From: a virus | DNA: 32,053 nt | Reading direction: 5' to 3' (one strand) | IMG/VR virus record: IMGVR_UViG_3300047462_000727 | Coordinates: 1-32,053 of that record | Shown here: one piece after another, positions 1 to 32,053 of the stretch | Position numbering within the stretch: the first letter of the stretch is position 1 | Layout of the letters: every line of letters starts with the position of its first letter | Translations under genes and position numbers: made by a program | The notes under the pieces: model-generated | The model's database searches: none | Seen by the model: only the letters and a program-made list of their open reading frames with translations | What the model was told of the DNA's origin: nothing

Positions 1-225
1 TCATGGCTGACCGCGCGGCCGGTGGAGAATGCGCCAGACGCCGATGAGCCCGACGGCGGCGCCGCAGACCGAGGCGATGGTCGCGGCGACGATGTTGATG
101 GTGGTGAGCAGGCTGACCCAGAACGGCGTCGTCATCAGGACAACGCCGGTCGCGGTCTGGGCGTAGTCGGCGGCGGCGGAGGTCGCGCCGTTCAGCGCGG
201 CCTGGGCGATGGATGATTCCGGCAT
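1..225 (-). CDS. Small two-helix membrane protein, holin-like
   Basis: A 74-residue protein starting at the ATG at 225. It is preceded by AAAGGAG about seven bases upstream, so the longer in-frame extension upstream is rejected. The first 25 residues are polar and Ala-rich. From about residue 27 to 68 there is one long hydrophobic stretch that can form two transmembrane helices, ending in a basic tail (HRPRG). Size, topology and position beside the spanins and the endolysin suggest a holin or other lysis-associated membrane protein, but no family signature is recognised. It lies just beyond a strong terminator at 252-274, so it may be read by leakage through that terminator or be the last gene of the lysis cassette. 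The stop codon is at the very edge of the window. Confidence 0.6.
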   Translation of the reverse strand: MPESSIAQAALNGATSAAADYAQTATGVVLMTTPFWVSLLTTINIVAATIASVCGAAVGLIGVWRILHRPRGQP

Positions 226-251
226 GGTTGCGCTCCTTTGCGTCCGGACAT

Positions 252-274
252 GAAAAAGCCGCCCGAAGGCGGCT
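252..274 (-). terminator. Intrinsic terminator with UUCG tetraloop
   Basis: Read on the minus strand, a perfect 7-bp stem AGCCGCC/GGCGGCT encloses a TTCG loop and is followed by TTTTTC. This is a textbook rho-independent terminator. It sits between the end of the spanin pair and the start of the 74-residue membrane protein, so it probably ends most of the late transcript. Confidence 0.85.
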
Positions 275-299
275 GTTGGCGGTGGATGCGGGTGGGCGT

Positions 300-821
300 T
301 CAGTGCTGGGTGCGCATGAAGCTCGCGCTCGCCGCCTCCTGCGCCTTGATCCATGCTTGCAGATCGATCAGCTGCTGGCGGGTTTCGTTGCAGGAGCCGT
401 AATTGGCGGTGATTGTGTCGGCGACGGCAGAGAGTTCAACGCCGGAGGGGTCGTCATCAGATTGCCCGGGGCCGAGGGGAACGGGGGGCAGGTTACCGGC
501 GGCGCCGTCGTGCAGGCGGACAAAGCCGCGAGGAACGGAACACTGCTTATCAGCTTTGACGGTGACATATTTGGGGACCTCGATGAGTTCGGTGTTGGTG
601 AAAGTTGTGATCTTGCCCAGATCGATCGCGGCGCCGGTGGCGGCGTTCTGGGTGATCCGGTCGGCGGTCGCGGTCTGGACGATCACGGCCTTGTCCGCCT
701 GGGCGATGGCGGCCTGATCCTGAAGGGATTTGTAGTGATAGCCTTCGTAAAGGCAGCCGGCGGCGAGCGCGATCAGGACCGCGATCTGCGCCAGGATGAC
801 GTAAGGGTTGAGGCTGAGCAT
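300..821 (-). CDS. Rz-like inner-membrane spanin
   Basis: A 173-residue protein with a single N-terminal membrane anchor (about residues 5-27, starting MLSLNPYVILAQIAVLIALA). A periplasmic domain rich in Gln, Ala and Thr follows, as in Rz-type i-spanins that connect the inner membrane to the Rz1 lipoprotein during lysis. The start at 821 has GGAG seven to eight bases upstream. Strong support comes from the lipoprotein gene wholly embedded in another frame at 368-568, the classic nested Rz/Rz1 layout. The gene lies 12 bp after the preceding small membrane gene and directly before the terminator. Spanins diverge fast, so the call rests on topology and architecture rather than on sequence motifs. 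Confidence 0.75.
   Translation of the reverse strand: MLSLNPYVILAQIAVLIALAAGCLYEGYHYKSLQDQAAIAQADKAVIVQTATADRITQNAATGAAIDLGKITTFTNTELIEVPKYVTVKADKQCSVPRGFVRLHDGAAGNLPPVPLGPGQSDDDPSGVELSAVADTITANYGSCNETRQQLIDLQAWIKAQEAASASFMRTQH
368..568 (-). CDS. Rz1-like outer-membrane spanin lipoprotein (embedded in Rz)
   Basis: A 66-residue ORF entirely inside the Rz-like gene in a different frame. The N-terminus MSPSKLISSVPFLAALSAC is a short lipoprotein signal with lipobox LSAC (Cys19 lipidated). The rest is very rich in proline, serine and threonine (for example TTAPPVTCPPFPSAPG). A small, Pro-rich lipoprotein nested in the gene of an N-anchored membrane protein is diagnostic of Rz1 o-spanins. With Rz it would fuse inner and outer membranes at the last step of lysis, which also implies a Gram-negative host. 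No strong ribosome binding site was seen, so translation is probably coupled to Rz. Confidence 0.75.
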   Translation of the reverse strand: MSPSKLISSVPFLAALSACTTAPPVTCPPFPSAPGNLMTTPPALNSLPSPTQSPPITAPATKPASS

Positions 822-833
822 GGGGTTCTCCGA

Positions 834-1019
834 TCAGGGGTTTTGCGCCGGCGGCGATCCCGGATCGCGCAGCAGCACGGCGATTGCGCCGGCGACGGCC
901 GAGGCGATATAGGCTTGCATGCCGTGCGGCGCGGGAAGCTGGCTGCCCAATACGCCGAGCACGGCGGAAAAGCCGGCCCAGCTCGACGCCTCGCGCAGGC
1001 GGGCGCGGAGGTAGCGCAT
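834..1019 (-). CDS. Small phage membrane protein, holin candidate
   Basis: A 61-residue protein beginning MRYLRARLREASSWAGFS. It has a basic amphipathic start followed by two hydrophobic segments (about residues 13-27 and 35-50) and a polar Pro-rich tail. The LREASSWAG start resembles small 3-TM-type holin or membrane proteins found beside endolysins in proteobacterial prophages. It lies 5 bp after the 47-residue membrane gene and 12 bp before Rz. This compact lysis block holds several holin or antiholin candidates, and the sequence does not show which one is the timing holin. Confidence 0.6.
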   Translation of the reverse strand: MRYLRARLREASSWAGFSAVLGVLGSQLPAPHGMQAYIASAVAGAIAVLLRDPGSPPAQNP

Positions 1020-1024
1020 CGGCG

Positions 1025-1168
1025 TTACAGCCAGATGGCCAGCAACAGGGTCAGCCCCAGGCCGACGATAACCGACAGAGCGGTCTTGGGATGCGCCTCG
1101 ATGAGCGCGATGAGACCGGTTTCGGCCTTCGCGGCCTCGGCTTTAATCTCGGGTTCGATGTTGGACAT
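1025..1168 (-). CDS. 47-residue single-pass membrane protein of the lysis cassette
   Basis: The ATG at 1168 is chosen because AAGGAG lies about seven bases upstream. The longer in-frame reading into the palindromic repeat is not supported. The protein has an acidic/Ala-rich N-terminal half (SNIEPEIKAEAAKAE) and a C-terminal transmembrane helix (SVIVGLGLTLLLAIWL). It follows the endolysin with a roughly 120-bp gap that holds a palindromic repeat, and it ends 5 bp before the next membrane gene. It could be a holin, antiholin or phage membrane accessory. No family is recognised. Confidence 0.6.
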   Translation of the reverse strand: MSNIEPEIKAEAAKAETGLIALIEAHPKTALSVIVGLGLTLLLAIWL

Positions 1169-1195
1169 GGGATGGCTCCTTGGGGTTGGGTTTGA

Positions 1196-1290
1196 AAAGG
1201 GTTCACCGCGGAGGGCGCGGAGGAAGAAAGTCAAATCTTCGCTCCGCGAACTCTGCGTTTCTCCGCGTCCTCCGCGGTTAAATTCAAGAC
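1196..1290. repeat. Dispersed palindromic repeat between lysis genes
   Basis: The arm at 1202-1222 (TTCACCGCGGAGGGCGCGGA type) is inverted at 1261-1282 (CTCCGCGTCCTCCGCGGTTA), giving a long imperfect hairpin. It belongs to the dispersed CCGCGGA-GACGCGGAGA type of intergenic repeat and contains no credible gene. It may act as an RNA-stability or attenuation structure between the endolysin and the following membrane genes. Confidence 0.7.
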
Positions 1291-1740
1291 TCAGAGCGCG
1301 GCGGCGCAGGCGGCGGAGAGGGTCGCGCCGTCGTATAGGCAGCAGCCGTTTTCCTGACGGATCACGGCGAAGGTGATGTTTTCGAGATTATCCGGGTTGG
1401 TCAGATCGAAATCGTCGTCCGGGGTCACAGCGCAGTGGTTGCAGACGGACGCGATATAGGCGGCGGTGTTGTTATCGTCCGAGCCCGGCGCCCAGCGCGA
1501 GATCATGGCGCGGATCGAGCGCAGGCCGTGGATGCGCTGATAGGCGAGCAACTGGCACGCGACGGCGCGGATGCCGTTCTCCGCCGTGTCGTACCGGCCG
1601 AAGCGCGGCGTGTAATCGTCGCCCGGGGGCACGATCTCGATGCCGATCTGGCCGCGCCAAGCGTTGGCGGATAGGTAATTCAGATTGCCGGGGTTGTTGT
1701 TGCGCTCTCCGCGCGTGGGGGTGGAGGACCCAATCATCAT
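1291..1740 (-). CDS. Lysozyme-like endolysin / virion muramidase
   Basis: A protein of 149 residues (148 if the adjacent second ATG at 1737 is used), with GGGAAG upstream. The motif RGERNNNPGNLNY followed by W.GQIG and RFGRYDTAENGIRA is characteristic of the lysozyme-like structural or muramidase proteins found in phages and prophages, which cleave peptidoglycan. It carries no signal peptide, so release would need a holin. Several candidates lie just downstream. The C-terminus contains several cysteines (CNHC, GCCLYDG, AAC). Its position between the tail genes and the spanins fits an endolysin, but a virion-associated lysin acting at entry is the alternative. Confidence 0.75.
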   Translation of the reverse strand: MMIGSSTPTRGERNNNPGNLNYLSANAWRGQIGIEIVPPGDDYTPRFGRYDTAENGIRAVACQLLAYQRIHGLRSIRAMISRWAPGSDDNNTAAYIASVCNHCAVTPDDDFDLTNPDNLENITFAVIRQENGCCLYDGATLSAACAAAL

Positions 1741-1764
1741 TTCTTCCCTTCGACTCGACGATAA

Positions 1765-1932
1765 TCACGTTCCAGCCGGGTATGCCGGCATGGCGGGGAG
1801 CGTCGCGGTCGGGTCGCCGGTCGCGGCGGAAATGATGGCGCGGAGCGCGTTGCGGTAATCGGTCCAGGCGGATGGCACGGCGACGGCGTTTTCCGCGCAA
1901 CGCAGGATGGTGCGGTCGCTGCGGTCCAGCAT
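1765..1932 (-). CDS. 55-residue tail-associated protein
   Basis: This short gene encodes [20 protein letters not shown] then a [11 protein letters not shown] segment, ending [11 protein letters not shown]. It starts 3 bp after the stop of the preceding gene (TAG at 1936-1938), so translation is probably coupled. A W..YR.ALR.I core followed by a LP..P.YP tail is seen in small proteins next to tail-tip genes, resembling the ends of tail-fibre assembly proteins. It may be a tail or fibre accessory. Function is inferred from context only. Confidence 0.6.
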
Positions 1933-1935
1933 CGC

Positions 1936-2253
1936 CTAGGCTTGGGCCTGATAGGCGCGCCACGCCGGCCCGGTCGGAACCGGCTGGGTCGACGGGCGGG
2001 CGATCACGGCTGGCGGCGTGGCGGTGAGATCGACCACGTTGGCGATGGGATCGGTCCCCGCCGGCGCGGCGACGGCGGCGCGGCCGAGCGCGATTTCCGA
2101 TTCTTGATGCGCCGCGAAATCCGCCGCCGGACACGTTCCGGAACCGACGATCTCGCCGGTCGTGGCGTCGGCGATGACGAAGGCGACGGGGGGCGTCGGC
2201 GCGGTGGCGGCCGGCGGCGTGGGAATCGTCGTAACGGGCGCGGGGTCGGTCAT
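1936..2253 (-). CDS. Pro/Ala-rich tail-fibre accessory protein
   Basis: A 105-residue protein. It starts with a low-complexity Pro/Thr/Ala segment (TDPAPVTTIPTPPAATAPTP), followed by a compact beta-type stretch VAFVIADATTGEIVGSGTCP and a polar C-terminus ending WRAYQAQA. It begins 4 bp after the stop of the giant tail-tip gene and is coupled to the 55-residue gene that follows. The VADATTGEIV segment resembles the start of small tail-fibre-associated proteins. It is probably a fibre component or fibre chaperone, but no family is identified with certainty. Confidence 0.6.
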   Translation of the reverse strand: MTDPAPVTTIPTPPAATAPTPPVAFVIADATTGEIVGSGTCPAADFAAHQESEIALGRAAVAAPAGTDPIANVVDLTATPPAVIARPSTQPVPTGPAWRAYQAQA

Positions 2254-2257
2254 GCGG

Positions 2258-5200
2258 TCACCGCTTGAACTGCTGGATTTGGATGGTGTTGGGGCCGGCG
2301 GCGGCGGTCGCCTGGTGGCTCACGCCGGTCGGCGTCGTGAAAGCGGCGACGTAGGCGTAGAGCACGAGCGTGTAGGTGTGGCTGCCCGCCGCCGGCGTGT
2401 CCTGGACGAAAGTGGCGACGCTGGACGCCGCCGATGGCGTGATGGTCAGCAGCCCGGAATTCGCGCCGTCGCGGTAGAGCAGCAGATACGAGGCGTATTG
2501 ATAGTTGCCCCCCAGCGCCAAGCCGTACTGCACCGAAATATCGATGTTGAGCGTGGTCGATCCATCGGCCGTCACCGTGATCGACGCCAGATTGGCGGTC
2601 GCGGTTTGAGCGGCAGGCACAGACTGCGTGTTTTGGGCTTCGCACGATCCGCCGGAATTGCTGGCCGATGAGCTGGATGTGATGGCGTTGGCGGCGACGT
2701 TGGAGGTCTGGACCACGCCGTTACCGAGCTGGTCCACATTAAATATGGCATTGCCCGAGGCGTCGAAAACCCAAAGCCCGTCCGCGCCGGCCCAATGGCC
2801 GAGCACGGCGCGCGTGACCCCCGACGCGTCGTTATGCGCGAAATACGGCCCGTAGGTCAGGCTTCCGCTCGTAAACAGGCCGCCATACATCACGGCGGTC
2901 GCCCCCGTTCCGCTGCTCGCCGTGTATTGATAGCCCTGGAAGAAATTCGCGGTGATCTTGTCGCCGGTGATCGTCCCGCCGGCGATATTCGCGCCGGTGA
3001 TGGTGAGCGCGGCGATGTTCGACCCGGTGATGGTCGAGCCCGCGATGTTCGTTCCGGTAATGCCGCCGGTCGCGATCTGCGCGGCCTCGATCGTGCCGGC
3101 CTCGATGTTGCTCGCGGTGATCGTCCCGGCCGCGATGTTGCCGCCGGTGATGGTGTTGGCCGCGATGTCGCCGCCGGTGATGGTGTTGGCCGCGATCTGG
3201 TAGGTCGTGATCGTTCCCGCCGCGATTTGCGTGCTGGTGATCGTCCCCGCGACGATGTTCGCGGCGGTGATGGTCGCGGCGGCGATATTCGTGCCCGTGA
3301 TCGTCGCGCCGGCGATTTGCGTTCCGGTGATGGTTCCGGCCAGGATGTTGGCGGCCGTGATCGTGTCGGCCGCGATGTTCGAACCGGTGATGGTCGACGC
3401 GGCGATCTGGGTTCCGGTGATCGTTCCGGCCTCGATATTGGCGGCCTGGATTGTACCGGCGGCGATGTTCGAACCGGTGATCGTGCTGGCCGCGATCTCG
3501 GTCGCGGTGATCGTCCCGGCCAGGATGTTGGCCCCGGTGATGGTGTTGGCGGCGATATTCCCGCCCGTGATCGTGTTGGCCGCGATCTGGTTCGTGGTGA
3601 CCGCGCCGTCCTGGATCAGCGTCGTGCCGACCATGGATTGGAGGTTATATCCGGCGGTGAGCCAGTAACCCGACTCCCCGCCGGTGGGCGTGGAGACGTC
3701 GCACTGGACCCGAAGATAGGCGGCGTTGGCCGCCGTCGTGAACGTAAATTGCGAGATGCCGCCGCCCGTTACGCTGTACGGAGACGGAGCGACGTTCGTA
3801 ACGATTACGCCCGGCTCGGTTAGAACGGTCACGCCGTCCGCCGCATAAATAATAACGCGATTGAAGAGCGGCTGGGTGGGGTTGCCGTAGGCCCATGCCT
3901 GACAACTCAGGCTATAGGCCGTGTTGGGTGAAATCTGAATCAGGGGGCCGAGGAGGAAGATCGTCTGACCGGCCGTCATCGAACCCAGATTAAAGGTGGC
4001 GGCGTTCGTCCCACCCATATCGTTCGAGAGGTAGGTATTGCCCTGGTAGAAGATCGTGGGGGCGCCGTAGAGCGTCCAATAGGACGGATCGTTCAGATAC
4101 GGATCGGTGATCAACGACGCGCCGATCGCGAGCTTGCTGGCCACGATCGCGCCGGCGGCGATGTTGGCGCTTTCCACCGCCCCGGCCTGCAACAGCGCGG
4201 TGGAAATCGAGTTCGGCGCGATCTGGGTCGTGGTGATCTGGCCGGTGAGCTGCGCGGCCGTGAGGCTGGCGATCTGGGCGGCCGTCAATTGCCCTGTGAT
4301 CTGAGTCGCTTCGAGCGAGGCGATTTGGGAGGCGGTTAACTGGCCGGTAATCTGGGTGGCGGCCAACGAGGCGATCTGGGCGGCTGTCAATTGCCCAGTG
4401 ATCTGGGGCGCTTCCAACGAGGCGATCTGGGAGGCCGTGAGCTGCCCGGTGATCTGGGTGGCGGCCAACGAGGCGATTTGTCCGGCTGTCAGTTCGCCCG
4501 TAATGTTGACCGCTGGAAACGACGTGAGGGTCGAGACGGTCGAGACCCAGGCCGAACCGTTCCATTGGTAGAGCAGGTTCGTATCGGCGGCGAAGGCGAA
4601 CAGGCTGGTCGTATGGTTGGCCGCCGAGATCGTGGACACGGACTGAACGACGTTGAGCCCGCTGATCAGGTTCGACGCGGCGATCGAATTGGCCGCGATC
4701 TGCGCGGCGACGATCTGCCCGGTGATGTCGGACGAATCGACGCCATAGGTCGTGGCGGTCGCGGGGCCGGCGAAGGCGGAGAAATTCCCGGATGTGTCCT
4801 GGGCGCGTAGCCAGTACCAGCGTTGGTCGTTGAGGTTCAGCCCCGGCCGCACGTAATGCGTGCCGGTAATGAGGCCGATGCGCGACGCATGCGCCTCATT
4901 GGCATCGCCGCTTTCCCAGATTTCGTACCAGGCGATGTCGTTCTCGGCCGAGGCGACCCAGTCGAGCGTGATCTGGCGGTAGCCCCCGGCGGCCGAGAGG
5001 GATGTCGGGGCCGGCGGCGGCGTTGTCTTGCCGATTGTCGCGACGTTGAGGTCCTGAGCCCAGGTGGAATAGAACGGGCCGGCGCTTCTGACCGCGCGGA
5101 CCTGCACGTCATAGGCGGTGTTGGCGGGAAGCGGGCTGATCTGGAAGCTGGTGGTGTTAGGACCGCAGCGATAGCCGATCCAGGGACCCGGGCCGTCATG

Positions 5201-7306
5201 CAGGCGGTACTGCACCTCGTATTGATCGAAGAAAGGATCGGGCGAGGCGGTCCAGGCGACGACGCCGAAGGAATTCCAGGTTCCGTCCTGCTGCTGCTCG
5301 GCGCCGACCGTGAAGCTGACCGCCGAGGGCGGATAGACGAATTCGCCGGCGCCGTTTGGATTATAGGTATAGGCGGAGACGGAGGCGAGGCTTTCCTGCC
5401 CGCCGCCATAAAGGTTGAAGGACAGGAATTTTAGATAGAGGGTCTGCCCGACATAGGAGACGGGCCGCACCGGCAAGTCGACCCAGAGGATATTGTCATC
5501 GAGGCGGCAGAACTCAGTCCCGGCGGCGTGCGCCGCGATGGCGGAGCCGTAAACGCCGCGGCGGAGCGTGGTCAGGGCATAGAGATTGCCGCCGGTCAGG
5601 ACTGCGGTTTCATAGGCCATCAGCTCGCCATCGACATAGCACAGCGTGCGGAATGCGTTCGCATCCGCCAGCGTGCCGGAGAGAAGCACGCCGCCGGATT
5701 CGGACAGATCGACCGACAGTGTGTCGATGGTGTCGGGATCGGGCCCGGCGGGGAGATTGGCGCGGAGCAAGCCCTGACGAGCGGGGCCGACGATGCGGCC
5801 CATACGTTGATAGGTCGAGCCGTCCAGCGACAGCCACACGTCGCAGCCGCCCCAGTTCGCGCCGCCGGACGCGCCGACCAGGATTTGCGGCGCGGCGATG
5901 GAATTCGCCGCGAGCATCGCGGGTGGAGGCTCGAAGATGAGCGGCGCGTTCACCGGGCCCGGCGGAGCGTTGTAATTGGCGAGGTAGGGCGAGCCCGATT
6001 GGTAGCTGTAGAGCGGGGCGGAGCCGGAACCGTGCAGGTAATCCTCGGCGACGACGGCCAGATTGCCGGTATCGTCCTCCTCGATCGACACGATGCGGCA
6101 GAGCTGTCTGGCGAAGCCGAGATTGGCGTCGGTGATCTCGATCAGATCCATCGGATCGAGCAGGCAATAGCGCCAGCCGAGCGTGAAGCTGTATTGGTTA
6201 CGGACGGCCTGCCGCTGGAGCTGCAAGGTGGCCGACATCGTGGCGGCGGCGAGATCGCAGAACCAGTGCGATTGCGACGGCGTGTCGGTGCGCAGGCCGT
6301 AGGTTTCGATCGCGGCCTGATCCTTGGCCTCGACGATTTCGATGTTGTACTGGTTAGAGCGGTTCAGCCATTCGAGCTTGACCGAGTTCATCCGGTCGCT
6401 GGGCCGGGCGCGGCTGACCTGAACCGGGTCGCCATTGGCGCCGCCATCCAGGAAATCGTCGTCGGTCAGGCTGAACAGCGCCTCGGTCGGCGCGGTATAG
6501 GTCGCGCCGTTGGCGGCGAGGTTCACGTCGCCATAAGGCACGATGGTGAGCGCGGCGCCGGACCAGACGAACTCGGCGTTGCAGTCCTGGACGATCTGGT
6601 TGACCTGGGACGCGGCGTCCTGCTGGGTGTCGAACAGGGGCGAGACAACCATGCCGGCGGCGCGGCAGTAATTCGAGAACACCGACAGATCGCCGAGCCG
6701 GGCCGGCGGGAAACCGATGCCATAGCGCGGGTTGGTCAGGACATCGACGACGATGTCCCTGGGGTCGGCGTCGGGCAGGCCCGATATCGCGTTCGGGAAG
6801 AGGCCCGTGACCTCATAGGACAAATTCGGCAACTGGGCCGACGTCCCGAGGTCATAGGCGGCGGCGTAGACGTAACCCGTGCCGGCGTAGGACAGGTTCT
6901 GGCCGGCGAAATTGGTGGTGAGGTAACCCCACGCGCCCTGCTCCAGGCCGCCGGCGGTGAAGGACAGGTTGGAGGCGCCGAACGCTGTCTCGGCCTTGGA
7001 CGACCAGACATTGGAGACGCCGCCCAGCGTTCCCTCCGCGAGGGCGAAGATGAAGGACGCTTTATAGGTCGTGCTGTTCGAGCTGGACCCGCTCTTGCCG
7101 CCGGAACCGCCGCCGCCCTTGCCGCCGCCCGACCCGCCGGAACTGGGCGGGATCGACTGGAAGCCGCCATACCAGATGAGGTTGCCGGTCAGCCGCGTCT
7201 GGCCATAGACCACGGGCACGACCGAGCCATAGATCGAGGTTTGTATGGTGACGCCGGACGCGACCGTCTCGGTCGACGCCTGAGTCTTGCCGCCGAACAG
7301 GGACAT
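2258..7306 (-). CDS. Tail-tip / host-specificity protein with FnIII domains and two repeat arrays
   Basis: A 1682-residue protein starting at 7306 after AAAAGGAG. The N-terminus (SIYGSVVPVVYGQTRLTGN, then a Gly/Ser-rich loop at about 52-82) and the following DVLTNPRYGIGFPPARLGDL region are typical of gpJ/GTA-megatron-type tail-tip proteins that form the baseplate hub and bind the host receptor. Two fibronectin-III-like domains lie at about 655-758 and 759-855. A 16-residue repeat (QITGQLTASQIASLEA type) spans about 933-1032. A 10-residue repeat (TITGSNIAAG type) spans about 1232-1452 and probably forms a fibrous shaft. The C-terminal 200 residues form a distinct, probably receptor-proximal domain. 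It follows the NlpC/P60 gene by about 40 bp, as in GTAs. The repeats could change length by recombination. Confidence 0.9.
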   Translation of the reverse strand: MSLFGGKTQASTETVASGVTIQTSIYGSVVPVVYGQTRLTGNLIWYGGFQSIPPSSGGSGGGKGGGGSGGKSGSSSNSTTYKASFIFALAEGTLGGVSNVWSSKAETAFGASNLSFTAGGLEQGAWGYLTTNFAGQNLSYAGTGYVYAAAYDLGTSAQLPNLSYEVTGLFPNAISGLPDADPRDIVVDVLTNPRYGIGFPPARLGDLSVFSNYCRAAGMVVSPLFDTQQDAASQVNQIVQDCNAEFVWSGAALTIVPYGDVNLAANGATYTAPTEALFSLTDDDFLDGGANGDPVQVSRARPSDRMNSVKLEWLNRSNQYNIEIVEAKDQAAIETYGLRTDTPSQSHWFCDLAAATMSATLQLQRQAVRNQYSFTLGWRYCLLDPMDLIEITDANLGFARQLCRIVSIEEDDTGNLAVVAEDYLHGSGSAPLYSYQSGSPYLANYNAPPGPVNAPLIFEPPPAMLAANSIAAPQILVGASGGANWGGCDVWLSLDGSTYQRMGRIVGPARQGLLRANLPAGPDPDTIDTLSVDLSESGGVLLSGTLADANAFRTLCYVDGELMAYETAVLTGGNLYALTTLRRGVYGSAIAAHAAGTEFCRLDDNILWVDLPVRPVSYVGQTLYLKFLSFNLYGGGQESLASVSAYTYNPNGAGEFVYPPSAVSFTVGAEQQQDGTWNSFGVVAWTASPDPFFDQYEVQYRLHDGPGPWIGYRCGPNTTSFQISPLPANTAYDVQVRAVRSAGPFYSTWAQDLNVATIGKTTPPPAPTSLSAAGGYRQITLDWVASAENDIAWYEIWESGDANEAHASRIGLITGTHYVRPGLNLNDQRWYWLRAQDTSGNFSAFAGPATATTYGVDSSDITGQIVAAQIAANSIAASNLISGLNVVQSVSTISAANHTTSLFAFAADTNLLYQWNGSAWVSTVSTLTSFPAVNITGELTAGQIASLAATQITGQLTASQIASLEAPQITGQLTAAQIASLAATQITGQLTASQIASLEATQITGQLTAAQIASLTAAQLTGQITTTQIAPNSISTALLQAGAVESANIAAGAIVASKLAIGASLITDPYLNDPSYWTLYGAPTIFYQGNTYLSNDMGGTNAATFNLGSMTAGQTIFLLGPLIQISPNTAYSLSCQAWAYGNPTQPLFNRVIIYAADGVTVLTEPGVIVTNVAPSPYSVTGGGISQFTFTTAANAAYLRVQCDVSTPTGGESGYWLTAGYNLQSMVGTTLIQDGAVTTNQIAANTITGGNIAANTITGANILAGTITATEIAASTITGSNIAAGTIQAANIEAGTITGTQIAASTITGSNIAADTITAANILAGTITGTQIAGATITGTNIAAATITAANIVAGTITSTQIAAGTITTYQIAANTITGGDIAANTITGGNIAAGTITASNIEAGTIEAAQIATGGITGTNIAGSTITGSNIAALTITGANIAGGTITGDKITANFFQGYQYTASSGTGATAVMYGGLFTSGSLTYGPYFAHNDASGVTRAVLGHWAGADGLWVFDASGNAIFNVDQLGNGVVQTSNVAANAITSSSSASNSGGSCEAQNTQSVPAAQTATANLASITVTADGSTTLNIDISVQYGLALGGNYQYASYLLLYRDGANSGLLTITPSAASSVATFVQDTPAAGSHTYTLVLYAYVAAFTTPTGVSHQATAAAGPNTIQIQQFKR
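2950..3610 (-). repeat. In-gene 30-bp (10-residue) repeat array in the tail-tip gene
   Basis: More than 20 tandem degenerate 30-bp units encode TITGxxIAAx-type decapeptides, corresponding to about residues 1232-1452 of the tail-tip protein. The period is in frame throughout, and variation falls mainly at the two residues after TITG. It would make a regular beta-solenoid or fibre shaft. On the plus strand it mimics a regularly spaced array, but it is coding. Confidence 0.9.
4210..4505 (-). repeat. In-gene 48-bp (16-residue) repeat array in the tail-tip gene
   Basis: About six 48-bp units encode 16-residue repeats of the form QITGQLTAAQIASLAA, alternating TAAQ/TASQ and SLAA/SLEA. This alternation suggests duplication of a two-unit block. 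The array corresponds to about residues 933-1032 of the tail-tip protein. It is distinct in period from the decapeptide array closer to the C-terminus. Confidence 0.85.
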
Positions 7307-7346
7307 TGGCGGGGCTCCTTTTCATGGGGCGGCTAACGGGGCGGCT

Positions 7347-7775
7347 TCACCACAGGGTGAAGAAGCGCCTGGCGCGGCCGGCGAGCTGGCCGGCTTCGCC
7401 GTTATCCTCGGTGACGCCGACATGGATGAGGGCGTGGATGATGGACGGCCAGGCGACGACGATGGCGCCGTGGGCGAAGGCGCGGCCCCAGCGATAGAGG
7501 ACGAAATCGCCCGGTCCGGTTGGCGCCGAAACCTCGCGCGCATGGCGGGCGACGATATCGAGGTACCGCTCGGCGTCGCGATGGAGATGCCAATCGGCGG
7601 GGTAATGAGCGATGGCGAAATCCGGGATCAGGCCGGCCGCGCGGTAGACGGCGAAGGGCAGCATGGCGCAATCGGCGCCCGCGCCCCGGACCTGGGCGGC
7701 GTGGTGATAGGGCGTGCGCAACCAGAGCCGCGCCTCCGCGATCACGGCCGCGCGCTGTTCGGATTCGGTGGACAT
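7347..7775 (-). CDS. NlpC/P60-family tail peptidase (GTA g14-like)
   Basis: A 142-residue protein. The start at 7775 is chosen because GGAG lies upstream and the N-terminus aligns with the family. TPYHHAAQVRGAGADCAML carries the catalytic Cys36, and FAHGAIVV carries the probable catalytic His102. This is the Cys-His core of NlpC/P60 peptidases, which cut peptide cross-links in peptidoglycan. In siphophages and GTAs the enzyme sits in the tail tip and opens the wall during DNA entry. It lies directly before the tail-tip gene, as in the GTA cluster. Just upstream the operon is interrupted by the 130-residue opposing gene and HicBA. Confidence 0.88.
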   Translation of the reverse strand: MSTESEQRAAVIAEARLWLRTPYHHAAQVRGAGADCAMLPFAVYRAAGLIPDFAIAHYPADWHLHRDAERYLDIVARHAREVSAPTGPGDFVLYRWGRAFAHGAIVVAWPSIIHALIHVGVTEDNGEAGQLAGRARRFFTLW

Positions 7776-7792
7776 GGGGGCTCCGCTGGGGC

Positions 7793-7822
7793 TTGGCAGC
7801 GATGGGACGGCGTGGATATGGT
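7793..7822 (+). promoter_or_regulatory. Candidate promoter for the 130-residue plus-strand gene
   Basis: TTGGCA (7793-7798) and TATGGT (7817-7822) are separated by 18 bp and lie about 27 bp upstream of the ATG at 7849, which has its own GGAG at 7837-7840. The match is moderate and seen by eye. The position in the short gap between divergent starts supports it. Confidence 0.35.
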
Positions 7823-7848
7823 CGTCGCCCATGGATGGAGAAAAATCG

Positions 7849-8241
7849 ATGACCGATCAGTCAGGGCCGCGTCTGGAGTTGATCCCGGGCGAGGATGGGA
7901 AATCGATGCGGTTCGCCATCAGCAATGACGGCGCGCTGCGCGCGGGCATCACCATGTCGGCGCGGCAATTGGACAATCTGATAATGGGCATGGCGCAAAT
8001 TCGCGGCCAAATGGAGCCGGAAGTGCCCGTTAAATTCCCGGCGGACGCCCCGACCCATGGCGCGCAGGGCACGCATTATCACTATGCGACCGACCCGTTT
8101 TCCGGCGAACTGATCCTGTCGCTGCGCAATCCGGGGCTTGGATGGCTGTCATTCCGGCTGAACGCCACGCTGCTGGAGCGGATGCTGGACGCGACGCGCG
8201 CGGCGGTGAAACGGCTGGGGATCGAGGGCGGGGAGGGCTAG
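7849..8241 (+). CDS. Hypothetical 130-residue protein on the opposing strand
   Basis: The ATG at 7849 is chosen because GGAG precedes it by eight bases. Upstream in-frame starts lie in the shadow of the peptidase gene. The product begins MTDQSGPRLELIPGEDGKSM, contains a central THYHYATDPFSGELILSL segment, and has an amphipathic C-terminal helix (RMLDATRAAVKRLGIEG). It has no signal peptide or membrane segment. It is transcribed against the tail operon and converges on hicA, and the two stop codons overlap on the four bases CTAG at 8238-8241. This is a typical moron arrangement, with an independently expressed lysogen gene between structural genes. I do not recognise the family; an anti-phage or superinfection role is only a guess. 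Confidence 0.6.
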   Translation: MTDQSGPRLELIPGEDGKSMRFAISNDGALRAGITMSARQLDNLIMGMAQIRGQMEPEVPVKFPADAPTHGAQGTHYHYATDPFSGELILSLRNPGLGWLSFRLNATLLERMLDATRAAVKRLGIEGGEG

Positions 8242-8444
8242 CGAAACAAGGACTTGGGCAGGCCCGATTGTCGGATCATCGAGGCTAAATTGTTCCGCCC
8301 AATGTCATCATTTGGTTGGCCTGAAACCGTGACGATGCACCGCTTCCCGTTGACGATCCCTTCATATTGGCAATGGCTGCCCCTCTGCCTTTCGATATAA
8401 AAGCCGTGCTGGGTCAGGATTTGAGTAAAAGCGCGGTACTTCAA
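8238..8444 (-). CDS. hicA: HicA-family mRNA interferase toxin
   Basis: A 68-residue protein of usual HicA length. KYRAFTQILTQHGFYIERQ followed by RGSHCQYEG gives the dsRBD-like HicA fold, with catalytic His24 in the G-S-H motif. The tail GRNNLASMIRQSGLPKSLF is typical. HicA cleaves mRNA (and tmRNA) independently of ribosomes and is neutralised by HicB. It overlaps the hicB stop by 4 bp (ATGA), with hicB first, which reverses the commonest order. In a prophage the pair may stabilise the element or act in abortive infection. Confidence 0.85.
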   Translation of the reverse strand: MKYRAFTQILTQHGFYIERQRGSHCQYEGIVNGKRCIVTVSGQPNDDIGRNNLASMIRQSGLPKSLFR

Positions 8445-8764
8445 GCAGGACAGGGCATCAGGATTTCAGCGCGCGTCTTGCCGTTTGCCTCGTCCCTGAA
8501 ACGAAGGCCGTGTAAAAAAGCGTGCATCAAAAAGCTGAAGCGAACGCGCCACGGCGCCCGCCTGCGAAGGAAGGCGTCTCTTTCCACGTCGGGAAGTTCG
8601 TATACTCTTTCCAGATACATCAGGATCGCGTCTTTCATCGACGCGAGCGCATCATCAAGCGTCTTGCCTTGAACGGCGATATCGAAATCAAGACAAACCG
8701 CCTCCCAGCAGTCTTTCACGCCTTCAATGCAGATCATCACGGTTTGGGTATGCCCATTTCTCAT
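8441..8764 (-). CDS. hicB: HicB-family antitoxin
   Basis: A 107-residue protein. MICIEGVKDCWEAVCLDFDI followed by AVQGKTLDDALASMKDAILMYLE is the HicB partial RNase-H fold that binds HicA. The C-terminal part (RRRAPWRVRFSFLMHAFLHG) does not show an obvious ribbon-helix-helix or HTH pattern and has an unusual run of aromatic residues, so the DNA-binding end may be divergent. It starts at 8764 with almost no leader after the candidate -10 element. An alternative start is the internal ATG nine codons in. It overlaps hicA by 4 bp and is likely autoregulated through the inverted repeat upstream. Confidence 0.8.
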   Translation of the reverse strand: MRNGHTQTVMICIEGVKDCWEAVCLDFDIAVQGKTLDDALASMKDAILMYLERVYELPDVERDAFLRRRAPWRVRFSFLMHAFLHGLRFRDEANGKTRAEILMPCPA

Positions 8765-8770
8765 GAGCGT

Positions 8771-8812
8771 ACTATGGCGTGGGTTGCATATTTGTCAATT
8801 TCTGGTTGACAA
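8771..8812 (-). promoter_or_regulatory. hicBA promoter and operator
   Basis: On the minus strand TTGACA (8793-8798) and CATAGT (8771-8776) are spaced by 16 bp just before the hicB start. A perfect 7-bp inverted repeat TTGTCAA-N7-TTGACAA (8792-8812) overlaps the -35 element, which is ideal for autorepression by the HicB/HicA complex. The region is AT-rich against a GC-rich background. The rest of the gap up to 8920 shows no gene. Confidence 0.6.
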
Positions 8813-8920
8813 ATTTCGCAAACGGAGTCCATCAGGTGTCGCACTAGTAAAGTGATTTTAATAAGCTTTATAGAGTTTCGAGTCGCTTGTTTGAGGTCTA
8901 GAGTATAAAATTCTTCATTC

Positions 8921-9778
8921 TTACGCCGCCGTTTCCGGCACCGGGACGTAGGGGAAGCCCTCGAAATGCTGGAGGTTGTTGAACTTGGCGGAGCAAGTGT
9001 TTTGTTGCTTGTCGCAGCCGGGATAGACGGTGATGGAATCTCCGGCCGCGGGCGGGACGGGAACAGGCACGGTGAGCAGGAAGACGCCGCCGGTTTGTTG
9101 GCGGATGCTGTAGGATTTGCCGGCGAGGGCGCCGGAATTGAAGGTGAGCGTGCCGAGCGAGGCCGTTCCGTCAGGCTCGGCGTAATCGGTTTGGAGCGTG
9201 GTCATGGTCGAGCCGGCGGCGATGGCGTAGGCGGCGCCGAAGCTGGATTTCGTCAGGCCGCAGCCGGAATCGAACAGGGTGCGGGAACACCCCGGCTGAA
9301 ACAGGCGCCAGGGCCATTGCAGGTTCAGCAACTCCAGATGGGTGTTGGCCTTGATGGTCGCCTGGGTGCGGCCGAGATCGACCTCCGTCACGCGGCCGGC
9401 GAAGAGGGTGACGAGACCCGCCGAGGTGTCGCCAAAGCCGGGCATGAAGGCGCGATCGAGTTGAATTTCGGCGCCGTCCAGAATGCCGGCGACCAGGGCC
9501 TGGAGCCACGGCGCGCCCTCCAGCAGATCGGTCGGCCGAGCGGTGACGGTGATGTCAAGCTCATCCACCTGCACGCCCCGGCTGAATTTCACCTTCGAGC
9601 GCTCGAAATATGGGCCGCCGGAGGCGAAGACGTTGCCGGTGGCGGCGTCTGTAATATCTTGCTCCGCCGACGTGTACCGGACGATCGTTCCGTCCTGGAG
9701 GGTAAAGCTGTAACAATCGGCCATGAAAAACTGCGATCCGCCGAGGATCGCCATCAGGGCGGGGCTGGCGGTTTTCAT
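8921..9778 (-). CDS. DUF2163 tail hub protein (GTA g13-like)
   Basis: A 285-residue protein, start at 9778 with GAGG upstream. The C-terminus FEGFPYVPVPE is the hallmark of the DUF2163/BR0599 family. Four cysteines, C164 and C173 (QPGCSRTLFDSGCGL) and C255 and C262 (YPGCDKQQNTCSA), match the conserved Cys positions that, in the related GTA hub protein, are reported to hold an Fe-S cluster. The protein would form the tail hub next to the distal tail protein and the peptidase. It follows DUF2460 by about 100 bp containing a repeat. The HicBA moron separates it from the peptidase gene, which in GTAs is its immediate neighbour. Confidence 0.9.
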   Translation of the reverse strand: MKTASPALMAILGGSQFFMADCYSFTLQDGTIVRYTSAEQDITDAATGNVFASGGPYFERSKVKFSRGVQVDELDITVTARPTDLLEGAPWLQALVAGILDGAEIQLDRAFMPGFGDTSAGLVTLFAGRVTEVDLGRTQATIKANTHLELLNLQWPWRLFQPGCSRTLFDSGCGLTKSSFGAAYAIAAGSTMTTLQTDYAEPDGTASLGTLTFNSGALAGKSYSIRQQTGGVFLLTVPVPVPPAAGDSITVYPGCDKQQNTCSAKFNNLQHFEGFPYVPVPETAA

Positions 9779-9840
9779 GGGATGGCCTCGATTTTATGAG
9801 GAATTTGTCGACGGATGGCGCGGATGGAAGCCTTTGAATT

Positions 9841-9867
9841 GAAACGCCAAGGCGCCAAGGCGCCAAG
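9841..9867. repeat. GCCAAGGCGCCAAG tandem repeat
   Basis: GAAACGCCAAGGCGCCAAGG continues as three near-identical 9-bp GGCGCCAAG units. It is one arm of the dispersed GAAACGCCAAGGCGC repeat seen again at 13957, 18272 and 22224. It lies in the DUF2460-DUF2163 gap (9779-9875), which has no other feature. Confidence 0.7.
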
Positions 9868-9875
9868 TATGAAAA

Positions 9876-10478
9876 TTACGGCCAGTTGTTCAAAGTGATG
9901 AAGTCCAGCTTTTTCTGTTCCCAGAGGCGGTTCATGAATTTGGAGAAATCGTACTGGTCGGCCAGGAAGCGGCAGGGCCAGTAATAGGTGAAATCGGCGG
10001 TGACCGCGGCGCCGGCCGGCGGGGCGGAGAACAGGGTGACGGTTCCGCCCTGGGCGTTCACCGAGAAGGCGGAGCCGACGGACACGCCGTTGACGTAGAT
10101 GGCGGAGACCGCGTTGGGCGCGAGGATGGGTTCGACATAGCCGCCGAAACTCCGGATGAGCTGAAACGCGGTTTGGCCGGCGGCGGCCTCGCCCAGGGAT
10201 TGGCCGGTGACGGCGTTATCGTCAGGATCGTCGAACAGGAAGGAATCGTAGGCGCCCTGGCGGGCGAGCACGAAGGCGACCAGGGCGCGGAATTCATCGT
10301 TGGCGTCGTCGCGCAGGAAATTGAACGAGAGCTGATATTGCCGGCGCGGATAGGTCCAAAGGGCGGCGCGGTTTTCCTTGCCGGTGACGGAGGTCTGGAT
10401 CAGCGTTCGGCCGGCGACCGGGGTCCACACCACGGGGTATTCGAGGCCGGCCAAGCTTGGGAAAATCTCCTGGCTCAT
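9876..10478 (-). CDS. DUF2460 distal tail protein (GTA g12-like)
   Basis: A 200-residue protein starting at 10478, where the ATG overlaps the tape-measure stop (ATGA) and GAAGG precedes it. The long in-frame extension upstream is antisense-like and out of family. Family features include SQEIFPSLAGLEYPVVWTP near the start, the NRAALWTYPRRQYQLSFNFL segment, FRALVAFVLARQGAYDSFLF and the conserved end FITLNNWP. DUF2460 proteins form the distal tail ring that joins the tube to the tail hub in GTAs and related siphophages. It is directly followed by the DUF2163 hub gene. Confidence 0.9.
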   Translation of the reverse strand: MSQEIFPSLAGLEYPVVWTPVAGRTLIQTSVTGKENRAALWTYPRRQYQLSFNFLRDDANDEFRALVAFVLARQGAYDSFLFDDPDDNAVTGQSLGEAAAGQTAFQLIRSFGGYVEPILAPNAVSAIYVNGVSVGSAFSVNAQGGTVTLFSAPPAGAAVTADFTYYWPCRFLADQYDFSKFMNRLWEQKKLDFITLNNWP

Positions 10479-11632
10479 GAGAAGGCGCCTTCTCGATGGG
10501 CCTGACGGAGCGCGGACACGACCATGGTTTTCACCTGATTGGCCTGAACCCCGGCGCCGAAGCTGGCGTTGCTGAAATCCGCATGGATATTCGTGGCTCC
10601 GCCGCCCCCGCCGCCGGCCAGGCTGGCGCGGAGCGGATCGGCGATGCCGGCGGGCAGCACCATTTCGCGGGCGTGAAGCTGGGTCACCGGGTTGAGGCCG
10701 GCGGGAATGTCGAAACCGCCGGCGGCGGAGAACACGTCGAACGCCATCACGGCGGCGAAGGCCCCGGCGGCGGCGACCGGGGCCAGAACCGGGCCGACGA
10801 TGGGGATGTCTGCGGTGGCGGCATAGGTTGAGGCGGCGGCCTTGTTCGCGTCGCCGAACACGGACGCGGACCCGGCCGTGGCGTCCGCGGCCTTGCCCGC
10901 GGCGTCGCCCGCCTGTTTGGCGGCGAGGCGCGCCGCCTCCCCCGACTGGGTGGCGCCGGTCATGGTGAGTTCGGACGCGATCCAATCCGTGGCGCGCTTC
11001 ACCGCCATGTTGGTGAAATCGGAGATGACGGATTCGCCGAGTTTGGTCACGGCCTGACGCAGCGTTTCGTTGCCATCGATGATGCCGGTCAGCGAGGATT
11101 GGAAGGCGTTGCCGATGGGGGCGATGATGGATTTCCAGTCCTGCTCGGACTCCGTGATCGATTTCTGATCGAGCTGACGCAGCTTCGCGTAATGCCGTGT
11201 TTCCAGCGCGTCGAGCTGAGCCTGGAGCTTGGTTTGGGTGGCGAGGGTGACGTCCGCGGCATCGAACTGGGCCTGGAGTTCGGCCTGGAGGGCGTCGAAA
11301 CGGGCGTTCTCGACGCGGATTTCCTCGGCGATGGCGTCATCCGCCGAGATCTGGTGCAGCGCCTTCAGCCGTTCGACCTGCGACACCTCCGACGCGTAGT
11401 AATCTTCCTGCGCCTTGCGCTGGGTATTCGCCGACGCCGCGCCGGGATCGTTCAGCGCGGTATTGAAATCGATGAGCGCCGGTTTGGCGGCGAGGGCGGC
11501 GTCGCGGATGGTTTGGAAATAGTTCTGAATGACATCGGTGGTGGAGGCGATTTGCTGAAGCGAGCCCGAGAGGCCGGCCTCCAGCTCGTCATTCGCGACG
11601 GTGAAGCCGATATCGATGGTGTTGTCGGCCAT
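10475..11632 (-). CDS. Tape measure protein (short)
   Basis: A 385-residue protein with GGAGG before the ATG at 11632. The N-terminus (DNTIDIGFTVANDELEAGLS) and long Ala/Gln-rich helical stretches (about 85-175, ALQAELQAQFDAADVTLATQ type) fit a tail-length-measuring coiled coil. A hydrophobic segment lies at about residues 275-305 (PIVGPVLAPVAAAGAFAAVM). The Gly-rich C-terminal AGGGGGGATNIHADFS and final AREMVLPAGIADPLR are typical of phage tape-measure ends. It is short for a siphovirus tape measure, implying a short tail or a size more like GTA particles. It is located after the chaperone and before DUF2460, as expected. Confidence 0.85.
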   Translation of the reverse strand: MADNTIDIGFTVANDELEAGLSGSLQQIASTTDVIQNYFQTIRDAALAAKPALIDFNTALNDPGAASANTQRKAQEDYYASEVSQVERLKALHQISADDAIAEEIRVENARFDALQAELQAQFDAADVTLATQTKLQAQLDALETRHYAKLRQLDQKSITESEQDWKSIIAPIGNAFQSSLTGIIDGNETLRQAVTKLGESVISDFTNMAVKRATDWIASELTMTGATQSGEAARLAAKQAGDAAGKAADATAGSASVFGDANKAAASTYAATADIPIVGPVLAPVAAAGAFAAVMAFDVFSAAGGFDIPAGLNPVTQLHAREMVLPAGIADPLRASLAGGGGGGATNIHADFSNASFGAGVQANQVKTMVVSALRQAHREGAFS

Positions 11633-11728
11633 TGGGCGGCCTCCATGGGTGCGGCGCGGACGGGATTTAGGGCGTTATGGCGGGCCGAGGGCGTGGCGCT
11701 GAAGGCGACAGGACAGCGCGCGCGTTCT

Positions 11729-12409
11729 TCAGCTAACCACTTTGAAATGGGACCAGTTGTAGTCCATCATTTCCACGAGTTCCTGGCGGAGGAAACGCGG
11801 ATTGGAATCGAGTTTAGACAGGCAGACTTCGGCTTCCGAAGCTAAGGTTCCATAATATTGCCGGCCTTTTTGGTCGGCATATTTGAGGGCGTTTTCAAGT
11901 AAATCCCGCGCATCTTCGTATTTCTGCAAATACACAGCGCATTGCGCCAAGTAAAAACTCGTCCACGGCACCGGATGTCGTGGATATTCAGCAAAAATCC
12001 GTTCGATCGTGCCGGCGGCGACCATTTTGGCGAGATCGACCTTGGCGATGGCCCCATATATGGCGGCGGCGACCGTCTCCGGGCCGCCGTCTAGCGGAAT
12101 GACGCCCTTAATGCTGTGCCCTGGAAACGGCACGCCGAAATCATAAGGGTCCGTAAGCATCGAGCCGTAGTGCAGAGAAACGCCGGCCCAGGTGAAATAG
12201 GGCGGATGGAACGATAAACTCAGATTCGGCACGATCGGCCCATGATCCGCAAAGCAGAGATTGACCCACCATGGGCAGTCCGGCGGATTTGGAAGATCGT
12301 ATCGCCGCGCCGCGCAGCCGGGCAGCATACCGGCTAAAACAATCGTCGCCTGATCGCAAATCGCGAGAGCCGCACGCTCCGCATCGCGGTCAATGTGTTC
12401 CGGGTTCAT
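11729..12409 (-). CDS. Candidate immunity protein for the PD-(D/E)XK-like toxin
   Basis: A 226-residue cytosolic protein with no signal or membrane segment. The N-terminal half is rich in aromatic residues and prolines (PPDCPWWVNLCFADHG). The C-terminal part has a TPR-like helical pair (FYLAQCAVYLQKYEDARDLL then ENALKYADQKGR). Its ATG overlaps the stop of the toxin-like gene by 4 bp (ATGA), so the two are co-translated. The base composition is visibly more AT-rich than the structural genes around it, suggesting separate acquisition. Close coupling to a gene with a nuclease-like end is the pattern of an effector and its cognate immunity protein. No known immunity family is recognised; the role is inferred from position. 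Confidence 0.55.
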   Translation of the reverse strand: MNPEHIDRDAERAALAICDQATIVLAGMLPGCAARRYDLPNPPDCPWWVNLCFADHGPIVPNLSLSFHPPYFTWAGVSLHYGSMLTDPYDFGVPFPGHSIKGVIPLDGGPETVAAAIYGAIAKVDLAKMVAAGTIERIFAEYPRHPVPWTSFYLAQCAVYLQKYEDARDLLENALKYADQKGRQYYGTLASEAEVCLSKLDSNPRFLRQELVEMMDYNWSHFKVVS

Positions 12410-13263
12410 GGCTTATCGTACACCTGAAAATACTGGTAAACGGGGTTCCCCGGCACATTGATCAAGGTCCGTCTCTTCTGTTCGACAATTTCCGCATCGC
12501 TCAAGTCAAGGGCGGGGCGGCCGCTCTTCAACTCAAAAATAATGAGTGGATGACCTTCCGGACCGTAGACCAAATCCGGTGCCGAGGATCCCGGCGGGCG
12601 TGTTCCACCTCGCTGTAACTTCCCATTGAGAAATACGGGTTGAGCAGAGAAACCCGGAAAATCTCCGGTCTTGACGAGTAGGGTTAGCGCCAAATCCAAT
12701 TCCGTTCCGTAATCGGGCATGCCGGGCCTGAAGCCCAACCTTCCTACCGCCGTGGTCGCGATATAGACCATTAACAGAGCTTGCTTATGCGCCGCATCTA
12801 TTTCAGGGCCATACTTTCCATACTCATAGGTCGAATTAACCGCGACATTGAGGGTTTGCCCGACGTGCTGAAATCCAGGGTCGCGCGGTGAAGAACGCCC
12901 AGATTGGGAGCCACTCGTGAATTGTCCACCTCCTGGCCCCGGTGGCCTGTGATAGGGGTTGTATTTGACGACCGTCACTGGCGGGTCGATTTGCAGGAAG
13001 AGCAGCAGGAGGGACGCGCGGACGGCGTCGCCCTTGTCGAGGGCGCGGGCTAACGCCTCGATCCCGTTCTGGCGGTCAGGCAAACCGATCAGGCCGCCCG
13101 CGCAGGTGGCCTTGCTTTTGGCAAGGGTTGCTTGCGCTGGCTTGACGCGACCGTATGGGTCAGCCTCCGTTAGAGGCATGCCATCGGCCAGGTAGGCATG
13201 GCCGCCCCGCAGGTACGGCCAGCCCTGGGCGTTCGCGCCCTCACCCAGGCGGTATGTCGGCAT
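12406..13263 (-). CDS. Polymorphic-toxin-like protein, PD-(D/E)XK nuclease-like C-terminus
   Basis: A 285-residue protein, start at 13263 with AAGGAAG upstream. Residues 1-60 form an N-terminal module (MPTYRLGEGANAQGWPYLRG). Residues 68-96 contain ALARALDKGDAVRA, shared with the toxin-like gene at 18747-19295. A linker KYNPYHRPPGPGGGQFTSG (100-118) follows. The C-terminal domain has P229-D230 followed by IIFELKSG (E244, K246), the PD...ExK arrangement of PD-(D/E)XK nucleases, then DLSDAEIVEQKRR. It probably acts as a DNA- or RNA-cleaving effector carried or expressed by the phage. It sits between the tail chaperone and the tape measure, where no such gene is needed for assembly. Nuclease activity is an inference from a short motif. 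Confidence 0.6.
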   Translation of the reverse strand: MPTYRLGEGANAQGWPYLRGGHAYLADGMPLTEADPYGRVKPAQATLAKSKATCAGGLIGLPDRQNGIEALARALDKGDAVRASLLLLFLQIDPPVTVVKYNPYHRPPGPGGGQFTSGSQSGRSSPRDPGFQHVGQTLNVAVNSTYEYGKYGPEIDAAHKQALLMVYIATTAVGRLGFRPGMPDYGTELDLALTLLVKTGDFPGFSAQPVFLNGKLQRGGTRPPGSSAPDLVYGPEGHPLIIFELKSGRPALDLSDAEIVEQKRRTLINVPGNPVYQYFQVYDKP

Positions 13264-13324
13264 GGGTTCTTCCTTTTTTGGGAATTTTTGGGCGCTATCC
13301 AACCGGGCGAGCCTTCCGCGGCGT

Positions 13325-13364
13325 CACCCCCACCTCGCCTCCCCCATCGAGGGGGAGGGACATG
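13325..13364. repeat. CTCCCCCATCGAGGGGGAG hairpin repeat, copy 1
   Basis: A perfect 8-bp stem CCTCCCCC/GGGGGAGG with loop ATCGA (13338-13358), preceded by a CACCCCCACCTCG arm. The same element recurs at 16361, 28989 and 30081. It lies between the frameshifted chaperone and the toxin-like gene and may form an RNA hairpin that changes downstream expression. Confidence 0.8.
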
Positions 13365-13375
13365 AACTCAAAGGC

Positions 13376-13615
13376 TCACGATCGCTTTCCAAACAGCGGC
13401 AACAAATCGCCCAGATCGGCGCGTTTTTCGCGGCGAGGGGTTAGCAGAGCGGCTAGCAGGAGGTGAGTCGGTGGGTGGTCGCGCCAGTAGGTGGCGAGGG
13501 CGTCGTATTGGGGGAGCGTCAGGTCGTCGATTTGGGGCCAGGTCCAGCCGCAGGAGGTGGCGATCAGGGCGTAGATTTCGCCCCAATTCCAGCCGCGGCT
13601 TAGGCTTCCCCCGGG
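13376..13615 (-). CDS. Frameshift extension of the tail assembly chaperone (gpT-like part)
   Basis: The -1 frame relative to the chaperone gene stays open from the slippery site to a TGA at 13376-13378. It has no usable ATG or GTG start before its end. It encodes 77 residues after the shift (GSLSRGWNWGEIYALIATSC, then WTWPQIDDLTLPQYDALATY and WRDHPPTHLLLAALL), clearly protein-like, with Trp-rich codons and a compact fold. Joined to the 97 codons before the shift it gives a 174-residue fusion, the equivalent of lambda gpGT, made at a low ratio to help the tape measure recruit tail tube subunits. Its position directly before the tape-measure region fits. Confidence 0.8.
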   Translation of the reverse strand, partial: PGGSLSRGWNWGEIYALIATSCGWTWPQIDDLTLPQYDALATYWRDHPPTHLLLAALLTPRREKRADLGDLLPLFGKRS

Positions 13616-13899
13616 GCGGGCGCCTTTCGGGGCTGGAGGCCGGAGAGGATGGCGATGGCGGAGATGGCGGCCTTAAGCTCGGGCACCGTGGGGGACAGAT
13701 CGTCGAATTGCTGCCGGGTGAAGGCGGGGTCGCCGGTTTGGATGGCGGCGGTCACGATATCGCCCTGGGCGTCGAGTTTGGCCTCCGTATCGATGCCCAG
13801 CGTGAGGAAGAGCGGGAGCACGCGTTTCAGGTCGCGGAATTTGAGGGGCGCGATGGGATAATCGGCGCCGGATAGGGTTATGGTTTGGGGGGCTGACAT
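13600..13899 (-). CDS. Tail assembly chaperone, short form (gpG-like; GTA g10-like)
   Basis: A 99-residue protein. The start SAPQTITLSGADYPIAPLKF then RDLKRVLPLFLTLG is typical of tail assembly chaperones of the GTA g10 / phage TAC type: a short beta hairpin followed by helices. The C-terminus ends RKAPAPGEA. Codons 96-97 (CCG GGG) form part of a CCCGGGG slippery heptamer that gives the longer fusion. It follows the tail tube gene after a repeat-filled gap of about 200 bp. It would bind the tape measure and control tube polymerisation, and is not itself part of the virion in characterised phages. Confidence 0.85.
   Translation of the reverse strand: MSAPQTITLSGADYPIAPLKFRDLKRVLPLFLTLGIDTEAKLDAQGDIVTAAIQTGDPAFTRQQFDDLSPTVPELKAAISAIAILSGLQPRKAPAPGEA
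13609..13615 (-). other. Programmed -1 frameshift slippery site CCCGGGG
   Basis: Read in the chaperone frame the sequence is C CCG GGG, a perfect X-XXY-YYZ heptamer, four codons before the stop TAA. After slippage the reading continues through GGA AGC CTA into the open -1 frame. The location at the end of the first chaperone ORF is where lambda-like tail phages place their shift. Confidence 0.75.
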
Positions 13900-13912
13900 G
13901 GGGGTCCTTTTC

Positions 13913-14090
13913 TGAAGTTTTTTATCCGCGGATTTCGCGGAAGAAATCCTATGAATGAAACGCCAAGGCGCGGAGACGCCAAGGAAAGCCGATGAATGTT
14001 GCCTACGGCGTTATGATTCCGGGCCGCGCGGCGAAAATCATGTTCAGGCTTGGGGGCTTCGTGTTTTGGCGTTTCCTTCATGAATCCAGG
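13913..14090. repeat. Palindromic repeat in the tail tube-chaperone gap
   Basis: The arm 13952-13990 (TGAATGAAACGCCAAGGCGC...) is inverted imperfectly at 14047-14085. The core at 13957-13990 is identical over 34 bases to 18272-18305. A second small CCGCGGATTTCGCGG-type palindrome lies at its left end (13926-13940). No gene was found in the gap 13900-14103. Confidence 0.75.
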
Positions 14091-14103
14091 AAACCCCGCG
14101 CGA

Positions 14104-14838
14104 CTATTCGCTGAGCCAGACGTTGCCGATGTTGCCGGCGGCGTCGGCTGCTGCCTGGAAGTCGAATTCGGGGATCATGAAATCTTCGTTTTTGAAGGCG
14201 AGGGAGAGTTTGGGGGAGATGACGGAGTTGAGTTCCAGGTTGAACAACTTGCCCTGGTATTGCTCGTTCAGGATCAGCTTGAAGGTGGGTTGCGAGCCCA
14301 TCAGCGCGTTGGTGAGGGCGAGGCTGGTCCCGCTCGCGGTCGTATACGTATAGGTGAACAGGAGGGCGGCGTTGGCGTCACCGGCGCTGAAGCTGTAGAC
14401 GCCGGCGGCGACGGAATACTGGCCGGTGGCGGGGGCGCTGGCGACGGGGGTGAGCAGCACGCCCGTGCCGGCGTAGGCGACGCCGAGATCGGCGACGAAT
14501 GTGGCGTGGTTGGCGATGGTGACGGTGTAGGCCGCCGCGCCGGGGACGGTTCCGGCCTCGCTGAGCTGCGTCAGGGTGTTGCCGGTGGAGAGGGTCTGGC
14601 CGAAGAAGATGTTGTTGAAATTGGCGGCGGTGATGCGCGCGGCCTTGGCCTTGCCGGTGATCTTGAGCGCGCCACGGGCGAGCGCGGCGGGGGCCTGAAA
14701 CTGACCCGTCAGCTCCTTGATCGTGAAGCTGAGATCGAGCTGGACATCCTGGAGCGTGCCGAATTGGGCCGGGGTTGCGATGGCGGTGTCGGTGCGGAGC
14801 GCGACCAGCGCGCCGATGCCGAAGGCGTATTGGGTCAT
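14104..14838 (-). CDS. Major tail tube protein
   Basis: A 244-residue protein starting at 14838 (GAAGG-type site upstream). The sequence is beta-rich and Ala/Thr-rich, with GTLQDVQLDLSFTIKELTG, FQAPAALARGALKITGKAK and an N-terminal YAFGIGALVALRTDTAI. This pattern fits tail tube proteins of siphophages. A loop of about 60 residues (around 120-175) shows an Ig-like run (AAGVYSFSAGDANAALLFTY). Its position immediately after the tail completion genes and before the chaperone supports the call strongly. It would form the hexameric rings of a non-contractile tail; no sheath gene is present. Confidence 0.85.
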   Translation of the reverse strand: MTQYAFGIGALVALRTDTAIATPAQFGTLQDVQLDLSFTIKELTGQFQAPAALARGALKITGKAKAARITAANFNNIFFGQTLSTGNTLTQLSEAGTVPGAAAYTVTIANHATFVADLGVAYAGTGVLLTPVASAPATGQYSVAAGVYSFSAGDANAALLFTYTYTTASGTSLALTNALMGSQPTFKLILNEQYQGKLFNLELNSVISPKLSLAFKNEDFMIPEFDFQAAADAAGNIGNVWLSE

Positions 14839-14863
14839 GGGGATTTCCTTCAGGTTTTAGAGA

Positions 14864-15298
14864 TCAGGGGACCAGGATTTCGACGGGGACGATGGCGTAG
14901 GCGTATTCGCCGAGCAGGCCCTCGTCGGTCTCGATCCGGCCGTTGATGGTGACGCGGCGGGCAAGGCCGCCCAGGGTTTGGACCTGGGCCGGGTTCCCGG
15001 CGCCGAAGGCGGCGTCGATCGCGTCCAAGAGCGGGTTCAGGAGGGACGAAGTCGGGAAGCTTTTGTCGCCGGAATGGACGTAGAGGACGAGTTCGAGATG
15101 CATCAGGCGCTTGAGCGGCTGCATGCCCGTCCATTCCACCGTCTCGCCCTTGTAAATCTGAAAGAGCGCGGGGCAGTTGCCGGCGCCGACATCCTGCGGC
15201 GGCTTTAGCCGGCGCGACGCGATGCGGAGCGCGGTCAGGCCCGTGGCGTTGCCCGTCAGCAAGGCGAACAGGGCGGATTGGATGGCTTCGCGGTTCAT
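14864..15298 (-). CDS. Tail terminator / minor tail protein (DUF3168-like)
   Basis: A 144-residue protein. MNREAIQSALFALLTGNATG followed by a central LFQIYKGETVEWTGMQPLKR and C-terminal ETDEGLLGEYAYAIVPVEIL resembles the tail terminator or gpU-like proteins that cap the tail tube. It overlaps the preceding HK97-gp10-like gene by 4 bp (ATGA) and ends about 25 bp before the tail tube start. The order adaptor, gp10-like, terminator, tube is standard for HK97/GTA-type phages. Sequence similarity seen by eye is weak, so position carries most of the weight. Confidence 0.75.
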   Translation of the reverse strand: MNREAIQSALFALLTGNATGLTALRIASRRLKPPQDVGAGNCPALFQIYKGETVEWTGMQPLKRLMHLELVLYVHSGDKSFPTSSLLNPLLDAIDAAFGAGNPAQVQTLGGLARRVTINGRIETDEGLLGEYAYAIVPVEILVP

Positions 15299-15768
15299 GG
15301 GGCGAGCGCCTCCGCCGTTGCGTCCGCCAGGAGGCCGGCGATTTGGGGGCTGAGTTCGGCCAGGGCGGCGCGGAGATAGGAATGGGCCGGGTAATCGACC
15401 CTGCGGTCATGGGCGCGCACCTCAGCCGTGACCGGCGCGATCGGGCGGCCGAAGGCCTGGGTTTGCTGGCGCAGATGGGCGCGGATTCTCTCGGTTCCAG
15501 TGAAGCCGTATTCCTGAAAGGCGGCGTAGGGCGCGCTGGCGGTGACCGTGGCGCGCAGATTCTGGCCGGGGTCGACCGAGGCCGCGAGCGAGGCGCGGAG
15601 CGCGCCGGTGCGAGCATTCAGGACCTCGCCGGAGAGGTTGCGGCCGGCGATGGCGAGAAGCTGGTCCGCGATTTCGGCGGCGGCGATGGCGGCGGCGGCC
15701 TCGGCCTTGGGGCCGAGTTGGCTGAGCCAGGCGGTTATCGCGGCGGTGCTGAGGGTCGCGGCGATCAT
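15295..15768 (-). CDS. HK97 gp10-like neck / tail completion protein
   Basis: A 157-residue protein. The features DQLLAIAGRNLSGEVLNART, GALRASLAASV and SAPYAAFQEYGFTGTERIRA are the classic signature of the HK97-gp10 family: N-helix, GxLRxS segment and YAxxxEYG motif. These proteins lie at the head-tail interface. The gene is linked to both neighbours through ATGA overlaps, so it is part of a tightly coupled three-gene connector block. Note that the DDRRVDYPAHSYLRAALAEL end is also family-like. Confidence 0.88.
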   Translation of the reverse strand: MIAATLSTAAITAWLSQLGPKAEAAAAIAAAEIADQLLAIAGRNLSGEVLNARTGALRASLAASVDPGQNLRATVTASAPYAAFQEYGFTGTERIRAHLRQQTQAFGRPIAPVTAEVRAHDRRVDYPAHSYLRAALAELSPQIAGLLADATAEALAP

Positions 15769-16322
15769 GCGAGGTTCGCGCGTTGGTAGCGGGCGATGAC
15801 GCTGGCGACGAAGGGGCTGACATCCTTTTGGGCATAGGCGGTGGTGGCGAGGCCGCCGATGCCCTCCGAGGTTTTGCCCAGACGGTCCTTGCCGCGATAG
15901 CGCAGGCCGGCGAGTTCCATCACCGCCTCGGCCACGTCGGCGGGCGGCGTGGCGTAGCCCGCATTGTACGTCACCGCGATGTTGGCGAGGCCGGGGATGA
16001 AGGTGAAGCCGGCGAGCAGGAGGACGTTGCCGTTCAGGGTCCAGCCATGCAGGCCAGGCGCGGCCTCTGGGATCGGGCGGCCGTGGATCGCCATCGACGT
16101 GACGGCCGTGACGGGGAACTGGCGGAGGTAAAGCCGGGCGCCGCCCTTGCCGTCGTATAATTCCGTGTATGTCGCGGAGAGGATCGGGCAGGCGCAGGCG
16201 GTGACGAAGAACGCGCTCGCCGCCGTGATGAGGCGGGTGAGCACGACATCGTCATTCGACTGGAGATCGCCGCCGAGATAGGCCTTGAGATCGGCCAGGG
16301 TGATGAGATCGCCTGCGGCCAT
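15765..16322 (-). CDS. Head-tail connector / adaptor protein (HK97 gp6-like)
   Basis: A 185-residue protein. The ATG at 16322 is preceded by AGGAGAC; the longer reading from 16400 runs through a repeat and is rejected. LITLADLKAYLGGDLQSNDD VV is the typical start of gp6-like connectors, which form a ring under the portal. C-terminal YNAGYATPPADVAEAVMELA and a final FVASVIARYQRANLA are also family-typical. A central insert (about 60-120) with TELYDGKGGARLYLRQFPV looks like the extended beta domain of larger family members. It overlaps the next gene by 4 bp. Confidence 0.85.
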   Translation of the reverse strand: MAAGDLITLADLKAYLGGDLQSNDDVVLTRLITAASAFFVTACACPILSATYTELYDGKGGARLYLRQFPVTAVTSMAIHGRPIPEAAPGLHGWTLNGNVLLLAGFTFIPGLANIAVTYNAGYATPPADVAEAVMELAGLRYRGKDRLGKTSEGIGGLATTAYAQKDVSPFVASVIARYQRANLA

Positions 16323-16360
16323 GGGGGGTCTCCTGGTTGGGGCCGGGATTGGGCCTGCGA

Positions 16361-16395
16361 TCACCCTCACCTCGCCTCTCCCATCGAGGGAGAGG
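16361..16395. repeat. CTCTCCCATCGAGGGAGAG hairpin repeat, copy 2
   Basis: Stem CCTCTCCC/GGGAGAGG with the ATCGA loop (16375-16395), preceded by TCACCCTCACCTCG, with a matching GGGTGAGGGTGA at 16414-16425. Compared with the copy at 13338, one pair differs on both sides of the stem (C-G to T-A), a compensatory change. Confidence 0.8.
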
Positions 16396-16447
16396 GACAT
16401 GAATCAGAGGTTTGGGTGAGGGTGACGCAGCCGCCGACGAACGCCGA

Positions 16448-17902
16448 TCAGCCGTTGGCGATGTTGCCGATGACGCCCATGGCGAAGGGGGCGTAGACGG
16501 CGAGGACTTCCTCGGCGTAGACGCCGAATTCGTAGGCGCGGGTTTTGAGCGGCCAGTCCATGCGGTAATAGTCGCGGCGGGTCTTCACCTCGGCGACGTT
16601 GGGGACGTTGCTGGACTGGTACTGGGCCGGCAGGTTTTCCGACCAGCCGACGATGGTGCCCGGCGGCACGAAGGGGTGGATCTTGACCGGGATCTTGTAG
16701 CCGCCGTCGAGCGCGAAGGGATTGTAATAATATTCGACGACCCCGTTGGCGACGATGGCGAACGGGTCCTGCCCATCGGTCGTGAAGCGGAGCAGCGGGG
16801 ACGAGGCGCTGTTCAGCACCTTGTCGGTGATGTTCCGCTGTTCCTGGCTGTTGACGTAGAGGACGGTGGGGCTGACCTGGGCCGTGTCCCACATCCGCTC
16901 CAGCATCAGGTCGATCTCGTTGACCGAGCCGCGACCGGACGCGGTGAGCGTGGCGCCCGTGCCCAAATAACTGACATAGGCGCCGGATTCGGATTTAAGC
17001 GCGGAGGTCAGCAACCCGTCATAGGCGAGGCCGGGATTGGCGGAGCTGTCGGCGGTGATCGCCGTAGCCGGCTGACCCGAGGTGGAGAGCGCGGCGGAGA
17101 AGGCGACGCTGTTCACCGTCGTGATGGCCTGGAGCTTTTCCGCGCCGGCGGGGCCGGCGAACCAGGCATAGGCGACCGCGCCGGTGACGGGCGACACGGT
17201 CGCGGTCAGGCTTTGCCCCAACGTCACGGCCTGGGTCGCGTTGGCGGAGGCGGCGGAGGAGCCGCCGTTCAGGGTGAAGGTCGCGCCATCGGCGCCGGTG
17301 ATGGTCTTCGACGTGGCGACGCCGCCGGCGACGGTGGAGTTGCGATAGCCCTCATAGGTCAGCGCGACGGCGATCACCGAGTAGGTGGCGGCGGGAAGGC
17401 TGGAGCCCGAGCCGCCGGCGGAAAGCGTCGGCGTGGGGGCGGTTCCGAGCTGGAGCGTGCCGTTGCCGCCGAGGAAGGCGTTTTCCTCCTTCAGCATCAT
17501 TTTCTGGAGGATGCGCATGGTGGCGGTGGCCTGGATATCCTCGAAGCCCTGGGCGGCGGACACGGCCTCGAACGTCACAGAATCCTCCTCGCCCACGGTG
17601 GCGTAGGAGGCGGAGCGGGTGGCCGTGTTGTAGCTCATGCGGCCGGAGCGCTGCCCTTCCGGGACCCAGCCCATGGCATCCCAGCCGGAGCCGATAATGG
17701 CGTTGACCTGGCGCCAGTTGGTGGCCGTGCCCGTGCCGCCGCCGACCCTGGGAAGGACGTTGCGGATGGGCGTCGCCGCCGGGTAGAGATTCTTGGCGGT
17801 GGCCTGCAAATCATAGGCGACGAGGCCGGTTCCGATGGTGATGGATTTGCCGAGCGCGTCCTTCATCAGGGCGAGGGTTTCGGCGGTGGCGTTGGTATTC
17901 AT
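16448..17902 (-). CDS. Major capsid protein with inserted Ig-like domain
   Basis: A 484-residue protein, start at 17902 with GGAG seven bases upstream. Residues about 20-150 (N-terminal TLALMKDALGKSITIGTGLV, then NVLPRVGGGTGTATNWRQV and YATVGEEDSVTFEAVSAAQG) and about 290-484 (NEIDLMLERMWDTAQVSPTV, IVGWSENLPAQYQSSNVPNV) fit a HK97-fold capsid subunit. Residues about 153-290 form a Ser/Ala/Thr-rich beta segment (LPAATYSVIAVALTYEGY, AVAYAWFAGPAGAEKLQ), an Ig or FnIII-like insert that would sit on the capsid surface. There is no obvious N-terminal scaffold domain. The neighbouring protease lies further upstream, separated by the toxin cassette. Confidence 0.88.
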   Translation of the reverse strand: MNTNATAETLALMKDALGKSITIGTGLVAYDLQATAKNLYPAATPIRNVLPRVGGGTGTATNWRQVNAIIGSGWDAMGWVPEGQRSGRMSYNTATRSASYATVGEEDSVTFEAVSAAQGFEDIQATATMRILQKMMLKEENAFLGGNGTLQLGTAPTPTLSAGGSGSSLPAATYSVIAVALTYEGYRNSTVAGGVATSKTITGADGATFTLNGGSSAASANATQAVTLGQSLTATVSPVTGAVAYAWFAGPAGAEKLQAITTVNSVAFSAALSTSGQPATAITADSSANPGLAYDGLLTSALKSESGAYVSYLGTGATLTASGRGSVNEIDLMLERMWDTAQVSPTVLYVNSQEQRNITDKVLNSASSPLLRFTTDGQDPFAIVANGVVEYYYNPFALDGGYKIPVKIHPFVPPGTIVGWSENLPAQYQSSNVPNVAEVKTRRDYYRMDWPLKTRAYEFGVYAEEVLAVYAPFAMGVIGNIANG

Positions 17903-17949
17903 AAGTATTCTCCAGTTTTGGTTGGGGGGCGGTTTTGGTTGAGGGGACG

Positions 17950-18225
17950 ATGGACGGGGTGAAAGCGTTGCTGGCGCGGATCGCCGATGACGACGCGCTG
18001 CACGGGCGGTTCGTTGAAATGCTGGCTAAGGTCGCGGCCGAGGGCGGCGCGATGGGCGAAGCGGCGCGCGGCCTGGCGCGGACGGAAAGATGCCGGCTGC
18101 GCGAACTGACGGCGGTGGAGCACCAGCTTTACGCGAAGCTGCTGGGGGCATTCGCCAACGCGCTGGCCACGATGCCATCCGGCATCGAGACCGTGGTGAC
18201 GGCGATTGGGTCGGTGGCGGTTTAG
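17950..18225 (+). CDS. Hypothetical 91-residue plus-strand protein
   Basis: The ATG at 17950 follows GAGGGG by three bases. The protein is mostly helical and Ala/Leu/Arg-rich: MDGVKALLARIADDDALHGR, then GLARTERCRLRELTAVEHQL and a final GIETVVTAIGSVAV. Third codon positions are strongly G/C-rich, like the structural genes, which supports a real gene. It is divergent from the capsid gene (starts 48 bp apart) and points into the repeat-rich gap before the second toxin cassette. No family recognised; possibly a lysogen-expressed moron. Confidence 0.55.
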   Translation: MDGVKALLARIADDDALHGRFVEMLAKVAAEGGAMGEAARGLARTERCRLRELTAVEHQLYAKLLGAFANALATMPSGIETVVTAIGSVAV

Positions 18226-18490
18226 GGGCGGTCGACGTGGGCCAGACGGCGCGGGTGGTTACGCGCGGATTGAAACGCCAAGGCGCGGAGACGCCAAGGA
18301 AAGCCTGTTGGATGGGACATAGATGCCGCGTGGACGCTCCTGTGACCGACTTCGCGATGGAAATTGCCGTCATTGCGAGGAGCACGGCGACGCGGCAATC
18401 CATAGTTCCGCGCGTGCTGAAGCATGGATTGCCGCGCTTCGCTCGCAATTTATTTGCGTTCTGGCAAATGGAACTCCGCTTATCTATATG
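18226..18490. repeat. Repeat-filled gap: GAAACGCC arm plus GTCATTGCGAGGAGC palindrome
   Basis: Two dispersed repeats fill this gap. The 34-bp GAAACGCCAAGGCGCGGAGA-type arm lies at 18272-18305. An imperfect inverted pair lies at 18371-18414 (CATTGCGAGGAGC...GGCAATCCATAG) and 18423-18449 (CATGGATTGCCGCGC...). The GTCATTGCGAG...GGCAATCCA element is a widespread bacterial intergenic repeat. No gene is supported here. Confidence 0.75.
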
Positions 18491-18727
18491 TCAATCAGGA
18501 TCGCCTCTTTGCTTTTGATCGCGATCGGGATGTAAGTCAGGAAAATCTTTAACTGCTTCACGAGTTATTTTTTCATAAAGTATAATGATACAAGATACTA
18601 TGGCTCTTCTGATTTCTTTTCTTTCAGAATCGTCTTCTATTTCCCAAGAAATTTTTCCAAGCTCTTCGAGAATGTCATCTATTCTATTTGCTGCATCGAC
18701 GATTTTCGCTGCTGTCTCGCGTTTCAT
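18491..18727 (-). CDS. Candidate immunity protein, small helical
   Basis: A 78-residue, highly charged all-helical protein: MKRETAAKIVDAANRIDDIL, then GKISWEIEDDSERKEIRRAI and a C-terminal DFPDLHPDRDQ. The RIDDILEELGKISWEIEDDS-ERK-IRR layout resembles small hypothetical proteins found next to secreted or phage-borne effectors. It follows the Cys-rich toxin-like gene by 19 bp on the same strand. Its AT-rich composition is shared with that gene but not with the structural genes around it. It may bind and neutralise the toxin-like product. The role is inferred from context. Confidence 0.5.
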   Translation of the reverse strand: MKRETAAKIVDAANRIDDILEELGKISWEIEDDSERKEIRRAIVSCIIILYEKITREAVKDFPDLHPDRDQKQRGDPD

Positions 18728-18746
18728 TTTATCTCGCTGTCTGAAG

Positions 18747-19295
18747 TTAATAGTCCTCGTACCCTTTGTTCCTTAAGCAGTTTCGCATGCAAACACGATA
18801 ATGAGACGGCATATCGGACCCTTTAATACCCGGGCGCCCGAAAAGTTTTCCCTCTAAATAATTTTCTATACAAATGGAATGGCATTCTTGTAAAGCCTTA
18901 GTATATCCAGGTTTTTGTGCGCTTGGCAGTGTTGACGGTCCAAATATAAAGTTATCAAATGGACCTCGCGAGGGTGGCGGCACAACTGGGGGAACTTCAT
19001 GGCAATTCGTACATACATCGGCGACTTGCTGGAGGTCTTGTGAAGTATTGGCGGCATGCGTGTATTCTATTTGAGATCCCGGCTTGTATGTGCTTCCACT
19101 CGATGTCCAACGTCCATGATCATCACGTGCTTGGTTCGGATTAAACCCAGCCTTCGCCAGTTGATCTGCTTTAATGGCACGACACCGCGCGCCATCGTCA
19201 ACTAAGGGCGGAAGTCGCATGAATTGAGTGATGATTATTGCACGTGCAAGGTCGCCCTTATCGAGCGCTGTGGCAATCGACCTTAGGGCGGGCAT
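18747..19295 (-). CDS. Polymorphic-toxin-like protein with Cys-rich C-terminus
   Basis: A 182-residue protein from the ATG at 19295. It opens with LRSIATALDKGDLARAIIIT (shared module, residues 4-32) and a linker FNPNQARDDHGRWTSSG (51-67), equivalent to the linker in the protein at 12406-13263. The C-terminal part is unrelated to that one. It has VCTNCHE (95-100), a Pro-rich stretch, then ECHSICIENYLEGKLFGRPG and YRVCMRNCLRNKGY, giving Cys and His residues spaced like a metal-binding or disulfide-bonded domain. The start overlaps the end of the ORF at 19283-19492 by 13 bp. A toxin role is inferred from the shared module and the adjacent immunity-like gene. Confidence 0.5.
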   Translation of the reverse strand: MPALRSIATALDKGDLARAIIITQFMRLPPLVDDGARCRAIKADQLAKAGFNPNQARDDHGRWTSSGSTYKPGSQIEYTHAANTSQDLQQVADVCTNCHEVPPVVPPPSRGPFDNFIFGPSTLPSAQKPGYTKALQECHSICIENYLEGKLFGRPGIKGSDMPSHYRVCMRNCLRNKGYEDY

Positions 19296-19492
19296 TTGGC
19301 GAGCGAATCAGTCTCATGGCCTAGCGCGTAACCAAGAACGAAATCCAGCTCCTGGGCCTCACGTGGCTCAAAGCCGCTGGAAGTGCGCTCTAATAATCTT
19401 ATCGGGCCGATGCTAGGTCCCTCATCGTCACAACTGACGCTGAGTGGATCACCTGGTGAACCGAGACCAACCCATTGAATTGGTTGAAACAT
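19283..19492 (-). CDS. Small N-terminal partner (or detached N-terminus) of the Cys-rich toxin-like gene
   Basis: A 69-residue ORF: MFQPIQWVGLGSPGDPLSVS, then EPREAQELDFVLGYALGHET and the end DSLAKCPP. The next gene continues in another frame at the point where this one stops (TAA 19283-19285, ATG 19295). In the toxin-like protein at 12406-13263, an N-terminal module precedes the ALDKGD segment in a single chain, so this ORF could be the missing N-terminus split off by a 1-base frameshift. Alternatively it is a separate, translationally coupled gene, for example a carrier or chaperone. The ribosome binding site is weak. It begins 30 bp after the protease stop. Confidence 0.45.
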   Translation of the reverse strand: MFQPIQWVGLGSPGDPLSVSCDDEGPSIGPIRLLERTSSGFEPREAQELDFVLGYALGHETDSLAKCPP

Positions 19493-19521
19493 TCGTAACG
19501 TCCAGTCATTTCGCCATCACT

Positions 19522-20316
19522 TCACCCATTCGCGATTTTTTCGATTTGGTGGAGGGTTAGGGGGTGGCGGAGGGCGCGTTTGGTGAGCTCGAGGGGGTCT
19601 TGGGTTTCGGGGTCGGGTTGGGCGGAGGCGCGGTCGGCGGATTTGGCGATGGGGGCGGCGCGGAGCGCGGCGCGGCGGGGCGCGGGGGTTGCGGCGAGGA
19701 GCTTTCTCAGCGCGTCGCGTTCGGCGATGAGGCCGGCGATTTTGTCGGACAGGCTGCCGTCTTCCTCGTCGTCGTCCGGGGTCGCGACGGGGGCGCAGCC
19801 TTCGCAGGCGGCGCCGAGGGCGACGGCATGGTCGTGGATGGTCTGGATCGTCGCGAGGTCGGCGGCGGAGTTGCGGGCGCCGATCTTATCCAGCTCGTCC
19901 GCCTTGAACATCGTGAAGATCGCCTCGGGATTGGCGGGGCGGTCGACGAGGCTGATCTCGGACAGGCGAATGCCGGTGATGACGTGTTTCTGCGCCTGGT
20001 CGCGGGCGATGACGCTGCCGCCGATCGAGAAGCCCTTGTAGACGCCGGAGATTACCTTGTCCCACGCGTCCCGGTCGACGATGTGGGCGGCGAGGTGGAG
20101 GCCGCGATCGTCAAGCTCGGCATCGGTCGCGACGCCGACGGCGGAGGGCTGATGCATCTCACGGATATTGGCGAAGCGCATGTATTCGGGCAAAGCCGCC
20201 TCGAGCGCCTCGCGCTTGACGATCTCGCCCTGGCTGTCGAGGGTTTCGGTGGAGGCGTAGCCGAAGACCATGCGCTGGGCCTCGTCGATTTTCTGGATGG
20301 GCGCGTAGAGTTTCAT
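19522..20316 (-). CDS. Prohead maturation protease (HK97/XkdF type)
   Basis: A 264-residue protein starting at 20316. The ATG overlaps the portal stop (ATGA) and has AGGAG upstream; the long frame extending into the portal gene is a shadow. MKLYAPIQKIDEAQRMVFGY followed by REMHQPSAVG (His55), GVYKGFSIGGSV (Ser97) and ISLVDRPANPEA are the His, Ser and Asp/Pro blocks of HK97-fold capsid proteases. Residues about 140-264 form a charged, helical tail (SDKIAGLIAERDALRKLLA) that may act as scaffold. The usual next gene is the capsid gene; here a toxin-like cassette and the 91-residue gene lie between. Confidence 0.88.
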   Translation of the reverse strand: MKLYAPIQKIDEAQRMVFGYASTETLDSQGEIVKREALEAALPEYMRFANIREMHQPSAVGVATDAELDDRGLHLAAHIVDRDAWDKVISGVYKGFSIGGSVIARDQAQKHVITGIRLSEISLVDRPANPEAIFTMFKADELDKIGARNSAADLATIQTIHDHAVALGAACEGCAPVATPDDDEEDGSLSDKIAGLIAERDALRKLLAATPAPRRAALRAAPIAKSADRASAQPDPETQDPLELTKRALRHPLTLHQIEKIANG

Positions 20317-21704
20317 GGGGTATTCTCCTGAGGTGATGGCGGGGTGAGGACGCTGGCCAAGGTGACGGCGCCGGCGGCGGTGTAGATGAGGGGGGCGTCG
20401 CCGCCGTCGAGCGGGTCCTCGCCGGATTCGGCGCGGGCCTCGTTGATGGTTTTGAGGCCGGATTTGACCTTGAGGTCGGTGATCTGGGCCTGCTGGAGGA
20501 GGTTGGAGGATTTCTCGTCCACCCATTCGAATTCGAGGTCTGCGTAGCCGAAATCTTCCTCGATCACGCGGTCGACCAGGTTTTTGATCCACAGCATGAT
20601 GGGGCCGAGCCCCTCGCCCAGCGCCATCTCCTGCGCGTTGTCGGCGGTGGCGCGGTTCATCTGCTTGGTGAAGGGCGCGGGCGAGGTTGAGAAGGCGTAG
20701 CAGACGATGCGGGCCAGCCACTCGTCGAAATCATCCTTGAGCGGCGGGTCGCGCACGGGCTGATAGCGGAAATCGGACGGGACGAAGCGGGCGTGGCGGC
20801 GCTCCCCCGTGTTGCCGGCCATCACGCTGTCCCAATATTCCTGGAACTCGGCGATCTGCCGCATGGTCCAGCCCTGGGGCACGCCGATCAGCGCCTCGGG
20901 CATGTTGCCCTCGGTGAAATATTGCAGCTGCGCCATCTGGCGGCGGAGGGCGATGTTCACCGTGACGATGATCTGCTCCACCGGGGAAAAGCCGTAGATG
21001 CGGGCGGTGCGGGGGTTGCGCGGGAGATAGAGCATCTCGTCGCGGGAGAAATCGGCCTTGGGCACGCCGTGGAGCAATTGCTGATAGGCGGGGTCCGGCG
21101 GCAAGGGCGCCCTGCCCTCAGCGTCGATCAGCACCTTGATGGTGGCGCCGTCCACGGGTTCGAGCGCGATGAGATCGCCGCCGAGATTGCGCGCCTTGTA
21201 GAGGGTGGGCGCGTCTATGACGAACAGATCCTCCAGCAGCATGCGGAGCCACGGGCCCCAGCGGTTGACGCCGTCGGGCTTGCGGAAGAAGGTTTCGAGC
21301 GCGGCGACGCGCGGGTCGGCCGCGGCGGTCTGTTTCGTTTGGGGGCGGGCGATCCGCGGGTCGGGGACGATCTTGGGGCGGATGTTCCAGCGCAGGCGCT
21401 CCACCTGATCCTTGCGGGTTTCGATGACGAGGCGGAGCACGTCATAGGAATCGGCCAGCGCGCGCATCTGGTCGAACGACACCCCCTCCTCCCCGCGCGG
21501 GCGGTATTGGATGTTGAGGCCGGTGACGTAATCGAACCGGCGGGGCGCATCCAGCGCCGGAGCCACGGGCTCCAGCGGTTGGAGCGGGCCGAACCAGTTA
21601 TCGGGGGCGACGCCGCGAATGGCGTAACGCACCCCGGCGGCGACGCGGGAGACGAAGCCGGGCTGCGCGAGCGTTGCCGGCGTGAGCTTTCCGTCAGGCG
21701 GCAT
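20313..21704 (-). CDS. Portal protein (HK97/GTA g3-like)
   Basis: A 463-residue protein. RRFDYVTGLNIQYRPRGEEG, LADSYDVLRLVIETRKDQVE, VSRDEMLYLPRNPRTARIYG-type block (FSRDEMLYLPRNPR) and YGFSPVEQIIVTVNIALRRQ are strong portal-family landmarks: the wing, stem and DEM...P segments. It forms the dodecameric DNA-entry ring and docks the terminase. The start at 21704 overlaps the end of the upstream gene by 11 bp, and its stop overlaps the protease start. In GTA-like phages the portal normally follows the terminase directly. Here about 9 kb of accessory DNA separates the two. Confidence 0.9.
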   Translation of the reverse strand: MPPDGKLTPATLAQPGFVSRVAAGVRYAIRGVAPDNWFGPLQPLEPVAPALDAPRRFDYVTGLNIQYRPRGEEGVSFDQMRALADSYDVLRLVIETRKDQVERLRWNIRPKIVPDPRIARPQTKQTAAADPRVAALETFFRKPDGVNRWGPWLRMLLEDLFVIDAPTLYKARNLGGDLIALEPVDGATIKVLIDAEGRAPLPPDPAYQQLLHGVPKADFSRDEMLYLPRNPRTARIYGFSPVEQIIVTVNIALRRQMAQLQYFTEGNMPEALIGVPQGWTMRQIAEFQEYWDSVMAGNTGERRHARFVPSDFRYQPVRDPPLKDDFDEWLARIVCYAFSTSPAPFTKQMNRATADNAQEMALGEGLGPIMLWIKNLVDRVIEEDFGYADLEFEWVDEKSSNLLQQAQITDLKVKSGLKTINEARAESGEDPLDGGDAPLIYTAAGAVTLASVLTPPSPQENTP

Positions 21705-22155
21705 TAGGGATCCCCTGGGCGGTGAAGAAGGAATGAAGCTGAACCCGTCGGCCGCTGACGGTGGCGCAGGTGAAGCCGAGGAGGTAGCGGCCGGCGGCGG
21801 GCTGACTGATCGCCTGGGCCGCGACGTTGCCCAACAGGGCGGGGGCGCCGTCCAGCGCGGCCTGGTAATTCGTGACCGGAGCGTCGACCGGGAAGAACAG
21901 GGTGGCGAGGGTGGCGGGGTTCAGCGCGTCGCCGGAATCGAGCGCGAGCGTGAGATCGATGCCGAAGACGTCATCCGCCGCCGAGGAGAGGGGCGGAAAA
22001 TCCCGCCCGGCATAGCCGGAGGGGAAGATGGGAACGATGGTGCGGGCGGCGTTGAGGGACATGATCGCTCCCGTTGCGGTTGCGCCGAGGCCGTAGGCGA
22101 GGAAGGCGTAGGGGCCGCCGGGACCGAGGCCGAGGGAGATGGGCCAAAACGGCAT
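21694..22155 (-). CDS. Structural accessory protein preceding the portal
   Basis: A 153-residue protein, start at 22155 with GGGAGA upstream (an internal ATG at 22063 is a possible shorter start). The first 40 residues are hydrophobic and Gly/Ala-rich. The rest is a compact beta-type domain: TIVPIFPSGYAGRDFPPLSS, VFGIDLTLALDSGDALNPAT, then AAGRYLLGFTCATVSGRRVQ. This FxxDLT..LxxGD...AT plus YxLxFxxxTxxGRRxxL pattern occurs in small phage virion accessory proteins with an Ig-like fold. It might decorate the head or neck. It overlaps the portal start by 11 bp. Confidence 0.6.
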   Translation of the reverse strand: MPFWPISLGLGPGGPYAFLAYGLGATATGAIMSLNAARTIVPIFPSGYAGRDFPPLSSAADDVFGIDLTLALDSGDALNPATLATLFFPVDAPVTNYQAALDGAPALLGNVAAQAISQPAAGRYLLGFTCATVSGRRVQLHSFFTAQGIPNAA

Positions 22156-22220
22156 GGGCGGGTCTCCCGTTTTGGTTAGCCACGGAATTCACGGATTTAA
22201 GTCTGGCGTTAAATCCTGTG

Positions 22221-22395
22221 GATGAAACGCCAAGGCGCGAAGGCGCCAAGTAAGATTCATCGTCTTGACCGGGCTTGACCCGGTTATCCACGTCATGCGT
22301 CACCGGCGGAAGACATGGATACGCGGGTCAAGCCCGCGCAAGACGAAGGAAATAGTTAATCTTACTTGGCGGCTTCGCGCCTTGGCGTTTCATTC
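22221..22395. repeat. Nested palindromic repeat
   Basis: Outer arms 22221-22257 (GAAACGCCAAGGCGCGAAGG...AAGTAAGATT) and 22358-22395 are near-perfect inverses. Inside them, 22260-22294 (TCGTCTTGACCGGGCTTGAC...) is inverted at 22312-22346. The inner TTGACCCGGxTATCCA element is a common alphaproteobacterial intergenic palindrome. The whole could fold into a hairpin about 175 nt long. It fills the gap between two structural genes (22156-22407), which holds no gene. Confidence 0.85.
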
Positions 22396-22407
22396 ATATT
22401 CGTAATC

Positions 22408-23031
22408 TCACCCCGTGCGGCGGCGCATCGTGGGGGCGGTGGCGCTGTCCATCGTGAAGGTCATCGCGGGGGTTTCGCCGTCGAGCTTGCTCGCGGTGAG
22501 GGTCGTTCCGGATTGGGAGACGTTGGCGAGGATCGCCATCATGCCGTAGAGCAGTTGGGCGAGGGTGGCGGGTTGGCCGTTGGCGGCGTAGCTTTCGGCG
22601 AGCGCGCCCACCAGAACGCCCAGCGCCGCGCCCGGCGTGCCGGCGGCGGTGTGGGCGGACAGCGGATCGTCCAGAATGCCGGCCTTGATCTCGGCCAAAC
22701 TGGGCGCGGCCGCGAGATCGGCGAGGCCGAGGGCGGCCGGATCATAGGGGCTGAAGGCGACCACCTGGCATTTGACGTCGGCCGGATCGGCCCCCGGCGC
22801 CGTGGCGTGGAGCAGCAGAACGCCGTTGGTCGCGACATCCGCGCCCGAGGGGGTGAGCGCATACCACCCATCCCCCGTTTCAGACACCGCGCCCGACGGG
22901 GCCGCGAAGGCGCCGCCATTCTTGCTGATGACGACAGCGGGGGATGCGCCGGTGACCCCGGAGACACGATCCGCCGCCGAGGCGAGGAAGAACATAATCG
23001 GCCGCGCCTCGCCGTTCAGGATAAGCTGCAT
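22408..23031 (-). CDS. Phage structural accessory protein with BppU-like N-terminus
   Basis: A 207-residue protein with GAGG before the ATG at 23031. MQLILNGEARPIMFFLASAADRVSG followed by VTGASPAVVISKNGGAFAAP, SETGDGWYALTPSGADVATN and GVLLLHATAPGADPADVKCQ is the Ig-like TG-x-P-x-V-x-SKNGGAF domain found in many phage tail/head-decoration and baseplate-upper-type proteins. The C-terminal 100 residues are Ala-rich and helical. The first 22 codons and part of the leader are duplicated twice further right, at 24194-24295 and 25296-25397, where they run into early stops. It therefore marks the original junction at which the toxin-antitoxin island was inserted. Confidence 0.65.
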   Translation of the reverse strand: MQLILNGEARPIMFFLASAADRVSGVTGASPAVVISKNGGAFAAPSGAVSETGDGWYALTPSGADVATNGVLLLHATAPGADPADVKCQVVAFSPYDPAALGLADLAAAPSLAEIKAGILDDPLSAHTAAGTPGAALGVLVGALAESYAANGQPATLAQLLYGMMAILANVSQSGTTLTASKLDGETPAMTFTMDSATAPTMRRRTG

Positions 23032-23073
23032 GGGCGGGCCTCGCTGTTGGTTTTGAGTGACAAGTAGCGTGGC

Positions 23074-23457
23074 CTAAAGGCCGAGAGCCACGCGGATCGC
23101 GTCCTTATCGTCTGGCGCCAGGGTGCGGGCATTCGCGACCACGGCGTATATGGCGGGCGCCAGGCTTTCCTGAACGCGGCCGATGACGCCCCTCTTCCCG
23201 AGCGAGTCAGAGATGACGTATTCATCAAGATCGATGGGCTCACCGCATTCGATGTTGCTGTCCCATTGCAGCCAATCGTGATCCGCCCGCTTAATGGCGA
23301 GGGAGTTTTGCCAGACCGGCTTTGTGTTGATGCGAAAGAACATGCCCAAATTCGGCTCTATGCAGACGAGCATCTTTGGGCCGGGCGGCCTGATCATACC
23401 ATCCTGAACCCAGATAACATCCAGCGCCCTGAGCAGCGGGGCCGTCGGAGGCGGCAT
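23074..23457 (-). CDS. Panacea-system toxin candidate (PemK-like)
   Basis: A 127-residue protein, start at 23457 (22 bp after the DUF4065 gene). The first half (LLRALDVIWVQDGMIRPPGP, KMLVCIEPNLGMFFRINTKP) has the short-strand, Pro-rich look of SH3-like PemK/MazF-type nucleases. Residues about 60-100 contain HDWLQWDSNIECGEPIDLDEYV, with a C-terminal helix. DUF4065/Panacea antitoxins pair with many unrelated toxins, and this gene sits directly behind one. The toxin class is inferred from a weak resemblance. The next gene on the left is the phage accessory gene, 42 bp away. Confidence 0.6.
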   Translation of the reverse strand: MPPPTAPLLRALDVIWVQDGMIRPPGPKMLVCIEPNLGMFFRINTKPVWQNSLAIKRADHDWLQWDSNIECGEPIDLDEYVISDSLGKRGVIGRVQESLAPAIYAVVANARTLAPDDKDAIRVALGL

Positions 23458-23479
23458 CGTTACCGCCGCGTGCGCGCGG

Positions 23480-24022
23480 TCAAAGCCGCATACGTGGCGC
23501 GGCCTCGCGCAGATAAGCGATCAGCTCGTCCCGATCGGGACGGTCATCGATCATATGTTCATAAGACATGAGCCCAAGGCGAGCGGACTGCCAATCAAGC
23601 CCATGGGTAGCCGCCGTGCGCTCATTGAAACTCATGCCGCAGGAGCGAGCGAAGCCTGCCGCCAACTCCTCCCGGTCGGAATCGGACAGAACGCCCATAT
23701 TCGGCGGATCGTTCGCAACCAGCCGCAGGTTACGGCCCGCGAGTTCCCAGGGGTAACTGTCCGCGTCAAGGTCTGACAGCCATATGGCCTCGCCCTTGGC
23801 CATTTCATAGATTTCCAGCGGCACGGGACCGAACGGCATGGCGCGATAGGTTGCGCCGAAAATGGGGCGGCCATGCGCATTCAGGTGCGACCTGTCCGCG
23901 AAGTAACACCCCTTCATAATGCTGTGCAGATCGGTGTTCCGATGCTGGCAGAGCATCCAATGAATCGCCGACCGCGCCTTTTTCGGCGAAAACCGAAACC
24001 TGATCGGATTATGAGTTGGCAT
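23480..24022 (-). CDS. Panacea (DUF4065/SocA-type) antitoxin
   Basis: A 180-residue protein. The ATG at 24022 is chosen because CAGGAAC lies close upstream; an upstream TTG is rejected. KARSAIHWMLCQHRNTDLHS, IMKGCYFADRSHLNAHGRPI and FGATYRAMPFGPVPLEIYEM are the conserved blocks of DUF4065: the LxKxxYxADRxHL...GRPI...Y.AM..GPVP..IY pattern. This domain is shared by SocA and the PanA antitoxins, which neutralise many different toxins, often by direct binding. It precedes the toxin candidate and is transcribed away from the DUF4258/Xre pair across the repeat. Confidence 0.85.
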   Translation of the reverse strand: MPTHNPIRFRFSPKKARSAIHWMLCQHRNTDLHSIMKGCYFADRSHLNAHGRPIFGATYRAMPFGPVPLEIYEMAKGEAIWLSDLDADSYPWELAGRNLRLVANDPPNMGVLSDSDREELAAGFARSCGMSFNERTAATHGLDWQSARLGLMSYEHMIDDRPDRDELIAYLREAAPRMRL

Positions 24023-24045
24023 TGCGTTCCTGGCCAAATTCCGGT

Positions 24046-24116
24046 GGCGCTTAAGCGCCGCTGAAGTTGACAATAACAGTTTTATTAAGAGTCAAGATAT
24101 GAAATGCGCGTTTCAT
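24046..24116 (-). promoter_or_regulatory. Leader region of the Panacea pair with palindromes
   Basis: A perfect 14-bp palindrome GGCGCTTAAGCGCC lies at 24046-24059. The inverted pair TTGAC (24067-24071) and GTCAA (24091-24095) encloses an AT-rich core with weak -35/-10-like elements. A further inverted repeat ATGAAATGCGCGTTTCAT lies at 24099-24116. These are candidate operator sites for autorepression of the toxin-antitoxin pair; no single promoter is clear. Confidence 0.45.
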
Positions 24117-24295
24117 GCGGCTTTTTCAACCTTTGCGAATGAGTGAAAACGGTTACGACCGGGGGCCTGCGCCTTATGATCGATAGCGTGGCATTAAGCG
24201 TGGAGGGTTAGAGGACGATCGCCTGCGACACGATCCGCCGCCGAGGCGAGGAAGAACATAATCGGCCGCGCCTCGCCGTTCAGGATAAGCTGCAT
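24117..24295. repeat. 179-bp direct repeat, left copy (between the two TA modules)
   Basis: Near-identical to 25219-25397 at a fixed offset of 1102 bp, with about three mismatches. It starts GGCTTTTTCAACCTTTGCGA just inside and ends at the ATG of a truncated copy of the accessory gene. The last 69 bp also match 22963-23031. Confidence 0.9.
24194..24295 (-). pseudogene. Truncated copy of the accessory-gene start (33 codons), copy 2
   Basis: MQLILNGEARPIMFFLASAA then DRVAG, identical to the start of the gene at 22408-23031 up to about residue 23. It then runs into DRPLTLHA and a stop. It has its own AGGAAA-type site and a leader different from the other two copies. It is a remnant left by the recombination that placed the TA island here. 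Confidence 0.8.
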
Positions 24296-24382
24296 CTTTG
24301 GTTTCCTGTTTTGACGGGGCTGGTTTCGAACGGGGCTCAGCCAATGAATTTTACGGGAACCGCCACTATCTGCTTGCATTAA

Positions 24383-24397
24383 GTATCACGATGATAC
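24383..24397. promoter_or_regulatory. Operator palindrome upstream of the DUF4258/Xre pair
   Basis: GTATCA-CGA-TGATAC is a perfect 6-bp inverted repeat 35 bp upstream of the toxin ATG. It overlaps weak promoter-like hexamers (TTGCAT at 24374 and TACATT at 24395). It is a likely binding site for the Xre-family antitoxin encoded at 24771-25211. Confidence 0.6.
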
Positions 24398-24431
24398 ATT
24401 TGAAAGTCATGAACGATGACAGAACGGCGAC

Positions 24432-24761
24432 ATGAGCGGAAAGCTGACGCCGGCGAAGGCCACGGACCTCATCCGGTCCATCGCCAAAGGCAATCCAAAA
24501 GTTATCTACACGGATCACGTCAAGAAGCGGCTGGCCGAACGGGAACTGATCGTTTCCGACATTCTGCACATTTTCAAGTTCGGCTATGTTTACAAGGATG
24601 CAGAGCTAGCAACAGAGCCTGGATCTTTCAAATATCTGATGGATTCGCCGACCCCGAACAGTAATGGCCGCGTCATCCGCGCGGTCATTATCCCTGTATC
24701 GGGAAATACGCTGAAGATCGTGACGGTCATGTGGGTGGACGAGGACGGCGTGTCCTTATAG
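24432..24761 (+). CDS. DUF4258-family toxin candidate
   Basis: A 109-residue protein. The core KVIYTDHVKKRLAERELIVS followed by DILHIFKFGYVYKD is the H-xx-(K)R-xx-ER-x(4)-DI...G signature of the DUF4258 fold, a RelE/MqsR-like group of putative mRNA interferases. The C-terminal strand pair (RAVIIPVSGNTLKIVTVMWV) completes the fold. It is followed 9 bp later by an Xre-type antitoxin with a strong site. Toxin-first order and an operator upstream match MqsRA/HigBA-type modules. Biochemical activity is inferred from the family and the partner. Confidence 0.75.
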   Translation: MSGKLTPAKATDLIRSIAKGNPKVIYTDHVKKRLAERELIVSDILHIFKFGYVYKDAELATEPGSFKYLMDSPTPNSNGRVIRAVIIPVSGNTLKIVTVMWVDEDGVSL

Positions 24762-24770
24762 GAGGTGAAA

Positions 24771-25211
24771 ATGACGCGGTATCATTATACGGAAAGCGGA
24801 TTGAACAATGTGTGGATCGAAAGCGCGACGTTCGAGCGCGACGATTCAGGCGAAGACACGATCTGCATTCCGGCGATCAACGACCTGCATCGCGTAATCG
24901 CCGAAGGCATCGTCGGTAAATCCGGCATGACAGGGGCCGAACTGCGGTTCTTGCGCAGCGAAATGGGGATGAGCCAAGCGGAGCTTGGCGAAATTCTGCA
25001 TAAGGAGCGGTTGACGGTTGGCCGTTGGGAACGCGGCGAAAACCCAATCGACGAAAATGCCGAGACGGTTATACGGCTGGTGGCGATCGAGCGTTTGAAC
25101 CTGACCTTCCCCACCGTGGAGGACGTTGCCGCCCGAAGCGTGCCATCCGCCAAAGAGCAGACGATCACCATCGACGCAAGCGATCCCGAGAAGTACAGGC
25201 TTGCGGCGTGA
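24771..25211 (+). CDS. Xre-type HTH antitoxin (MqsA/HigA-like)
   Basis: A 146-residue protein. The ATG at 24771 has GGAGG five bases upstream, so the GTG at 24765 is rejected. Residues 1-45 (MTRYHYTESGLNNVWIESAT) form the toxin-binding region, as in MqsA-type antitoxins, but without the zinc-binding Cys pairs. Residues 55-92 hold the HTH: GAELRFLRSEMGMSQAELGE and HKERLTVGRWERGENPI. The C-terminal part has ITIDASDPEKYRLAA. It would bind the operator at 24383-24397. The gene ends 8 bp before the right copy of the 179-bp repeat. Confidence 0.85.
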   Translation: MTRYHYTESGLNNVWIESATFERDDSGEDTICIPAINDLHRVIAEGIVGKSGMTGAELRFLRSEMGMSQAELGEILHKERLTVGRWERGENPIDENAETVIRLVAIERLNLTFPTVEDVAARSVPSAKEQTITIDASDPEKYRLAA

Positions 25212-25218
25212 GGCGCGG

Positions 25219-25397
25219 GCGGCTTTTTCAACCTTTGCGAATGAATCAAAACGGTTACGACCGGGGGCCTGCGCCTTATGATCGATAGCGTGGCATTAAG
25301 CGTGGAGGGTTAGAGGACGATCGCCTGCCACACGATCCGCCGCCGAGGCGAGGAAGAACATAATCGGCCGCGCCTCGCCGTTCAGGATAAGCTGCAT
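25219..25397. repeat. 179-bp direct repeat, right copy
   Basis: Right-hand partner of 24117-24295. It begins 8 bp after the Xre gene stop and includes the second truncated start of the accessory gene. Together the two copies bracket exactly the DUF4258/Xre module. Confidence 0.9.
25296..25397 (-). pseudogene. Truncated copy of the accessory-gene start (33 codons), copy 3
   Basis: Encodes MQLILNGEARPIMFFLASAA then DRVAGDRPLTLHA, identical to copy 2. Unlike copy 2 it keeps the GGGCGGGCCTCCG leader that the intact gene at 23031 also has, with a good CGGAGG site. It therefore probably marks the original leader of the gene, directly behind the SGNH gene, before the island was inserted. Confidence 0.8.
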
Positions 25398-25441
25398 GGG
25401 CGGGCCTCCGTTTTTGGGTTTGGGATCGGCTGGGGCCGGGT

Positions 25442-27445
25442 TTAGGCGTTGACGATTCGGGCGCGGGAATAGCCGGAGGTGGTTGCGGTAGCGTTCACTA
25501 CCGCTGTCGCCGCCTCCGCATAGACCGGACCTATGACGGCGTGGCCGAAGAAGATCGGATGGACGTTATCGTAGGTGTAGCGGTCGCCCGACCCGAAAAT
25601 CAGCGTAAAGATATTGGCTGGAAGACGGCTTGTCGGGTTAACGAAATAGCACGCCGTGTCGCCCGAAGACGCCACATAGGCCGCGACGGCGGCTTGGATA
25701 TTGGTGGCGTATTGGTCCTGGATTTCGACGAACACGATGATGGGTTTGCCGGCCCCGATTGCCGCGCGAAATTCCGGCAGCAACGTGGCCACCGCCGATT
25801 GGATTGTCGATCCGCCGACGCTCCCGCGCGCATCGTTGCCGCCCTGAATCAGCGCGAGCGCGCCAACCCCGGACCAGTTACGATTTCGACCCGCGCTGTA
25901 TTGGCCATAGGTGGTCGTCAACGCCGGCATGGAACTGCCGCCCGCAACGGTCAGCCCTTGGCCGCCATACGAGATATTCGAAAGGTTGTAACCGAGCGCG
26001 CGCGCCAGATGGTAGGCGAACGACGCGGTGGAATCGTCCGTCCCGTCGCTATCGTAATTGGCGTGCTCGCCGGCGCCGATGGAATCGCTGAACACGGCGA
26101 GCGATGACGTAAACGGCAGCGTCGGCTGCGAAACGGAACCTCCGGAATCAATCGTGAGGCCTGTTATGCTGAGCGCGTTGGTCGGCCGCACGCCGCTCGA
26201 ACCCCAGATATTGCCGTCGCCGTTGGTGTTCGACAAGCCTTTCAGAATGCACAGAAAATCGTAGCTGTCGCCAGCCGTCAGCGAGGTCGACACGACCACG
26301 CTGGTTTGCGTCGGCGCGATTTGAACGTCGACCCACGGCGCGTTGTTGAGCGAGTAGCGCAGGATCGGGCCCTGGCCTGACGAAAGACCGCTGGTCGTCG
26401 CATCGTCCAGGTTGATCGTTAGGTTCACCGTGCCGGTGACGATTGTGTGGAATTCCGCGCCGGGCGCGGTGGTTTCCATCGTGTCGACCGACACCCCGAA
26501 GGTTCCGGGCGTCAGATGATCCCAGTTCGCCGGCGACCAATAAATGCCGCTGCTCGTCACCGGAATGGTAGTCGACCCCGAGGCGGAAATCGTGAGACTG
26601 GCCGTATCACCCGTTGAAGGGTCGGTGATCGTGACCGTTCCGGCGCCAGGTGGGGCGGTATAGGTGAGCGTGGCCGATGTGGCCGAGGTAACGGTTTGCG
26701 CCGCGATCGTCCCGCCCGACGCGGTGAAAATGGGCGAACCGGGCGTTCCCGCTGTCCACGAAGTACCCGTCCCGGTCAGCGTCAGCGTGTTGCCGGTGGA
26801 TGACGCCGCTACGCTGGTTGGCGAGACCGAGAGGGTTGACGACGCAAGATTGTCGAGCGCGACGTTATTGATCGTCGCGTCGCCGGCGCCGTTCGAATTA
26901 TTGTAGAAGCCGAAATACCCGGCGCCGGTAAACGTCGTATCGCTGATCGTGCCGTCCCACGACGTGGGTTCCGTGGCGCCAAAATCCCACAGCTTGAAAT
27001 AGATCGTGGAGCCCTGAATCCGGGCGCGCACGCTCCACATCGTGCCGGGGTTGGCTGACTGGAGTCCGGTAATAGGACCGCTCGACGGAATCGTGCCGAT
27101 CTGGGTTGCCGAGCCGGAAACGATTTTATAGACCACCCACGAAGTCAGGCCGGTATTGTTGGGGATAACGACGTAGCCGTTCTGAAGCTCGGCGTCGGTG
27201 CGAAGATAGACGCCGATGAAAAATGCTTGATAATTAACGTCATAGCGGACTTCCATGTCCGCCAATGGGCCGCCATCCGTGCAGACGACCTTGTTGCCGT
27301 CGTCAGAGCCGCCGATCAGCGCATAGGTTGAACCCGTGACAGGATTGGTCGCGGTGACGGACCATGCGCCCGTAATGTTCGTCCACCCGGAAGGGAGAGA
27401 CCCGACGCTGGTCCCGCTAAAATTTTGCGAGTAAACAATGGTCAT
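25442..27445 (-). CDS. SGNH-family esterase with carbohydrate-binding-like modules
   Basis: A 667-residue protein with GGGGGAG before the ATG at 27445. Residues about 1-195 form a LamG/CBM-like beta sandwich (MTIVYSQNFSGTSVGSLPSG, GYFGFYNNSNGAGDATINNV). Residues about 200-295 are Ig-like and Thr/Ser-rich. Residues about 300-440 form a second beta domain. The last 230 residues carry the SGNH blocks: VFSDSIGAGE (Ser455), SYGGQGL, QGGNDAR (Asn537) and YDNVHP (Asp626, His629). It has no signal peptide, so it is probably a virion or tail-fibre protein that removes acetyl groups from surface polysaccharide. It lies beside an O-acyltransferase gene. Confidence 0.85.
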   Translation of the reverse strand: MTIVYSQNFSGTSVGSLPSGWTNITGAWSVTATNPVTGSTYALIGGSDDGNKVVCTDGGPLADMEVRYDVNYQAFFIGVYLRTDAELQNGYVVIPNNTGLTSWVVYKIVSGSATQIGTIPSSGPITGLQSANPGTMWSVRARIQGSTIYFKLWDFGATEPTSWDGTISDTTFTGAGYFGFYNNSNGAGDATINNVALDNLASSTLSVSPTSVAASSTGNTLTLTGTGTSWTAGTPGSPIFTASGGTIAAQTVTSATSATLTYTAPPGAGTVTITDPSTGDTASLTISASGSTTIPVTSSGIYWSPANWDHLTPGTFGVSVDTMETTAPGAEFHTIVTGTVNLTINLDDATTSGLSSGQGPILRYSLNNAPWVDVQIAPTQTSVVVSTSLTAGDSYDFLCILKGLSNTNGDGNIWGSSGVRPTNALSITGLTIDSGGSVSQPTLPFTSSLAVFSDSIGAGEHANYDSDGTDDSTASFAYHLARALGYNLSNISYGGQGLTVAGGSSMPALTTTYGQYSAGRNRNWSGVGALALIQGGNDARGSVGGSTIQSAVATLLPEFRAAIGAGKPIIVFVEIQDQYATNIQAAVAAYVASSGDTACYFVNPTSRLPANIFTLIFGSGDRYTYDNVHPIFFGHAVIGPVYAEAATAVVNATATTSGYSRARIVNA

Positions 27446-27469
27446 TATTTACTCCCCCAAAAGACCGAG

Positions 27470-27838
27470 ATGCTCACTGTCATCCAGTGGATCGTCACGA
27501 TTTTGGGTTTCACTTGGCTGTGGATCGGGATGCAGGAAATCATCGATCGCCAGGAGCGGCGCGATGCTTTACGGCGGGCATTCATTACGCCCGAGGCGCG
27601 CGAAGCCGATCTTTTCGAGAATGGGACAGCCGGCAGTACTGAGGCCGCTTACAGCCCGCGCGCGACTGCCTTTGACCAACGTTGCGGTGGCGTTTCGATC
27701 CATCTTCGCGTGGCGATGGACACCACAAAGGTGACACCGATCGATCCGACGATGAAAACAATCAACGAGACGAAGGGATCGTCAAACCGCTGGGCCACCG
27801 CGCGCGCCGCGACCAAAATCGGCTCCTGCGTGAGGTAA
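27470..27838 (+). CDS. Possible small membrane protein, partly antisense to the acyltransferase
   Basis: An ORF of 122 residues from MLTVIQWIVTILGFTWLWIG, a clear transmembrane helix, followed by a charged region (EIIDRQERRDALRRAF). The first 60 or so codons lie in the 200-bp gap between two minus-strand genes and look coding. The rest runs antisense through the end of the acyltransferase and does not. A real small membrane gene may have been cut or extended when the acyltransferase arrived. The ribosome binding site is weak, so the call is tentative. Confidence 0.3.
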   Translation: MLTVIQWIVTILGFTWLWIGMQEIIDRQERRDALRRAFITPEAREADLFENGTAGSTEAAYSPRATAFDQRCGGVSIHLRVAMDTTKVTPIDPTMKTINETKGSSNRWATARAATKIGSCVR

Positions 27839-28668
27839 ATCGAAAAGGACATGTTCCCCAGCCACAGCAGCGGCCTTGCGCTGAGAGTGCGTCGCGCCGG
27901 ACCTTCCAGCGCCGCGCAAACGGGGATCGTCAGTGCCAGTATCGCAACGATGATCAGGTCGGAACCGCGGAATGCTTGCAAGACCACGATCGCGACGATC
28001 GCAATCAAAAGACATAAGGGCGGCCGCCACGTCGCCCAAGCGCGCCATCGGTATAGCAGCATGCCGATCGCGAATTCGGCCGCGCAGCGCATAAACGGTC
28101 GGCAGGAATTCGCACGCGCGATATCCATGTTATCGTCATGCGCAAACCATAGCCAAGCACAGGTCGCTGCCGCGATAGCGAGCACGCATAGCGCCACTGA
28201 CGCCCTCGGCCTTAGTGTCAGCGCGACAAAGACGGGAAAGGCCAGATTGGTCAGCCACTCGGTGCTGATCGACCAAGCCGGTCCATCGATTGATCGCGAA
28301 TAATCCCCAACGAAAGGCCAGTGGTGAACCAGCATCATCTCCACCAGGATTTGACCCGGCGGGTAGCGCACGCCCACAAACACGGCGCACAGCACCGTCG
28401 CGCCGACCATCGTCACGTTGAGCGGAAACAGCCGCGCCGCGCGGATGAATACGAATTGCAGCCAGGGTTTCCAGGCGAAGCCAAGGCTTCCATACCGCGC
28501 CGCGAGAATGAAGCCGCTGAGCATGAAGAAGAAATCGACGCCTAGATAGCCTCGGCTGAACGCAGGCCACGGGCGCGTTCCGCCGGGAGCCCATGCGTCG
28601 AGGTGATAGGCAAGCACCCACAGCGCCGCCATACCGCGCATCGATGTCAGCGCTTTGATTTCCCTCAT
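27649..28668 (-). CDS. Acyltransferase-3 family O-acetyltransferase
   Basis: A 339-residue integral membrane protein with about ten hydrophobic helices. MREIKALTSMRGMAALWVLA then YHLD carries the conserved Arg11 and His22 of the family; YLGVDFFFMLSGFIL and the GNMSFSIYLTQEPIL block near the end are also typical. Acyltransferase-3 enzymes O-acetylate surface polysaccharides such as O-antigen. In temperate phages they change the lysogen surface and so block superinfection. Base composition is less G/C-biased than the structural genes. It is followed, after 200 bp, by the SGNH esterase. There is no strong ribosome binding site; an ATG at 28668 or 28641 could serve. Confidence 0.88.
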   Translation of the reverse strand: MREIKALTSMRGMAALWVLAYHLDAWAPGGTRPWPAFSRGYLGVDFFFMLSGFILAARYGSLGFAWKPWLQFVFIRAARLFPLNVTMVGATVLCAVFVGVRYPPGQILVEMMLVHHWPFVGDYSRSIDGPAWSISTEWLTNLAFPVFVALTLRPRASVALCVLAIAAATCAWLWFAHDDNMDIARANSCRPFMRCAAEFAIGMLLYRWRAWATWRPPLCLLIAIVAIVVLQAFRGSDLIIVAILALTIPVCAALEGPARRTLSARPLLWLGNMSFSIYLTQEPILVAARAVAQRFDDPFVSLIVFIVGSIGVTFVVSIATRRWIETPPQRWSKAVARGL

Positions 28669-28742
28669 GAAGGCGAACTTAGCATCGGCGTAGCGCTTGT
28701 GGCCATTGCGGCGCAGCCACTAAAACCCATCAAGCAAAGGCG

Positions 28743-28955
28743 GTGCGGGCGGCCTTGCCGTGGACGGACACGGCGGTTCTGAACCTGGTGTTCGCGATCC
28801 CGCTGATCACGCTGTTCGCCATGTTCTCATGGCATGGGCCTGAGAAATGGGTGTTGCGGCAGCGCAAGCGGTTTTCGTTCGTCGCGCGGGTGCGCGGGGT
28901 GGAAGGGCCGGGCGAAAGCGCGGTGGGCGCGCCGGCGGGGGATAAGGTTGCGTGA
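28743..28955 (+). CDS. Possible small single-pass membrane protein
   Basis: A 70-residue ORF with GTG start at 28743 after AAAGGCG. AVLNLVFAIPLITLFAMFSW is one transmembrane helix, followed by the basic segment HGPEKWVLRQRKRFSFVARV. G/C-rich third positions favour coding in this frame. It is divergent from the acyltransferase and overlaps the doubtful C-terminal end of the DUF2335 frame at 28807-28955. Of the two overlapping readings, this one looks more natural. Function unknown. Confidence 0.4.
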   Translation: MRAALPWTDTAVLNLVFAIPLITLFAMFSWHGPEKWVLRQRKRFSFVARVRGVEGPGESAVGAPAGDKVA

Positions 28956-29448
28956 TTTTGGGTCGCGGTTGGCGGATGGGGAGGGCTTTCACCCTCACCC
29001 TAGCCCTCCCCCATCGAGGGGGTGGGGATATGATTGGAGCCTCTCCCAAACGAAGAAGCTTATGACGCCGGCGGCGTATCGGCGGCCGGCGTTGGCTCGG
29101 CGGGGATATTCTTCGCGCCGGACCTTCGCCTGGATGCCGGGACGATTCGATAAGCGCCTTCGCCACGGCCATGACAGGAACGCTTAAGAATGCCAGACCG
29201 AGAATTGTCGACCCCATGTACATAGATACAACGGCGCCAAGCATCGCCACCGCCGTCGTTGCGAAGCCGAGATAGCTGCCCCGCTTTTGATCGGCATGGG
29301 TCATGGCGCGGATTTCCCGGGCCTCACCAATTTGGGCCTTTTGAAGTTCCTCCGCCATTTTGATCAGCCGGTCGAAGGTCCCGGGCAAAATCTTTTCGTA
29401 CCGTTCAACTGCGTCCGGTGGGGGATATGGACCCTGCCAAGATTGCAT
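28807..29448 (-). CDS. DUF2335 membrane protein, C-terminus extended through a repeat
   Basis: The start at 29448 lies 3 bp after the previous gene. Residues 1-105 are clearly DUF2335: GPYPPPDAVERYEKILPGTF, DRLIKMAEELQKAQIGEARE and two transmembrane helices (about 54-93, GFATTAVAMLGAVVSMYMGS). Beyond residue about 108 the frame turns Arg/Pro-rich (PPPRWGRARVRVKA) where it crosses the CTCCCCCATCGAGGGGGTG repeat, and continues antisense to the 28743 gene. The native protein probably ended near residue 110-130 and lost its stop by repeat insertion or a frameshift. DUF2335 proteins are small membrane proteins common in prophages, with no known function. Confidence 0.7.
   Translation of the reverse strand: MQSWQGPYPPPDAVERYEKILPGTFDRLIKMAEELQKAQIGEAREIRAMTHADQKRGSYLGFATTAVAMLGAVVSMYMGSTILGLAFLSVPVMAVAKALIESSRHPGEGPARRISPPSQRRPPIRRRRHKLLRLGEAPIISPPPRWGRARVRVKALPIRQPRPKITQPYPPPARPPRFRPALPPRAPARRTKTACAAATPISQAHAMRTWRTA
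28989..29029. repeat. CTCCCCCATCGAGGGGGTG hairpin repeat, copy 3
   Basis: Same element as at 13325, 16361 and 30081, with the arm TTTCACCCTCACCCTAGC in front. It has one T-T mismatch in the stem. It lies inside the doubtful end of the DUF2335 frame and is the likely cause of its odd C-terminus. Confidence 0.8.
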
Positions 29449-29451
29449 AAT

Positions 29452-29673
29452 CTATTGAACTTGAGCCGTCTGCATCGCTAGCGATAGATTCGGCACGCCC
29501 GCCATTACGATGGGCTGTGCAAAATTAATGGGCACGCCGCGCTGCGCCATGATCTGCGCTTGCAGCATGGCCTGTTGTTGCGGCGTCAACGATTGAGGCG
29601 GCGCGGAAGGAGGCCCGTCCCGCGGCGAATCAGGTTGCGGCGGGACTGGTTCCGGCGGTTGGCTGTCCGTCAT
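29452..29673 (-). CDS. Small Pro/Gln-rich phage protein
   Basis: A 73-residue protein from the ATG at 29673 (MTDSQPPEPVPPQPDSPRDG). The sequence is Pro-rich at the start, then Gln-rich and helical (PQQQAMLQAQIMAQRGVPIN), ending FAQPIVMAGVPNLSLAMQTA. It overlaps the preceding small ORF by 44 bp and is coupled to DUF2335 by a 3-bp gap. The TTG at 29706 gives a longer form. No family recognised. It belongs to a run of very small genes that follow the terminase. Confidence 0.5.
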   Translation of the reverse strand: MTDSQPPEPVPPQPDSPRDGPPSAPPQSLTPQQQAMLQAQIMAQRGVPINFAQPIVMAGVPNLSLAMQTAQVQ

Positions 29674-29767
29674 CCGATGCTTGTGCGTATGAATGGCCCA
29701 GGGCAAATCCCACCTGGGTGAAACTGAGCGGGACGCTATAATTACCGAGATAGGGGTAATACGTCAC
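29630..29767 (-). CDS. 45-residue ORF coupled by GTGA; possible second half of a split gene
   Basis: From GTG at 29767, overlapping the stop of the 49-residue ORF (GTGA). It encodes VTYYPYLGNYSVPLSFTQVG then FALGHSYAQASDDGQPTAGT. The clear amino-acid pattern (YYPYLGNYSVPLSFTQVGFA) argues that it is coding. It may be a separate coupled gene, or the C-terminal part of the upstream ORF separated by a 1-base frameshift. Confidence 0.45.
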   Translation of the reverse strand: MTYYPYLGNYSVPLSFTQVGFALGHSYAQASDDGQPTAGTSPAAT

Positions 29768-29913
29768 GGCGCGGCATAAACCGACACGGGACTTGCAAGC
29801 CCCGTCCAGAAAGCAGCCCAAAATACCGAGTTGCGATTTATCGCCATAACATCGACGCCATTAAGATGCGGAAGCCTTCCGGACGTCTCACCCACCGAAC
29901 GAAGCCCGGTCAT
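29764..29913 (-). CDS. 49-residue phage protein (N-terminal half of a possibly split gene)
   Basis: ATG at 29913 with AAAGGAA upstream. It encodes MTGLRSVGETSGRLPHLNGV and DVMAINRNSVFWAAFWTGLA, ending SPVSVYAAP. The FWAAFWTGLASPVSVYAAP segment, a small hydrophobic stretch ending in YAAP, resembles the start of small phage proteins found after the terminase. The stop TGA at 29764-29766 overlaps the GTG of the next ORF. Confidence 0.5.
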   Translation of the reverse strand: MTGLRSVGETSGRLPHLNGVDVMAINRNSVFWAAFWTGLASPVSVYAAP

Positions 29914-30080
29914 CGGCCGTTCCTTTAGCCAATCCTGACAAATTCATAAACAGGCAAGCTCGTCCGACAGACGTATGAGTCATATATCGGCTCTTTCATA
30001 TCGATTGCAAAGCTGAAAAAATACGGGCGGACTGGTTCGGCCTTCGCGGACGGTTTTGTAGTAATCCCCCGTTGGTTCCG
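29914..30080. other. Gap with one doubtful short ORF
   Basis: No gene is clear here. The only frame with protein-like character is on the minus strand, the last codons before 29925 (MKEPIYDSYVCRTSLPVYEF then VRIG, ATG at 29999). It has no good ribosome binding site and could be the remains of a longer gene that the hairpin repeat at 30081-30120 has cut. Confidence 0.35.
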
Positions 30081-30120
30081 CACCCTCACCCTAGCCCTCC
30101 CCCATCGAGGGGGTGGGGAT
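30081..30120. repeat. CTCCCCCATCGAGGGGGTG hairpin repeat, copy 4
   Basis: Nearly identical to copy 3 (CACCCTCACCCTAGCCCTCC, then CCCATCGAGGGGGTGGGGAT). It supplies the stop codon (TAG at 30091-30093) and the last few codons (IPTPSMGEG) of the neighbouring gene, so the gene end was probably redefined by repeat insertion. Confidence 0.8.
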
Positions 30121-30486
30121 ACGATCGGGCTCGGATTTGGGGGCGGTTTCGGGCGCGGCGCGGGCCAGGACGTGGCGGACGGATTTGGCGAGGAGGGTTG
30201 CCTCGTCACCCGTGATGGGGTGGGTTTTGCCGTCGATGGTGACGCGCATGCCGGGAAAGGAGCCGGCGATGGCGCGTTTCCAACTGACCTGGATGCCGCG
30301 CCGATGGATCGCGTTCACGTCGACAACCCAATCGTTCTCTTTCAGCATGTTTTGGGCCAGGATTTCCATCCCGCTTTTGGGCGTCGTCCATCCCATCTTG
30401 GACAGCGCGGGCTTACCCTCGACCGCCGCCGCCGCTGGGGCTCGGCGCGCCTTGGTCAGCAGCCATGAGATCAGCGGGAGACGCAT
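30091..30486 (-). CDS. Hypothetical phage protein after the terminase
   Basis: A 131-residue protein from the ATG at 30486 (the ORF can be extended by three codons to a TTG). The basic start (MRLPLISWLLTKARRAPAAA) is followed by GWTTPKSGMEILAQNMLKEN, IQVSWKRAIAGSFPGMRVTI and PITGDEATLLAKSVRHVLAR. The last residues come from the hairpin repeat. The central region is compact, with a TIDGKTHPITGDEA turn, and looks like a real protein. It is separated from the terminase by a 350-bp palindrome-rich gap. No family recognised. Confidence 0.5.
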   Translation of the reverse strand: MRLPLISWLLTKARRAPAAAAVEGKPALSKMGWTTPKSGMEILAQNMLKENDWVVDVNAIHRRGIQVSWKRAIAGSFPGMRVTIDGKTHPITGDEATLLAKSVRHVLARAAPETAPKSEPDRIPTPSMGEG

Positions 30487-30616
30487 TGCGGTCAAGCATC
30501 CTTGATGACGGTTCGTTTACGCTATTTTAACATCACCCCGTGCGTCGGCATAGCGCATTCGCGCGGTCATCGAAGCGAGGCGATAGTTTCGGGACGGGTC
30601 CTTTTGGAGACGGTTT

Positions 30617-30821
30617 TAGCCACAGATTGCACAGATTTAGGCGGATTAAATCCCTTGAAGTTCACCACCAAGGCACGAAGACACGAAGGAAAGCCAAATC
30701 CGTCGCCTGCGGCGCTTAAAGCGCGCGCAGCGAATATTGCTTTCTCTTACTTGGCGTCTTTGTGTCTTGGTGGTGAAATTTCATTTTCATAAATCTGCGT
30801 TAATCCATGTCATCCGTGGCT
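30617..30821. repeat. Nested palindromic repeat between terminase and the next gene
   Basis: Outer arms 30617-30648 (AGCCACAGATTGCACAGATT type) and 30791-30821. Inner arms 30661-30695 (TTCACCACCAAGGCACGAAG...) and 30739-30777 are inverted, giving a potential hairpin of about 205 nt. Small ORFs crossing it are repeat shadows. The rest of the gap 30487-30832 shows no gene. Confidence 0.8.
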
Positions 30822-30832
30822 AAGCAAACCTC

Positions 30833-32053
30833 TTATTCACTGGATTGTTTTTTATACCAGTCGATCAGGCCGGTGGTTCGGTCAGCCAGCGCGAGTTCGG
30901 TTATGGCCCAGACGAGGGCGTCCAGGCGGTCCGGCGAATGGTCGGCGCCGGTGGGGACCCAGTTGCACATCTGATCCTCCAGAATGGGGAAGCCGCCGAC
31001 ATGTTTGACGCGGCCCTGTTCGTAGAGGGCCGATACGGGCTCGGCCCGAATGCGCTTGCCCTTGCTGGCGGAGACGGCCTTGAAGGCGGCGCGGTCGCTG
31101 ACCGTGCGGATGGTGAGGGCCACCAGATCGCCGCCGTTGTTCACCTCGGCCACGATGCGGTCCGCGTTGCAGCGTTCATAGAGGTTGACCGCGCGGCGGG
31201 CCCATTGGTCGGCCGAGAAGCGGCCCGAGGCGTCCTCCATGACATAGGCGCGGCCGTCGACGCCAAGGCCGGCGACGATGATGCCGGTCTCGTCCGATTG
31301 CTCGGTCGCGGTGACGGCGGGGTCGACCGCGACCACGATGCGCGTCATCTCCGGCCGATCCAAAGGCGTGATGCGGGCGGATTCGACCATGGCGCGGGTC
31401 CACAACGCGCCATCCGCCTGCTCCAGCAGCTCGGCGTAGATCTCCTGCCGGCCGAGGCGCGTGCCTTCATATTTGCCGAGAATGGCGGTGAGGAAGGATT
31501 CGGGCAGGTTATCGCCATTGTCATGGGTCGAGCCGCTGGTGACCCGGGTGGTGGCGGCGCGGGCGAGCTGCCGGATGAGGCGCAGCGGTTTGGGCGTGGT
31601 GGTGACGATGGCGCGCGGGCGGGGTCCGAGGCGCAGGCCCATCATCAGCATGTCCCAGGCGTAATCGGGGTAGCGCCAGGACGCCAGCTCATCCGCCCAG
31701 GCGAGATCGTGCTGCGGACCGCGCAGGCGTTCGGGCTCATCCGCGGAATAGCAGAAGGCGACGGCGCCCTGTTCGGGCCACAGGATGCGGCGCTTCGACG
31801 GCTCATAGACCGGGCGCGCCTGGTCCTTGGAGATGGCGAGGAGGCCGCTGTGCCCCTCCACCATCACGTCGCGGACATCGGCGGCGGTGGGCGCGACCAG
31901 GGCGACGCGATGGACGCGGCCGGACAGGATTTCGGCCCGCACGGCCTCTGCCCCGGAGCGGGTTTTGCCGAAGCCGCGGCCGGCGAGCAGAAGCCAGACC
32001 AGCCAATCGGCATCGGTGGGCGGGCGTTGTTCGTAGCGGGCGACGAGCGTCAT
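30833..32053 (-). CDS. Large terminase subunit (GTA g2-like), possibly 5'-truncated by the window edge
   Basis: 406 residues visible. Walker A AGRGFGKT (residues 24-31), Walker B DLAWADE (Asp121, Glu122), coupling motif IVTTTPK (149-155), and RNase-H nuclease residues Asp244 (VVAVDPAV) and Asp378 (RLDALVWA) are all present, so ATPase and nuclease look intact. It packages DNA through the portal, normally head-full or sequence-specific. The last codon of the window is an ATG, but homologous terminases of GTA-like phages are longer at the N-terminus, so the frame may continue past the window edge. No small terminase gene is visible, so it should be outside the window. Confidence 0.92.
   Translation of the reverse strand: MTLVARYEQRPPTDADWLVWLLLAGRGFGKTRSGAEAVRAEILSGRVHRVALVAPTAADVRDVMVEGHSGLLAISKDQARPVYEPSKRRILWPEQGAVAFCYSADEPERLRGPQHDLAWADELASWRYPDYAWDMLMMGLRLGPRPRAIVTTTPKPLRLIRQLARAATTRVTSGSTHDNGDNLPESFLTAILGKYEGTRLGRQEIYAELLEQADGALWTRAMVESARITPLDRPEMTRIVVAVDPAVTATEQSDETGIIVAGLGVDGRAYVMEDASGRFSADQWARRAVNLYERCNADRIVAEVNNGGDLVALTIRTVSDRAAFKAVSASKGKRIRAEPVSALYEQGRVKHVGGFPILEDQMCNWVPTGADHSPDRLDALVWAITELALADRTTGLIDWYKKQSSE

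Follow-up and report, generated by a model that had tools for sequence, protein, structure and literature searches.

The putative tail assembly chaperone locus occupies positions 13376–13899 of the window, the whole 32,053-nucleotide stretch of viral DNA analysed here. These coordinates agree with those of an earlier note on the same DNA, which left the strand unstated; it is the minus strand, the coding direction for genes in this part of the window. The locus and its neighbours comprise the following features:

14104–14838, minus strand: probable major tail (tube) protein gene, immediately upstream (PHROG 8234 and gene order)
13905–13909, minus strand: Shine–Dalgarno-like AAGGA, 5 nt before the ATG at 13899 (read from the sequence)
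13600–13899, minus strand: putative 0-frame tail assembly chaperone (G-like), 99 aa, ATG at 13899 and TAA at 13602–13600 (from the ORF list)
13609–13615, minus strand: C CCG GGG, the slip site proposed in the earlier note, present and in the X XXY YYZ phase
13606–13612, minus strand: G GGG GAA (GGGGGAA), in phase, the most likely slip site judging from conservation in relatives
13376–13609, minus strand: −1 frame extension (T-like), 77 sense codons and then TGA at 13378–13376, predicted to be accessible only by frameshifting
13536–13605, minus strand: possible stimulatory RNA stem (tentative), ~5 nt 3′ of the slip site
10475–11632, minus strand: downstream gene whose product resembles tape measure proteins (best match to the PHROG tape measure families 1.3e-14)

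The 0-frame ORF ends with GCC CCG GGG GAA GCC TAA, in which CCCGGGG and GGGGGAA overlap, both in the X XXY YYZ phase. The earlier note counted four codons from CCCGGGG to the end of the ORF; the heptamer is in fact followed by two sense codons (GAA GCC), with TAA as the third. A −1 shift at either heptamer would produce a fusion of the same length, 174 aa. As the note described, the −1 frame beyond the heptamer is open for 77 codons up to its TGA, and the sole ATG, GTG or TTG codons in it are two TTGs (13405 and 13402) near its end. This openness proves nothing by itself, since the 63% G+C content of the window makes stop-free frames cheap; the opposite strand carries a spurious one of 169 aa at the same place. 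CCCGGGG occurs in 4 copies in the window (15.6 expected by chance), and GGGGGAA at 13612–13606 is the only coding-strand copy in the whole window (2 copies on both strands, 7.2 expected). Because both the open frame and CCCGGGG come cheaply by chance, the case for frameshifting depends on conservation in relatives.

Relatives were searched for with each half of the product and with alignments of each half. For the −1 domain in viral contigs, the best 80 of 145 relatives were kept, and the search with the −1 domain alignment also found the domain in five alphaproteobacterial MAGs, two of them labelled Rhodospirillales. Removal of near-duplicates left 71 loci, and the omission of L096, which is cut off before the slip site, brought the set to 70 non-redundant loci, viral and prophage, in which the region is intact. 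A tblastn search of annotated phages with the window's own fusion gave no match, and scanning genomes with the 0-frame alignment turned up no relative. Only when a −1 domain of greater divergence served as query were matches obtained, to Pseudomonas phage KT1, with the slip region CCG GGG GAA, and a Herbaspirillum seropedicae plasmid, a phage-plasmid (L146, NZ_CP034394.1), with CGG GGG GAA; distant relatives in beta- and gammaproteobacterial elements thereby retain GGGGGAA. In the gene table of the Herbaspirillum plasmid, which is incomplete, an entry exists for the 0-frame half but none for the −1 domain, as anticipated in the earlier note for start-codon-based gene finders. The −1 chaperone domain of this plasmid lies at 5001–5243, where the PLSDB table has no gene, and an ORF in another frame (5191–5412) is annotated over its end.

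All 70 intact loci have the domain in the −1 register downstream of the 0-frame ORF. Within 150 nt after the 0-frame stop, the −1 frame contains stops in 0 of 66 loci, and the other two frames contain them in 62 and 36. Over a 43-codon core of the −1 frame, pN/pS was 0.09, 0.18 and 0.27 for pairs at 90–98, 80–90 and 70–80% identity, respectively; the same core read in the other two frames gave 1.7 and 2.2. The mean numbers of changes on the tree at codon positions 1, 2 and 3 were 8.5, 6.5 and 15.2, which is the pattern of a coding frame. These substitution patterns show a conserved −1 frame subject to purifying selection, with a conserved core that reads W-x3-Y-x-LIAT-x-CG...ID-x2-TL...YW-x3-PP-x-H. 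These ~70 relatives strongly support what was first proposed from the window alone, programmed −1 frameshifting in a tail assembly chaperone like lambda gpG/gpGT. On comparative grounds, the frameshift is with near certainty genuine, and it belongs to a familiar type.

The C-terminus of the −1 domain (13376–13450 in the window, and its counterparts in relatives) varies by clade between a PK-REK-DLADLF type and a YKGDGNRTNDLSDLM type, and the type roughly tracks adjacency of an effector-like cassette described below.

GGGGGAA is found in phase in 68 of the 70 intact non-redundant loci. The first 27 sequences all read NNG GGG GAA in frame, and among them CCCGGGG stands at that place only in the window, L002, L006 and L028. 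Across the larger set, the codon 5′ of GGG is CCG, CTG, TCG, ATG, GTG, ACG, TTG or GCG, so that the residue before the GGG codon may be P, L, S, M, V, T or A while its wobble base is always G. As the amino acid is free and the wobble base fixed, selection appears to act on the nucleotides. We counted third-position changes in a protein alignment not selected for the slip site: the three slip codons showed 0, 0 and 2 changes versus an average of 15.5 across 100 columns. The first slip codon changed 20 times at its position 1, and 20 third-position changes were counted at the invariant glycine of an upstream SGL motif (alignment column 208), taken for comparison. A zero-change count from a second set was discarded because that set had been chosen for carrying GGGGGAA. 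GGG makes up 17% of the Gly codons in these genes, and GAA 29% of the Glu codons. The two exceptions are L101, with GGGGGAG, and the AT-rich L005, which has A AAA AAA in the corresponding place and role and is too divergent to be aligned reliably there; L008 and L009 both carry GGGGGAA.

These counts also bear on where the ribosome would slip. A genuine −1 frameshift at C CCG GGG (13615–13609), the site named in the earlier note, by tandem slippage of tRNA-Pro and tRNA-Gly would change nothing in product length, and in the window and the three relatives nearest to it this heptamer has a perfect, correctly phased X XXY YYZ pattern; GGGGGAA is not a canonical X XXY YYZ heptamer. However, none of the other relatives has C CCG GGG here; their preceding codon is often one of the seven alternatives to CCG given above, and GGGGGAA, 3 nt over and nearly invariant, persists in its absence. 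The abundance of CCCGGGG expected by chance in the window also counts against it, as does a preference for A or U at Y in XXXYYYZ heptamers in the form quoted in PMC10885494. We regard slippage at C CCG GGG as improbable; the slip site is most likely G GGG GAA (13612–13606). The alignment of homologues suggested in the earlier note thus upholds conservation of the −1 frame but not of the CCCGGGG heptamer.

Many distant relatives (L095, L098, L100, L106–L111, L122–L124, L134–L145 and others) carry an in-phase C CCG GGG where both frames overlap, 27 nt 3′ of GGGGGAA. This downstream copy may be a chance product of a Pro/Gly-rich linker or a second slip site.

The downstream frame could instead be a separate gene with an internal start, perhaps at a rare codon: ATC and CTG codons are present near the start of the conserved domain, and re-initiation coupled to a nearby stop codon is common. 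In the 68 GGGGGAA loci, however, the −1 frame from the slip site up to the conserved domain contains 0 ATG, GTG or TTG codons versus 26.5 expected from shuffles, and 0 stops versus 16.0 expected. Loci differ in how far the 0-frame stop lies beyond the slip site (about 10 to 154 nt), so there is no fixed geometry for coupled re-initiation, and an internal start would leave the invariant GGGGGAA unexplained. We consider a separate gene very unlikely. The earlier note held that the −1 frame has no start codon of its own, which is true of everything before the conserved domain, the two TTGs near the end of the window's −1 frame being the only candidates; it also paired loss of the heptamer with gain of a start codon in close relatives as evidence against frameshifting. 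Loss of CCCGGGG is observed, and gain of a start codon is not.

Slippage of RNA polymerase on the G run, yielding the fusion from altered transcripts, would give similar protein products, and the sequence does offer a homopolymer. At only five G, however, that homopolymer is short for transcriptional slippage, which usually needs longer runs of A or T. Re-pairing of tRNAs better accounts for the AA that invariably follows the G run and for the constancy of the codon phase, making polymerase slippage a still more doubtful explanation than an internal start. A sequencing or assembly indel splitting one ordinary gene, for which the position of the frame break in a CCCCGGGGG run might speak, has a negligible probability and is refuted by recurrence of the same frame relation in ~70 non-redundant contigs from many metagenomes, several MAGs, the complete Herbaspirillum plasmid and a phage genome, with a 0-frame stop that varies in position between clades and no relative fused in frame among the ~70 loci and the distant records.

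The RNA stem predicted downstream of the slip site in the window has a minimum free energy of −31.4 kcal/mol and a z-score of −2.85. Across the family, the mean folding z-score relative to shuffles is about −1.2 downstream of the slip site versus +0.1 upstream. No covariation supporting the downstream stem was found in the family; therefore, despite the strong stem in the window, we do not claim a conserved RNA structure, and a stimulatory role of the stem is only possible. As a candidate stimulator of another sort, an internal Shine–Dalgarno-like 4-mer precedes the slip site in 32 of 68 loci, with controls spanning 1 to 28 of 68.

The 0-frame half corresponds to PHROG 7947, matched by 32 of 44 aligned homologues (best 9e-19) and weakly by the window copy, and the −1 half to PHROG 8018, matched by 13 of 13 homologues. 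Both families are of unknown function. The PHROG database lists them as two unrelated unnamed families, whereas according to the reading frames compared here they are two halves of one frameshifted product. Neither half matched a Pfam family at the cut-off, and the PDB gave no match by sequence or by fold. In its predicted fold (pLDDT 78), the 0-frame protein combines a beta-hairpin with helices that come after it. Among the top fold matches of this short form in BFVD are many proteins annotated as tail assembly chaperones, from Gordonia, Halobacterium and other phages, at a probability of 0.99–1.00 with E above 0.001. The predicted model of the −1 domain gave no fold match.

The chaperone gene is located between tail-tube-like and tape measure-like genes. 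The upstream gene (14104–14838) belongs to PHROG 8234 (9e-58), a family of unknown function, and gene order makes it the probable major tail (tube) protein gene. Two genes precede the tape measure gene in the window, and in many relatives the tape measure gene is directly adjacent to the chaperone.

The two genes between chaperone and tape measure in the window form a cassette (11729–13302, minus strand) that is also seen in L009 (5539–6432), L015 (5569–6423), L018 (5543–6397), L020 (6213–7055) and L029 (6198–7127). The N-terminal part of its first protein is conserved, reading MRxYRLAEGxNxxGxPFLxEGHAYLADGTPLT ... KYNPFHKPPGPGGGQFTSG; the C-terminus varies and is PD...ExK nuclease-like ('PDLVYGP...IFELKTGR') in most cases and an unrelated 'IIHTHPTW...GSGDF' in L020. 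The second gene encodes 142 aa in L020 versus about 226–247 elsewhere. The first protein had no match in Pfam. The cassette resembles a polymorphic effector–immunity gene pair set within the phage tail module.

Very probably, then, the locus encodes a chaperone pair of the lambda gpG/gpGT type, with a short form and a −1 fusion made through G GGG GAA. Most ribosomes would translate from 13899 to 13600 and halt at TAA, giving the 99-aa short form. By analogy with known systems, we infer slippage at an efficiency at which a minority of ribosomes would move one base back on G GGG GAA (13612–13606). Following the re-pairing scheme laid out for GGGGGAA in PMC10885494, the peptidyl-tRNA (Gly) would move from GGG to the overlapping GGG with its pairing intact, and tRNA-Glu would shift from GAA to GGA, its middle base pair becoming G-U. 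The slipped ribosomes would continue in the −1 frame to the TGA at 13378–13376 and complete the 174-aa fusion, with a predicted junction of ...APAPGE-SLSRGW..., where the junction residue may be E or G. If the parallel with lambda extends to function, coating the tape measure protein would fall to the short domain and recruitment of the major tail protein to the extension, and neither chaperone form would be present in the virion.

The arrangement resembles lambda in several respects. In the lambda work of Xu et al. (2004), as cited in PMC5009743, the gene likewise lies between those for the major tail protein and the tape measure, and lambda is described there as making a short form and a rare −1 fusion with a start-less extension, from a slip site given as G GGA AAG, unlike the G GGG GAA found here. 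The lambda chaperones show no recognisable sequence similarity to the present proteins, and the V-G-T-H order of lambda differs from the window in the two extra genes before the tape measure gene; intervening genes at this position are known elsewhere too (PMC3483164). G/GT-type frameshifting is widespread in long-tailed phages (PMC5009743) and is reportedly the norm in phages of Rhodobacter capsulatus (PMC8601537). The same heptamer in the same kind of gene is reported for all of the approximately one thousand 'fivetwo' sites of actinobacteriophage training data (PMC10885494) and was proposed as the tail chaperone slip site of corynephage phi16 (PMC5506516). The present phages are instead proteobacterial, mostly alphaproteobacterial, and the likeness lies in the motif and the kind of gene. 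Among phages of Alphaproteobacteria, gp93/gp94 of phiCbK-type Caulobacter phages also form a −1 frameshift chaperone ahead of the tape measure (PMC3556154), but slip on AAAAAAC, or GGGAAAC in Colossus, rather than on GGGGGAA.

Since both lambda-type G/GT frameshifting and the GGGGGAA motif have already been described, the frameshift reported here is of a known type, and the picture of phage tail assembly is unchanged. The new elements are a corrected slip site together with its distribution across proteobacterial phages, a connection between two phage protein families so far unnamed, which gain a name and a joint function, and a case of slip-site replacement in a low-GC relative. The −1 extension is also an example of what start-codon-based annotation omits. 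The set of ~70 loci serves as a natural experiment on what GGGGGAA needs: the preceding codon is free and the seven bases are fixed, with GGGGGAG tolerated in one relative. We lean, at a little better than even odds, towards a broader reading in which a wide group of proteobacterial phages would use G GGG GAA as the sole conserved signal, acting mainly through GGG/GGG re-pairing in the P site and without a conserved RNA structure, and low-GC relatives would have swapped it for an A-run. If this is true, the slip chemistry would be exchangeable with base composition while the two-protein arrangement is retained.

Follow-up and report, generated by a model that had tools for sequence, protein, structure and literature searches.

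The window analysed here is a virus record of 32,053 bases in which a phage-like cluster encodes portal, terminase, baseplate and tail proteins. Between two minus-strand reading frames it contains an intergenic palindrome at 22221-22395 that encloses a second palindrome, and the question raised by this locus is how one hairpin comes to lie inside another. The original prediction allowed either for insertion of one repeat in the loop of another or for a compound mobile element, and proposed a family of non-autonomous palindromic elements that target palindrome loops. Our preferred reading, to which we give a probability of about 0.6, is that the nest is made of two independent palindromic elements. 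The outer one would be MITE-like and gene-less, related to a mobile unit that carries a GxxExxY gene, and the inner one is a head-to-head dimer of CGTC-tagged REPs.

Anatomy of the nest

The nested palindrome is real: both arm pairs were recovered, and the region folds far better than shuffled sequence. The outer inverted repeat joins 22219-22257 (plus strand) to 22358-22396 (minus strand), with arms of 39 nt each that are 95% complementary and spaced 100 nt apart, and the inner one joins 22260-22299 to 22307-22346 (40 nt, 83%), with 2 bases on one side and about 11 on the other separating outer from inner layer. The folding energy of 22215-22400 is -82.2 kcal/mol, against -28.7 (sd 3.1) in 200 dinucleotide shuffles, none of which equalled it (z -17.0).

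Both layers are short bacterial hairpin repeats, but of kinds unrelated to each other. The outer layer consists of inverted arrays of CRCNRAK heptamers, three per arm and about 8 bases apart, within the 8-11 nt by which we define an array (two or more such heptamers); the left arm carries CGCCAAG, CGCGAAG and CGCCAAG at 22228-22250, and the right arm has its minus-strand array at 22365-22387. The inner layer (22261-22345) is formed by one REP at 22261-22290 on the plus strand, with the tag CGTC, a stem, the loop CTTGA and the tail CCA, and a second at 22316-22345 on the minus strand, the other half of the head-to-head dimer. In the parts available to us, the paper of Di Nocera, De Gregorio and Rocco (2013, PMC3733652) describes CGTC-tagged REPs as having an unpaired CGTC tag, a stem of 8-9 bp, a loop of 4-5 and a CCA tail, and as commonest in alphaproteobacteria, mostly head-to-head dimers and without an associated transposase. 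The inner layer matches this in tag, loop, tail and dimer arrangement; the exception is the first of its nine stem positions, where T stands opposite T in both halves, so that eight are paired. A GTAG REP or REPIN with RAYT was also considered as the class of the nest and was rejected, the tag being CGTC rather than GTAG and the heptamer arms showing no link to Y1 transposases.

A REP dimer inside a palindrome is not new as such, because the same paper, in the parts available, places the REP dimers of A. variabilis and H. neapolitanus within palindromes. As described there, however, those enclosing palindromes are not found without REPs, whereas the heptamer hairpins here also occur alone, and the outer arms here, unlike that description of CGTC REPs, are heptamer arrays tied to GxxExxY genes. 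A compact CACGGATT-type hairpin with a shortened right arm, read from the sequence at about 22177-22223, adjoins the nest and does not enclose it. Rfam gave no match at its gathering threshold.

The window as a whole holds 12 heptamer arrays, where a first-order Markov model gives 2.75 on average (sd 1.6) and at most 8 in 200 draws. At 30617-30823, CACAGATT-type arms (array at 30621-30636) surround CACCAAG/CACGAAG-type arms (30666-30688 and 30750-30772), which in turn surround an unrelated GC-rich core; the folding energy of 30612-30826 is -53.2 (z -7.65), with no shuffle as good. This element, placed at 30617-30821, had been described in the original prediction as repeating the nested plan with a different inner sequence, and the plan is indeed common to both, but with three layers rather than two. 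A further heptamer hairpin at 13951-14081 (array at 13961-13983) has a degenerate right arm and a different interior, a CGCGGAG-type one at 1202-1281 has no nested element, and two solitary plus-strand arrays, CGCCAAG at 9845-9867 and CGCCAAG/CGCGGAG at 18276-18298, have no partner arm. The phage-like cluster also carries tandem direct repeats of 30 and 51 bases (2904-3663 and 4218-4523, the 51-base set within or beside a large tail-protein frame) and, at 27649-28668 on the minus strand, an acyltransferase gene (PF01757), an unusual cargo.

Variation and independence of the layers

A portal-protein search gave 80 virus-record loci, 31 of which (L026-L056, 75-87% protein identity) were taken as relatives of the window; among 17 genome loci the best identity to the window's portal protein was 50%, and ten array-rich genomes gave no match. 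The interval matching 22010-22440 was extracted in 24 of the 31 relatives, near-copies such as L037/L038, L043/L044 and L048-L050 included, and its contents were judged by eye. In L027 the site is occupied by a pair of three-layer nests, in L028-L030 and L052 by compact CAGAT-type hairpins, in L037/L038 by a heptamer hairpin alone, and in L036 by a CGTC dimer adjoining a 28-base TTGGAGAC..GTCTCCAA palindrome that is also present in several other relatives; little or nothing comparable is seen in L040, L045, L048-L051 and L056. The hairpin contents of the site thus vary among the 24 relatives, and therefore copies with and without the inner layer exist, rather than every copy having the same two layers.

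Toxin-antitoxin-like genes are present at the site in L035, L043/L044 and L047 and a nucleotidyltransferase-like gene in L033 and L042, these names being impressions formed without a family search; such small genes have entered the same intergenic site that carries hairpins in other relatives. The 28-base palindrome TTGGAGACAGATTGCAATTTGTCTCCAA recurs there in L028, L030, L033, L035, L036, L039, L042 and L047, beside different genes or elements. In L027 (8956-9513) the site itself is duplicated, with about 36-45 flank bases nearly identical between the copies and strongly different nested hairpins enclosed.

Across the window and its 31 relatives we counted 13 head-to-head CGTC dimers (including those of the near-copies L029/L030 and L037/L038), and only the window's own has at least two heptamers on each side. 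The nesting is reversed in genome G217, where at L206 a CGTC dimer surrounds a heptamer hairpin, and at L192 and L193 a REP-like palindrome lies inside one arm. The two layers are thus independent, and a single fixed compound element is contradicted by the 12 unenclosed dimers. The proposed targeting of palindrome loops finds no support in those same 12 dimers or in the REP-like palindromes inside an arm. As for the proposed family, separate families that look non-autonomous do exist, but the elements of the nest are not one family because its two layers are unrelated in kind.

Beyond the phage relatives, 150 of 385 alphaproteobacterial genomes contain matches to the pattern CRCSAAGRCRCSAAG, in most cases just a few; the counts reach 68 in G387, 43 in G164 and 40 in G104, against 1, 3 and 2 for the reversed control. 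In genome regions that we fetched, arms of the types CACCAAG, CACGAAG, CACAGAG, CGCGGAG and CCACGACACCACGG nest in one another, with four layers at L143. A strict nesting order CAGATT > CSAAG > CAGAG was ruled out by CAGAG-type arms around CGAAG-type ones in L166, L168 and L173. The CAGAT type is outermost in every two-type nest seen in the phage relatives and the window (4 plus the one at 30.6 kb), too few to conclude from. Divergent compact heptamer pairs, with arms outward and a short loop, stand beside the usual convergent ones in L148, L149, L151, L159, L052 and L054.

Heptamer arms and GxxExxY genes

The first sign of a link to a gene was locus L194, where heptamer arms surround a small gene. 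Six of ten genomes picked as array-rich have a match to the PF13366 (PDDEXK_3) family; for the class sample the figure is 25 of 385. With a cut-off of at least 10 array matches, set after the counts had been seen, it is present in 6/9 array-rich genomes (two of the nine sharing a genus) and in 19/376 others (Fisher p 3e-6); G217, G343 and G245 gave no match, some of these array-rich genomes being draft assemblies. Three of the PF13366 proteins match NCBIfam TIGR04256, GxxExxY. In an alignment of 20 sequences D62 and E72 are invariant and K74 nearly so, a pattern as would be expected for a PD-(D/E)XK site. A search of PDB sequences gave no meaningful match, and a structure prediction for the L277 protein from its single sequence (mean pLDDT 40.5) was too low for use.

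With gene positions assumed, the enclosing inverted repeat exceeds the 99th percentile of 930 mismatched pairs in 11 of 31 GxxExxY loci. For the best-scoring 30 Bacteroidota loci the corresponding 99th percentile was 126 and none of the 30 own scores lay above it; this null failed because arms are alike between loci, and oriented heptamer counts in 200-base flanks were therefore used instead, with gene positions set by profile (L269 and L270 shifted; L272-L274 dropped for want of a profile match). In the alphaproteobacterial flanks (28 of the 31 loci) the heptamer means are 2.71 and 2.61 in the inverted orientation, compared with 0.64 and 0.68 in the opposite one and 0.63 in control windows (Wilcoxon p 1.7e-4). 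The Bacteroidota flanks, from the 30 best-scoring loci and not a random draw, give 3.30 and 3.00 against 0.43 and 1.13, with a control of 0.39 (p 2.4e-6). At least two inverted heptamers on both sides are present at 17/28 alphaproteobacterial loci and at 26/30 of these Bacteroidota loci, the opposite orientation giving 2 and 1; both-sided arms are wanting in the other 11 of the 28. Gene and arms lie close together, the distance on either side being at most a few tens of bases.

The class of the arms (..GAT or ..AG) follows the protein tree, with 4 changes against about 10 in shuffles and none of 500 shuffles as low, on a tree in which 52 of 62 rows were scored (10 had a short protein or too few heptamers) and support is low at many inner branches. 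One clade of six proteins from both phyla has ..GAT arms throughout. A scan of virus records with the GxxExxY alignment yielded one locus, L277, a gene with heptamer arms between phage genes; a scan of the same records with the L262 protein yielded no GxxExxY locus.

Units that lack the gene are also found. At L344, in a genome other than the window's, the units come in two alternating kinds, one gene-less (186 and 167 bases) and one with a GxxExxY gene (498 and 495 bases). The two kinds have in common their first 10 bases and 52 of the last 58 (52 being a hand count from the alignment); ends shared between a short gene-less unit and a gene-bearing one are one mark of a MITE. Sites with and without the gene can be compared. 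Of two Bacteroidales genera, one has the operon junction at radA filled and the other does not. In Bacteroides finegoldii a GxxExxY gene with its arms sits after radA, immediately past the stop codon, and in Parabacteroides distasonis the unfilled junction measures 13 bases. Phocaeicola massiliensis has a different gene there. Sphingomonas parapaucimobilis has a GxxExxY gene between fabD and fabG, a position at which 14 genomes of the Sphingomonas-type genus of G009 have none (0/14). Judged by eye, that junction (L312-L325) holds CGTC-type dimers of differing sequence in ten of the 14, is nearly bare in two (L315, L323) and contains another palindrome in two (L324, L325), a turnover at one site within one genus. 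Although filled and unfilled sites were found, edges are not resolvable at such divergence and no target duplication was read: no exact junction came from G164 against G031, from the phage relatives of L277 or from fabD-fabG in the 14 Sphingomonas-type genomes, and the loci from G402 and G407 gave no mutual alignment.

Origin of the nest and its meaning

The symmetrical fit of the layers in the window might suggest one fixed compound element that moves with both, a reading that is scarcely credible given the 12 of 13 CGTC dimers without outer arms, the heptamer hairpins with other interiors and the reversed layers of L206. Movement of the outer layer by a RAYT/Y1 transposase of the IS200/IS605 type, on the model of GTAG REPs, is also very unlikely. 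That association is known for GTAG REPs and some long inverted repeats, according to the parts of PMC3733652 available to us, but five of ten array-rich genomes have no PF01797 match, and in none of eight Y1 loci do heptamers occur on both sides (eight of nine loci, L222 at a contig edge being left out; gene positions assumed; threshold two heptamers per side). Template switching at quasi-palindromes, copying arm to arm, with slippage multiplying heptamers, could make hairpins grow in place without any transposition. Such growth would account for the agreement of arm types within one element (in the phage relatives 11 of 20 pairs agree, where shuffling gives 4.7, with a maximum of 11 of 2000) and for the unequal heptamer numbers of the two arms in L152 and L155; we consider it improbable, because arms of one type are found again and again within a genome, at many sites that have nothing to do with each other, as well as around a single gene family, because units with and without the gene have both ends in common, and because in G387 the agreement is not above shuffles (14 of 21 pairs; mean 10.7, maximum 16). 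Growth in place may well operate as an additional process.

GxxExxY might instead be a passenger or a regulated gene, with some other activity making the heptamer hairpins, which would insulate or regulate the gene between them. The toxin-antitoxin-like and nucleotidyltransferase-like genes at the palindrome-rich site in relatives of the window, the different gene at radA in Phocaeicola and the array-rich genomes without PF13366 all fit this. The explanation nevertheless seems on the unlikely side, since arm class tracks the protein tree across two phyla and the close placement of arms on both sides would be needless for a random passenger.

We therefore prefer the reading of two independent elements. 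For it stand the inverted arms around GxxExxY genes in two phyla, the link of arm type to protein subfamily and the gene-less units with common ends. The full unit would be a GxxExxY (PD-(D/E)XK-type) nuclease gene between inverted CRCNRAK arrays; we infer that the nuclease recognises the heptamers and so mobilises heptamer hairpins in trans. It might do this by making a cut close to an extruded hairpin, after which repair would copy the element in. The CGTC dimer would have come into the outer hairpin later. Nests would survive because a copy in the loop of another element breaks no gene and leaves both palindromes whole. The arms of the outer layer would place it in this proposed class of GxxExxY-linked heptamer hairpins, for which the gene was seen in other genomes.

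Modular hairpin repeats interleaved in one intergenic site, as here, are also a feature of neisserial intergenic mosaics and pneumococcal BOX elements; their repeats differ from the heptamer and CGTC repeats, and we know of no link between them and a nuclease gene. REPINs and GTAG REPs with their RAYT transposases are alike in being short intergenic palindromes of many copies, thought to be moved in trans (PMC3733652, as far as available), but the window elements differ in having no GTAG tag, no link to a Y1 transposase and arms of iterated heptamers. TIRYT elements, in which long inverted repeats bracket a RAYT gene, resemble the present units more closely in that a small gene lies between inverted repeats that also occur without it; in the available parts of the same paper, however, their gene is an HUH tyrosine transposase, and here it is of a PD-(D/E)XK-type family. 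The open literature, as far as its text was available, scarcely mentions GxxExxY or PF13366/PDDEXK_3, a passage on GxxExxY being incidental; searches with literal repeat strings returned nothing related, and those for palindromes within palindromes, for mosaic or dispersed repeats and for elements with heptamers or nucleases returned no account of the link, PMC3733652 on REPs apart. The link between heptamers and GxxExxY may be known elsewhere, because subscription journals and database notes lie outside that scope. A REP dimer in a palindrome is already known; the novelty, should it stand, would lie in what the outer layer is and in its connection with GxxExxY genes.

More broadly, and as a tentative proposal that we would put at somewhat below even odds, GxxExxY proteins may act as the mobilisers for an extensive and still unnamed class of bacterial mobile elements, each subfamily recognising its own heptamer array, and array-built palindromes including the window's may be non-autonomous copies that accumulate, nested in one another, at intergenic sites where they do no harm. 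Such a class would be large, since 150 of 296 sampled Bacteroidota genomes have a GxxExxY gene. Several repeat classes that look unrelated by sequence would be joined through a single arm design and a single gene family. CGTC REPs and many bacterial palindromic repeats are without a known mobiliser, and the outer layer of this nest points to a testable candidate enzyme family.
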